NCBI GenBank assembly: GCA_944384125.1
Contig: CALWSF010000028.1
Coordinates: forward strand, 1-46,658
Origin: an uncultured Lachnospiraceae bacterium
Lineage (GTDB): Bacteria; Bacillota; Clostridia; Lachnospirales; Lachnospiraceae
Direction of reading: 5' to 3'
DNA: 46,658 bases
Under the pieces are notes generated by a model. The model worked only from the letters and a program-made list of their open reading frames with translations, was not told the origin of the DNA and searched no databases. Both the position numbers and the translations under genes were made by a program. Each line of letters opens with the position of its first letter. The stretch's first letter is position 1. Below are positions 1 to 46,658 of this stretch, piece after piece.

Positions 1-6
1 ATTTTC

Positions 7-36
7 AGACCAGCACTGGTGTGGTGGTCTTATTTT
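7..36 (+). terminator. Possible rho-independent terminator
   Basis: AGACCA at 7-12 pairs with TGGTCT at 25-30 and is followed by a T-rich stretch (31-36). It would end a plus-strand transcript entering from before the window. The stem is short, so this is tentative. Between here and 320 I see only the repeat at 109-229 and no gene. Confidence 0.35.
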
Positions 37-108
37 GATACCCAATTTTCAACCTGTATAAAATTTTCAATGTTCTTTAAATTTAGCCTTAACTTTTTAT
101 TTGCAGGC

Positions 109-229
109 TTTTTATGAACATCCTCTATTATTTTAAACAATATTACTTAAAATGTAAAATACTTTACAGTCCAAAGCCAGACATCTTTTTTGCTGATGGC
201 CGCAAAATCCCCCAGGGAACTTTGATTTC
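109..229. repeat. Dispersed 121-bp repeat, copy A
   Basis: This 121-base segment recurs at 6582-6702 in the same orientation with the same length and about eight mismatches (roughly 93% identity by eye). The shared part holds a dyad, TGTAAA-4-TTTACA, here at 153-168. At the other copy, a minus-strand promoter and the 5' leader of a small membrane-anchored protein lie inside the repeat. Here the sequence past the repeat on the minus strand reads a few codons and stops, so this copy looks like a duplicated promoter region without its gene. Confidence 0.8.
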
Positions 230-319
230 CGGTTGATTTCTTATGCTGCAAAATCCTGTTGAATTAAGTTTGTCATCGTAATACTTTAGCATAATCTCAT
301 TCCTCTTTTCTTCATGAAA

Positions 320-1081
320 TTATATCAGCGAGGCTGGGACAGTAATATGAAATACTTCATTGCCAAAACGGTCTAAAATCATAAAAGTATTTTTACGCCA
401 TGCAGCCTTTGCATACAAGCGGCTGTTTAATCTGTCAACATAGCCAGGATTTGCACCCATATTTTCTTGACAGATAACGGTACCTTTTCTATCTGTAATT
501 TTTATATGCCATGCTTCTCCTGCTTCTGCGGAAAGGACACGATATATGTGTGCAGCCAGGCCAGTATCCTTTGCCCTCTTGCTTAATTTGTCAATACGTT
601 CTTCTCGCATAAAATGATGATTAGAAATACGAATGAACGCACTCTCCATTTTCTGAATAATATCCTCAGAACAGTTATTCCGACGGGCAATATCTGTCAG
701 AGAATGTTCCAGGATCTCCCCAATAACCATTGAATCCATATCCTGTTTCGCTTCATTCAGTGCACAGACTTCTTCTGGCGCCAGATAATATATAGAAACA
801 TGAAAGTAGTTATCACAGATATATTTTTCGTTTCCGGGGTGCAGGCGATTTTGATGGGCGCAAATTGTGATCGATCTGCTCCCGTCAATATAAATCCCTC
901 TGAGTTCTTCTTCGATTATACGGCAAAGATAGAAACTTCTATTAAACAAAGGCTGCCGGTTCCTAATTTGCCCACGGTGCAAGTAAGCACCTTTTGAATA
1001 TCCGGGAGGATTTTCAGTCTTCTGTTCCTTTTCAGTATTTTTATCTCCTTCAAGTATGAGTGTGTGAAACTTCATAGCCAC
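320..1081 (-). CDS. Hypothetical protein of about 253 residues
   Basis: I do not recognise this protein. The frame is open further upstream, but GGAGG lies 8 bases before a GTG at 1081, giving a start of V-A-M-K-F-H; the ATG at 1075 is an alternative. The product is soluble-looking and charged. It has a Cys/His-containing middle part, a predicted helical stretch with HHFMREERIDKL, and a C-terminus ending near FGNEVFHITVPASLI. No signal peptide or membrane helix is obvious from this start. It is divergent from the next gene and followed on its own strand by repeat copy A. Its existence is supported by the long open frame and ribosome site; its function is unknown. Confidence 0.55.
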   Translation of the reverse strand: MAMKFHTLILEGDKNTEKEQKTENPPGYSKGAYLHRGQIRNRQPLFNRSFYLCRIIEEELRGIYIDGSRSITICAHQNRLHPGNEKYICDNYFHVSIYYLAPEEVCALNEAKQDMDSMVIGEILEHSLTDIARRNNCSEDIIQKMESAFIRISNHHFMREERIDKLSKRAKDTGLAAHIYRVLSAEAGEAWHIKITDRKGTVICQENMGANPGYVDRLNSRLYAKAAWRKNTFMILDRFGNEVFHITVPASLI

Positions 1082-1268
1082 CAGTGACACCTCCATTGTT
1101 ATGAGAAACGATAAGAACTTCCCATTTCCCGCTGGGGATGGTATAATTGAATCGGTCTTAACGGGTCGCCCCTGCCAGGACACTTTGTTCCAAAGGCGGA
1201 AAAAGGTTGATATTAAGAGCAGTTGGAGAAGTGAGGCGCAAATGAACAGCGACAATGTAAAATTTTAG

Positions 1269-1712
1269 GTGCAGAACAGATATTCCATTGAAGATTTCAA
1301 GGACTTTTGGATTGGTTTCCGCTTAAAATCTCCGGGGAAAACACCGCCGGAACAGATTTCATCCCATAGCATGAAGTTACTATTCTGGTTTCTGATCTTT
1401 GCCGGTGTGACAATAGAAACAGTCTATTTGTGTCTGCATCCGGCTGTTAATATGCCCTGCCTCAAATATGCATGGATTTTTTGTATCCCTGGCATTATTG
1501 GTCTGATCCGAGGTGTGCCCGAACAACCTCGCTGGGTTCAGAAAGCATGGAAAAATCATCAAAAGCAACAGTGGAAATATTTTATTGTTCGTTTCACTGA
1601 AGATGATTTTCAGCTTTATTCCGACAACCGATTCGGAAATATCGCCTGCCAGGGCGCAGCCAGAAAGCCATCAGGCATTGGAGTCATCCCTGCTTCCTCC
1701 ATGGAGGTATAA
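1269..1712 (+). CDS. Hypothetical two-helix membrane protein, probably truncated
   Basis: The frame encodes 147 residues and begins at a GTG directly after an in-frame stop, with no convincing ribosome site. It has two hydrophobic segments at about residues 36-56 and 64-80, then a basic, Trp-rich stretch and a motif, YFIVRFTEDDFQLYSDNRFG, that recalls the start of the soluble domain in YcxB-like proteins. After FG the residues change to a low-quality tail (NIACQGAARKPSGIG) and the GC content rises. This suggests that the real C-terminal domain was lost at a junction near 1640. It may be a pseudogene. The family assignment is a weak inference. Confidence 0.4.
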   Translation: MQNRYSIEDFKDFWIGFRLKSPGKTPPEQISSHSMKLLFWFLIFAGVTIETVYLCLHPAVNMPCLKYAWIFCIPGIIGLIRGVPEQPRWVQKAWKNHQKQQWKYFIVRFTEDDFQLYSDNRFGNIACQGAARKPSGIGVIPASSMEV

Positions 1713-1713
1713 T
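1696..1713 (+). promoter_or_regulatory. 12-bp palindrome abutting a TATAAT box
   Basis: CCTCCATGGAGG at 1696-1707 is a perfect palindrome and is followed immediately by TATAAT at 1708-1713. No good -35 box lies 16-19 bases upstream. That layout fits a promoter needing an activator or bent by one (MerR-type proteins bind dyads between -35 and -10), but the regulator is not identified. The downstream leader also has TCCTAA (1729-1734) able to pair with TTAGGA (1743-1748), which would cover the AGGAGG ribosome site of the small gene at 1760. Confidence 0.4.
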
Positions 1714-1759
1714 GGAGATAAAAAAGAATCCTAAAACTTTTATTAGGAGGTAACAAGCT

Positions 1760-1882
1760 ATGCGAATCGTTCTGCAAATTCTCGCGGCCCAGGCGGAAAT
1801 TCGGGAGGCTGCGGCGGTCAAGGGGAATATCGACCATCTGCCCGGCCACACGGATGAGCGGGACAGGGCCCAGGAGCGATAG
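1760..1882 (+). CDS. Small ORF, 40 residues, strong ribosome site
   Basis: An ATG at 1760 lies 9 bases after a perfect AGGAGG and opens a 40-residue frame starting MRIVLQILAAQAEIREAAAV and ending in charged residues (DERDRAQER). The base composition is much more GC-rich than the flanks. A TATAAT box with a palindrome lies about 50 bases upstream. The product is unknown. It could be a real small protein or the 5' end of a larger gene whose remainder was deleted. The ribosome site and promoter support translation; nothing supports a function. Confidence 0.35.
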   Translation: MRIVLQILAAQAEIREAAAVKGNIDHLPGHTDERDRAQER

Positions 1883-1947
1883 TGCCGGGAAGTACTGTCA
1901 AATAATCGCTGTCAACTTTCTTTTTGATTTATCTTTTCGTTGAAACA

Positions 1948-1976
1948 GCACTTTCTGATGTAATTCCAGAAAGTGC
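1948..1976 (-). terminator. Terminator-like hairpin after parA
   Basis: GCACTTTCTG (1948-1957) pairs perfectly with CAGAAAGTGC (1967-1976), 45 bases beyond the parA stop codon. The U-tract on the minus strand is weak (TGTTTCAACG), so termination is likely but not certain. Confidence 0.55.
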
Positions 1977-2021
1977 CTTGATTTATGAGACCACTATAAT
2001 TTTCAGGATAACCTCATTTTT

Positions 2022-2813
2022 TCACACCTCTTTGATTTTTCCAATAAGCTCTTTTGTCAGGGCCATATATTCCCCCGCGCTTCTGCAGTTTTTTCGGTAT
2101 GCCATTATAGGCATGTTGTTGTCCTGAGACCATTCAACACTGCTGTCTATCCGGATATAAGATTGAAACACATTTACATTGCCAAGTTCCCGAAGCGATT
2201 CAAAGGTCTGTTTAAAATAATTCTTCCTCGTATCGGCTTTTGTCACAACAATTCCCAGAACCCTGAGGTTTTCCGCAATCTGCCGGACATCCTCCAGAAA
2301 CTCGAACATATTTCCAAGTCCGAACATACCCCAGGGGGTAGCTTCCACCGGAATGACAACATAATCGGAAGCACAGAGGATATTCATTACCCATCCACCC
2401 AGTGTCGGCGGCGAATCGATCAGAATATAATCATAATTTTTCTTTTCCCGCACTGTTTTGAGACATTTTTTCAGAATCAGTTCTCTCTGCCATTTTGTGA
2501 AAAGTTCATATTCAATTGAACTCATCAGTGTCGATGAAAGAATAATATCAATATTCTCATATCCTGCAGGAACAATGAAAGGCTCCAGGTCCTTCTGATT
2601 CTTTATGGCGTAATACAGGTTTTCCTGCCCCTGCGCATGATGCAGAACATCATCTTCCGAAAAAAAACTCAGGGAGAGATTAAGCTGCATATCGCCATCA
2701 ATCAGAAGCACTCTGTATCCCAGCGCAGACAGAGCATATCCCACATTGGCACAGGTTGTCGATTTTCCGCTCCCGCCTTTATTATTTGCAAAACATATCA
2801 CTTGTGTGTTCAT
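2022..2813 (-). CDS. ParA/Soj-family ATPase without a partner gene
   Basis: The 263-residue protein begins MNTQVICFANNKGGSGKST, with the deviant Walker A (KGGxGKST, residues about 12-19) that defines the ParA/MinD class. LLIDGD (about 36-41) and YILIDSPPTLG (about 129-139) complete the ATP site. These ATPases bind DNA without sequence preference as ATP dimers and position cargo such as plasmid centromeres or protein complexes. No parB-like gene or parS-like site is adjacent: the gene is single, with its own promoter and terminator. It could be a chromosomal orphan or a remnant of an integrated element. The ribosome site is GGGG about 11 bases upstream of ATG. Family assignment is firm; cargo unknown. 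Confidence 0.85.
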   Translation of the reverse strand: MNTQVICFANNKGGSGKSTTCANVGYALSALGYRVLLIDGDMQLNLSLSFFSEDDVLHHAQGQENLYYAIKNQKDLEPFIVPAGYENIDIILSSTLMSSIEYELFTKWQRELILKKCLKTVREKKNYDYILIDSPPTLGGWVMNILCASDYVVIPVEATPWGMFGLGNMFEFLEDVRQIAENLRVLGIVVTKADTRKNYFKQTFESLRELGNVNVFQSYIRIDSSVEWSQDNNMPIMAYRKNCRSAGEYMALTKELIGKIKEV

Positions 2814-2974
2814 AGAACAAACGCCCCTTTCCCGATTTCATTTCTTCCATTGTTTCCCGCACCACCTCTTCCTGTCCTCTGATATTTTACAGTTCAGCAG
2901 TCCGACGGCGGAATTTTACAAAAGCATTCTTCCGTTTTTTCCATACCACAGCCAGTCATGTCCTTTTATCTGAT

Positions 2975-3003
2975 AGTATAGATTGTTCCGCTTTTTCTGT
3001 CTA
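2975..3003 (-). promoter_or_regulatory. Predicted sigma-A promoter of the parA gene
   Basis: On the minus strand TAGACA (2998-3003) and TATACT (2975-2980) are separated by 17 bases. The leader to the parA ATG is then about 155 bases. Nothing else was seen in the rest of the 2814-3196 gap apart from the hairpin at 3104-3160. Confidence 0.6.
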
Positions 3004-3103
3004 CATTTATTATAGCCAGAGAGAACAATGCTGCCGGCAGGATGAAATGATGTAGAGCTGCAACGGTAAATTTATCGGCTCGTATGCTCTGTATGGATAT
3101 GTG

Positions 3104-3160
3104 AAAGCCCCCGGCGGCTCAGCACAGCTCTGTCTTCTGTGCCTTGCAGCCAGGGGCTTT
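3104..3160. terminator. Terminator hairpin between parA and the hydrogenase fusion
   Basis: AAAGCCCC (3104-3111) pairs with GGGGCTTT (3153-3160), with an inner stem GCACAG/CTGTGC. It stands 37 bases beyond the stop of the hydrogenase-rubrerythrin gene. The T-tract is better on the plus strand than on the minus strand, so it may work in both directions. Confidence 0.5.
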
Positions 3161-3196
3161 TACATTCTTTTACAGAGTATTAATTATTCTCTTCTT

Positions 3197-5248
3197 TTAG
3201 TAATTTACTGCTTTTCTCTCAAAAAATGCTCTGGAAAATCCACACGTGGGGCAGGTCTCCGGGGCTTCTTTGCCATAATGCAGATGTCCGCACTGACGGC
3301 ACATCCAGACAGTACTTTCCGTTCCTTCAAATACCTGATTATTCTCCATACGGCTAAGCAGTGTACGATATCTTTCTTCATGGGACTTTTCAACGGCAGC
3401 TACGCGCTCAAACTTTTCTGCAAGCTCAGGGAATCCTTCTTCTCTGGCCTCTCTCGCCATGCGTACATACATATCTGTCCACTCATCATTTTCTCCCTGT
3501 GCTGCAGCTGCCAGGTTTTCAGCGGTTGAGCCGATTCCATGAAATGCCTCATACCACATTTTTGCATGCTGGCTCTCCTGCTCCGATGTCTGCATAAAGA
3601 TCTCCGCAATCTGTTCATAACCTTCCTGCGCTGCCTTCATTGCGAAATATTTATATTTATTTCTCGCCTGGCTCTCTCCCGCAAACGCCTCCATCAGATT
3701 TCTTTCCGTCTTTGTTCCGGCATATTTGCCGGCCCCGGCAGCCGGTGCCTCAGTAATCTCCTCGAACTGAGAAGCCGGTGCCTTGCACAGCGGGCATACG
3801 TAATCTTCCGGCAGATTCTCCCCTTCATATATGTATCCGCAGATTTTGCATTTGAATTTTTTCATTTCGTTTTTCCTTCCTTTCCCGAGATCTTCACTTC
3901 TGTCTGTATAATTCGTGTGCAGCATCTGTTCTGCAAGTTCACTTAGCGGCTCTTTATAAAATTCCTCATAGAGCCGGATTATTTCCGGGTTTGCATAGCT
4001 GGAACGCAGTTCCATTCCGGCATCTTTCTGATACAGTGCCTTCATTCTGTTTTCATGAACTGTATCCGATGTCATCAGGTATTCTTTCGGCTGCCCGCCG
4101 CCGCCGATGCACCCGCCGGGACATGTCATAACCTCAATAAAATCGTACTCAGCCTGGCCGTCTTTCAGTTTTTCCAGCAGAATTTTCGCGTTCGCCGTTC
4201 CATGTACAACGGCCGCTCTCAACTCCACATCGCCGATTTTTACCTTGCTTTCTTTTATGCCATTCATTCCCCGCACCGGTTCAAAACTGAGAAGCTGAGC
4301 CGGCGGAGCAGACTTTGTGACCATATAATAGGCGGTTCTAAGAGCTGCTTCCATCACGCCGCCGCTGTTTCCGAACAGAACACCGCCACCGGACGCGCGT
4401 GACATAAACTCATCATAAATTCCATCTTCAAGATGAACAAAGTCAATATTCTCCTCCTTCGCCCACTTCGCCAATTCTCTTGTCGTAATGACATAATCCA
4501 TATCTCTCATATCATCTATGCCATGATAGCGGGCCGCAGCATTCATCTCCCCGCGCCGAATCTCAAATTTCTTCGCGGTACAGGGCGTTACCGCCACATT
4601 GACAATTTTCCGGGGATCCAGATTTTTCTGAGAGGCAAAATACGTTTTAATCGTAGGTCCCTGCATCAGAATCGGACTTTTTGCCGTAGAAAGATTGTCT
4701 GTCATATCCGGAAAATACGTCTCAACATATCTTACCCATGCCGGACAGCAGCTGGTAAACTGGGGAAGACGCTCTCCGCTTCCAATCCTTGAAACCAGCT
4801 CCGCAGCCTCCTCCATAATCGTCAGATCTGCGGCAAAATTTGTATCAAGCACATAATCAAATCCCAGCCTGCGAAGCAGCGCCGCCATCTTTCCTTCCAC
4901 GAAACTTCCTTCCGGCATTCCGAAAGCTTCGCCGAGGGCAACTCTGACGGAAGGAGACGTGGAAATGATCACAATCCGTTCCGGATCCCGGATCATTCGT
5001 TTGACTTCTTCATACTCATACCGTTCATGGATGCTCCCCACCGGACAGACATTGGCACATTGCCCGCAGTTTATACAGACTGCCCTGTCTCCCGTTTCCT
5101 CCAGTGAATATGTACCGTGAACAGCAATTTTCTCCTGACAGACATTCTTACACATCCCGCACTTAATACATAAATCTTCTTCCCTGACAATAGACGGATT
5201 ATCCGGATCAATCGCAACTCTGACGCTCAAGTCCATATGCCTGCTCAT
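3197..5248 (-). CDS. [FeFe] hydrogenase-rubredoxin-rubrerythrin fusion
   Basis: The single 683-residue frame joins two redox enzymes. Residues about 24-70 hold two 4Fe-4S ferredoxin motifs ([22 protein letters not shown]). Residues about 85-445 are the H-cluster domain, with [16 protein letters not shown] and [16 protein letters not shown] supplying the cluster cysteines. Residue 462 begins a rubredoxin-like domain (CKICGY...CPLC), followed by a rubrerythrin diiron helical bundle ([26 protein letters not shown]) and a second rubredoxin at the end (CRQCGH...CPTCG). Known chemistry: the first half interconverts protons and H2; rubrerythrins reduce H2O2 to water. The inference is an H2-linked peroxide reductase. 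A normal HydA would stop near [10 protein letters not shown]; the linker LGKGRKNE encodes a ribosome site. The gene stands alone under an operator-covered promoter. The start has a weak ribosome site; M5 is an alternative. Confidence 0.9.
3863..3883 (-). promoter_or_regulatory. Internal ribosome site and ATG for a free rubrerythrin
   Basis: Inside the fusion, AAAGGAAGG (3875-3883) lies 9 bases before an in-frame ATG at 3865 that begins the rubredoxin-rubrerythrin part (222 residues, [11 protein letters not shown]). The signal sits exactly in the linker between the two enzymes. It may allow a separate rubrerythrin to be made beside the full-length fusion, and it looks like the relic of a formerly separate gene. 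Confidence 0.55.
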
Positions 5249-5298
5249 ACATTCATCTCACTTTCTCTTTGGTAAATAAACTGTATCGTTCATGATAA

Positions 5299-5346
5299 TA
5301 GTAATTATTACTAATATTAGTATACACATTTTTTTCGTGATGTCAA
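5299..5346 (-). promoter_or_regulatory. Promoter with overlapping Fur/PerR-like operator
   Basis: On the minus strand TTGACA (5341-5346) and TATACT (5319-5324) are 16 bases apart, a near-consensus promoter. Directly downstream of and overlapping the -10 are two dyads: ACTAATATTAGT (5310-5321, perfect) and TAGTAAT-T-ATTACTA (5299-5313). The second has the 7-1-7 form used by the Fur family (PerR, Fur, Zur). A bound repressor would cover the start site. PerR control would suit a peroxide-reducing product, but which regulator binds is inferred. Confidence 0.65.
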
Positions 5347-5379
5347 GCATTGTCCGCAATAATCCTTTCTTAAATATTC

Positions 5380-5907
5380 TTAAATAAAATCAAACTGCTT
5401 CACGATCTGTTCAATCGACACAGGTCTCATTTTGTTTGCATCCACTCCCACATCATACCGGCAAATCCTGTTTTTCCGGTTTTCCAGATTATATTCTTCA
5501 TGGTTGTGCTGATGTCCATGAAGATTAATGCTTCCTCTGAAATATTCATTCCACTCTAAAATCGGGTAGTGGAACAGGATAAATTTATAATTATTCCATG
5601 TTAACTCACTGTAATCCCTTACCCATTCAAACAAATCCTGCGAAAACTCCTGACGATCCGCAAATTTATCATGATTCCCCCGTATAAGATACTTCCTGCC
5701 GTTTAGCTGCCTTAAAATTTCGGCGGCAAATTTCGGTCCCTTCATGGTAAAGTCTCCCAGAATATAAACTTCATCTTCCGGCTTTATAACCTGATTCCAG
5801 TTCCGAATCAGTTTACTGTCCATCTCCTCCGCACTCTGAAAAGGTCTCCCCACATGTTTTATAATTTTTTCATGTCCAAAATGCAGATCCGCTGTAAAAT
5901 ATAACAT
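5380..5907 (-). CDS. Metallophosphoesterase family protein
   Basis: The 175-residue product starts MLYFTADLHFGHEKI at 5907, with AGGGGG 7 bases upstream; an upstream in-frame ATG lacks a ribosome site. The calcineurin-like motifs are in order: D-x-H (DLHFGH, residues 7-12), GDFTMKG (about 52), GNHD (about 80), an H in the FHYPILEW segment and HGHQHN near 130. These residues bind two metal ions and hydrolyse phosphoesters. The small size and lack of extra domains match stand-alone bacterial phosphoesterases of unknown substrate. It is a single gene on the minus strand downstream of the 6073-6564 gene, separated from it by a terminator. Confidence 0.85.
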   Translation of the reverse strand: MLYFTADLHFGHEKIIKHVGRPFQSAEEMDSKLIRNWNQVIKPEDEVYILGDFTMKGPKFAAEILRQLNGRKYLIRGNHDKFADRQEFSQDLFEWVRDYSELTWNNYKFILFHYPILEWNEYFRGSINLHGHQHNHEEYNLENRKNRICRYDVGVDANKMRPVSIEQIVKQFDFI

Positions 5908-5990
5908 GGTATAACGCCCCCTGATATATAAATCTGTCATCTCCCGTTTCCAAGCATCTGTATCCTTTCATGGCAAAATATAAAAAACAA

Positions 5991-6023
5991 GGGTAAAAGC
6001 TTATCCTTCAGGCCTTTTACCCT
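5991..6023 (-). terminator. Rho-independent terminator
   Basis: GGGTAAAAG (5991-5999) pairs perfectly with CTTTTACCC (6014-6022). On the minus strand it is followed by TTGTTTTTTAT. It ends the 6073-6564 gene before the metallophosphoesterase. Confidence 0.85.
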
Positions 6024-6072
6024 TTCTTCTTACCACAATCTGTTTATTAATTTTTCTTCACGTACCCATATG

Positions 6073-6564
6073 CTATTTAACAATTTGATTAAACATTTCT
6101 TTTGCCGCGTCCTCATTGGCAATATCATCTGTCATAACAACAGCTACCCGACTATCCATCCGCACCGCTATAATAATACCGTTTTCCCCCGATGCCGAAT
6201 ATTTGTTATAGCTGTCGCCAAGCTCAATATTCTGCGTGTTGTCGGCATCATCCGCCGGGTATTCAGCACAATACTTCTCAAAAAGCTCCGAAGCTTCTTT
6301 CGAAGATGCACATTCAATAACAGAAGCTGTTACTCCATCTGCCTCTAAAGTCGCCTCATTATCTCCTCCTGCAGTATACGCAAAGCCCTCCTCTGCGGCA
6401 ATGCTCTGCATCTCCCCCACGCTGACAATTTCCTTACTGCCTGAAAAAAAGAAAACGGCTCCTCCGATAACAGCAAGCACAATCACTCCAATGATAAAAT
6501 GCCAGACAATTCTTGAAGCGACGGGCTTTCCTGATACTCCGCCTTTTTTATACCAGAAAAACAT
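6073..6564 (-). CDS. Membrane-anchored hypothetical protein
   Basis: The 163-residue product starts MFFWYKKGGVSGKP at 6564, with AAAGGAGAG 6 bases upstream. One hydrophobic helix lies at about residues 22-40 (IVWHFIIGVIVLAVIGGAVFFF), giving a short basic cytoplasmic tail and an acidic outer domain of about 120 residues. The outer domain is rich in Ala, Glu and Asp and has patterns such as EEGFAYTAGGDNEATLEADGVTASVIEC. The family is not recognised. Its promoter and leader lie inside dispersed repeat copy B, and the duplicated copy of that repeat at 109-229 has no such gene. A terminator follows at 5991. Probably a real gene of unknown role. Confidence 0.7.
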   Translation of the reverse strand: MFFWYKKGGVSGKPVASRIVWHFIIGVIVLAVIGGAVFFFSGSKEIVSVGEMQSIAAEEGFAYTAGGDNEATLEADGVTASVIECASSKEASELFEKYCAEYPADDADNTQNIELGDSYNKYSASGENGIIIAVRMDSRVAVVMTDDIANEDAAKEMFNQIVK

Positions 6565-6581
6565 AAAATACTCTCCTTTAA

Positions 6582-6702
6582 TTTTTATGAACATCCTTTA
6601 TTATTTTAAACAGTATTACTTAAAATGTAAAATACTTTACAGTCCAAAGACAGACATCTTTTTTGCTGACAGCTGCAAAATCTCCCAGGGAACTTTGATT
6701 TC
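6582..6702. repeat. Dispersed 121-bp repeat, copy B, carrying a promoter
   Basis: This copy matches 109-229 over its full length without gaps. On the minus strand it holds TTTACA (6626-6631) and TAAAAT (6603-6608) with 17 bases between, a likely promoter for the gene starting at 6564. A dyad TGTAAA-ATAC-TTTACA (6626-6641) covers the -35 and may be an operator; it is unchanged in copy A. Confidence 0.8.
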
Positions 6703-6714
6703 AGCCTTATAAGC

Positions 6715-6789
6715 TGAATCAAAGCGAATTAAAATTGAAAGCAAAAATCAGATAGAAATTTACAAAAGAAAAGAGAGCGGGAAAGACTT
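6715..6789. repeat. Second dispersed repeat, copy C
   Basis: About 75 bases (GAATCAAAGCGAATTAAAAT... to GAAAGACTT) match 9036-9111 at roughly 80% identity by eye, ending with the run GAGAGCGGGAAAGACTT. It stands just downstream of the GNAT gene that ends at 6813, as the other copy stands downstream of the decayed toxin gene. Confidence 0.55.
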
Positions 6790-6812
6790 GCATTCCTCCA
6801 GCAACCTGGAAT

Positions 6813-7256
6813 TTATATTTTTCTCTGCAAATAAATCATATCTACCAGCTGTGTACCTGCTTCATATATCGGGTGGTCATAATTATCTGTGAAGAAGTTT
6901 TTAATGGTATGCGAACGAACAAATCCACACTTCTCATAAAAAGGGATTGTCAATGGACTGTCCCCTGTGCCAACTTGCAGTGTAGAATACTTCCCTTTAT
7001 ACGTCGCAGCAACAAAATCAATCAGTGCTCTGCCGTACCCCTTCCCCTGGCATTCCGGTTCAGTCGCAATATTTTTAATTTCAAGAACTCCTTTTCCCTC
7101 ATCTGTCACTACACATTCGCACTTAACTCCATCATCGTCCAAAACATACATCGTCCCTCTATTAAGGTACCTGTCTATCATATCCTCCTGCTCATCTGCT
7201 AACAGCAACAGTGAGAGAAATTGTTTTTTATTCTCCCTGATTTCTTTAATTTTCAT
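6813..7256 (-). CDS. GNAT-family N-acetyltransferase
   Basis: The product from the ATG at 7256 is 147 residues, starting MKIKEIRENKKQFLSLLLLADEQ. A longer open frame exists upstream, but that segment reads as a membrane-helix fragment in another frame. The acetyl-CoA loop is visible as IATEPECQGKGYGRALIDF (about residues 66-85; Q/RxxGxG/A), and FYEKCGFVRSH is the typical beta-strand 5 to alpha-4 region. GNAT enzymes transfer acetyl groups to small amines or protein N-termini; the substrate here cannot be told. The gene follows another GNAT gene on the same strand with a gap of 165 bases. GGAGAG is 14 bases upstream of the ATG, rather far, so the exact start is uncertain. Confidence 0.85.
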   Translation of the reverse strand: MKIKEIRENKKQFLSLLLLADEQEDMIDRYLNRGTMYVLDDDGVKCECVVTDEGKGVLEIKNIATEPECQGKGYGRALIDFVAATYKGKYSTLQVGTGDSPLTIPFYEKCGFVRSHTIKNFFTDNYDHPIYEAGTQLVDMIYLQRKI

Positions 7257-7294
7257 ATCAACACACTGCACTCTCCAAATTCCAACCTGACAAC

Positions 7295-7438
7295 TTAGAA
7301 TTTTTTTCGTTTTCCAAAATATTCCACCAGATTGATTATTCCAGAAATTATCCAGGATATTGCAATTATAATTAAAACTATTCTCCATCCATTAGAAACA
7401 TCTTCAGCGGAAATAAAAGTTTTATTTCCGGCTCCATA
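7295..7438 (-). pseudogene. Membrane-helix fragment without a start codon
   Basis: Between the two GNAT genes, a 48-codon stretch with no start reads YGAGNKTFISAEDVSNGWRI, then a strongly hydrophobic helix (VLIIIAISWIISGIINLVEYF) and GKRKKF-stop. That is the shape of the C-terminus of a small membrane protein. It may be what remains of a deleted gene. Function and identity are unknown. Confidence 0.3.
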
Positions 7439-7847
7439 CCATTAGATATTCCTTTTCACTTGTATCTTCATCTTTATTTTCACATCTGATTTCAAAATTT
7501 TCTCTTTTATAAAATTTTACAGCTCTTATATTTTTCTGATACACACTTAAAAATAATTCCTCTTTTCTATCTTTAACAAAATCCAGCAGCTGCCTTCCAA
7601 TTCCTTTCGTTTGAAATTGACTTTGCACAAAAATGCCAGCAATATAATTTTCATACAGGCCAATAAATCCCTGCACTTCATTTTCTTTTTCAAAAACATA
7701 TATTTCTGCTTGTAAAAACATTTCCTTTACCGCTTCAAGCTTACTCAGCCAGTATTGCGAAGGAATGAAATTGTGTGCATTCAAATTGGTATCCAACCAT
7801 ATATCTGCGAGTCTTTCTATATCCGATTTCTGAAATTCTCTAATCAT
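7422..7847 (-). CDS. GNAT-family N-acetyltransferase
   Basis: The 141-residue product starts MIREFQKSDIERLADIWLDTN, a common GNAT opening. The acetyl-CoA binding stretch is IAGIFVQSQFQTKGIGRQLLDFV (about residues 69-91; Q-T-K-G-I-G-R), and VYQKNIRAVKFYKRENFEI near 102-120 is the conserved C-terminal motif. This pattern resembles YjaB/RimI-like small acetyltransferases. The substrate is unknown. The ATG overlaps the stop of a 25-codon reading frame (7844-7921) by four bases, so translation may be coupled. It precedes the second GNAT gene on the same strand. Confidence 0.85.
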   Translation of the reverse strand: MIREFQKSDIERLADIWLDTNLNAHNFIPSQYWLSKLEAVKEMFLQAEIYVFEKENEVQGFIGLYENYIAGIFVQSQFQTKGIGRQLLDFVKDRKEELFLSVYQKNIRAVKFYKRENFEIRCENKDEDTSEKEYLMVWSRK

Positions 7848-7921
7848 ACTATAATCTCCGCAAATTCAAGTTTATCGCGCTCATGCAAACCAATCGTCGT
7901 AACCGGAATGAACAGAGCCAT
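7844..7921 (-). CDS. 25-residue ORF overlapping the GNAT start
   Basis: An ATG at 7921 opens MALFIPVTTIGLHERDKLEF-AEIIV, and its TGA overlaps the ATG of the GNAT gene (ATGA). The residues look like the conserved end of a larger protein rather than random sequence. No clear ribosome site precedes it. It is either a small coupling peptide or a 3' remnant of a lost gene. Confidence 0.25.
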   Translation of the reverse strand: MALFIPVTTIGLHERDKLEFAEIIV

Positions 7922-7952
7922 TTATTCAGCAAATAGCAATCTTCAATCTTCC

Positions 7953-8843
7953 TTAGTCTTTTGCAAGGCAGATCGTTCTTGCATACTTATTTACTGAATC
8001 TTCGACAATACGAATCTTCTTTTGACGAATATGATACTCAATTCTCTTTGCATACCACCAATCTCCTATACTGATCTGGGAATACCCCAGAATATCGCCA
8101 ATCAATCTGGCCTCTTTTACAGGCTTTTCTGTTAATCTTCTCCAAATTTGAAAATCATAAAAATCTTCTGGAACACCAAGTACCTTTCCATTTATCACAG
8201 AGCGCAAAGGACTATTATCTTCAACTAAACCACTCCATAAAATAGCAAACATTCGTATTTCTTCTTTTGAGAGCGTTTTTTCATAAGAAAGGAATCCTGC
8301 AAACTCTTCTGCTGCAACTTCGCTCCAATTTTTATAAGCTGTAATACTCTTTTCCCGAACTACATACTCCGGAATCTTTACCACCCGAACTTCATTCTCA
8401 TATTTTTCCAAAATCCGACACAAATGATAGAAGCCGCATCTGGAATATGGAGCGTCACTATACCAAATTCTAACCACCTCCCCATTATGCAGAAATTGTT
8501 TTAAACGGGACAATTCACTTATATAAACCTCTCCGGCTTTTTTCATTTCGTTATCCCATTCATCGGTCTGTTCCCATTGATTTTGAGCATACATCGAATA
8601 AATCAGTTCTTTCCGATATATACTGTCCACGGGTTCTTTAATATCTCCTATATCCAACATAAATCCAAGGCAAATAACTTCTTCTGCCGTTCCCTCTATC
8701 CAGCCCGTAACGGGTTTTTGGGGTAATACTTTTTTCCCCGCTATAAACACAGATGCAGGTTCATTGACAGTATTAATTCCTATTTTATTCTTTGCCACTT
8801 TCATTGAAGCAGCTTCACTCTCACTAAATAATATCTCAATCAT
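7953..8843 (-). CDS. DUF1835/DUF3658-type protein
   Basis: The 296-residue product has the typical DUF1835 signature VVRIWYSDAPYSRCGFYHLC at about residues 123-142. The second half (ARLIGDILGYSQISIGDWWYAKRIEYHIRQKKIRIV) fits the DUF3658 region that usually follows it. The family is found in Firmicutes next to regulators or acetyltransferases and has no assigned biochemical role that I can state. No signal peptide or membrane helix is seen. AGAGG stands 5 bases upstream of the ATG, and a TATACT box preceded by TG (8886-8891) is a likely extended -10. The gene is 105 bases upstream of the first GNAT gene on the same strand. Family assignment is from memory of the signature. Confidence 0.7.
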   Translation of the reverse strand: MIEILFSESEAASMKVAKNKIGINTVNEPASVFIAGKKVLPQKPVTGWIEGTAEEVICLGFMLDIGDIKEPVDSIYRKELIYSMYAQNQWEQTDEWDNEMKKAGEVYISELSRLKQFLHNGEVVRIWYSDAPYSRCGFYHLCRILEKYENEVRVVKIPEYVVREKSITAYKNWSEVAAEEFAGFLSYEKTLSKEEIRMFAILWSGLVEDNSPLRSVINGKVLGVPEDFYDFQIWRRLTEKPVKEARLIGDILGYSQISIGDWWYAKRIEYHIRQKKIRIVEDSVNKYARTICLAKD

Positions 8844-9035
8844 ATCAACCTCTTTAACATCATCAAATCTGAATTAATTTCTCTAAGTATAGCACTGTAT
8901 TATATATCTTTCCACAAAAAATAAAGGCACCGCCATGCCCCAAATGGCCAGTTCAAATACCCCACTCAATCCCATCCGAGGCAAACATCTTCCCGGCCTT
9001 TTCTTTTTTGATCTCCCTCATTCTTAAAGAAAAAT

Positions 9036-9111
9036 CGAATCAAACCGAATGAAAATTGGAAGCGGAAAACCAAATGGAAATTTACAAAAGAAAAAGAGAG
9101 CGGGAAAGACT
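9036..9111. repeat. Second dispersed repeat, copy D
   Basis: This matches 6715-6789 (CGAATCAAACCGAATGAAAA... to GAAAGACTT). Here its end forms half of a stem-loop, GAGAGCGGGAAAGAC (9096-9110) with GTCTTTCTCACTCTC (9114-9128), which is broken in the other copy. The rest of the gap 8844-9182 holds only the promoter of the DUF1835 gene. Confidence 0.55.
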
Positions 9112-9136
9112 TCGTCTTTCTCACTCTCTGTGTTTT
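9096..9136. terminator. Hairpin downstream of the decayed toxin gene
   Basis: A 15-base stem with two G-T pairs and a TTC loop is flanked by an A-rich run on the left and TGTGTTTTT on the right, so it could act in either direction. It lies 55 bases past the stop of the cptN-like pseudogene. Confidence 0.55.
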
Positions 9137-9182
9137 TCCTGTATTTCCTTCCAAACCGGGATTAAAAGCCAATCAGAATTAC

Positions 9183-9652
9183 TTATCTGCGCTCTCCTAA
9201 CTTCTTCAATATCGCCATAACATCTGGCCGCGTTGGCGTAAATCTAATGCCACGTTTCAACATCCCCATAACTTTTCTCGCTTTTCACTCAATCTCTTTA
9301 GCAGTATGCTCACTGGTCAACATCAGATGATTTCCAGCAATTGTATATTCCCGTTCTATGTATTCTTCTGTTATCGGGAACATATCCTGTATCAAAAATG
9401 CGCTTCCCCAGCTATCGTCCGGTTTAACGATGTAGAGAATATCACATGGCTTCCCTGCTTTTTCCTTCTTCTCCATAATTCATCTGTATTTGTCAATACG
9501 ACTGGACAATGGTATCATCCAGTATATCCCTGTACTCGAATTTTCAAAACAGTAATAATGCGGTCTGTTTCCTGACTTATTTCCTTTGAGATATGGATCT
9601 GTCATATCTTGAAAAATTTATCTTTGAAAATATAAAATCCTGTTTTCTTCAT
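9183..9652 (-). pseudogene. Decayed CptN/ToxN-like type III toxin
   Basis: Reading the minus strand from ATG 9652 gives MKKTGFYIFKDKFF. After one missing base in the T5 run near 9618 the frame continues DMTDPYLKGNKSGNRPHYYC, then YWMIPLSSRIDKYR. A TGA interrupts, then IMEKKEKAGKPCDILYIVK...SAFLIQDMFPITEEYIEREYT and SEHTAKEIE follow. A second TGA precedes KARKVMGMLKRGIRFTPTRP and the true stop at 9183. Repaired, it is about 156 residues. The run of motifs matches, from memory, CptIN-family endoribonuclease toxins, which cut and are held inactive by a repeat RNA. Both TGA codons stand where Arg is expected, so CGA to TGA changes are likely. One frameshift and two stops make it dead. The antitoxin RNA and terminator upstream support the identification. 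Confidence 0.7.
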
Positions 9653-9670
9653 TTACCTGTCTTCATTATG

Positions 9671-9701
9671 GAAAAAGTCCCTCGCCTTGTGGCGAAGGAC
9701 T
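9671..9701 (-). terminator. Terminator between antitoxin RNA and toxin gene
   Basis: AGTCC-TCGCC (9676-9686) pairs with GGCGA-GGACT (9691-9701) with one mismatch and a four-base loop, followed on the minus strand by five T. In type III toxin-antitoxin loci such a leaky terminator sets the ratio of antitoxin RNA to toxin mRNA. Confidence 0.7.
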
Positions 9702-9759
9702 ATACTTTCGACCCAATCACTTATTTACCACATATTGGTCAGCGGTAAACTTTCTTTGT
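9701..9759 (-). ncRNA. CptI-like antitoxin RNA, one repeat left
   Basis: On the minus strand a 45-base unit (9754 down to 9710) begins GAAAGTTTACCGC and ends ATTGGGTC; the next bases GAAAGTATA restart the unit. Within it TTTACC pairs with GGTAAA, and the loop sequence GACCAAT can pair with the downstream ATTGGGTC. This makes an H-type pseudoknot like those of ToxI/CptI RNAs. Only one full unit and the start of a second are visible, fewer than in most active type III systems, in line with decay. Confidence 0.6.
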
Positions 9760-9765
9760 ATTTAC

Positions 9766-9794
9766 ATAGTAGCAAGCATAAAGAGGAAAATCAA
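9766..9794 (-). promoter_or_regulatory. Promoter of the CptI-like RNA
   Basis: TTGATT (9789-9794) and TACTAT (9766-9771) on the minus strand are 17 bases apart. Transcription would begin within a few bases of the first pseudoknot repeat, as expected for this class. Confidence 0.5.
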
Positions 9795-9863
9795 TATAGC
9801 TTTCAATAAAAGTTTATGTCGGTATCATATAATTTATTCGAACCCGCAAAATCAAGTTTAATT

Positions 9864-9881
9864 CTATACAGTTTTGTATAG
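9864..9881. other. 7-bp stem-loop between the two TA loci
   Basis: CTATACA and TGTATAG flank a four-base loop. It lies 83 bases beyond the relE-like stop codon and upstream of the CptI promoter. No T-tract follows, so it may be an operator or mRNA 3' structure. The remaining 9795-9963 sequence shows nothing else. Confidence 0.3.
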
Positions 9882-9963
9882 GAGATTTGGCTCTATTTGA
9901 TTTTATTTAGTTCCAACTGCCATATCTCTATGGTCTGTATCTACTAATGTTATCAATCTGTTA

Positions 9964-10263
9964 TCACTCAAAAATTCTTGTAATATCTTGATATCGGTTG
10001 ACCACGCGGTAAATCTCTAAATACTCGTTGCTTACCTTGTAGATGATCACGTAATCTTCCCATATCGCATATTTATAGTCTGTCCGAAAGCTGACTCTCT
10101 TAGAAAGATCTGAACCCATTCCCGGAAACATCTGAAGATTTTCAAATTTACCGTAAATTTCCTTTATGGTCTTTGCAGCATATTCCTCATTATCTTCTGC
10201 AATGTAATCTCGGATATTCTTTAGATCCTTTGCAACAATCGGATTGATCCGCAGTTTTAACAT
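9964..10263 (-). CDS. RelE/ParE-family toxin
   Basis: The 99-residue product starts MLKLRINPIVAKDLKNIRDY at 10263, 1 base past the antitoxin stop, with GGGGGA just upstream. RelE/ParE features are the N-terminal strand and helix-turn-helix pair, the basic middle (SFRTDYKYAIWEDYVIIYKV) and the YRVVNRYQDITRIF end. RelE members cut mRNA on the ribosome and ParE members poison gyrase. The sequence alone does not separate them; the plasmid-type YIAEDN-YAAKTI-KF pattern slightly favours the ParE side. The gene is intact and coupled to the Phd-like antitoxin upstream, so the module may be active. Confidence 0.85.
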   Translation of the reverse strand: MLKLRINPIVAKDLKNIRDYIAEDNEEYAAKTIKEIYGKFENLQMFPGMGSDLSKRVSFRTDYKYAIWEDYVIIYKVSNEYLEIYRVVNRYQDITRIFE

Positions 10264-10264
10264 C

Positions 10265-10513
10265 TTATTCCCCCACAAGTGCTTTCAATTCATCCAGATC
10301 CAGCCAACCTTCGCCATCTTTCACTGCTTCTTCAGCTTCTTGCAATTTTATCAGAAGTTTTTTCTCTGCACGATCACGTTCATAATCTTCAATATCCATA
10401 ACTACAAAACGCCCTCTGCCATTCTTGGTCAAATACACCGGTTCCCCTTTGCGGCAATTCTTCAGGACTTCATTATAATTTCTCAAATCAGATACTGGTA
10501 AAATATTTGCCAT
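10265..10513 (-). CDS. Phd/YefM-family antitoxin
   Basis: The 82-residue protein starts MANILPVSDLRNYNEVLKNC, the classic Phd/YefM fold opening (IxPVSDLRxxxxEVL). VYLTKNGRGRFVVMDIEDYE (about residues 27-46) completes the DNA-binding half. The acidic C-terminal part (EEAVKDGEGWLDLDELKALV) would wrap the toxin. Such proteins neutralise the partner and repress their own operon. AAGGAGG stands 12 bases before the ATG. The gene precedes the toxin by one base, and a long inverted repeat lies over its promoter. Confidence 0.88.
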   Translation of the reverse strand: MANILPVSDLRNYNEVLKNCRKGEPVYLTKNGRGRFVVMDIEDYERDRAEKKLLIKLQEAEEAVKDGEGWLDLDELKALVGE

Positions 10514-10559
10514 ATTCTTTCAGCCCCTCCTTTGATCTCATATTATTTCTGCTACTTTT

Positions 10560-10607
10560 ATTATACACAGAAAGCTGTAAAATTCAACGTAGATTTTTAC
10601 AGCTTTC
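10560..10607 (-). promoter_or_regulatory. Promoter and operator of the type II TA module
   Basis: TTGAAT (10582-10587) and TATAAT (10560-10565) on the minus strand are 16 bases apart. A perfect 13-base inverted repeat, GAAAGCTGTAAAA (10570-10582) and TTTTACAGCTTTC (10595-10607), overlaps the spacer and -35. It is the likely binding site of the Phd-like antitoxin. Confidence 0.65.
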
Positions 10608-10735
10608 AGGAAGGAATTTTCATTATGTATATTTTTGTTATATCAGTTTAGAATAGATTAGCCAAATCACTTAGCTACTCGAACTCGCCCCTGTTAAACA
10701 TGTTCTAAATGGATTTGTGGTGTGGTATAAAAAAA

Positions 10736-10762
10736 GTTGACAGCTTATTCTCAGGGATTTCA
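10736..10762 (+). repeat. Left terminal inverted repeat of the IS
   Basis: GTTGACAGCTTATTCTCAGG at its start pairs with the outer part of the right end. Mismatches are at six of 27 positions. Confidence 0.7.
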
Positions 10763-10795
10763 TAATAAAACCAAGAGAATAGGTAGGGATTCAAA

Positions 10796-11128
10796 GTGGC
10801 ACGTAAATATGATCATGAATACAAAGTACAGGCAGTAAAATTTGCCAAAGAAATCGGCGGCGCTAAGGCTGCGAAAGAATTAGGAATCCCGGAAGGAACT
10901 ATCCATACATGGCTGAAAGCGGTAAGAGCCGGTAACTTAGATATTGGGGAAGGCTCCCATACCCTTGCCAGCGCAATGAGCCTGTCAGAAGAGATTACCA
11001 TGCTGCGTAAGCAGGTAAAAGAGCAGGAGAAAGAAATCCGACGCCTGAAGGAAGAAAACGAATTCCTGGAGGAAGCCAGCGCTTTTTTCGCCACCAGCCG
11101 TCGGAGGTCAGTAAAAACCAGAGAATGA
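10796..11128 (+). CDS. IS3-family transposase OrfA
   Basis: The 110-residue protein begins at a GTG (10796). It has the helix-turn-helix of IS3/IS911 OrfA proteins (KYDHEYKVQAVKFAKE...AAKELGIPEGTIHTWLK) and a leucine-zipper-like helix (LSEEITMLRKQVKEQEKEIRRLKEENEFLEEASAFF). OrfA binds the element's ends and joins OrfB to form the active transposase. It is intact. Its stop overlaps the orfB start by four bases (ATGA), so the second protein would be made by coupled translation or frameshifting. Because orfB is broken, the element cannot move by itself, but OrfA could still bind related copies. Confidence 0.9.
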   Translation: MARKYDHEYKVQAVKFAKEIGGAKAAKELGIPEGTIHTWLKAVRAGNLDIGEGSHTLASAMSLSEEITMLRKQVKEQEKEIRRLKEENEFLEEASAFFATSRRRSVKTRE

Positions 11129-12032
11129 TCTTTCTGGCTTTGAAAACAGAGGACGGCAGAATTACCGGTAAAATTTCATTTTATTGCTGGATGCTTGGTA
11201 TCAGCCGACAAAGCTTCTATAAATATCTCTCGAACAAAAACCGTCCCTGGAAGTATCAGGATCTGGCGGATGCCATGAAAGAAATCGTCAGTGAAGATGA
11301 ATGTAATGATACTTATGGACGGATCCGGATGTATCAGGCGTTGTTACTGAAACAGCCGGAAGGAGTACATATCCCCAGTGAGAGGACCGTATACCGGGTT
11401 ATGGATCAGATCGGCCTGAGCCATCGGCCAGGAAGAAAACCGAATGGACTCACAAAGGCAGACCGGGAGGCTATGAAATCGGAGGACTGCTGAAGCGGGA
11501 TTTCCATTCCGATGTTCCATTAAAAAAATGTATTACAGATATCACAGAGAGCCCAGCGTCCAATGGGAAACTGTATGTATCTGCGATTTTTGACTGCTTT
11601 GATCTTAGCGTCCTGGGTCTGGCAATGGAAACAAATATGAAAGCGGATCTGTGTATCCAAACATTGGAAAATGCCCTGGCTGCTTATCCCGCACTGGAAG
11701 GCGCTGTCATCCACAGGGAGCGTGGGACACAGTATACTAGCGAGTCCTACCGGCAGACCATCCGGAAGCACCACATCCACCAAAGCATGAACAGTGCCGG
11801 AGGACGCTGCCATGATAATGCACGCTGTGAGAGTATGTGGGCCAGAATGAAGACGGAACTTCTCTACGACCGTTATGACACCAAACAGATGACTGTAGAG
11901 GAACTAAAAGTACTCATTTGGAGATATTTTCTCAGTTATTGGAATAACCGGAGGATCTGTTCTGCCAATGGCGGACTTCCTCCCATGATAAAACGCAGGC
12001 AGTATTATGAGGCTTTGGAACTGGCAGCATAG
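11125..12032 (+). pseudogene. IS3-family transposase OrfB, frameshifted
   Basis: The first part (11125-11493) holds the HTH_21 region (CWMLGISRQSFYKYL...RIRMYQALL). A base is missing near 11488, where GAC-CTG-CTG is expected but GAC-TGC-TGA is read, so translation stops. The other frame then continues LLKRDFHSDVPLKKCITDIT through the DDE integrase core to 12032. Repaired, it would be 302 residues. The first Asp (ITDIT) and the Glu (DNARCESMW) remain. The middle motif, normally HSDRG, reads HRERG, so a catalytic Asp is also changed. Two independent lesions show that it is old. Confidence 0.88.
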
Positions 12033-12036
12033 TCAG

Positions 12037-12063
12037 TGATATCCTTGAGGAAAATATGTCAAC
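12037..12063 (-). repeat. Right terminal inverted repeat of the IS
   Basis: Its minus strand reads GTTGACATATTTTCCTCAAG onward, matching the left end. It begins 5 bases after the orfB stop. Confidence 0.7.
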
Positions 12064-12321
12064 TAATATTAACAATATCATTCCTTTCTAAGACTGAAAA
12101 GCAAAATGAATTGAACAAAATCACAGCATTCGATGGAACAATACCAGCTTTTAAACGTTTGGCTATAATTTATGAAAAAGCAAAAGATTTCGATTCCGCA
12201 ATAAATATTTGCGGACAAGCTATTAACTATTAATACTTCTATAGGAATGTTGTCTCAGGCAAATGAATTTCAAGACCGTCAAGAAAAACTGTTAATAAAG
12301 AAGTCTAAACTCTCTAAATAA
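12064..12321 (+). pseudogene. 3' remnant of a TPR-like gene cut by the IS
   Basis: Right of the IS, a frame without its own start reads KTEKQNELNKITAFDGTIPA, then FKRLAIIYEKAKDFDSAINICGQAINY-stop. A one-base shift continues INTSIGMLSQANEFQDRQEKLLIKKSKLSK-stop. The YEK-x-DFDSAI-x-ICxxAI pattern is a tetratricopeptide helix pair. Homologous-looking C-termini occur in larger clostridial proteins, but I cannot name the parent. No N-terminal half is found left of the IS (10608-10735), so the 5' part was deleted. Confidence 0.5.
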
Positions 12322-12360
12322 ATACTAATTATTGTCATTTGATTGTCACGAGACATAGAA

Positions 12361-12401
12361 AAAGCCCGCAACCCCGCATAAATGCTGTGATTGCGGGCTT
12401 T
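12361..12401 (-). terminator. Terminator of guaA
   Basis: AAAGCCCGCAA (12361-12371) pairs perfectly with TTGCGGGCTTT (12391-12401) just past the guaA stop, followed on the minus strand by TTTCT. Confidence 0.85.
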
Positions 12402-12407
12402 ACTCTC

Positions 12408-13949
12408 CTATTCAAACTCAATCGTTGCCGGCGGCTTGCCCGTGCAGTCATACAGTACGCGGTTAACTCCCTTGACCTCGTTTACAATTCTACTTGTAAC
12501 CTTTCCAAGCACTTCCCAGGGAAGCTGTGCTGCCTCCGCTGTCATGAAATCAGAAGTCATAACTGCCCGCAGAGCAATGGCATAATCGTAGGTTCTCACA
12601 TCGCCCATACAGCCAACCGACCGCATATTTGTGATTGCTGCAAAATACTGTCCCAGATCTTTCGCGATTCCGGCCTTGTCAACCTCCTCGCGGTAGATGG
12701 CATCTGCATCCTGTACGATGCGTACCTTTTCCGGTGTAACCTCTCCGATGATGCGGACACCGAGTCCCGGCCCCGGGAATGGCTGGCGGTAAACCAGCTT
12801 TTCAGGAATTCCGAGCTCAAGGCCGGCTTTCCTTACCTCATCTTTAAAAAGCATACGGAGCGGTTCGATAATTTCTTTAAAATCCACGTGTTCCGGAAGG
12901 CCGCCCACGTTGTGGTGGGATTTGATTACAGCAGACTTTCCGAGACCTGACTCAATCACATCCGGATAGATGGTTCCCTGAACAAAGAAGTCAACGGCAC
13001 CAATCTTTTTTGCTTCCTCCTCAAAAACGCGAATAAATTCCTCTCCGATAATTTTTCTTTTCTGCTCCGGCTCCGTTACTCCCGCCAGTCTGTTATAAAA
13101 ACGCTCCTGCGCATTGACGCGTATGAAATTAAGTTTGTAAGGACCGTTGGGGCCGAAAACAGCTTCTACCTCATCTCCCTCATTTTTGCGCAGCAGACCG
13201 TGATCAACAAACACACAGGTCAGCTGATCGCCGATTGCCTTTGCCATGAGGACACCGGCGACAGAGGAGTCCACACCGCCGGACAGGGCAAGAAGAGCAC
13301 GTCCCTTTCCTACTTTTTCCCGGATCTCACGGATGGATTTTTCAACAAATGCATCCATCTTCCAGTCTCCGCTGCAGCCGCAGATGCCATATACAAAGTT
13401 ATGAAGCATCTTGCTGCCTTCCTGGGTGTGAAGAACCTCCGGATGGGCCTGAATGCCGTACCATCCCTTTTCCGCATTTTCCATACCGGCAACAGGGCAT
13501 ACCGGAGTATGGCTTGTCACGCAAAATCCCTCCGGAACCTTTGCGATATAGTCCGTATGGCTCATCCAGCAGATTGTCCTGGGCGACACGCCCTGATAAA
13601 GTTTGGAGGTTGTATCTACTTCCACCTCTGTTTTTCCATATTCGCTTACAGGAGCTGTCTCCACCTGTCCGCCCAGAAGATACGCCATCAGCTGGGCGCC
13701 GTAGCAGATACCCAGAACGGGAATACCCAGATCAAAGATTTCTTTTGAACACCTCGGAGAATCCTCCCTGTAAACACTATTGGGGCCTCCCGTAAAAATA
13801 ATCCCCTTCGGATTCATCTCTCTGATCTTATCCAAAGGCAGACTGAAAGGATGGACCTCACAATATACGTTACACTCTCTTACTCTTCTGGCAATCAACT
13901 GATTGTACTGACCGCCGAAATCCAGTACAATAATCATCTCTTTCTCCAC
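12408..13949 (-). CDS. guaA: GMP synthase (glutamine-hydrolysing)
   Basis: The enzyme aminates XMP to GMP using glutamine and ATP in the cytoplasm. The start is a GTG at 13949 ([15 protein letters not shown]) with AGGAGG 7 bases upstream, giving 513 residues, the usual length. The class I glutamine amidotransferase half has VLGICYGAQ with the nucleophilic Cys near residue 87 and AHPEV near 175. The ATP pyrophosphatase half has [11 protein letters not shown] near 225. The C-terminal dimerisation part ([22 protein letters not shown]-like end) is complete. The gene stands alone, with its own promoter and terminator, downstream of uvrA. It is close to a nucleoside importer, which fits purine metabolism. 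Confidence 0.97.
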
Positions 13950-13985
13950 GGGTATTCCTCCTAATAAATTCATGTCACAGATAAC

Positions 13986-14018
13986 GAACCGGCGACACGC
14001 ACACTCCCGTGCCGGTTC
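13986..14018 (-). other. Hairpin in the guaA leader
   Basis: GAACCGGC (13986-13993) pairs with GCCGGTTC (14011-14018) in the roughly 85-base leader. No T-run follows, and I could not match it to a purine riboswitch. It may stabilise the mRNA or mark the end of uvrA transcripts. Confidence 0.4.
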
Positions 14019-14041
14019 CGGCCGTCAAAGGTTTACGGTTT

Positions 14042-14070
14042 ATTATAAAATACCTGACAAATGATGACAA
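14042..14070 (-). promoter_or_regulatory. Predicted guaA promoter
   Basis: TTGTCA (14065-14070) and a perfect TATAAT (14042-14047) on the minus strand are 17 bases apart. This lies between uvrA and guaA, so guaA need not depend on uvrA transcription. Confidence 0.7.
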
Positions 14071-14132
14071 GACGTTTTTACAAAAAAATCCAATGTTCAG
14101 ACTGTCAGAAGCCTGTACGAACACACTTTTTC

Positions 14133-16970
14133 TCAATCTTTTCCCACATTCAGATAGCGCTTCACATACTGCCCCGTATAGGACTGCGGAACCTGGGCCA
14201 CCTCCTCCGGCGTTCCTTTGGCGATAACTGTTCCACCGCGGTCTCCGCCCTCCGGTCCGATATCCAGAATGTAATCTGCAGTCTTAATCACATCCAGATT
14301 GTGCTCAATTACAACTACCGTATTCCCGCCGTCCGACAGCCTGTGCAGAATCTCTATCAGGCGGTGGACATCGGCAAAATGAAGCCCTGTGGTAGGTTCG
14401 TCCAGAATATAAATGGTTTTTCCTGTTCCCCGCTTGCTCAGCTCCGTTGCCAGCTTAATCCTCTGAGCCTCGCCTCCCGAAAGTTCCGTGGAGGGCTGTC
14501 CGAGGCGGATGTAAGACAGACCCACATCATACAGTGTCTCAATCTTTCTGTAAATGGACGGTATGTTCTCGAAAAATTTCAGAGCCTCTTCCACCGTCAT
14601 ATTCAGAACATCATATATGCTTTTTCCCTTATATTTGACCTCCAGCGTTTCCCTGTTATACCGTTTTCCGCCGCACACCTCGCACGGTACATAAATATCC
14701 GGCAAAAAATGCATCTCAATTTTTATAATTCCGTCTCCGGCGCAGGCCTCGCATCTTCCGCCCTTTTTGTTAAAGCTGAATCGCCCTTTATTGTATCCCC
14801 TCGCCTTCGCATCTGTGGATGATGCAAAAAGATCACGGATCAGATCAAACGCGCCCGTATAGGTTGCCGGATTGGAGCGGGGCGTACGGCCGATGGGAGA
14901 CTGATCAATGGCAATTATCTTGTCCAGATTTTCTGCTCCCTCGATCCCCTTATGCTTTCCCGGTATGGTGTGAGCCCGGTTCAGTTTTTTGGCCAGCGCC
15001 TTGTAAAGAATCTCATTTACAAGAGAGCTTTTGCCCGAGCCGGACACTCCCGTCACGCAGGTCATTACGCCCAGAGGAAATCTGACATCAATATTTTTCA
15101 GATTATTCTCCGCTGCTCCCCGCACGGTCAGCCAGCCGGTGGGCTCCCGCCTTTTTGACGGCACAGGTATACGGATTCGCCCGCTTAAGTAGGCCCCGGT
15201 CACAGAGGCCTTACATTTCATAATCTCCTCTGCGGTTCCCACAGCCACGACCTCGCCGCCATGTTCTCCGGCCCCCGGTCCTATATCGACGATACAGTCC
15301 GCCGCCCGCATGGTGTCCTCGTCGTGCTCCACCACAAGAACAGAATTCCCCAGGTCTCTTAAATGCTTCAGTGTATCCAGAAGCTTGTCATTGTCCCTCT
15401 GGTGCAGACCTATGCTGGGCTCATCCAGTATATAAGCCACTCCCACAAGCCCGGATCCGATCTGTGTCGCCAGGCGGATGCGCTGCGCCTCTCCGCCTGA
15501 GAGCGTTCCTGTCGCCCGGGACAGAGACAGATACTCCAGCCCCACATTGATAAGGAAAGATACGCGGGCCCTGATTTCCTTTAATATGGGCGCTCCTATG
15601 GCCTCCTGCATGGGTGTCAGCTCCAGTGCGTCAGTAAACTCACGGAATTTGACGATGGACATGTCCGTCGCCTCAAAAATATTTTTTCCTCCGATCGTCA
15701 CAGCCAGAGACTCTTTTTTAAGTCTCTGCCCTTTACACGTTTTACAGGGAGTAATGCGCATAAAATTCTCGTATTCCGCCTTCATGGAATCGGAAAATGT
15801 CTCCCTGTATTTCCGGTTCATGCTCTGAATGAGCCCCTCAAACGCGATGTCATAGACGCCTTCTCCCCGCTGTCCGCGGTACCGGACCTTCACAATCTTT
15901 CCTCCGGTGCCATGAATCAGAATCTTCTGAATCTCCTCCGGATACTCTTCAAACGGCGTGTCAAGACTGAAATGATACTCTTCCGCCAGAGCCGCAAGAA
16001 TAGCGCCGGTAAAGCTTGACTTGTCCGTACAGGACTGCCAGCCCATTGCCGTGATGGCGCCCTGACTGATGCTGAGGCTCTTATCGGGAATTATCAGATC
16101 CTCGTCAAACTCCATCTTATATCCAAGACCGAAACAGTCCGGACACGCGCCGAACGGGTTATTAAAGGAAAAACTGCGGGGCTCCACCTCATCCACGCTG
16201 ATTCCGCAGTCCGGACAGGAAAAATTCTGACTGAAAGTCAGGGGCTCTTCTCCGGAAATATCCACCATCATCAGGCCCCCCGTCAGCCCCATAACCGTTT
16301 CTATGGAATCTGAAAGTCTCTTCTCAATGCCTTCTTTTATCACAAGACGATCTACCACAATCTCAATATTGTGCTTTATATTCTTATCGAGAGCAATCTC
16401 CTCGCTGAGCTCATAGAGACTCCCGTCCACCCGCACACGGACATATCCGCTCTTTTTCGCCTGCTCCAGCACCTTTTCATGGCGTCCCTTTCGCCCGCGC
16501 ACCACAGGGGCCAGAAGCTGTATCCTGCTTCTCTCCGGAAGCGCCATGATCTGATCCACCATCTGATCCACTGTCTGACGCCGGATCTCCCTCCCGCACT
16601 TCGGACAGTGGGGAATTCCTATCCTGGCATAGAGAAGACGCATATAATCGTAGATTTCCGTGACAGTTCCCACCGTCGAACGCGGATTCCTGTTTGTTGA
16701 CTTCTGATCGATGGATATGGCCGGGGACAGCCCTTCTATGCTCTCCACATCCGGTTTTTCCATCTGTCCCAGAAACTGTCTCGCATAGGACGAGAGCGAC
16801 TCCATATACCGTCTCTGCCCCTCCGCATAGATCGTATCAAATGCCAGGGAAGATTTTCCCGAGCCGGAAAGACCGGTCAGAACCACCAGCTCATTTCTGG
16901 GAATATCGAGAGAAATATTTTTCAGATTATGCTCATTGGCACCACGTATTTTAATATATTGCTTTGCCAT
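14133..16970 (-). CDS. uvrA: Excinuclease ABC subunit A
   Basis: UvrA finds bulky DNA lesions and loads UvrB in nucleotide excision repair. The chosen ATG (16970, [18 protein letters not shown]) follows GAGGTGG by 7 bases and gives 945 residues, normal for the family. Two ABC ATPase halves are seen: Walker [13 protein letters not shown] (about residue 31) and [13 protein letters not shown] (about 640), with LSGGEAQRI signatures in both. The zinc sites include [10 protein letters not shown] near 115, CPDCG...CPDCFGLG near 255-280 and the CEACAGDG...[10 protein letters not shown] finger near 740. All key parts are present. A LexA-type box covers the promoter, so SOS induction is expected. No uvrB is seen in the window. 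Confidence 0.97.
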
Positions 16971-17112
16971 CATTCCACCTCTGTATTTTTTACAGGTCCT
17001 CATTCCTGCAGCCGATGACAGTCCCGCTGTAATCCTGTTCCTGTATCCTTATGTTTTCCCTGATGATATACTCTCATACAGGCGTCACAGCAGTCTCTCA
17101 TATAGTTCTCTA

Positions 17113-17152
17113 AGTATATCATACCCTCCCCGGCATTGCAAACATTTGTTCG
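17113..17152 (-). promoter_or_regulatory. uvrA promoter with LexA (SOS) box
   Basis: On the minus strand TTGCAA (17136-17141) and TATACT (17113-17118, preceded by TGA) are 17 bases apart. CGAACAAATGTTTG (17139-17152) overlaps the -35 and matches the Gram-positive LexA/DinR consensus CGAAC-N4-GTTYG. Repression by LexA and induction by DNA damage follow from established knowledge of this box. Confidence 0.8.
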
Positions 17153-17186
17153 CCTGTTTTGCCGCACATAATTTCCAGTACAGAAA

Positions 17187-17220
17187 CGGCAGCAATGACA
17201 CTCTCCGTTCAAAGCTGCCG
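17187..17220 (-). terminator. Possible terminator of the 17272-18017 operon
   Basis: CGGCAGC (17187-17193) pairs with GCTGCCG (17214-17220), 52 bases past the stop codon at 17272. The minus-strand tail TTTCTGT is weak. Confidence 0.4.
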
Positions 17221-17271
17221 CTCTTCTTAAATAATATAATTACATCTCCGGCTTTTTCCTGCAACCGGTAT

Positions 17272-17523
17272 TTATTTCAGATACCCTTTTTCCGGTTGTT
17301 TTTCCTCCGGCTGTCCCCCCTCTTTTTCTTTACCCTCCGGATGATCTTCTTCCCGATGATTTTCCGGCGGCAAAATAGGATGCCAGCACTCAGGCTCCCT
17401 GCGGGATACAAAAAGGCTTTTTATCTTTCCCATCACGGATTCCACCAGACAGAACCAGATATGACCGAAAATGCACACTGCCATCAGAAATAAAATGACT
17501 GCTCCAATCTCTCCAGGCAACAT
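17272..17523 (-). CDS. Small single-helix membrane protein
   Basis: The 83-residue product starts [20 protein letters not shown] at 17523, with GAGG 6 bases upstream inside the end of the preceding gene. A GTG four codons earlier overlaps that gene's stop codon. Residues about 5-28 form one membrane helix. The rest is a hydrophilic tail rich in Glu, Lys and Pro ([28 protein letters not shown]). The family is not recognised. The tight overlap with the 161-residue gene upstream suggests that they work together. Confidence 0.55.
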
Positions 17524-17531
17524 TTTCTTCC

Positions 17532-18017
17532 TCACTTTGTCGCAAAACGCTTCATAAAGAATTCTGTGAAAGCAGCCAGTTCCTCATCCTGGGACACATA
17601 TACGTACAATTTTTCATCCTCGAGCCAGTCATATGCGTTTATTGCAATATAACCTTTTCTGTCCGGATAAATCACAAAGGCATCCGTCGGATATTTGTTC
17701 CGGTAAGCCTTCAAAATCTCCGAGCGGCGGTAATATGTGGGATCGCCGCACCCGGAGAGATCCGGCACCGTAGGCACAGCGACAACTGTCTGGCTCTCCT
17801 CATTCCACCCCACTATCAGATTCCCGATTTTTGTCTTGCTTCCGTGGACAAAGCCATAATTAAAACGGCTTACATCCTCCGTATACCCGAAAATCAGCCT
17901 GTAATCATCCCCGTTTTCCACAACCTGATTAAACAGTGTCCGCATCTTCTGTGCATTTGACCGGCTCTTTTCCATATCAATCTCCGGTCCCTTAAACAGT
18001 TTTCCAAAAAATCCCAT
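17532..18017 (-). CDS. Hypothetical cytosolic protein, 161 residues
   Basis: The protein starts MGFFGKLFKGPEIDMEKSRS, a form common in small Firmicute proteins of unknown role, with AGGGAGG 9 bases before the ATG. No membrane helix or known catalytic motif is seen. Aromatic-rich strands (RLIFGYTEDVSRFNYGFVHG, AFVIYPDRKGYIAINAYDW) suggest a compact alpha/beta fold. It forms a two-gene unit with the small membrane protein downstream. The function is unknown, but it is a likely real gene from its length, ribosome site and codon use. Confidence 0.7.
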   Translation of the reverse strand: MGFFGKLFKGPEIDMEKSRSNAQKMRTLFNQVVENGDDYRLIFGYTEDVSRFNYGFVHGSKTKIGNLIVGWNEESQTVVAVPTVPDLSGCGDPTYYRRSEILKAYRNKYPTDAFVIYPDRKGYIAINAYDWLEDEKLYVYVSQDEELAAFTEFFMKRFATK

Positions 18018-18197
18018 TTTCTTTTTCCTCCCTGCATTTATTTAATATAGTCCGGCAGTAATAAGCCGCCGTCCGTTTTTTGCCTCTATGCGCTTAAAAA
18101 TAAATACATTTTTATTATTTTGTTTTTATTTTGGGTAAAAATAATCCGCCGGAATAAAACGCCGCAACATCATATTCGACGGACTATCTTCATCAAA

Positions 18198-18845
18198 TCA
18201 CTCCGGACTGCCTTCCTGCTGCCGGGAAGTGTCCTCCTCTTCTTTCATTTTTTCCAGTGCATCCACAATCGCATTAATCTGAAACCGGGCGGTTTCATCA
18301 GCCGCCTCCGGAACAAAGAATGGCAGCGCACCGGGAATCCCCCTGCGCACAATCATAACTGCCAGGCAAAGATTAATAAACACCTTTATTTTTTCCGGAT
18401 CCGCCTTTATCCCGAAAGAATTTAAAATTTCCCCGAACAGGCGCAGCTGCCGCTCGCGGAATACCCGTCTGCTTTCAGGGGACAGACGACTGAAAACCAT
18501 CTGCTGTTCTTCAATGGTCAGAACCGCTATTCCGTTTTTCTCGCCGTAACAGCAGGAAAAAAGGAACCGGCCGACTGCATCGCGCCAGCCAAGAGCCGGA
18601 TCTGCCATCAGCCGCTTCACAAATTCAATGATTTTCGGCTGCTGAAAATACAGAGCCTCCACAATGAGATCCTCTTTTGTGGCAAAAAAGGTATAGAAAA
18701 AGGTTCGGGAAATGCCGACTTTTTTGTAAACCTGCTCTACCGTCGTATGCCGAATCCCCTGTTTTGCCATCAGCTCCAGTCCCGCAGATACCAGATCTTT
18801 TCGGATCCGCTCCCGCTCTTTTTCTGAATAAGCAACCTTCGGCAT
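18198..18845 (-). CDS. TetR-family transcriptional regulator
   Basis: The 215-residue protein has the TetR DNA-binding helix-turn-helix at residues about 10-56 (ERIRKDLVSAGLELMAKQGI, TTVEQVYKKVGISRTFFYTFFATKEDLI). A divergent C-terminal ligand domain follows, as usual for the family. GGGAGG is 6 bases before the ATG. An 11+11-base inverted repeat overlies its own promoter, so it very probably represses itself. The flavoprotein gene just upstream on the same strand may also be a target. The ligand cannot be predicted. It is followed by a gap of 180 bases without other genes. Confidence 0.92.
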   Translation of the reverse strand: MPKVAYSEKERERIRKDLVSAGLELMAKQGIRHTTVEQVYKKVGISRTFFYTFFATKEDLIVEALYFQQPKIIEFVKRLMADPALGWRDAVGRFLFSCCYGEKNGIAVLTIEEQQMVFSRLSPESRRVFRERQLRLFGEILNSFGIKADPEKIKVFINLCLAVMIVRRGIPGALPFFVPEAADETARFQINAIVDALEKMKEEEDTSRQQEGSPE

Positions 18846-18858
18846 CCTTTTCCTCCCC

Positions 18859-18918
18859 AGAATAAAGACATTTTATTTTTTTCGTCTTTATTCTATCATA
18901 CTCCATCATTTAAGACAA
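18859..18918 (-). promoter_or_regulatory. Promoter and operator of the TetR gene
   Basis: TTGTCT (18913-18918) and TAGAAT (18890-18895, preceded by TGA) on the minus strand are 17 bases apart. AGAATAAAGAC (18859-18869) and GTCTTTATTCT (18884-18894) form a perfect inverted repeat whose one arm overlaps the -10. This is the likely TetR-family operator. Confidence 0.7.
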
Positions 18919-18996
18919 GTTAAGAATTTATATCGCACCTCTCTGCGCCACGCCGGGTTTTTCCGGCTCCCCTGCGGCAGTGACAGGGCAGGCGTG

Positions 18997-19635
18997 TCAG
19001 CGGATGAAATTCGTTGAAAATACCTTTTCCGTCTCAGGAAGGAGAATTCCCTTCTCCTTCCCGGCGGCGAAACATTTTATCATCCAGGCCATATTTCTTC
19101 CCACGTTCCGCATGGTCTGCAGCCCTTCCGCATCCTGACAGACCTCCTCCGGCGTCTGCCCGTGAACCATATTCCAGTAGGTAGAGCTTACCACCGGCAT
19201 CTGTGCAATTCCAAAATATTTATTTATCCCGTCGAGAGAAGCCGTGGTGCCGCCCCGTCTGGCCGACGCCACCGCAGCGGCCGGTTTGAACGCAAATGCG
19301 CCGTACCCGTGCCTTCCTTCACTGTAAAATGCACGATCGAGAAATGAAAAGAGGCGACCGCTGGGATGGGCATAATAAACGGGCGTTCCAAAAACAAAAC
19401 CGTCTGCACCGCGCGCTTTTTCCAGAAAAGCCTGCAGAGGAACATCATCCGTAAAGACGCAGCTGCCCTTTTTGGCACACTGTCTGCAGCCAATGCAGTC
19501 TCTTACCGCCCCGCCGCCAATGTAAAAAATCTCATACTCAATTCCCTCTTTGACCAGCGTTCTCCCGATTTCCGTGAGAGCCGTATACGTACATCCCTTT
19601 TCATTAGAGCTCCCGTTTACCATCAAAACCTTCAT
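18997..19635 (-). CDS. Iron-sulfur flavoprotein, flavodoxin/FMN reductase family
   Basis: The 212-residue product starts MKVLMVNGSSNEKGCTYTAL, with the FMN phosphate loop NGSSNEKGCT (residues 7-16). CIGCRQCAKKGSC (about 47-59) has the compact C-x2-C-x2-C-x5-C motif known from Isf-type flavoproteins, which carry a 4Fe-4S cluster near FMN. VFGTPVYYAHPSG (about 81-93) is the second FMN loop. Such proteins pass electrons, often from ferredoxin, to O2, peroxide or quinones. AGGAGG is 7 bases before the ATG. It lies 35 bases behind the nucleoside importer genes, so it may be their last cistron, and just before the TetR gene. Confidence 0.85.
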   Translation of the reverse strand: MKVLMVNGSSNEKGCTYTALTEIGRTLVKEGIEYEIFYIGGGAVRDCIGCRQCAKKGSCVFTDDVPLQAFLEKARGADGFVFGTPVYYAHPSGRLFSFLDRAFYSEGRHGYGAFAFKPAAAVASARRGGTTASLDGINKYFGIAQMPVVSSTYWNMVHGQTPEEVCQDAEGLQTMRNVGRNMAWMIKCFAAGKEKGILLPETEKVFSTNFIR

Positions 19636-19670
19636 TTTCAGACCTCCTGACTGCCAGAATCTGTATATTC

Positions 19671-20633
19671 CTACCTCTCCTCGCGGAAGTAATTCACACC
19701 CAGATGGGCCGGAATATGACTTCTTTTACTCTTGCGCATAGATGCGATTACCAGTACCAGCGCTGTAATAAGGAACGGAAGTGCATCAAAAAACGCGGTT
19801 GGAATAGCGTAGGTATTTTTAGGAACGTAATATTTCAGAACCCGCAGCGCTCCGAAAACAAAGGAACCGTAAATTACATTGATCGGCTTCCACGACGCAA
19901 AGATAACGAGTGCCACGGAAATCCATCCCAGACCTCCCACGCTGTCACGCAGCCACACGCCGCTGTTTATAATCATGGAGCAGTATGCCCCGCCGATTCC
20001 GCAGATAGCGCCTGACAGAAGAATATTGATGTAACGCCACTTTGTAACCTCAATTCCGGCCGCATCCGCCGCTGCAGGGTTCTCTCCGATCGCCTGCACA
20101 TTTAACCCGGTCTGCGTTTTATAGAGATAAATGCCGGCAAGCACCGCAATTACAAGTCCCAGATACACAAACGGATTGTAGGAAAACAGAAGCTCTCCCA
20201 GCACCGGAATATCGCTCAGTCCCGGAATGTCAATATTGCGCATCTGAGCCGTAACACGCTCCGGCAACTTCAGTGTGCCGCCCTCAGAACGCTCCAGCAT
20301 ATACACGCCGACAAAATTGGACAGTCCCGTTCCGAATATGGTCATCGTCAGTCCTGTTACATTCTGATTTGCCATAAATGTGACAGTCAGAACTCCGTAA
20401 ATCAGAGCTGCCAGCGTTCCCGCTGCCGCTGCCGCCAGAATGGCGATCACAAAGCTGTCCGTCACATATCCTGCCATGAAGCCGGCGCAGGCTCCTATGG
20501 CCATCATACCTTCCACGCCAAGGTTGAGATGACCGACCTTTTCACTCAGGATCTCCCCGACCGTGCCGAACAGAAACGGCGTTCCCGCCAGCACAGCTGC
20601 CACAAGAAATTTTATTATAAGTTCGCTGCTCAT
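19671..20633 (-). CDS. Nucleoside ABC importer permease (NupQ/BmpG-like)
   Basis: The 320-residue inner-membrane protein has eight or more hydrophobic helices and the family motif GTVGEILSEKVGHLNLGVEGMM (residues about 23-44), typical of the BMP-type importer's second permease. AIGENPAAADAAGIEV near 180-195 is the cytoplasmic coupling helix that meets the ATPase. With the adjacent permease and ATPase it moves purine nucleosides, by analogy to B. subtilis NupNOPQ and related riboside importers. Its ATG overlaps the stop of the upstream permease gene by four bases. The substrate is inferred. Confidence 0.9.
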   Translation of the reverse strand: MSSELIIKFLVAAVLAGTPFLFGTVGEILSEKVGHLNLGVEGMMAIGACAGFMAGYVTDSFVIAILAAAAAGTLAALIYGVLTVTFMANQNVTGLTMTIFGTGLSNFVGVYMLERSEGGTLKLPERVTAQMRNIDIPGLSDIPVLGELLFSYNPFVYLGLVIAVLAGIYLYKTQTGLNVQAIGENPAAADAAGIEVTKWRYINILLSGAICGIGGAYCSMIINSGVWLRDSVGGLGWISVALVIFASWKPINVIYGSFVFGALRVLKYYVPKNTYAIPTAFFDALPFLITALVLVIASMRKSKRSHIPAHLGVNYFREER

Positions 20634-21706
20634 GCCCTGACGTCTCCTTTCCCCCTGAATACAAATTTATAGCGGATAAAAAGTTCACATCCCAGAATAA
20701 AAAACAGAATGATTCCCTGTAAAACATCGGCACAGTCTGAGGAAAGTCCGAAAGATGACTGAACAACGCTGCTTCCCTTTTCCAGAATACTGAACAGTAT
20801 TGTCACGAGAAGAATCGCAGGCGGATTCAGCTGTGCCAACCATGCCACGATGATTGCCGTAAATCCCACGCCTCCGGCCACGGCTGTCGTAAGCGTCACA
20901 TCAGAACCGGTTGCCTGAACCATTCCTCCGATTCCGCAGACAGCTCCGGACAGAAACATGGTACGGAGAATCACTTTTTTCACATTCATTCCGGCATAAC
21001 GGGCCGTCTCCTGACTTTCTCCCACCACGCTGATCTCGTAGCCCTGTTTGGAACGGTTCATGTAAATCCATATCAGAACCAGCAGCACGAGCGCGATAAT
21101 CCAGCCGAACTGGATGCCGAACACCCGGTCAAGGGAGGCATTCTTATCAAACCGGGCAATCTTCGCATATCCCTGGGAACCGGGATCCCGCCACGGTCCC
21201 TCTCTGAGGAACACAATCACGTTCAGCGCAATATAATTCAGCATAAGCGTAAAAAGTGTCTCATTTGTGTCATATTTCGTCTTGAACCACGCCGGGATAA
21301 GGCCCCACAGGCCGCCTCCCACAGCTCCCGCAATAAACATGACGATTACCAGCAGCCAGTGGTTCCATCCGGAATGGAACAGGGCAAAATATGAGGCAAA
21401 AACGCCTCCCATGATGATCTGCCCCTCCGCTCCGATGTTCCAGAAACGCATCTTAAAAGCCAGCGTCACACCCAGCGACGCAATCAGAAGCGGTATTGCT
21501 ATCTTAACCGTCGCCTGAATTGCCATCCCGCTTCGGAGTGCTCCCGTCAGAATGGTCTGATAAATGACGAACGGATTCTGTCCCAGGCAAAGGATAAAAA
21601 GGCCGCCGGCCACCAGCGCCAGAAGTATTGCCTCCAGACGGAGAATCAGCGTCTCTTTCCTGCCAAGCTCCGCTTTTTTTACCACGCGGATCAATGGTTC
21701 TTTCAT
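20630..21706 (-). CDS. Nucleoside ABC importer permease (NupP/BmpF-like)
   Basis: The 358-residue protein is the larger permease of the pair. It begins with a basic region then a long run of helices (LRLEAILLALVAGGLFILCL, IAIPLLIASLGVTLAFKMRF). NIGAEGQIIMGG (about 91-102) corresponds to the EGQ motif of this family, and SVVGESQETARYAGMNVKKV (about 228-247) is the coupling helix. The gene overlaps the ATPase gene before it and the second permease after it by four bases each (ATGA), the mark of a tight operon. Transported substrate by analogy: purine nucleosides. Confidence 0.9.
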   Translation of the reverse strand: MKEPLIRVVKKAELGRKETLILRLEAILLALVAGGLFILCLGQNPFVIYQTILTGALRSGMAIQATVKIAIPLLIASLGVTLAFKMRFWNIGAEGQIIMGGVFASYFALFHSGWNHWLLVIVMFIAGAVGGGLWGLIPAWFKTKYDTNETLFTLMLNYIALNVIVFLREGPWRDPGSQGYAKIARFDKNASLDRVFGIQFGWIIALVLLVLIWIYMNRSKQGYEISVVGESQETARYAGMNVKKVILRTMFLSGAVCGIGGMVQATGSDVTLTTAVAGGVGFTAIIVAWLAQLNPPAILLVTILFSILEKGSSVVQSSFGLSSDCADVLQGIILFFILGCELFIRYKFVFRGKGDVRA

Positions 21707-23304
21707 GCCTTTTCCTCCTCTCCCTCATCTGATACACAGCCGGGCGCATCCATGCACTCATCCGACTTCTGCACTCTGTCATCCCCGGCTCCCAGAACCT
21801 CCTCAGCTCTGGCACCCGTCATCATAAGACCTACCTGCTCTTTCGTCAGCCTGTCCGCATCCTCAATGCCCATTACCTGTCCGTGGCAGAGCACCATAAT
21901 GCGGTCGGAAAGCTCCAGAAGAACGTCAAGATCTTCTCCGATATAGACAACGGCGACTCCTTTTTTCTTCTGCTCATTCAAAAGCTCATATATTGTATAG
22001 GAAGAATTGATGTCCAGTCCCCGGACGGGATACGCCGTAATGAGCACCTGCGGGCTCGACTCAATCTCACGCCCCAGAAGAACCTTCTGTACGTTTCCTC
22101 CGGACATCAGGCGCACCGGCATATCAACACCCGGTGTCACGATCCCCAGCTTGTCTATGAGTTTTTCCGCCAGCTCCCGCGCAGGCCCTCTCTCCACAAA
22201 GGGTCCTTTCGCTTCCGAGTAGGATTTTAAAAGCATATTGTCCACCATGCCCATGGAAGCCACCAGTCCCATGCCAAGCCGGTCCTCCGGGACAAAACTC
22301 ATGCTGATTCCCAGACGGATAATCTCTGCCGGCGACTTTCCCACAATATTTTCCTTGTGGTAGAGAATCGCTCCCTTTTTGGCCACCATAAGTCCCGTCA
22401 GCGTCTCGCAGAGCTCCTTCTGGCCGCTGCCTGCCACCCCGGCAACTCCCAGAATCTCCCCGGTGCGGATATCAAAAGAGATATCATCCAGAGCAATTGT
22501 TTTATCGCTTTTTTCCACGGTCAGATCCACAACCTTCAGAATCGTCTCCCGGTTCTCCATCCGGGGCCTGTCAATGTTCAGGCTGATGGGACGCCCCACC
22601 ATAAGCTCTGTCAGCTTCTTTTCATCGCACTCTCCCGTGACTACTGTGTCAATACTCTTTCCCTTTCGCAGGATCGTCACACGGTCACTGATGGCCAGGA
22701 CCTCATGAAGCTTGTGTGTGATAATGATAATGGCGCATCCCTGCTCCTTCATTCGCCTTAAAATGGCAAAGAGCTTTTCCGTCTCCTGCGGTGTGAGAAC
22801 AGCCGTAGGCTCATCCAGAATCAGGATCTGCGCACCTCTATATAATACCTTCAAAATCTCGACTGTCTGTTTTTCACTCACTGACATGTCATAGATCTTT
22901 TTTTCCGGTTCAATTTCAAGTCCGAATGAATGTCCCAGCTCTTCAATCTTTTCCCGAAGGCTTTTTCTGTTCAGCCGTCTGCCGTGGGAGCCCAGTATAA
23001 TGTTGTCCATGGCGCTGAATACATCCACCAGCTTAAAATGCTGATGTATCATTCCGATTCCCAGATTCTTCGAGTCAACCGGAGAATTGATGGATACCTC
23101 TTTTCCTCCGATAAGAATAGACCCCGAATCAGGATGGTAAATGCCGGACAGCATATTCATAAGAGTCGTCTTGCCGGAACCGTTTTCCCCCAGAAGGGCC
23201 ATGATCTCCCCGTATCTGACGGTCAGATTAATCTTATCATTGGCGACCACGCTTCCGAAGGCTTTCGTAATCTGCCTGCATTCAATGGCATACTGTTCTG
23301 TCAT
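21703..23304 (-). CDS. Nucleoside ABC importer ATPase (NupO/BmpE-like)
   Basis: The 533-residue protein joins two ABC domains, as in RbsA/NupO proteins. The first has Walker A GENGSGKTTLMN (about 38-49), Walker B ILILDEPTAVL (about 160) and a degenerate signature (MSVSEKQTVEIL). The second has a weak Walker A (GVAGSGQKELCETL, about 290), a good LMSGGNVQKVLLGREI signature and LITAYPVRGLDI, so one ATP site is probably catalytic and one degenerate, as known for this type. Its C-terminal tail of about 30 residues is acidic and extra. The start ATG follows GAGGTGAC. Terminator 23381-23430 stands between it and the binding protein gene. Confidence 0.93.
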   Translation of the reverse strand: MTEQYAIECRQITKAFGSVVANDKINLTVRYGEIMALLGENGSGKTTLMNMLSGIYHPDSGSILIGGKEVSINSPVDSKNLGIGMIHQHFKLVDVFSAMDNIILGSHGRRLNRKSLREKIEELGHSFGLEIEPEKKIYDMSVSEKQTVEILKVLYRGAQILILDEPTAVLTPQETEKLFAILRRMKEQGCAIIIITHKLHEVLAISDRVTILRKGKSIDTVVTGECDEKKLTELMVGRPISLNIDRPRMENRETILKVVDLTVEKSDKTIALDDISFDIRTGEILGVAGVAGSGQKELCETLTGLMVAKKGAILYHKENIVGKSPAEIIRLGISMSFVPEDRLGMGLVASMGMVDNMLLKSYSEAKGPFVERGPARELAEKLIDKLGIVTPGVDMPVRLMSGGNVQKVLLGREIESSPQVLITAYPVRGLDINSSYTIYELLNEQKKKGVAVVYIGEDLDVLLELSDRIMVLCHGQVMGIEDADRLTKEQVGLMMTGARAEEVLGAGDDRVQKSDECMDAPGCVSDEGEEEKA

Positions 23305-23380
23305 AATGTCACCTCAAACCTCTGCAGTGCCGCACGGCAAAACCGCCGCCGGCGTGTTTTCCGGATATCTGTAAGAAAAA

Positions 23381-23430
23381 GGGATGCCGCAAATGAGAAT
23401 CTTACCATTCACCATTTGAAACGGCATCCC
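23381..23430 (-). terminator. Terminator between binding protein and ATPase genes
   Basis: GGGATGCCG (23381-23389) pairs with CGGCATCCC (23422-23430), extended inside by CAAATG/CATTTG, and TTTTTCTTAC follows on the minus strand. Flanking CCGCACGGC (23330-23338) and GCCGTGCGG (23446-23454) can pair outside it. It would let the binding protein be made in excess over the membrane complex. Confidence 0.8.
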
Positions 23431-23468
23431 CTGCCGCCGCACACAGCCGTGCGGTTTAAAATCAGATT

Positions 23469-24677
23469 TTATTTCTCAACCACGTTTTTGAAGTACCAGT
23501 GAATATTTCCCGTGATATCTGCATCGGACATAGGCTCGCCCTCTGTTCCAACGGTTGTCCCGTCGTTGCACTCAATCACGCCGTCAAAAACATCCCACTC
23601 GCCGGATGCCATCTTTTCTCTGGCCTCTTCAATCTTCTCAGCCGTTCCCTCTGCGCACAGATCAGATAACGGCGCAAGATCAACAAGACCCTCTTTCAGT
23701 CCGCCAAAATAGTTTTCGCCGGTCCAGGTTCCGTTTATCAGGCTCTCAACTGCCTCTGTGTAGTATGCGCCCCAGTTCCAGATTGTGGAAGTCAGAACTG
23801 CCCCGGGAGCATCCTTGCTCATATCAGAGTTGTATCCTACGCCGAATACACCGGCTTCCTCAGCCGCAAGCTGGGGATTGGGAGTATCGCAGTGCTGTCC
23901 GATAACATCACAGCCCTCATTGATCAGAGCAACAGCAGCCTGTTTCTCGCCCTCCGGATCATACCAGCTGTTTGTAGTCTTGATATATACTGTAGCATCG
24001 GGATTTACAGAGTACACGCCCATGGCAAATGCATTGCAGCCTCCGGTAACCTCAGCGTTATCCTTGCCCCATGCACCTACATATCCGATCTTGTTGGTCT
24101 CTGTCTTAAGACCTGCAGCAATACCGGAAAGGTAACGTGACTGGTAAATTCTTCCGAAGTAATTGTTAAAGTTCTTTCCGTTGGATTTATATCCGGTTCC
24201 ATGAGAAAAGACTACATCCGGAAACTCTTCAGCCAGAGCCTCGCAGGCATCCATATATCCCCAGCTGGTCGCGAAGATAATCTGGCAGCCCTCTTCCACA
24301 CACTCTCTCATGGCAGTGTCAATTGCAGTCTGATCATCGTCAGCCACATTGTTCTTGCGCACGATCTGGCTGTCATCCAGTCCGAGAGCCTGCTGCATGG
24401 CAACGATACCCTGATCGTGTGCATAGCTGTAGCCGGATCCGTCTGCCGGATTTCCGATATGGATAACGCCGACCTTCAAATCCTCTTTGGCAACTGCCGG
24501 CATAACGCCCTCTGCAGCCTCTCCTGCCTGCTCAGCCTCCGCGCCTTCCTCTGCTGCTCCTGCTGCCTGTGTCTCTGCCTCCTGCGCTTCTGTCTCAGGC
24601 GCAGATGAAGAAGAGCAGCCTGCGCACAGAGAAAGCGCCATTGCAGCGCTCAGTAATACGCTTACTACTTTTTTCAT
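23469..24677 (-). CDS. BMP-family nucleoside-binding lipoprotein (NupN-like)
   Basis: The 402-residue precursor has a basic N-terminus, a hydrophobic core and the lipobox LCAGC with Cys21, so it is anchored to the outer face of the membrane. A linker of Ala/Glu repeats follows to about residue 62. The BMP domain starts at KEDLKVGVIHIGNPADGSGY. Typical stretches are FATSWGYMDACEALAEEFPDVVFSHGTGY and NNYFGRIYQSRYLSGIAAGL. In B. subtilis and Borrelia this family binds purine nucleosides. GAGGAGG stands 7 bases before ATG. It is the first gene of the importer operon with a terminator behind it. Confidence 0.93.
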   Translation of the reverse strand: MKKVVSVLLSAAMALSLCAGCSSSSAPETEAQEAETQAAGAAEEGAEAEQAGEAAEGVMPAVAKEDLKVGVIHIGNPADGSGYSYAHDQGIVAMQQALGLDDSQIVRKNNVADDDQTAIDTAMRECVEEGCQIIFATSWGYMDACEALAEEFPDVVFSHGTGYKSNGKNFNNYFGRIYQSRYLSGIAAGLKTETNKIGYVGAWGKDNAEVTGGCNAFAMGVYSVNPDATVYIKTTNSWYDPEGEKQAAVALINEGCDVIGQHCDTPNPQLAAEEAGVFGVGYNSDMSKDAPGAVLTSTIWNWGAYYTEAVESLINGTWTGENYFGGLKEGLVDLAPLSDLCAEGTAEKIEEAREKMASGEWDVFDGVIECNDGTTVGTEGEPMSDADITGNIHWYFKNVVEK

Positions 24678-24724
24678 GTTCCTTCCTCCTCAAATAAGAT
24701 GATTAGATCTTAATATACGAAACA

Positions 24725-24753
24725 ATTATTACATTTTTATACAGGATTTGCAA
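24725..24753 (-). promoter_or_regulatory. Predicted promoter of the nucleoside importer operon
   Basis: TTGCAA (24748-24753) and AATAAT (24725-24730, preceded by TG) on the minus strand are 17 bases apart. I saw no purine riboswitch in the short leader. Confidence 0.5.
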
Positions 24754-24794
24754 GCCATTTTATATTTTTATTTGTGCCTGCCGCATATAGAAAA

Positions 24795-24838
24795 GAAATC
24801 CCGCACGCATCGGTTATCCCCAATCCGCACAGGATTTC
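24795..24838 (-). terminator. Terminator of ftsH
   Basis: GAAATCC with a GC-rich inner part (24795 on) pairs with GGATTTC (to 24838), and TTTTCTATAT follows on the minus strand. It stands 25 bases past the ftsH stop. Confidence 0.75.
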
Positions 24839-24862
24839 TCTTCAGAATATATCAGACATCCG

Positions 24863-26704
24863 CTACTCTTTGTCCAGAATTTCCATAAATTCCTCGCCGG
24901 TAATTGTCTCCTTCTCCAGAAGATAATCCGCCAGCTCATGAAGTTTGCTCTCATGGCCTTCCAGAATGCTCTTTGCTTTCTCGTAAGCTTCCTTCACAAG
25001 AGCGATGACTTCGTCATCAATCCGGGCTGCCGTCTCCGCAGAGCAGGCGAGTGACGTATCGCCTCCCAGATATGCATTATTTACTGTCTCGAGCGCAACC
25101 ATGCCGAAATGCTCACTCATACCGTAACGGGTAATCATGGCACGGGCAATTTTGGTCGCCTGTTCAATATCATTGGATGCCCCCGTCGTAATGGAATGGA
25201 AAATCAGCTCTTCAGCCGCCCTTCCGCCCGTAAGTGTCACAATTTTGTTAAATGCTTCCTCGCGGCTCATAAGGAAACGCTGTCCCGGTTCAACCTGCAT
25301 TGTATAGCCTAAAGCACCGGATGTTCTCGGGATGATCGTGATCTTGTGAACCGGTGCAGAATGGCTCTGAAGCGCCGCAACAAGCGCATGTCCAATCTCA
25401 TGATAGGACACGATTTTTTTCTCATCACTTGAGACCCCGGCATCTTTTTTCTGATAACCGGCAATAACAGTCTCCACGCTCTCCTCAAGATCCTGCTGGG
25501 ATACAAGCTTTCTTCCCATTCTCACGGCTCTCAGTGCCGCCTCATTGACGATATTGGCCAGTTCCGCTCCGCTGGCGCCGCTGGTAGCTCTTGCAATGGC
25601 TGCATAATCCACTGTCTCATCCATTTTCACCTTTGACGCATGTACGCGGAGGATCGCTTCTCTTCCTTTCAGATCCGGCAGTTCCACAGGAATACGGCGG
25701 TCAAACCTTCCAGGACGAAGCAGCGCCTTATCAAGCGATTCAGGACGGTTCGTGGCAGCCAGAATAACCACGCCTTTTCGCCCGTCAAATCCATCCATCT
25801 CTGTAAGAAGCTGATTCAGAGTCTGCTCTCTTTCATCATTGCCTCCTACACCGCCTCCGTCTCTCTTTTTGCCGATTGTATCAATCTCATCGATAAAGAC
25901 GATACAGGGAGCCTTCTCATTGGCCTGCTTAAACAGATCCCTTACCTTTGCGGCACCCATACCCACAAACATTTCCACAAATTCCGAACCGGATATGGAA
26001 AAGAAAGGTACGTGAGCCTCTCCGGCAACCGCTTTGGCAAGCAGTGTTTTTCCCGTTCCGGGCGGTCCCACAAGAAGTGCTCCCTTGGGAAGTGTGGCGC
26101 CTATCTCCGCATACTTCTGCGGGTTATGAAGAAAATCCACAATCTCCTTGAGCGCATCCTTGGCCTCTTCCTCTCCGGCCACATCCGCAAAAGTCACGCC
26201 TGTTTCCGACTCCGCATAGATTTTTGCATTGGATTTTCCAAATGTCATTGCATTGGGACCGCCCATTCTCTTCATAAGCGTCCTGCTGAACATCTGACCG
26301 ATTCCCCAGAAAATCAGAAGCGGCAGAATCCAGGTCAGAAGAAAATTAAGAAGCGGCGATGCCTGAGTCTCTATCTCAGCACTGTAATGCTCTACCCCCG
26401 CCTTTTCCAGCTCTTCATAAAGATTCACTCCGGGAATCAGACCCGCTTTGTAATTTACATTCCACCGACTGTCTTTCAGGGTAAAAACGACTTCATTATT
26501 CGTGGTCACATATACCTCGTCCACATTTCCCTGCTTCAGCTGTTCCTCAAACTGATCATATCTGACCTGCTGCGTCCGATCCATCAGTGACGGGAACCAA
26601 AAGATATTCAGGAGCATAACTATCAGCATAATCATTCCATAATAATACAGAAATGATCGCCTTGGCCTCTTTCCGCTGTTATCTCTGTCTTTTCTCTGTT
26701 CCAT
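24863..26704 (-). CDS. ftsH: ATP-dependent zinc metalloprotease FtsH
   Basis: FtsH unfolds and degrades membrane and short-lived cytosolic proteins. The frame opens earlier at a TTG without a ribosome site; AGAGGAG lies 7 bases before the ATG at 26704, giving 613 residues. Helix 1 (about 17-38) and helix 2 (about 118-140) flank an extracellular loop. The AAA part has GPPGTGKT (about 211), CIVFIDEID (about 267) and the second region of homology NRPESLDKALLRPGRFDRR. The zinc motif reads HEIGH rather than the common HEAGH, keeping the two His and Glu. The gene stands alone, divergent from the MarR gene. Confidence 0.95.
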   Translation of the reverse strand: MEQRKDRDNSGKRPRRSFLYYYGMIMLIVMLLNIFWFPSLMDRTQQVRYDQFEEQLKQGNVDEVYVTTNNEVVFTLKDSRWNVNYKAGLIPGVNLYEELEKAGVEHYSAEIETQASPLLNFLLTWILPLLIFWGIGQMFSRTLMKRMGGPNAMTFGKSNAKIYAESETGVTFADVAGEEEAKDALKEIVDFLHNPQKYAEIGATLPKGALLVGPPGTGKTLLAKAVAGEAHVPFFSISGSEFVEMFVGMGAAKVRDLFKQANEKAPCIVFIDEIDTIGKKRDGGGVGGNDEREQTLNQLLTEMDGFDGRKGVVILAATNRPESLDKALLRPGRFDRRIPVELPDLKGREAILRVHASKVKMDETVDYAAIARATSGASGAELANIVNEAALRAVRMGRKLVSQQDLEESVETVIAGYQKKDAGVSSDEKKIVSYHEIGHALVAALQSHSAPVHKITIIPRTSGALGYTMQVEPGQRFLMSREEAFNKIVTLTGGRAAEELIFHSITTGASNDIEQATKIARAMITRYGMSEHFGMVALETVNNAYLGGDTSLACSAETAARIDDEVIALVKEAYEKAKSILEGHESKLHELADYLLEKETITGEEFMEILDKE

Positions 26705-26820
26705 CCATTTACTCCTCTTCTTTTGCTCTTCTCCATTTTCATTATTCCCACTTTGGCATATAAAGTGACGAAGTTTTGTCAAAAACTCCTTCAATTATCT
26801 GCCACAAGATCACATCTTTT

Positions 26821-26849
26821 TATATACCGTATTTGTTGACTTTTGTCAA
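26821..26849 (-). promoter_or_regulatory. Predicted ftsH promoter
   Basis: A perfect TTGACA (26844-26849 on the minus strand) and TATATA (26821-26826) are 17 bases apart. The small dyad TTGAC-4-GTCAA lies over the -35. Confidence 0.65.
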
Positions 26850-26886
26850 TATATTATTGTAAATATTTATTTACTTTTCTTATTTG

Positions 26887-26924
26887 TTGACCAGTTAGAA
26901 AAAATATGATAAGATAAATCATAT
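26887..26924 (+). promoter_or_regulatory. Promoter and operator of the MarR gene
   Basis: TTGACC (26887-26892) and TAAGAT (26910-26915) are 17 bases apart. ATATGAT (26904-26910) and ATCATAT (26918-26924) form a perfect inverted repeat around the -10, of the size and AT-richness usual for MarR operators. Self-repression is inferred. Confidence 0.65.
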
Positions 26925-26963
26925 ATTTTTTTGCGCAAATCGATCAGTGGGGAGGTTTTACAG

Positions 26964-27713
26964 ATGAATCACTATGAAAACACACTGGAATCCATTATAA
27001 AGGCAGCGAGAACCATGGCCGGAAGGCAGGCCGAAACCAGCTCACAGCTTCCAGGCAAAAAAGAAAAAAGCGACGAAGCAGACCACCACGATTCCGGTGC
27101 CGCTGTGTCTTCTGACGTATCATCGAAAACATCTCCTGACACTGACACACCGGTTTTGCCGAATCCGTCGTCTTCCGGATTTACGTCTGCACAGGAAAAC
27201 ACATCCGGAACCGCTCTCACAAAAGAGGATGAGAATAAATCGTCTGCTGAATCCGAATCAGCACTCCGGACAGCCGGCATTCACTTTCTTGAATTTGCGG
27301 TTGCCTTTCTCACTCTGGCAAAATGTCAGTATCAGCAGGACAACGATGTGAAAGTAAATTCTCTTCCTTTTTTTACGCTGGTTGCTCTTGACAGCTGGGC
27401 TGACAGTGATTATACAATGTCGGAGCTTGCCGATAAACTGCAGATCACAAAACAGCAGCTCTCTCGTCTTATCAACGTCCTGGAGGAAAAAGGTCTTGTG
27501 GAAAGAATCCACGATACCGCCAACCGCCGCCGCGTATATATCAGAATATGCCCAAACGGACGTGAGATGATGAACAGCGTGAAGCAGTGCATGCTGGACT
27601 CCACTCTGTATGGCCTGAGGGCCTACTCAGAAGATGAGCTGCGTGAACTCGATCAGTGTATCTGCCGCCTCATTCAGCTGATGGAAAAATTCAACACGGA
27701 TCCAACTGCATAG
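26964..27713 (+). CDS. MarR-family regulator with low-complexity N-terminal region
   Basis: The product from ATG 26964 (GGGGAGG 8 bases before) is 249 residues, about 100 more than a usual MarR protein. Residues 1-25 (MNHYENTLESIIKAARTMAG) are helical. Residues about 27-100 are a hydrophilic stretch rich in Ser, Thr, Asp, Glu and Pro, likely disordered. The MarR winged helix follows, with DYTMSELADKLQITKQQLSRLINVLEEKGLVERIHDTANRRRVYIRI (about 152-198) as recognition helix and wing. The C-terminal helices form the dimer. No sensing Cys is obvious besides two near QCICRL. It lies beside two recombinase genes on the same strand but has its own terminator. Confidence 0.9.
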   Translation: MNHYENTLESIIKAARTMAGRQAETSSQLPGKKEKSDEADHHDSGAAVSSDVSSKTSPDTDTPVLPNPSSSGFTSAQENTSGTALTKEDENKSSAESESALRTAGIHFLEFAVAFLTLAKCQYQQDNDVKVNSLPFFTLVALDSWADSDYTMSELADKLQITKQQLSRLINVLEEKGLVERIHDTANRRRVYIRICPNGREMMNSVKQCMLDSTLYGLRAYSEDELRELDQCICRLIQLMEKFNTDPTA

Positions 27714-27737
27714 CTTTGTCACTGCACACAGTACCCG

Positions 27738-27760
27738 GGAGGCACATGCCTCCTTTTTTT
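27738..27760 (+). terminator. Terminator of the MarR gene
   Basis: GGAGGCA and TGCCTCC (27738-27753) form a stem followed by seven T. The following 27761-27870 is very AT-rich and shows nothing else. Confidence 0.8.
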
Positions 27761-27871
27761 ATTTTTGTTTCAAGACATATCTTCAAACTTGATGTTATAT
27801 TATATTTTTTCTCAAAATTTACTTTTTTTATATATTTTTTCTTATTTTTTTCACATTAATTCTTCATTCTG

Positions 27872-27907
27872 TTGATTTTTAATTTCCCGGATGATATAGT
27901 AGGGAAA
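27872..27907 (+). promoter_or_regulatory. Promoter of the recombinase pair
   Basis: TTGATT (27872-27877) and TATAGT (27895-27900, preceded by TGA) are 17 bases apart. TTTCCC (27883-27888) and GGGAAA (27902-27907) flank the -10 as a dyad, a possible operator. The leader to 28029 is about 120 bases and pyrimidine-rich, with no clear structure. Confidence 0.6.
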
Positions 27908-28028
27908 GACTTTTGTCGTCATGGCACAAAGAAACCGCACCTCACTTCATCCGATCCCCGGCATTTCATCCCCTTCTTTCCCCCTCAGTTCAAATTTTAT
28001 CATTTACAAAAGAAAGGAAGGTATATTT

Positions 28029-28898
28029 ATGCCCAGACAAAGAACAGCAGAATCACTGTCAGAACAGCAAAAAAGGACAGCACTCATTGAACGGAGCCAG
28101 AATGAGTTCAGACACCATCTGAACGCCAAAAATTTGGCAGAGAATACGATACAGGTCTACACATATGCTGTCCGGCAGTTCTTTTCCCTTTATCCCGATG
28201 TGTCTTATACAAATTTAAAATCATATAAGTTTTTTCTGATGGAACATTACAAGCCCCAGACAGTCAACCAGCGTATACGGGCCATGAATTCTTACATTGA
28301 CTTTTGTCAGCTCAGCCCCGGGCGCATCCCAATGGTAAAAATTCAGCAGAAAACATATCTGGACAATGTCATCAGCGAAGCCGACTATGAATACCTGAAA
28401 AGCTGCCTGCTGCGCGATGAAAAATATCTCTACTATTTTCTCATCCGCTTTATGGCCGCCACAGGCGCCAGGGTAAGTGAAGTCGTCCAGTTCAGGGCGG
28501 AAGATATTTTTGCCGGTTACAAAGATATCTACTCAAAAGGAAACAAAGTTCGCCGCATCTATATTCCAAAAGCCCTCCAGAATGACGCGGCCCGCTGGCT
28601 TCACGCCAATCGTCGGTTTCACGGCGAAATATTTCTGAACCGATACGGGAATCCGCTGACACCGGGCGGAATACGCAGTCAGCTGAAGAGTGTAGCCAGC
28701 TGCTACGGTATGAGTCCTGAAGTTGTACATCCCCATTCCTTCCGCCACCGCTTTGCCAAAAGTTTTATTGAAAAATGCGGAGATATTTCACTGCTGTCTG
28801 ATCTTCTGGGACATAAAAATCTGGAAACAACCCGCATTTATCTGAGGCGTTCCAGCAGAGAACAGTATGAAATCGTAAACCGTGTTGTCAACTGGTAG
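28029..28898 (+). CDS. Tyrosine recombinase, first of a tandem pair
   Basis: The 289-residue protein starts MPRQRTAESLSEQQKRTALI at 28029, with AAGGAAGG 7 bases before the ATG. Residues about 25-95 form the SAM-like core-binding domain. The catalytic domain carries R148 (ATGARVSE), K173 (SKGNKVRR), H236 and R239 (HSFRHRF), H262 (LGHKNLETTR) and the nucleophile Y271, so all active residues are present. Such enzymes cut and rejoin DNA for integration, excision, inversion or chromosome dimer resolution. It ends RVVNW, much like the next protein. Its stop TAG is part of the next gene's TAGGAGG ribosome site. Target site unknown. Confidence 0.93.
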   Translation: MPRQRTAESLSEQQKRTALIERSQNEFRHHLNAKNLAENTIQVYTYAVRQFFSLYPDVSYTNLKSYKFFLMEHYKPQTVNQRIRAMNSYIDFCQLSPGRIPMVKIQQKTYLDNVISEADYEYLKSCLLRDEKYLYYFLIRFMAATGARVSEVVQFRAEDIFAGYKDIYSKGNKVRRIYIPKALQNDAARWLHANRRFHGEIFLNRYGNPLTPGGIRSQLKSVASCYGMSPEVVHPHSFRHRFAKSFIEKCGDISLLSDLLGHKNLETTRIYLRRSSREQYEIVNRVVNW

Positions 28899-28912
28899 GA
28901 GGTATTTAAAAT

Positions 28913-29902
28913 ATGAAATTGCAGAAAAAAAGGCCTGAAAACCCTGGCGATCCAATCACATCCTTTTGCATATATCTGGAACACCAGGGACGATCCCCGA
29001 AAACCATCAGCGGCTACTCATGTTCCGTGCGCCTGTTTTTCAGGCGTTTTGACAATTTAAACATTGAAAATCTGAAAGCTTACCGCTCCTGGCTTATCAG
29101 TACATATCAGTTCAATACAGTCAACTCCAGAATTCAGAGTATGAATCGATACCTGGAGTTTCTGTACTCCTGTCAGCAGCTTCCTCCGGAACTTGTTACT
29201 GAAAGCCGGCGCGCCGACAGCCACCTCCCCGCATCGAAGGACAGCTCTTTCCCCGTTACTGAAACAGAATTGTCTGAAAGCTTTAAAACAGTTCCGGCTC
29301 TGAAAGCCTGTATGGATGGCATTTACAAAATGTGCCTTGTCAAAGAGCAGAAACGCAATTATCTGGATTCCGTTATTTCCCAGAGAGACTATGAACGTTT
29401 TAAGAGAAGACTCAGAAAAGACGGAAATATGTACTGGTATTTCGTCATCCGTTTTCTCGGTGCGACAGGAGCCCGCATCAGTGAGCTTCTGCAGATTAAA
29501 ATGGAAGATCTGAAAGCCGGATATCTGGATCTGTATTCCAAGGGCGGAAAAATACGGCGCCTTTTTTTTCCGCGTGCCCTGTGTGACGAAGCCATTCCCT
29601 ATTTTTCTGAAAAAGGAATCCGAAGCGGCTTCATCTTTCTGAACCGCCGCGGCTCCCTGATTACTTCCCGGGGAATTGAGCTTCAGCTTAAACAGTTTGC
29701 CCGCCGGTACCGGATTGACCCGGATACCGTTTATCCTCATTCTTTCCGCCATCGTTTTGCCAAAAATTTTCTGAAACGTTTTAACGACATTTCTCTTCTG
29801 GCAGATTTAATGGGACATGACAGTATTGAAACAACCCGCATCTACCTTACCCGTTCCAGTCAGGAGCAGAAAGCACTCATCGATCGTGTTGTAACCTGGT
29901 AA
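28913..29902 (+). CDS. Tyrosine recombinase, second of a tandem pair
   Basis: The 329-residue protein is a clear relative of the one before it. The catalytic domains align without gaps from YLDSVIS to RVVTW. The active residues are R188, K213, H276, R279, H302 and Y311. It differs by an insert of about 40-50 residues between the DNA-binding and catalytic domains (from TESRRADSHLPASKDSSFPV to about residue 145). GGAGG is 10 bases before ATG and overlaps the previous stop, so the two are co-translated. A heterodimer or paired XerC/XerD-like action is possible. No phage or conjugation gene is near. Confidence 0.93.
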   Translation: MKLQKKRPENPGDPITSFCIYLEHQGRSPKTISGYSCSVRLFFRRFDNLNIENLKAYRSWLISTYQFNTVNSRIQSMNRYLEFLYSCQQLPPELVTESRRADSHLPASKDSSFPVTETELSESFKTVPALKACMDGIYKMCLVKEQKRNYLDSVISQRDYERFKRRLRKDGNMYWYFVIRFLGATGARISELLQIKMEDLKAGYLDLYSKGGKIRRLFFPRALCDEAIPYFSEKGIRSGFIFLNRRGSLITSRGIELQLKQFARRYRIDPDTVYPHSFRHRFAKNFLKRFNDISLLADLMGHDSIETTRIYLTRSSQEQKALIDRVVTW

Positions 29903-29951
29903 AAAAAAGACGCCCTGAAGCGTGGATCCAAAATTACCGCCTCAGGACGCC
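29901..29951 (-). terminator. Terminator of the amino acid importer operon
   Basis: GACGCCCTGAAGCG (29909-29922) pairs with CGCCTCAGGACGCC (29938-29951) with three mismatches. On the minus strand eight T follow directly, next to the recombinase stop codon. Confidence 0.75.
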
Positions 29952-30002
29952 TGTCACAGCCTTCTGTCTTTTCACGTCATCATCCGAAAGCAACTGTAAA
30001 AA

Positions 30003-30755
30003 TCAAAGTACCTTGCTGAGAAACGCCTTCAGTCTCTCGTTTTTCGGATTTTCAAAAAATTCTTTCGGCTCATTTTCTTCTACAAAATTGCCGCCTTCCA
30101 TGAACATTACTCTTGTAGCCACCTCACGGGCAAAACCCATCTCATGGGTAACCACAACCATGGTCATATGCTCTTTTGCAAGCTGACGCATAACATTCAG
30201 AACTTCGCCTACCATCTCCGGATCAAGAGCAGAGGTCGGCTCATCAAAAAGCATCACATCAGGATGCATGGCAAGAGCCCGGACTATCGCAACTCTCTGC
30301 TTCTGACCTCCGGAAAGCTGTGCCGGATAGGCATCCGCCTTTTCCCGAAGTCCTACTCTCTCAAGAAGCTCCATCGCCTCCCTGTCAGCTTCTTCCTTAT
30401 TTTTTTTCAGAAGCTTGATAGGCGCCAGCGTCATATTCTCAAGAATTGTCATGTGGGGAAAAAGATTAAACTGCTGAAATACCATGCCCATCTTCCGGCG
30501 GAGCTGATCAATGTCCGCTTTCGGATCCGTTATATCCGCTCCTTCTACAAATATATGGCCTGCCGTCGGCTTTTCCAGAAGATTAAGGCATCTTAAAAAT
30601 GTGGATTTTCCGGAACCTGATGGGCCGATTACGCAGACCACATCCCCCTTGGAAATCGTTGTTGAGATATCCGTCAGAACATTGAGATCGCCAAAAGTTT
30701 TAGAGAGATTCTGAATATCAATCAATACTTCTCTGTCCTGTGTATTACCGCTCAT
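30003..30755 (-). CDS. Polar amino acid ABC importer, ATP-binding protein
   Basis: The 250-residue ATPase has Walker [10 protein letters not shown] (about 39-47), Q-loop [13 protein letters not shown], signature [16 protein letters not shown], Walker [15 protein letters not shown] and the switch His in VVTHEMGFA. This is the GlnQ/HisP class that drives import of glutamine, cystine, arginine or similar. Its start overlaps the permease gene by 11 bases. A terminator follows. The substrate cannot be told from this subunit. Confidence 0.95.
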
Positions 30756-31449
30756 TCTTTCTCAAGCTCCTTTCCACATTCTGGGCAAAATGGCTGAAGA
30801 TCATGGTCAGTGCCAGATAGATAGCCGCCACAATCAAAAGAGGAGTCCACGCATCATACGTTCTGGAACGGATGATATCTCCGCCCTTGGTCAGATCCTG
30901 CACCGCCACATAACCGGCCACCGATGTCTCTTTAAGAAGTACAACAAACTCATTGCACAGGGCCGGCAGCACATTTTTAAATGCCTGCGGCATAATAATA
31001 TACCGCATTGTCTGCACATAATTGAAACCGAGGCTTCGTCCCGCCTCCATCTGTCCCTCATCAATAGACATAATTCCCGAACGGAAAATCTCAGCCACAT
31101 ATGCTGCCGAGTTGAGTCCAAAAGCGATAATTCCGACAAACACACCGGAAAAAACACGGGACACGAAAATACAGTAATAAAAAATCATCAGCTGAATCAG
31201 AGCCGGCGTACCCCGGATTACCGTCAGGTACAGCTTGCAGATGGCATTTAAAAATTTCAGCTTTCCTGTCTTGTCATGGGTTGAACGGACGATTGCAATC
31301 AGCAGACCAACCGCAATTCCGATCAGTGTTGCAAACAGGGTAATCAACAGAGTATTTTTTAGGCCCTCTGTCAAGTATTGCCACCTGTCGTCCTTAATCA
31401 GGTTTAGATACAAGGCCTGCTTCAATCCTTCCACTCCTTTTTCCTCCAT
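30745..31449 (-). CDS. Polar amino acid ABC importer, permease
   Basis: The 234-residue membrane protein has five hydrophobic helices. The first is at about residues 28-52 ([25 protein letters not shown]). The coupling motif [30 protein letters not shown] is at about 135-165, matching the HisM/GlnP class. [15 protein letters not shown] near 78-92 is also typical. It would form the channel with the ATPase. The annotated ATG has a poor ribosome site; a GTG five codons later has GGAGG 8 bases before it and is an equal choice. The binding protein gene lies upstream behind a hairpin. Confidence 0.93.
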
Positions 31450-31498
31450 TCTTTCTGAAATGTATAATTATATGGTATATAAACCGCACAGCAACGAA

Positions 31499-31528
31499 AA
31501 AGCGGCGGAAGAATCCTTCCGTCGCTTT
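31499..31528 (-). terminator. Terminator between binding protein and permease genes
   Basis: AAGCGGCGGAAG (from 31499) pairs with CTTCCGTCGCTT (to 31527) around AATC with one G-T pair. On the minus strand TTTTTCG follows. As in the nucleoside importer operon, the binding protein is separated from the membrane parts. Confidence 0.8.
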
Positions 31529-31595
31529 CCCCGCTGCCAAAATCCCCGGCGCCCCGGCTTATTTACTGCGGGCACATCGGCCGGAAAATGTTTAT

Positions 31596-32405
31596 TTACT
31601 CAGCCGTAACATACTTTGCCACGATCTCATCCAGAGTTCCTGACTCCTTCAGGGAAGCAATCGAAGCATTGATAGCATCAAGAAGCTCCGTGTTGCCTTT
31701 CTTTACTGCGATAGCATACTCTTCCTCTGCATATGCAGTCTCAAGAATTACCAGTCCCTCATTTTCGCTTACAAATACCTGAGCCGGCTTATTATCAATA
31801 ATAACAGCATCAATCTTTCCGTTTACAAGTGCCTGTACAGCGTCAGCGCCCTTCGGGAATCTCTGTACATTCTCATCGCCGAAATCATCACTTGCATAGA
31901 TATCGCCTGTTGTTCCCTGCTGAACACCGATAAGCTTTCCGGAAAGATCTTCAATCGTCTGAATCTCGCTTCCCTCCGGCACGATAACAGACTGCACGCC
32001 CGTTGCATATGTGTCAGAAAAATCAACCTGAGACTGTCTGTCCTCTGTTACTGTCATACCGGCTGCACCGAAATCTGCCTTGTCAGCCTGAATTTCCGGA
32101 ATAATGGAATCGAATGCAATATCTGTAATCTCAAGCTCTGCTCCCATCTCTTCGCAGATAGCTCTGGCAATATCAACATCAATTCCCACAATCTCATTTC
32201 CGTCATGATACTCATAGGGCGGGAACTCTGCGTTCGTTGCCATAATCAGCGTCTGGCCGGCAAAAGCGCTGTCCCCTGCGGCCTCAGCTTCAGCCTCTGT
32301 ATTCTCTGTCTCCGGTGCTTCTGTTTCTGTTGCAGAAGATGAGCAGCCTGCCAGTGTAGCTGCCATCGCTACTGCCAGTGCCAGTGCAGCAAAATTCTTT
32401 TTCAT
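31596..32405 (-). CDS. Polar amino acid ABC importer, binding lipoprotein
   Basis: The start at 32405 (MKKNFAALALAVAMAATLAG) follows AGGAGG and gives 269 residues; the longer open frame upstream lacks a ribosome site. A lipobox LAGC puts Cys21 at the mature N-terminus. After an Ala/Glu/Thr linker the SBP_bac_3 fold begins: LIMATNAEFPPYEYHDGNEIVGIDVDIARAICEEMG, then DFGAAGMTVTEDRQSQVDFSDTYATG. These are the amino acid contact stretches of the glutamine/cystine/lysine-arginine-type binding proteins. The exact ligand is not predictable by eye. It is the first gene of the operon. Confidence 0.95.
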   Translation of the reverse strand: MKKNFAALALAVAMAATLAGCSSSATETEAPETENTEAEAEAAGDSAFAGQTLIMATNAEFPPYEYHDGNEIVGIDVDIARAICEEMGAELEITDIAFDSIIPEIQADKADFGAAGMTVTEDRQSQVDFSDTYATGVQSVIVPEGSEIQTIEDLSGKLIGVQQGTTGDIYASDDFGDENVQRFPKGADAVQALVNGKIDAVIIDNKPAQVFVSENEGLVILETAYAEEEYAIAVKKGNTELLDAINASIASLKESGTLDEIVAKYVTAE

Positions 32406-32496
32406 AAATTTAATCCTCCTCTTTTTCATATTTGCTTCAAAAAATATTTTTATGCAGCAAACATGTATAAATATTAATTTCATTACCTAGAACTAC

Positions 32497-32524
32497 ATTA
32501 TACCTCATTTTTTTAAATAATCAA
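32497..32524 (-). promoter_or_regulatory. Promoter of the amino acid importer operon
   Basis: TTGATT (32519-32524) and a perfect TATAAT (32497-32502) on the minus strand are 16 bases apart, with a leader of about 85 bases. No riboswitch was recognised. Confidence 0.65.
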
Positions 32525-32610
32525 GTCAAAAATACGTTTTTTTGAAGGTTTATGCATTTTATTTTTCCATTCTGATGACGCCTCTGCGCCATCAGGCAGT
32601 TTTCCCTGTC

Positions 32611-32639
32611 TTGGAAAATATAAAGCTCTGTATTATACT
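32611..32639 (+). promoter_or_regulatory. Promoter of the YwaF-like gene
   Basis: TTGGAA (32611-32616) and TATACT (32634-32639) are 17 bases apart, 72 bases before the ATG. Confidence 0.55.
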
Positions 32640-32710
32640 GAATACAGGAAAGTTTTTCTGCGCCAGAAGAGAATCTTTCCGGATTTTATGCAAAAGAGGT
32701 ATATGCTCCC

Positions 32711-33499
32711 ATGGATACATTTTTTCTTCATCTTCTGGAAAAAACAGCCTGGCCAATGATCCCGCCTCAGCCGGGTTCTCTCTTCCATATTACCTTTGCC
32801 GCTGCAGGTATTTTGTGCGCTGCTCTGGCTGCGTGGAAGCTGCGCCGCAGCTTCGGCCTGTGCCGCATCAGGATTCTGACAGTCTGCGGATTTATACTGG
32901 CCGTTTCCGAAATATACAAGCAGATGTTTCTCTATTATATTGTAAATGACAGACACTACGACTGGTGGTATTTTCCTTTTCAGCTCTGCAGTCTTCCCAT
33001 GTACCTGTGTCTTCTGCTGCCTGTTCTGTCCCGTTCGCTGCGTAAATTTTTATGCACATTTATGTATAGTTATAACCTTCTGGGCGCCGTTATGACATTC
33101 GTGGACCCCTCCGGTCTTATGCATTCCTACTGGACGCTGACACTTCATGGATTTCTGTGGCATATTCTTCTCATTTTTATCGGGCTTCTGATCGCTTTCT
33201 CCCGGACGGCAGATCCCTCCTTTTCCGGATTTCTATCAGCCACCGGAATCTTTCTCATCAGCTGCTGCATAGCCACTGCCATTAATATCCTGGCCCGCCC
33301 TCTGGGTAATCCCGATATGTTTTACATAAGCCCCTATTATCCCACAACACAGATTTTCTTTTCCGGGATTGCAGAACATTTTGGAATTATGGCAGGAAAC
33401 ATTTTCTACATCCTCTCCATCATCGCAGGCGCAGGACTGCTCCACGCACTGTACTCACGTACTGCGGCAAACAGAAAAAGACCGCGCTCCGGCAGATAA
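32711..33499 (+). CDS. YwaF/TMEM164-like integral membrane protein
   Basis: The 262-residue protein has about seven hydrophobic helices, the first at residues 25-45. Conserved-looking features are YDWWYFPFQLCSLPMYLCLLLP (about 84-105), GAVMTFVDPSGLMHSYWTLTLHGFLWHILL and NILARPLGNPDMFYISPYYPT. These match, from memory, the TIGR02206/YwaF family, related to TMEM164, a eukaryotic acyltransferase whose catalytic Cys lies in a similar position. An acyltransferase role here is only an inference. It is a single gene with a promoter and a terminator. GAGG lies 11 bases before ATG. Confidence 0.75.
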   Translation: MDTFFLHLLEKTAWPMIPPQPGSLFHITFAAAGILCAALAAWKLRRSFGLCRIRILTVCGFILAVSEIYKQMFLYYIVNDRHYDWWYFPFQLCSLPMYLCLLLPVLSRSLRKFLCTFMYSYNLLGAVMTFVDPSGLMHSYWTLTLHGFLWHILLIFIGLLIAFSRTADPSFSGFLSATGIFLISCCIATAINILARPLGNPDMFYISPYYPTTQIFFSGIAEHFGIMAGNIFYILSIIAGAGLLHALYSRTAANRKRPRSGR

Positions 33500-33507
33500 G
33501 CCCGTCC

Positions 33508-33550
33508 GCAGCCCGACTGAGCCAAAGTGCTCCCGGGCTGCTTTCTGCTT
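33508..33550 (+). terminator. Terminator of the YwaF-like gene
   Basis: GCAGCCCG (33508-33515) pairs with CGGGCTGC (33534-33541), followed by TTTCTGCTTCT. It lies between the converging YwaF-like and carB genes. Confidence 0.65.
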
Positions 33551-33602
33551 CTGCTAAAAAGCGCGGTCCTGTATTATTTAACCTTTTTATCCGATCTGTT
33601 TA

Positions 33603-36600
33603 CTACTGAATCTCTTTGTGGAAATCCTGAAGAGATTTTACCTCAAGATGTCCATTCTTCTTGATGCTCCGCAGAGCCTGAACTGTAGCCTTGGCTGCAG
33701 CCATGTTGGTAAAGTAAGGAATTTTTCCCTTTACGGCTGCCTTGCGGATATAACTGTCATCTCCCATTCCCTTCCGGTCGATAGGAGTATTAATAATGAT
33801 GTCTATCTCTTTATTGGTAATCTTATCAAGGATATTGGGACGTCCCTCGTTGATCTTTGCAACCTTGTCCGCCGGAAGTCCGGCTGCAACCATAATATCA
33901 CATGTCCGGCCTGTTCCCATCAGCTTGAAGCCGCACTCATAAAATCCTGTTGCAACCTCAATAAGCTCAGCCTTGTCTTTGTCATTGACACTCAGAAGAA
34001 CCGTTCCGGAATCCGGAAGTCTTGTCTGTGTCGCCTCCTGAGCCTTGTAGATAGCCTCACCCACATTTGTTGACATTCCCAGAACTTCTCCGGTAGAGCG
34101 CATCTCCGGTCCGAGAACCGGGTCAACCTCCGGGAACATTTTGAACGGGAACACCGGCATTTTCACGCCGTAATGCGGAATCTTCTTCTCTTTAAGCTCC
34201 GGTACCGGAGAAGGACGGCCGGTAAGATGGGAAGTCATAATATCTGTAGCCAGTTTTACCATCTTGATGTTGCATACTTTGGAAACCAGCGGAACTGTTC
34301 TCGATGCTCTCGGGTTGGCCTCCAGAACGTATACCTCCCCGTCCTCGATTGCATACTGCATATTCATAAGGCCAATTACATGCATTTCCTTTGCGATACG
34401 GCTTGTGTAATCACGGATTGTATCTACCTGATCCTTTGTAAGATTCCTGGACGGAAGGATGCAGGCGGAGTCTCCAGAATGGATACCAGCCAGCTCAATG
34501 TGCTCCATAACAGCCGGAACAAAAACATTTTCGCCGTCGCTGATGGCATCAGCCTCACACTCAGTAGCATGGTGCAGGAAGCGGTCAATCAGAATCGGAC
34601 GATCCGGCGTAACACCGACAGCCTCTTTCATATAATAAGTCAGCGCCTCATCGTCATGGACAACTTCCATTCCGCGTCCGCCCAGTACATAGGAAGGACG
34701 AACCATAACAGGATATCCAATCTGATTTGCAATCTTCAGAGCATCATCCACCGTTACCGCCATTCCGGACTCCGGCATAGGAATATGAAGCTTGTCCATC
34801 ATCGCCCGGAACAGATCTCTGTCCTCTGCCATATCAATGGTTTCAGGCGTTGTTCCCAGTATATTCACTCCGTATTTCTTCAGGTCAGCTGCCAGATTCA
34901 GAGGTGTCTGTCCGCCGAACTGAGCGATAACTCCCAGCGGCTTCTCCTTCTGATAGATGCTGAGAACATCCTCCAGAGTAAGCGGCTCGAAATACAGCTT
35001 GTCAGATGTATCATAGTCCGTGGATACCGTCTCCGGATTGCAGTTTACTATAATAGTCTCAAATCCCAGCTCTTTGAGTGCGATAGCCGCATGTACACAG
35101 CAGTAGTCAAATTCAATACCCTGACCGATACGGTTGGGGCCGCCGCCAAGAATCATAATCTTCTTCTTATCACTGCAGGGGCTCTCATCTTTAATATGGT
35201 AGCTGGAGTAATAATATGCGGAATCCGGCGTACCGCTTACATGAACGCCTTCCCAGCCTTCCACAATGCCGGCCTCTGTGCGGGCGTTGCGGATCTCTTC
35301 CTCTGCCACTCCCAGTATCTCGCTCAGATACTTGTCGGAAAAACCGTCCAGCTTTGCCTGGCGGAGAGCTTCGATATCCGGAACACGTCCTTTGTACTGA
35401 AGAAGAGCTTCTTCCTCTTCTACCAGTTCCTTCATCTGCTGAATGAAGTAAGTCTTTATTTTTGTAAGCTCTTCCAGCTCTTCTACCGTTGCGCCCTTGC
35501 GCAGTGCCTCATACATGATGAACTGACGCTCGCTTGTCGGCACATGAAGCATGGAAAGAAGTTCCTTTTTGGTTTTCTGCGCAAAGTCCTTTGCATGGCC
35601 CAGACCGTAACGACCTCTCTCCAGGCTTCGGATAGCCTTCTGGAATGCTTCCTTGTAAGTCTTTCCGATACTCATGACTTCGCCCACAGCCTTCATCTGA
35701 GTACCGAGCTTGTCCTCTGAACCTTTGAATTTTTCAAAAGCCCAGCGTGCGAATTTAATTACGATATAGTCGCCTGACGGTGCATATTTATCCAGTGTTC
35801 CGTATTTTCCGCAGGGTATTTCATCCAGCGTCATTCCCGTTGCCAGCATAGCGGATACAAGGGCAATGGGGAATCCTGTCGCCTTGGAAGCAAGTGCCGA
35901 TGAACGTGAAGTTCTCGGATTGATCTCAATAACAATGTCTCTGTCTGTCTTCGGATCATGAGCCCACTGTACGTTGGTTCCGCCGATAACCTGTATCGCC
36001 TCAACAATCTTGTAGGATTTCTCCTGGAGACGTTTCTGAACTTCTTCCGAAATAGTAAGCATGGGCGCTGAACAGAAAGAATCGCCGGTGTGAACACCCA
36101 GGGGATCAATATTTTCAATGAAGCAGACCGTAATCATATTGTTCTTTGCATCACGGACAACCTCAAGCTCCAGCTCCTCCCAGCCGAGAATAGATTCCTC
36201 TACCAGAACCTGTCCTACCATACTCGCCTGAAGACCGCGGGCGCAGACTGTCTTAAGCTCCTCGACATTGTATACGAGTCCGCCGCCTTCTCCGCCCATG
36301 GTATATGCGGGACGCAGAACAACAGGATACCCCAGACGATCCGCGATAGCAAGTGCATCATCAACACTGTATGCCACTTCACTTCTGGCCATATCGATTC
36401 CCAGGCTCTCCATCGTATGCTTGAACTCGATTCGATCTTCGCCTCTCTCAATAGCGTCAACCTGCACGCCTATAACCTTAACATTATATTTATCAAGAAC
36501 ACCTGCAGATGCCAGCTCCGAGCAAAGATTAAGTCCTGACTGTCCTCCCAGATTCGGAAGCAGGGCGTCGGGACGTTCTTTCTCAATGATCTGTGTCAGT

Positions 36601-36815
36601 CTCTCCACATTGAGCGGTTCAATGTAAGTCACATCTGCCGTCTCAGGATCCGTCATGATCGTAGCCGGATTGGAATTGACCAGAACAATTTCGTATCCAA
36701 GTTTTCTTAAAGCCTTGCAGGCCTGTGTTCCCGAATAATCGAACTCGCATGCCTGACCAATGATAATCGGGCCAGAACCGATAATCATCACTTTGTGAAT
36801 GTCGTTTCTCCTCAT
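33603..36815 (-). CDS. carB: Carbamoyl-phosphate synthase large subunit
   Basis: The enzyme makes carbamoyl phosphate from bicarbonate, glutamine-derived ammonia and two ATP, for pyrimidines and arginine. The 1,070-residue length is normal. The first half (residues 1 to about 400) has IGSGPIIIGQACEFDYSG and a full ATP-grasp domain (GYPVVLRPAYTMGGEGGGLV, EINPRTSRSSALASKATGFP). The second half repeats these (GGGPNRIGQGIEFDYCC near 560, GYPVMVRPSYVLGGRGMEVV, LEANPRASRTVPLVSKV). The C-terminal methylglyoxal-synthase-like domain from about 940 is the allosteric part. GGGAG is 5 bases before ATG. The small subunit carA is not next to it, which is unusual. Its leader holds a terminator-like hairpin. 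Confidence 0.97.
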   Translation of the reverse strand: MRRNDIHKVMIIGSGPIIIGQACEFDYSGTQACKALRKLGYEIVLVNSNPATIMTDPETADVTYIEPLNVERLTQIIEKERPDALLPNLGGQSGLNLCSELASAGVLDKYNVKVIGVQVDAIERGEDRIEFKHTMESLGIDMARSEVAYSVDDALAIADRLGYPVVLRPAYTMGGEGGGLVYNVEELKTVCARGLQASMVGQVLVEESILGWEELELEVVRDAKNNMITVCFIENIDPLGVHTGDSFCSAPMLTISEEVQKRLQEKSYKIVEAIQVIGGTNVQWAHDPKTDRDIVIEINPRTSRSSALASKATGFPIALVSAMLATGMTLDEIPCGKYGTLDKYAPSGDYIVIKFARWAFEKFKGSEDKLGTQMKAVGEVMSIGKTYKEAFQKAIRSLERGRYGLGHAKDFAQKTKKELLSMLHVPTSERQFIMYEALRKGATVEELEELTKIKTYFIQQMKELVEEEEALLQYKGRVPDIEALRQAKLDGFSDKYLSEILGVAEEEIRNARTEAGIVEGWEGVHVSGTPDSAYYYSSYHIKDESPCSDKKKIMILGGGPNRIGQGIEFDYCCVHAAIALKELGFETIIVNCNPETVSTDYDTSDKLYFEPLTLEDVLSIYQKEKPLGVIAQFGGQTPLNLAADLKKYGVNILGTTPETIDMAEDRDLFRAMMDKLHIPMPESGMAVTVDDALKIANQIGYPVMVRPSYVLGGRGMEVVHDDEALTYYMKEAVGVTPDRPILIDRFLHHATECEADAISDGENVFVPAVMEHIELAGIHSGDSACILPSRNLTKDQVDTIRDYTSRIAKEMHVIGLMNMQYAIEDGEVYVLEANPRASRTVPLVSKVCNIKMVKLATDIMTSHLTGRPSPVPELKEKKIPHYGVKMPVFPFKMFPEVDPVLGPEMRSTGEVLGMSTNVGEAIYKAQEATQTRLPDSGTVLLSVNDKDKAELIEVATGFYECGFKLMGTGRTCDIMVAAGLPADKVAKINEGRPNILDKITNKEIDIIINTPIDRKGMGDDSYIRKAAVKGKIPYFTNMAAAKATVQALRSIKKNGHLEVKSLQDFHKEIQ

Positions 36816-36957
36816 CTTTTCTCCCTCTCATTGTCTGCGGTTTATGTTTTCAAAAAGCGGCCTGCCGGAAATTGACACAGCAAAACGCCGCATAATACTG
36901 CGGCGCTTCTCACGTCTGTGGCTTTCCCTCTTCGCCACAAGCCCCCAGTAAGCCATT
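36816..36957 (-). promoter_or_regulatory. Structured carB leader with terminator-like hairpin
   Basis: The leader of about 140 bases contains GTGGC-N11-GCCAC, then CGCCGCA/TGCGGCG (36896-36902 with 36909-36915) followed on the minus strand by TTTTGC. A later GGCCGC could pair with the same GCGGC arm, giving an alternative fold. This suggests attenuation, but I could not match it to PyrR sites or a known riboswitch. Confidence 0.45.
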
Positions 36958-36963
36958 ATCAGC

Positions 36964-36992
36964 ATTATAATAGAAAAGTGTTTTCTTGTAAA
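36964..36992 (-). promoter_or_regulatory. Predicted carB promoter
   Basis: TTTACA (36987-36992) and a perfect TATAAT (36964-36969) on the minus strand are 17 bases apart. Confidence 0.7.
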
Positions 36993-37044
36993 CCCGATTT
37001 TTTACATTTTTCTCTTTTTTTCTCTTTCATTTTTTTTAATACTG

Positions 37045-37053
37045 TGCTATACT
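37045..37053 (+). promoter_or_regulatory. Extended -10 promoter of the DUF3842 gene
   Basis: TGCTATACT at 37045-37053 is an extended -10 element. The -35 region is T-rich and weak. The transcript start would be about 140 bases before the ATG at 37201. Confidence 0.45.
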
Positions 37054-37200
37054 GGTAAAGATATACTGGGGTATTATTTCTAAAGGATTTTCACATCGGA
37101 AAGAAGTCACATCCTCCTCTTTTCCATGACTGTAAAATTAATATTTAAGAAAGAATGCTGACTGCTTTCTGAATTTCAGAAGGGAATTGAAACAGATAAG

Positions 37201-37629
37201 ATGAAGATACTTGTTATTGACGGACAGGGCGGCCGTATGGGAAAAGCCCTGGTAGAACAAATCCGCACACTGTGCCCAAAGCAGCCGATTATCGCAATCG
37301 GGACAAACAGCACCGCAACCGCAGCCATGATGAAGGCCGGAGCTGAAGCAGGCGCTACAGGAGAAAATCCTATCATTGTAAACAGCCGGGATGCAGATCT
37401 GATTGTGGGTCCCGTTGGCATCGTGATTGCGGATTCTCTGCTAGGCGAAATCACTCCTGCCATGGCAGCAGCGATCGGTTCCAGCCCTGCTCACAAGATT
37501 CTGCTCCCTGCCAGCGGCTACCGTCACTGCCGTCACACACTGATCGGATGCGGAAACGAACCGCTTGGCACTTACATCCGCCAGGCAGGCGAAGCCGTTT
37601 CCCGCTTTATTTCACAGGGTGCCGTCTGA
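37201..37629 (+). CDS. DUF3842 family protein
   Basis: The 142-residue protein starts MKILVIDGQGGRMGKALVEQ, a nucleotide-binding-like glycine loop (DGQGGRMG), and continues with Ala/Gly-rich strands (VGPVGIVIADSLLGEITPAMAAAIGSSPAHKILLP). RHCRHTLIGCG near 102-112 has two His and two Cys that could bind metal. This pattern is the clostridial DUF3842 family, whose function I cannot state. It is a single gene, divergent from carB and convergent with ribF. Confidence 0.75.
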   Translation: MKILVIDGQGGRMGKALVEQIRTLCPKQPIIAIGTNSTATAAMMKAGAEAGATGENPIIVNSRDADLIVGPVGIVIADSLLGEITPAMAAAIGSSPAHKILLPASGYRHCRHTLIGCGNEPLGTYIRQAGEAVSRFISQGAV

Positions 37630-37671
37630 CACCCCAGTCACATAGGAACTATTCCGGAGACGCTCTGCCGT

Positions 37672-38604
37672 TTATGAACGCTCTGTGCTTTCATGCAGCC
37701 TTCTTCCGGTCTCCTTATCCGAAAGAACCTGTCTCTTCAGTGCATCAACACTGTCAAACCGGACCTCCGGTCTCAGAAAATCAATAAGCTGGACCTCGAT
37801 CCATCTGCCGTAAAGATTCTCATTCAAATCGTAAATATATGTCTCCACCCCGACAGGATGTACCCCGTCGATGGTAGGCTTTCTTCCGATATTCGTAATA
37901 CTGTTATAGACAGAACCATCAATCACAGTACGGGACAGGTAAACACCAAATGCCGGCAGATGTTTCTGCGGCCCCGGCTCAACATTTACCGTCGGAAATC
38001 CCAGGGTTGAGCCCAGGTGATTGCCGTGAATTACCTGACCGTGAACCATATAATTATATCCCAGGAGCTCATTGGCTTTCCGGACATTTCCTTTTGCCAG
38101 CTCTTCCCGGATGTATGTGCTGCTGATTTCACGTTTACCGTCTTTTGCCTTCTCCACTACAACCATCTCATACCCGTAGCATGAAGAAAGCTTTTCGAGA
38201 AGTTTCACATCGCCTCTTCTCTGGTAGCCGAAATGAAAGTCTGTCCCCGATACAATGGCTTTTGCATGCATCTGTCCCACCAGAATATGCTCTACAAACT
38301 CCTCCGGCTGCAGATGAGCCACCTCCTGATTAAACGGATACTCCACCAGATAGTCAACACCTGCCTGCTCCAGGTTGTCCCGACGCTCTGCATTGGTGGT
38401 AATCATTGTCTGCAGTGTTCCCCGCATCAGAGTTCCCGGCGCCGTTTCAAATGTAAAGACAGCCGGCGCATACCCTTTTTCCCGAAATCGGAACACTTCC
38501 TCCAGAAGCTTTCTGTGGCCCCTGTGAAGTCCGTCAAATTTCCCCAGCGTTACGGCTGTCGTCTCTTCTATATGAAATTCTCTGGTTCCGGCAATATACT
38601 GCAT
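37672..38604 (-). CDS. ribF: Riboflavin kinase / FAD synthetase
   Basis: The bifunctional enzyme makes FMN and then FAD. The ATG at 38604 (MQYIAGTREFHIEETTAVTL) has GGGAGGAG 6 bases before it and lies 1 base past the truB stop, giving 310 residues. The N-terminal FAD synthetase half carries LGKFDGLHRGHRKLL (about 20-34) and the SSTYIREELAKGNV motif near 157. The kinase half carries HGNHLGSTLGFPTVNV (about 190-205). It is the last gene of the rimP operon; no clear terminator was found before the convergent DUF3842 gene. Confidence 0.95.
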   Translation of the reverse strand: MQYIAGTREFHIEETTAVTLGKFDGLHRGHRKLLEEVFRFREKGYAPAVFTFETAPGTLMRGTLQTMITTNAERRDNLEQAGVDYLVEYPFNQEVAHLQPEEFVEHILVGQMHAKAIVSGTDFHFGYQRRGDVKLLEKLSSCYGYEMVVVEKAKDGKREISSTYIREELAKGNVRKANELLGYNYMVHGQVIHGNHLGSTLGFPTVNVEPGPQKHLPAFGVYLSRTVIDGSVYNSITNIGRKPTIDGVHPVGVETYIYDLNENLYGRWIEVQLIDFLRPEVRFDSVDALKRQVLSDKETGRRLHESTERS

Positions 38605-38605
38605 T

Positions 38606-39526
38606 TTACTCTCCTCCCAGAAAAATTTTCTTTGGTTTCCACTGTTTTCTGTCGCTGCGGTATTCATAAATTCCGATAAACTCATTCCGGCTGTCGTAAA
38701 CCCTAAGCCATCCTTCCGGTCCCTCTGTTTTGCAGGCAGACCTCATGGAATAAAAAGCCGCAGAAAACGGATTTCCATTCCGGATAAGCCGGTCAAGGTT
38801 CTCATTGTCTGAAACAAGTCCCGGACATTCTGCAAACACTTCATCTACAGGAAGAATCCATTTTTCCAGGTTTCCTTCTTCCTTTAACTGCTGAACCTGC
38901 GCCAGTGTAAGACTCTCCGAAATATCAAATCTGCCCACGCGGATACGCTTCAAGTGTTCCATGCAGCCTCCGCAGCCCAGACGTTCTCCTATATCATGAC
39001 AAAGTGTGCGGATATACGTTCCCTTCGAACATGTAACTGTCATTTCAACACGCGGCAGTTCTGTCTTTTCCAGAACAAGATCATAAATTTCTACCGGCCT
39101 TGCCTCTCGGGAAATCTCTTTTCCCTCCCGCGCCAGCTCATAAAGTTTTTTTCCATTTACCTTTATGGCTGAATACATTGGCGGTATCTGCATATATGTT
39201 CCCACAAACCCGCCTGCAACTCTGCGGATTTCATCCTCCGATATACCGTCTGTTTTTCTCTCTTCCAGAATTCTTCCCGTTGTATCCTGGGTATCTGTCT
39301 CGACCCCCAGCAGCAGCACAGCCCGGTAAGTTTTTACTTTATCAGTCAGAAGCTCACAAAGTCTGGTCCCTTTTCCGAGGCATACCGGGAGCACTCCCTC
39401 CGCAGCCGGATCGAGTGTCCCAGTATGACCTATCTTTTTCTGCCGGAGAATCCCTCTCAGTTTCGCAACTACATCATGGGATGTATAGCCCGGCTCCTTA
39501 TAGATATTAATTATTCCGTCAATCAT
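38606..39526 (-). CDS. truB: tRNA pseudouridine synthase B
   Basis: TruB converts U55 of tRNAs to pseudouridine. The 306-residue protein has the catalytic motif GHTGTLDPAAEGVLPVCLG with Asp near residue 38. YRAVLLLGVETDTQDTTGRI, SAIKVNGKKLYELAREG and CSKGTYIRTLCHDIG are the other family motifs. The end (GWLRVYDSRNEFIGIYEYR) is the short C-terminal domain. It overlaps nrnA by four bases and is followed by ribF after one base. Confidence 0.96.
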   Translation of the reverse strand: MIDGIINIYKEPGYTSHDVVAKLRGILRQKKIGHTGTLDPAAEGVLPVCLGKGTRLCELLTDKVKTYRAVLLLGVETDTQDTTGRILEERKTDGISEDEIRRVAGGFVGTYMQIPPMYSAIKVNGKKLYELAREGKEISREARPVEIYDLVLEKTELPRVEMTVTCSKGTYIRTLCHDIGERLGCGGCMEHLKRIRVGRFDISESLTLAQVQQLKEEGNLEKWILPVDEVFAECPGLVSDNENLDRLIRNGNPFSAAFYSMRSACKTEGPEGWLRVYDSRNEFIGIYEYRSDRKQWKPKKIFLGGE

Positions 39527-40503
39527 TTGCCTTCTATACCCTCATGCTCATCCATCTGGCGCAGGATATGTTCTGTCAGGTTGTTCATCACATCATGCAC
39601 ACTTCCCTGTATTGTGCAGCCGGCAGCCCGGATATGACCGCCTCCGCCGAAATAAGCCGCGATACGGCTCACATCCACATACTGATTCGAGCGCATGCTG
39701 ACCTTGAATTCATGAAAAGATTTCTCATATATGAATACGGCGCACTCCACACCCTCTGTTACTCTGAGCTGGTCAATAACACCGTCCAGATCATTGGAAT
39801 CGGCTCCATAAAAATCCAGGTCTTTCCGGCGCAGTGCACTGAAAATACATCTGCCGTCCAGGACAAGGATACTCTCCAGAAGCGCCCTTCCCAGTATCTG
39901 GTTCTGGACATATGTTTTTCTGTAAAAACTGTCATCTATAATCCGGGCGCTGTCCAGTCCCTTATCCAGGAGCGCTCCTGCAATTTCCATGGTTCTTCGC
40001 GAAGTGGAGCTGTACTTAAAAACACCCGTATCATGAACAATTCCCGTATACAGACATTCTGCCGTGCTGAGGCTTATTCTGTCGTATTCAAGAAGACTGT
40101 AAAGAACCTCGCTGCAGGAGCTTGCTTCCGGCACGATCAGATTTGTTTCAGCAAAACCGCCGTTTGTCCGATGATGATCGATGCAGAGTGTCCTGCCCGC
40201 ATTCTCAAACAGACTTCCAAACTGTCCCAGTCTGTCAGGATCACTGCAGTCCATGGTAATACACAAATCAAACTTCTTCTCCCCGGAAATTTCAGTCCGC
40301 ACTGCATCGAAATGGTTTAAGCAGGAGAATTTGGAGGAGGGAGAATCAAGATAGATCTCCGTCTCCAGTGAAGGATAATTTTCTGCCAGGTAATTATAAA
40401 GTCCCAGACAGGTTCCGACACAATCTCCGTCCGGATGTATATGCCCCAGAAGTACGACGCGTTCCGTATTTTCCAGAGCATCCGTTAACACATTTTTATT
40501 CAT
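39523..40503 (-). CDS. DHH-family phosphoesterase, NrnA-like
   Basis: The 326-residue product from ATG 40503 (MNKNVLTDALENTERVVLLG) belongs to the RecJ-like DHH group. HIHPDGDCVGTCLGLYNYL (about 21-39), LCIDHHRTNGGFAETNL (DHH motif near 112-128) and the DHHA1 end GGGGHIRAAGCTI (about 296-308) are all seen. In Firmicutes the gene between rbfA and truB is NrnA, which degrades nanoRNAs, and pAp or pApA in some species. It overlaps rbfA at its start and truB at its end, as usual in the cluster. Confidence 0.92.
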   Translation of the reverse strand: MNKNVLTDALENTERVVLLGHIHPDGDCVGTCLGLYNYLAENYPSLETEIYLDSPSSKFSCLNHFDAVRTEISGEKKFDLCITMDCSDPDRLGQFGSLFENAGRTLCIDHHRTNGGFAETNLIVPEASSCSEVLYSLLEYDRISLSTAECLYTGIVHDTGVFKYSSTSRRTMEIAGALLDKGLDSARIIDDSFYRKTYVQNQILGRALLESILVLDGRCIFSALRRKDLDFYGADSNDLDGVIDQLRVTEGVECAVFIYEKSFHEFKVSMRSNQYVDVSRIAAYFGGGGHIRAAGCTIQGSVHDVMNNLTEHILRQMDEHEGIEGK

Positions 40504-40888
40504 CTTTATTATCATCTCCCGAGTCCCGGTCTTTCAGTCCCTCTGTTACCTCGTCAATGAGACGTGTCATATGGACACCGTATTCGATTGACTGATCAAG
40601 AACAAATGTTATCTCCGGCGTATTTCTGAGATTGATACGTCGGGCAAGCTGGGTGCGAATGAACCCCACCGCACTCTTCAGGCCCTGTATCGTATCCTTT
40701 GCCGCCTCTTCGCTGCCCAGCACACTGATATATGCCCTGCAGAATTTCAGATCCGGCGTAACTTCTGCCGAGACAACGGTTGTCATGGGATGAATGCGCG
40801 GATCCTTCAGTTCACGGCTGATAATCTCACTCAGCTCCTTCTGGACCTCGCTGTTTATCCTCGTATTTTTAATACTGTTTTTGCGCAT
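40496..40888 (-). CDS. rbfA: 30S ribosome-binding factor A
   Basis: RbfA helps late maturation of 16S rRNA in the 30S subunit. The 130-residue protein has a KH-like fold with typical strands (KNTRINSEVQKELSEIISRELKDPRIHPMTTVVSAEVTPDLKFCRAYISVLG) and the family end FVLDQSIEYGVHMTRLIDEV. The C-terminal tail is acidic (DRDSGDDNKDE). It lies 17 bases after infB and overlaps nrnA. Confidence 0.96.
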   Translation of the reverse strand: MRKNSIKNTRINSEVQKELSEIISRELKDPRIHPMTTVVSAEVTPDLKFCRAYISVLGSEEAAKDTIQGLKSAVGFIRTQLARRINLRNTPEITFVLDQSIEYGVHMTRLIDEVTEGLKDRDSGDDNKDE

Positions 40889-40905
40889 CGCTGACGCCTC
40901 ACTTT

Positions 40906-43900
40906 CTAACGGGGAACTTCCACCATCGCATAAGCCTCGATCATGTCGTCCTCCTGAATGTCATTAAATTTCTCGAATACCAGACCGCACTCATATCCGG
41001 CATTAACTTCTTTGACATCATCTTTGAAACGCTTAAGAGAAGCCAAAGCTCCGTCAAAAATCTGTTCCCCGTCACGGGTAATTCTCGCTTTGCAGCCTCT
41101 CTGGAATTTTCCGTCAAGCACGTAGGAACCGGCAATCGTTCCGACTCCGGATGCCTTGAATGTCTGACGCACTACTGCGTGACCGATTATCTGCTCTTCA
41201 AATACCGGATCAAGCATACCTTTCATGGCAGCCTCTACATCCTCAATAGCCTGGTAGATGACACGGTAAAGACGTACATCTACTTTCTCCCGCTCTGCCA
41301 CAGACTTTGCAGTTGCGTCAGGGCGGACATTAAATCCGATGATGATTGCATTGGATGCCGCTGCAAGGCTGACGTCAGACTCATTAATTGCTCCGACTCC
41401 TCCGTGAATAACCTTTACAACAACCTCCTCATTTGACAGTTTTATAAGACTCTGCTTTACTGCCTCCACAGAACCCTGCACATCTGCCTTTACAATGATA
41501 GGAAGCTCCTTGATATTTCCGGCTTTGATCTGTGAGAACAGATCATCCAGAGACAGTTTTGTCTTTGTATCTTCAATCAGTTTGTTCTTTCCCTCAGAAA
41601 TGAACGTCTCGGCAAAACTTCTGGCCTCTTTCTCATTATCTGTACGGACAAAAACTTCTCCCGCATTGGGAACATCATTGAGACCGAGAATCTCAACCGG
41701 CGTAGAGGGACCTGCCTCTTTTACTCTGCGTCCCTTGTCATCCATCATTGCACGCACTTTACCGAAGCATGCTCCTGCGGCAATCGGATCGCCCACATGA
41801 AGAGTACCTTTCTGTACCAGAACAGTGGCAACCGGTCCTTTTCCTTTATCGAGCTCTGCCTCAATCACAAGTCCCCTCGCATTCCGGTTGGGATTGGCTT
41901 TCAGCTCTTTTACCTCAGCGGTAAGAAGGATCATTTCCAGAAGCTCCGGTATACCCTCCTTCGTATGAGCCGAAACGGGAACAAAGACTGTGCTGCCGCC
42001 CCAGTCCTCCGGAACCAGCTCATATTCAATAAGCTCCTGTTTTACTTTATCAATATTGGCACTGGGCTTATCAATTTTGTTGATTGCCACAATAATCTCT
42101 ACGCCCGCAGCCTTTGCATGGTTGATCGCCTCTATCGTCTGCGGCATAACACCATCATCCGCCGCTACAACGAGGATTGCAATATCCGTAGACTTGGCTC
42201 CTCTCATACGCATGGCAGTAAACGCCTCATGTCCCGGTGTATCAAGAAAAGTAATTTTCTGGCCGTTTACCTCTACCATGTAGGCGCCTATATGCTGCGT
42301 AATGCCGCCTGCCTCTTTTGCGGTAACATTGGTCTGACGAATTGCATCCAGAAGAGAAGTTTTTCCATGATCAACGTGACCCATAACACAGACAACCGGA
42401 GGTCTCACAATCATATCTTTTTCGTCCTCCTCGTCCTCACGCAGCAGCTCCTCGATCACATCAACTTTCTCCTCTTTCTCGCAGAGAACCTCAAATTCCA
42501 TGGCAATCTCTTCTGCCTGATCGTAATCAATCTCCTGATTGATCGTCACAATTTTGCCCTGAAGGAAAAGCTTTTTCACAATTGCAGAAGGCTGCAGCTT
42601 CATCTTCTCAGCCAGTTCCTTGATTGTAATAACCTCAGGAATTACAATTGTCTTGATCTCCTCAACCTTTGCCTCTTTTTTCTGAGGCGGAGGCGCCATA
42701 ACCGCTTTGGAGCCCTTTCCTCCCTTGCCCTGTCTGGAGTGAAGTTCTTCCTCGTGATCAATCTTATCGTATCTGTCATTTTTATATGCGTTTTTATTCT
42801 GTTTATTGTTCTGAGGCTTCTGCACAACCGCACCGTCAAATGATGGCTTCGGAATACTCAGACCTCTTCCGTCACGGCCGCCTCTCTGACCGTCACGGCC
42901 GCCCTGATAGCCGCCTCTCTGACCGTCACGGTTGCCCTGATAGCCGCCTCTCTGACCATCGCGGTTGCCCTGATAGCCATCTCTCTGACCGTCACGGTTG
43001 CCCTGATAGCCGCCTCTCTGACCATCGCGGTTGCCCTGATAGCCGCCTCTCTGGCCATCGCGGTTGCCCTGATAGCCATCTCTCTGACCGTCACGGCTGC
43101 CCTGATAGCCGCCTCTCTGACCATCGCGGTTGCCCTGATAGCCGCCTCTCTGGCCGTCGCGGCTGCCCTGATAGCCGTCTCTCTGACCGTCACGGCCGCC
43201 CTGATAGCCGCCTCTCTGACCATCGCGGTTGCCCTGATAGCCGCCTCTCTGACCGTCACGGCTGCCCTGATAGCCGCCTCTCTGGCCGTCGCGGCTGCCC
43301 TGATAGCTGCCTCTCTGGCCGTCACGGTTTCCCTGAGCCGGCTGCTGAGACTGAAGAGTGCCAGCCGTCGCCTGCGGTTTCACACTCTGTGCCGCTACCG
43401 TATTCTGATTCTGCTGCGGGGCAGACTGAGCAGTCTCTGTCTGAGAGGATACCTGCTGTGCCGGTTTAACAGATGCCGCCGGTTCTGAAGCTTTGGCTGT
43501 TCCGGATGCTGCCGGTCTGGCGATTCCGGATACGGAAGCTCCCGGACGTCCCGAAGCAGCCGGAGCAGCGGATGTTCTCTGCGCACCTGCCCCTCCTGGT
43601 GCTGATGTTCTTGCCGTCCCGGCTGCACTCTTTCCCCCCGGCCTGGTACTTCTGGGCTGTGCACTGTTCTGTGGGCGGTACACTGCCGCAATTCTCTTCT
43701 TGGGCGGCTCTGCCGTCCTCTCTGACACAGGTTTTTCTGTCTCTTTTGTCTCTGCCTTTACAGGCTCATTCTTTATATTCTCCACTCGCTTTGATTCCGC
43801 CTTTCCCGTATCTGATTTTGAAGTCTCAGCCGGCTGCGCTGGTGTACGCCTTTCCGACAGCGAACGTCTCACTGCCGCAGCCTGCTCATCCGTTATGCTG

Positions 43901-43998
43901 GAGGCATGGCTTTTGATATCAAAATGATTCTCCTGCAGTATTTCCAATACTTCTTTATTTGATTTGCCCAGCTCTTTGGATAACTCATTAACCCTCAT
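40906..43998 (-). CDS. infB: Translation initiation factor IF-2 with long RGG repeat
   Basis: IF-2 brings initiator tRNA to the 30S subunit. The ATG at 43998 ([20 protein letters not shown]) follows GGAGG by 8 bases; the gene overlaps ylxQ. The 1,030-residue length is at the long end for Firmicutes. Residues 1-50 are the IF2_N helix bundle. Residues about 50-220 are Ala/Pro/Ser/Lys-rich. Residues 224-366 are 13 copies of an 11-residue unit, [13 protein letters not shown] second IF2_N domain ([19 protein letters not shown]) precedes the G domain with GHVDHGKTS near 539, then domains II-IV. The G domain and C-terminal parts are complete. The repeat is discussed as a finding. Confidence 0.96.
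42901..43329 (-). repeat. 33-bp minisatellite in infB, 13 units
   Basis: Thirteen tandem units of 33 bases, plus a partial 14th to about 42868, encode S/N/G-RDGQR-G/D-GYQG. Units differ mainly in the first residue (Asn, Ser or Gly) and in Gly or Asp at the seventh, and the DNA is otherwise almost identical. This is typical of a region that gains or loses units by slippage or recombination. Confidence 0.95.
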
Positions 43999-44320
43999 AC
44001 TCATTACCTCCATTCAGTTTCATCTGCTTTACAAGCGCTTTGGAAAATCCGGGATCAAGAACCGCCAGTGATGCTCTGAATTCCTTTCCCATCGCATGGC
44101 CCAGTTCATCCTTTTTCCCGAACACATAAATCGGGACCTTACGGTAAGTACACATGTTCACAAACATTTTTTTTGTGTTTTCGGATGCCTCTTCTGACAC
44201 AATAACAAGACAGGCACTCCCATCCTTGATGGTTTTTTCCGTCAGAAATTCACCGCTTGCAATCCTGCCTGCTTTTGTAGCCAGCCCCAAAAGGTTAAGT
44301 ATCTTCTTACGCTCCTCCAA
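43988..44320 (-). CDS. ylxQ: L7Ae-family ribosomal protein YlxQ
   Basis: The small RNA-binding protein of the L7Ae/L30e fold follows ylxR in most Firmicutes. The frame is open far upstream, inside ylxR, but only [22 protein letters not shown] onward is conserved. The best start is TTG at 44320, which overlaps the end of ylxR and has GGAG four bases before it, giving 110 residues. [18 protein letters not shown] and [20 protein letters not shown] are the RNA-binding parts. It likely binds kink-turn-like RNA in ribosome or RNase P contexts. The start is uncertain. Confidence 0.85.
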
Positions 44321-44582
44321 GCTGCTCCATCTCCTTTTCCAGAGTTTCATAGACCTCGGCCGGAATGGCCATCTTGAGAGAGCGTTCCAGCCCTTTGCTC
44401 TTTGCTGCCTTTTTATAACAGTCCAGGGACGGGCAGATGTACGCTCCTCGGCCGTTTTTTCTCCCAGTAGCGTCAATCACAATATCTCCCTCCGTTGTTC
44501 TGAGAACACGGATCATCTCTCTCTTGTTTTTCATCTCTCCGCATCCGATGCACTGCCGCAGCGGTATTTTTTTTGCACTCAC
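44307..44582 (-). CDS. ylxR: YlxR family RNA-binding protein
   Basis: The 91-residue protein has the YlxR signature LRQCIGCGEMKNKREMIRVLRT (about 8-29) and GRGAYICPSLDCYKKA (about 44-59). Two Cys pairs could hold a zinc. Members bind RNA and affect RNase P or rpoS-like gene expression in some bacteria. It lies between nusA and ylxQ and overlaps the latter, the conserved order. Confidence 0.94.
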   Translation of the reverse strand: MSAKKIPLRQCIGCGEMKNKREMIRVLRTTEGDIVIDATGRKNGRGAYICPSLDCYKKAAKSKGLERSLKMAIPAEVYETLEKEMEQLGGA

Positions 44583-44633
44583 CGTCTATCACTTCCCAAT
44601 CTATTCTTTTCTATCCGTCACTCTGCCGCACAA

Positions 44634-45860
44634 TCACTGTTCCTGAAGTTCATCGTCTCTGAGCTCTTCTTCCGGCTGAACAGTCTCTTCTTCCGGAGAA
44701 AGCATCTCTCCTCCGTTTGCCTCGCCGTTCTCAAAATTCTCCTCTGCTCCGCCAATGAGAGGCTCATCCGTATATCCTTCAAATCCATCCTCGTATCCCA
44801 TCTCCAGCTCATCCAGGAGTCCGGATTCACGGGCCTGTGTCTCACTCTTAATATCTATTTTATATCCGGTCAGGCGGGCTGCAAGTCTCGCATTCTGTCC
44901 TTCCTTTCCGATGGCAAGAGACAGCTGATAATCAGGCACAATAACCTGTGCCTCTCTCTCCTCCTCATCGGCCGCAACAAGAATAACCTTGGCCGGACTC
45001 AGTGCATTTTCAATCAGGAATGCCGGATTCTCATCCCAATTGATAATATCAATTTTTTCTCCCCGAAGCTCATTTACAACCGCATTTACTCTGGCACCGT
45101 TGACACCGACGCAGGCACCGACCGGATCTACATTGGGGTCGTTGGAGCTGACCGCAATTTTCGTACGGGAACCGGCCTCACGGGCTATCGCCTTGATCTC
45201 GACTGTTCCGTCGCGAACCTCAGCTACCTCCGATTCAAACAGACGCTTTACCAGATCAGGATGCGTCCGGGATACTGTAATTCTCGGTCCCTTGTTGGTA
45301 TCCTTTACCTCAAGCACATAAAGCTTGATTCTTTCCGTCGGTCGGAACACCTCTCCCTTTACCTGTTCTGCCTCGCTCAAAATCGCATCGATTTTGCCCA
45401 GATCAATGCAGACATTTCGGTTTACATAACGCTGCACAATACCGGTAACCACATCTTTCTCCTTGCAGTACCAGTCGTTGAAAAGCGCCTTTCTCTCCTC
45501 CTCGCGAATTTTCTGGAGGATAACATTTTTGGCATTCTGTGTTGCGATCCGCCCGAATTCTTTGGAGTTAATCGGTACCTGAACCACATCCCCCAGATCA
45601 TATTTTCCGTTCATCATCTTCGCTTCCGCCAGGCTGATCTGGAGCATCGGATCCTCTACGCTCTCTACAACTTCCTTCTCCGCATACACAGAAAAGTCTC
45701 CCGTTTCACGGTTAATGTTTACCTTAACATTGTCCGCTTTTCCGAAGTGATTTTTACAGGCTGTCAGCAGAGAATTTTCAATGGCCTCCAAAAGAACATC
45801 CTTGCTGATGTTGTTCTCCTTCTCCAGCACATTTAACGCTTCAATCAACTCTTTATTCAT
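44634..45860 (-). CDS. nusA: Transcription termination/antitermination factor NusA
   Basis: NusA binds RNA polymerase and controls pausing and termination. The 408-residue protein has the N-terminal polymerase-binding part (MNKELIEALNVLEKENNISK), an S1 domain (KDVVTGIVQRYVNRNVCIDLGKIDAIL, about 133-160) and two KH domains (VGACVGVNGARVNAVVNELRGEKIDII and LAIGKEGQNARLAARLTGYKIDI). A tail of about 60 acidic residues follows, longer than in B. subtilis. AGGAGG is 10 bases before the ATG. It lies 21 bases behind rimP. Confidence 0.96.
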   Translation of the reverse strand: MNKELIEALNVLEKENNISKDVLLEAIENSLLTACKNHFGKADNVKVNINRETGDFSVYAEKEVVESVEDPMLQISLAEAKMMNGKYDLGDVVQVPINSKEFGRIATQNAKNVILQKIREEERKALFNDWYCKEKDVVTGIVQRYVNRNVCIDLGKIDAILSEAEQVKGEVFRPTERIKLYVLEVKDTNKGPRITVSRTHPDLVKRLFESEVAEVRDGTVEIKAIAREAGSRTKIAVSSNDPNVDPVGACVGVNGARVNAVVNELRGEKIDIINWDENPAFLIENALSPAKVILVAADEEEREAQVIVPDYQLSLAIGKEGQNARLAARLTGYKIDIKSETQARESGLLDELEMGYEDGFEGYTDEPLIGGAEENFENGEANGGEMLSPEEETVQPEEELRDDELQEQ

Positions 45861-45881
45861 TTTCCTTTATCCTCCTACCGT

Positions 45882-46349
45882 CTAAAAATCAAAAGCCAGA
45901 CGTATTAAAGCAATTTCTGATTTATCAAATGTCAGTGTGCCGCTTTCCTCCGATGTGATTGTAACTGTCCCCTCATCATAAGAGTCAAGCGTTCCTGTAT
46001 ACTCCTTGCTGCCGTCACGCAGCCTGTAGAGGTGTATCTCCACGTCCCTGCCAAGGCTTCTCGCAAAATCCTTCTCCTTTTTCAGCGGCCGTCCCAGCCC
46101 CGGCGAACTTACCTCCAGAATATAGCTGTCAGCTATAAAATCTTCCTTATCCAGCCAGTCTCCCAGAAGCCGGCTTATTACCTCACAGTCATCAACCGTG
46201 ATTCCGCCTTCCTTATCAATGTAGCAGCGCAGATACCAGACTCCAACCTCTCTCACATACTCTACATCTACCAGTTCAAACTGATGTTCATCCAGAACAG
46301 GCTTAAGCCACGCTTCAACTCTCGCCTCATACTGCTCTCCTTTTGCCAT
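45882..46349 (-). CDS. rimP: Ribosome maturation factor RimP
   Basis: RimP is needed for 30S assembly. The ATG at 46349 (MAKGEQYEARVEAWLKPVLD) fits the family start and has GGTGGGG upstream; the longer open frame is rejected because it would run into the leader hairpin. The 155 residues hold ELVDVEYVREVGVWYLRCYIDKEGGITVDDCEVISR and LEVSSPGLGRPLKKEKDF, the family marks. It is the first gene of the operon. Confidence 0.94.
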   Translation of the reverse strand: MAKGEQYEARVEAWLKPVLDEHQFELVDVEYVREVGVWYLRCYIDKEGGITVDDCEVISRLLGDWLDKEDFIADSYILEVSSPGLGRPLKKEKDFARSLGRDVEIHLYRLRDGSKEYTGTLDSYDEGTVTITSEESGTLTFDKSEIALIRLAFDF

Positions 46350-46413
46350 GTCCCCACCACCTTTCAACATTAATACTGACAACCCCGCCAGATTCTTTTG
46401 TATACAAATTGAA

Positions 46414-46435
46414 AGAGTGGACATCCGTCCACTCT
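46414..46435 (-). other. Hairpin in the rimP leader
   Basis: AGAGTGGAC (46414-46422) and GTCCACTCT (46427-46435) form a perfect 9-bp stem with a four-base loop, 65 bases before the rimP ATG. No T-run follows. It may regulate or stabilise the operon mRNA. Confidence 0.55.
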
Positions 46436-46464
46436 CTCTAGTCAATTTCTATGTTATCCATGTA

Positions 46465-46493
46465 ATTATATCACTATCCTTTTAAAAATTCAA
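46465..46493 (-). promoter_or_regulatory. Promoter of the rimP-nusA-infB operon
   Basis: TTGAAT (46488-46493) and a perfect TATAAT (46465-46470, preceded by TGA) on the minus strand are 17 bases apart. Transcription would start just upstream of the leader hairpin. Confidence 0.75.
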
Positions 46494-46621
46494 GCAATAT
46501 TTTAGGTTCGGCCATCCGCTTCCGCCAGCAGTATCCCCATATACAACACAGCCCCGTCTCTGAATGTCCGGGGATTATACCCGCACGGGAGTTTGACAGT
46601 TGAATAATAAAAAAATACCTC

Positions 46622-46648
46622 GCAGGCCTTATAAAACCTGCATTTTTT
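46622..46648. terminator. Terminator of a gene beyond the window
   Basis: GCAGG (46622-46626) pairs with CCTGC (46637-46641), with a T-run to the right and an A-run to the left, so it can work in both directions. It likely ends the minus-strand gene before the rimP operon. Confidence 0.6.
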
Positions 46649-46658
46649 GTGTCAAATT

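Follow-up and report, generated by a model that had tools for sequence, protein, structure and literature searches.

The window analysed here is a stretch of 46,658 nt, contig CALWSF010000028.1 of assembly GCA_944384125.1, from an uncultured Lachnospiraceae bacterium. Its gene hydR encodes a chimera in which an [FeFe] hydrogenase is followed by a rubredoxin, a diiron rubrerythrin domain, and a second rubredoxin (Table 1). The first-pass annotation had read this order as a single frame with its cluster, iron, and diiron ligands intact, and both points hold. The frame runs for 683 codons without a stop, and profiles of Pfam and NCBIfam recover the domains: the Fer4 dicluster at about residues 20-69, Fe_hyd_lg_C at 92-384 (1.3e-91), and Fe_hyd_SSU at 397-450; RUBY_RBDX at 465-496, with a second stretch further on, and Rubrerythrin at 517-631; and the NCBIfam model RuberyRbr over residues 509-683. 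Every expected residue is present and invariant in an alignment of 18 rows, namely the F-cluster cysteines (27, 30, 33, 37, 58, 61, 64, 68), the H-cluster motifs TSCCP (165-169) and TPC (221-223) with C376 and C380, the eight rubredoxin cysteines (467, 470, 485, 488, 650, 653, 666, 669), and E525, E558, H561, E586, E589, E620, and H623. We take these residues to be the ligands of the clusters, the irons, and the diiron site. The positions at which a stop codon might have separated the two halves (3866-3890) contain none in frame; this stretch is the Shine-Dalgarno (SD) segment before an internal ATG.

Table 1. Features of hydR and its upstream region, in window coordinates
Feature	Position	Strand	Basis
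hydR, [FeFe] hydrogenase-rubredoxin-rubrerythrin-rubredoxin chimera	3197..5248	-	ORF with ATG start, 683 aa, 76.8 kDa; Pfam/NCBIfam
Two-[4Fe-4S] F-cluster ferredoxin-like region, about residues 20-73	5030..5191	-	Fer4 models and invariant Cys
H-cluster domain and small-subunit-like tail, residues 92-450	3899..4975	-	Pfam; L2 motif TPCTAKKFE at 221-229
Internal SD-like sequence AAAGGAAGG	3875..3883	-	9 nt before internal ATG; duplex energy -8.1
Internal ATG in the hydR frame (codon 462), where the hydrogenase and rubrerythrin halves meet	3863..3865	-	Sequence; ATG and SD in 51/51 chimeras
Putative second product, free rubredoxin-diiron-rubredoxin rubrerythrin, 222 aa, 25.4 kDa	3197..3865	-	Comparative evidence
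N-terminal rubredoxin-like domain, residues 465-496	3761..3856	-	RUBY_RBDX
Diiron rubrerythrin domain, residues 517-631	3356..3700	-	PF02915
C-terminal rubredoxin-like domain, about residues 646-677	3218..3313	-	Second RUBY_RBDX stretch; NCBIfam 647-675
Sigma-70-type promoter, TTGACA-16-TATACT	5319..5346	-	11/12 matches
Predicted PerR/Fur-type 7-1-7 operator TAGTAATNATTACTA	5299..5313	.	Inverted repeat without mismatch, shortly after the -10 box

The same genome encodes the HydG maturase (961 bits) and another hydrogenase-like ORF (588 aa, 45% over 13-451), which is a possible source of H2. Elsewhere in the window, at 10796-12032, two ORFs resemble a transposase pair, IS3-like as judged by eye from their translations. 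To our knowledge, hydrogenase II of Clostridium pasteurianum (CpII) has no rubrerythrin half. Among the proteins matched in a sequence search of the PDB, 174 residues of HydR (510-683) align to 175 residues of 9fj2 and to 187 of 1ryt, presumably the D. vulgaris protein, and none of the 60 matches listed, of 102, covers both halves. By these aligned lengths, the rubrerythrin of the window is of the dimer type, lacking the 13-residue loop that separates monomeric from homodimeric rubrerythrins (PMC11926857).

The closest published counterpart is HydR of Clostridium perfringens (CperHydR), which contains an H-cluster, two [4Fe-4S] clusters, two Fe(Cys)4 centres, and a diiron site (PMC11926857). 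It comes from a different organism but likewise joins both halves, with the same cofactor sites, in a single chain, and it has a short dimer-type rubrerythrin and an uptake-type L2 motif identical to that of the window protein; the uptake-type motif of CpII, TPCTAKKYE, is also similar (quoted in PMC11926857). Purified CperHydR reduces H2O2 with H2 at about 442 per min, and its bias towards H2 oxidation is near-complete, with almost no H2 evolution (PMC11926857). The domain order itself appears in the Fig. 1 legend of PMC6984386, where one hydrogenase sub-class is drawn with a rubredoxin-rubrerythrin-rubredoxin domain identical in order to that of HydR (sub-classes named as in Meyer 2007 and Calusinska et al. 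2010); of eight sub-classes screened there for H2 production, M2 and M2e were taken further. The main idea of the first-pass annotation, a route for electrons from H2 to peroxide, was therefore correct and already in print, as were such fusions in clostridia, which it mentioned, and the order of their domains. The direction, which it had marked as inference, has experimental support because it was demonstrated in the homologue. As the fusion is known, the window protein is a new member of it; the internal start signal and the operator described below are additions to that first account.

The search of genomes and tally of architectures that had been proposed used a 10-row alignment of chimeras as query. 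Together with the loci collected first, it gave 58 open frames that match almost the full length of the query, in which the gene of the window occurs twice and four others are second copies. Setting aside the second copies (L001, L135, L120, L173, L155) and L012, an open frame of 687 aa, leaves 52 different fusion loci; removing L148, in which the N-terminal rubredoxin is absent, leaves 51 chimeras with both rubredoxins. Within the family to which the window belongs, 13 of 299 genomes, its own among them, carry an open full-length chimera; the corresponding figures are 5 of 206 for the family of L015, 4 of 244 for the order of L009, where one more chimera lacks the first rubredoxin, 18 of 61 for the family of L017, 2 of 24 for that of L016, and 3 of 150 for that of L023. 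Two further chimeras of the window's family have a broken frame (genomes G037 and G214). The samples at the level of class and phylum (391 and 398 genomes) gave no full-length chimera besides that of the window, and G222, a genome of the same genus, gave no match at the search threshold. L123 and L124 are chimeras with one extra rubredoxin, three in total. A frame joined by faulty assembly or sequencing from two genes would explain why the junction resembles a gene start, but we reject this explanation, to which we give almost no credence, since the stop-free fusion recurs at 52 different loci and the homologue has been produced and isolated as a single polypeptide (PMC11926857).

A putative start signal at the domain boundary

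In the window, the sequence GGAAGG lies 9 nt before an ATG that opens the first residues of the N-terminal rubredoxin. The duplex energy of this internal site (-8.1) is better than that of the gene's own start (-5.2), and none of the 27 other internal ATGs is as good. The pattern was first seen in the initial loci, and 40 of the 51 chimeras were collected only afterwards. In all 51, an in-frame ATG with an SD energy of -5 or lower precedes the first rubredoxin cysteine by 4-9 codons, and in 40 of them 7 nt separate this ATG from the SD core. An energy of -8.5 or lower is found at 45 of the 51 junctions, at 37 of the 51 true starts, and at 20 of 986 other internal ATGs. The signal of the window is weaker than most, its gene being one of the six without an AGGAG or GGAGG core. 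Such a core followed after 4-11 nt by an in-frame ATG occurs at the junction in 45 of 51 genes, whereas the rest of the 106 kb of ORF contains 29 in-frame sites of this kind; 19 of the 51 genes have at least one of these other sites, and 13 have another internal ATG with an SD at least as strong (one in 9 of them, more in the rest). Three loci outside the 51, read separately, also have SD and ATG (L100 and L113, with broken frames, and L189, an open second copy in genome G086), and L012 has the SD with a GTG.

Could the linker peptide alone account for this signal? Synonymous shuffling gives a mean energy of -7.67 versus -9.8 observed, and the observed mean was reached in none of 200 shuffles. 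Gene by gene, the same test is weak (p <= 0.05 in 3 of the 51 chimeras) because the linker residues themselves favour A/G-rich codons. The linker peptides are unlike one another (GGKKM, KKEDIVM, EKENKEM) because the SD is read in different codon phases, and the nucleotides are thus kept more than the peptide. Where the linker has a pair of glycines, the first, which lies inside the SD, is encoded by GGA in 29 of 29 genes, compared with a background of 1200 GGA among 2416, and the second varies (18 GGA, 8 GGT, 3 GGG). One clade of 14 members, which is not that of the window, has a mean pairwise four-fold identity of 0.54 (range 0.39-0.89); in it, a single one of the 32 columns of invariant glycine keeps an invariant codon, and this is the glycine of the SD. 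When all degenerate residues are considered, 55 of 340 invariant columns keep one codon, so an invariant codon is not rare by itself and the comparison restricted to glycine is the sharper one. Judged by these comparisons, the SD and start codon at the domain boundary are kept beyond the needs of the peptide, with conservation at the codon level in the one clade.

The mRNA around the junction is predicted to fold weakly (-3.0 kcal/mol, versus -5.5 at true starts and -9.4 at other internal ATGs); its GC content is 31% versus 41%, and this richness in A+T lowers the folding energy by composition alone. SD and ATG occur in 1 of 13 hydrogenase-rubredoxin proteins without a diiron domain (L102; another of the 13, L118, ends inside its rubredoxin), and this contrast is weak because only 2 independent supported pairs were available on the tree for a test of association between start signal and diiron domain, a number with which significance is impossible. 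A fusion to a flavodiiron protein (L023) has only a poor SD and ATG, 13 codons before the rubredoxin cysteine, a fusion to a glutamate-synthase domain (L103) has a weak one (-5.6), and L148 has none at its junction. The free rubredoxin-rubrerythrin-rubredoxin genes of L063, L064, and L068 begin at the same position as the internal ATG, the first two with a similar SD. Taken together, the sequence comparisons indicate that two proteins are probably made from the gene of the window, one being the chimera and the other a free rubrerythrin of 222 aa. One gene giving two proteins through an internal methionine start has a parallel in Cas11b, which arises by internal in-frame translation of cas8b (PMC11899642); that system is archaeal and unrelated in function, and its small product was reported, whereas ours is predicted.

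The signal might instead act on elongation, with the SD-like sequence slowing ribosomes and so aiding folding rather than initiation, and its site exactly between two independently folding halves fits this idea. Pausing, however, needs no start codon, and the in-frame ATG is present in 51 of 51 chimeras, with the 7-nt spacing in 40; the mRNA at the junction is unstructured, and the similar boundary of the hydrogenase-rubredoxin proteins mostly lacks the signal. We consider pausing very improbable.

History of the fusion

In the tree of the hydrogenase, the distribution of chimeras requires 15 changes, at least 6 of them on supported branches; in that of the rubrerythrin, it requires 6, at least 4 of them so placed. 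The trees suggest that the history of the family included several fusions, losses, or swaps of modules. The hydrogenase of the window is sister to that of L107 (75%), which is hydrogenase-only, with the chimeras L009 and L010 and a further two hydrogenase-only proteins as neighbours; the rubrerythrin of the window clusters with those of the same two chimeras. The positions of L161-L163 differ between the two trees, which suggests an exchange of modules. The rubrerythrin half was also lost: behind the stop of the hydrogenase-only gene L104 lies a stretch of about 48 nt that matches the 3' end of a rubrerythrin gene (blastn against L091, E 2.5e-10), and this remnant identifies L104 as a deletion derivative. 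The arrangement expected before fusion, a hydrogenase gene followed by a rubrerythrin gene, was not found beside the 29 hydrogenase-only loci, where no rubrerythrin ORF of at least 150 aa is present in flanks of mostly about 1.5 kb (under 160 nt in L143 and L175). In the locus of L063, whose hydrogenase is more distant, a free rubredoxin-rubrerythrin-rubredoxin gene lies more than 3 kb from the hydrogenase gene.

Because fusions, losses, and swaps appear to have been repeated, some of the signals at the junctions may be leftovers of genes that were free until recently. Generalised to the whole family, this becomes an explanation with a single product: only the chimera is made, and the SD and ATG at the junction are what remains of the start of a rubrerythrin gene that was fused. 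The shared start position and similar SD of the free genes in L063 and L064 are compatible with it, as is the different placement of L161-L163 in the two trees. Several observations make it unlikely. The SD glycine codon is the sole invariant one of 32 in a clade whose four-fold sites have diverged to identities of 0.39-0.89; the start codon is ATG in 51 of 51 chimeras, and the GTG of L012 is also a start codon; at least one hydrogenase-only gene, L104, arose by deletion; and 0 of the 29 hydrogenase-only loci have a rubrerythrin ORF of 150 aa or more in the flank covered, the more distant L063 having such a gene more than 3 kb off. We retain the reading with two products as the likelier one.

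Promoter, predicted operator, and candidate regulator

The region upstream of hydR contains 6 promoter-like sites, versus 3.5 expected, and the one given in Table 1 scores best. The palindrome TAGTAATNATTACTA that follows it occurs in exact copies in 4 of 188 loci searched (L001, which is the gene of the window, L064, L103, and L106), in the three others shortly upstream of a free rubrerythrin gene (L064), a hydrogenase-glutamate synthase fusion (L103), and a hydrogenase gene (L106). With at most one mismatch, it is found upstream of 12 of 97 hydrogenase-family genes, that of the window included, versus about 0.1 expected from shuffles and 0 of 291 windows internal to ORFs; this motif was chosen after inspection, because the signal appeared only with the palindrome of the window and its variants, and the window is itself among the matches. 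A strict definition of PerR-like palindrome gives 14 of 97 upstream regions (0.66 in shuffles, 0 of 388 ORF windows) and a looser one gives 27 of 97 (5.0 in shuffles, 5 of 388 ORF windows), of which at least one, L010, does not look PerR-like. The upstream sequence was shorter than 400 nt in three loci.

The operator matches the B. subtilis PerR consensus at 11 of 14 positions. Palindromes of the same 7-1-7 form are contained in the PerR sites AtCAGTAATtGTTACTGgT and AATAGGAATCGTTCCTGTT listed for Desulfovibrio upstream of perR-rbr-rdl and rbr2 (Table 7 of PMC545781); those are predictions in another phylum, and for hydR of the window the motif points to a regulator of Fur/PerR type. The canonical B. 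subtilis PerR box shows no excess upstream of the 51 chimeras (3 of 51 versus 4.2% in shuffles). Among other regulators, Rex can be set aside (0 of 51 upstream regions with a near-perfect box, no excess), as can a Fur box (1 of 51); FNR-like sites matching at 8 of 10 positions are about twofold enriched (20 of 51 chimeras versus 21% in shuffles).

Gene neighbourhoods add to the motif. Judged by similarity and by eye, 11 of the 51 chimeras are preceded, at a distance of 1-73 nt, by a same-strand gene of the Fur family; two of these regulators were scored and fall below the NCBIfam cut-offs for PerR. In 3 of the 51, a free rubrerythrin gene lies 15 nt upstream. The genome of the window has four matches to the Fur family, assigned at the family level (PerR or Fur), one of which is beside a rubredoxin-rubrerythrin gene: at L185:1495-2602, a Fur/PerR-like gene precedes the rubredoxin-rubrerythrin gene, with imperfect operator-like repeats upstream. 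Control of hydR by PerR is what we infer from the motif.

A proposed peroxide defence with two candidate products

We think it likely that hydR is an oxidative-stress gene under control of a Fur/PerR-type regulator, with two protein products, a chimera that reduces peroxide at the expense of H2 and a free rubrerythrin of 222 aa. Peroxide would relieve repression of the gene, and ribosomes would start both at the gene start and at codon 462. In the full-length protein, the H-cluster would oxidise H2, and the two [4Fe-4S] clusters and then the tethered rubredoxins would relay the electrons to the diiron site, where H2O2 would be reduced to water, as it is in vitro by the C. perfringens homologue. 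The start at codon 462 would yield the rubredoxin-diiron-rubredoxin peroxidase alone. Since the rubrerythrin is of the short type, whose four-helix bundle forms as a dimer, the free subunit may pair with the chimera, or it may be an extra peroxidase fed by other rubredoxin reductases.

A broader proposal, towards which we lean with less assurance, has two parts: that hydR is a one-gene, two-protein peroxide defence in which internally initiated rubrerythrin subunits would assemble with the chimera, the cell setting the ratio of H2-fed to separately fed peroxidase; and, more widely, that this family of uptake hydrogenases would be the H2-oxidising donor of the PerR regulon in anaerobes, repeatedly joined to enzymes of oxidative stress (rubrerythrin, flavodiiron protein, rubredoxin-glutamate-synthase protein). 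The partners are of kinds reported to be under PerR control elsewhere (PMC11841134): in a C. difficile strain with a point mutation in perR, rbr1, perR, rbo, and a rubredoxin glutamate-synthase-like gene were raised, and in C. acetobutylicum, PerR controls reverse rubrerythrins and flavodiiron proteins.

Other donors might dominate in the cell, with reduced ferredoxin feeding the hydrogenase half or an NADH-fed rubredoxin the diiron site, and H2 making a minor contribution. Rubrerythrins can draw on the pyridine nucleotide pool and free rubredoxin, as the introduction of PMC11926857 states, and the authors of that study leave other functions of CperHydR possible. The near-complete bias of CperHydR to H2 uptake and its H2-dependent reduction of H2O2 (PMC11926857) argue against this option, as does the presence of the same L2 motif in the window protein, and we regard it as improbable. 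The reading we prefer is still that of an H2-driven peroxidase.

If the two-product reading is right, the novelty is a second start signal in every examined gene of this layout. Work on the purified chimera would then have covered part of the native system, and an account of how CperHydR behaves as monomer and dimer may have to include the free subunit. The operator would provide physiological grounds for a role in peroxide stress, which the published work had left open. In the main text of PMC11926857, "PerR", "codon", "internal", and "truncat" each occur 0 times, and in the open-access literature, covered mostly as titles and abstracts, we found no internal start of hydR, no control of hydR by PerR, and no hydrogenase-flavodiiron fusion.

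Two of the other fusions, each found once and in a draft genome, hint that anaerobes may employ H2 more widely as a reductant for defence. In a MAG of Oscillospiraceae (L023:5001-7757, + strand), a protein of 919 aa joins the hydrogenase to a rubredoxin and a flavodiiron protein (ODP beta-lactamase and flavodoxin domains), and it is possibly an H2-driven O2 reductase. At L103:241-3087 (- strand), a protein of 949 aa joins it to a rubredoxin-like stretch, recognised by eye, and a glutamate-synthase domain, with the exact operator just upstream. A third fusion, of 829 aa (L132:379-2865, + strand), has an Oxidored_FMN domain of the old-yellow-enzyme type N-terminal to the hydrogenase. Finally, the hydrogenases of this type in L102, L125, L144, L150, and L151 carry, by eye, three or four tandem C-terminal rubredoxins that are much alike, with no diiron domain.
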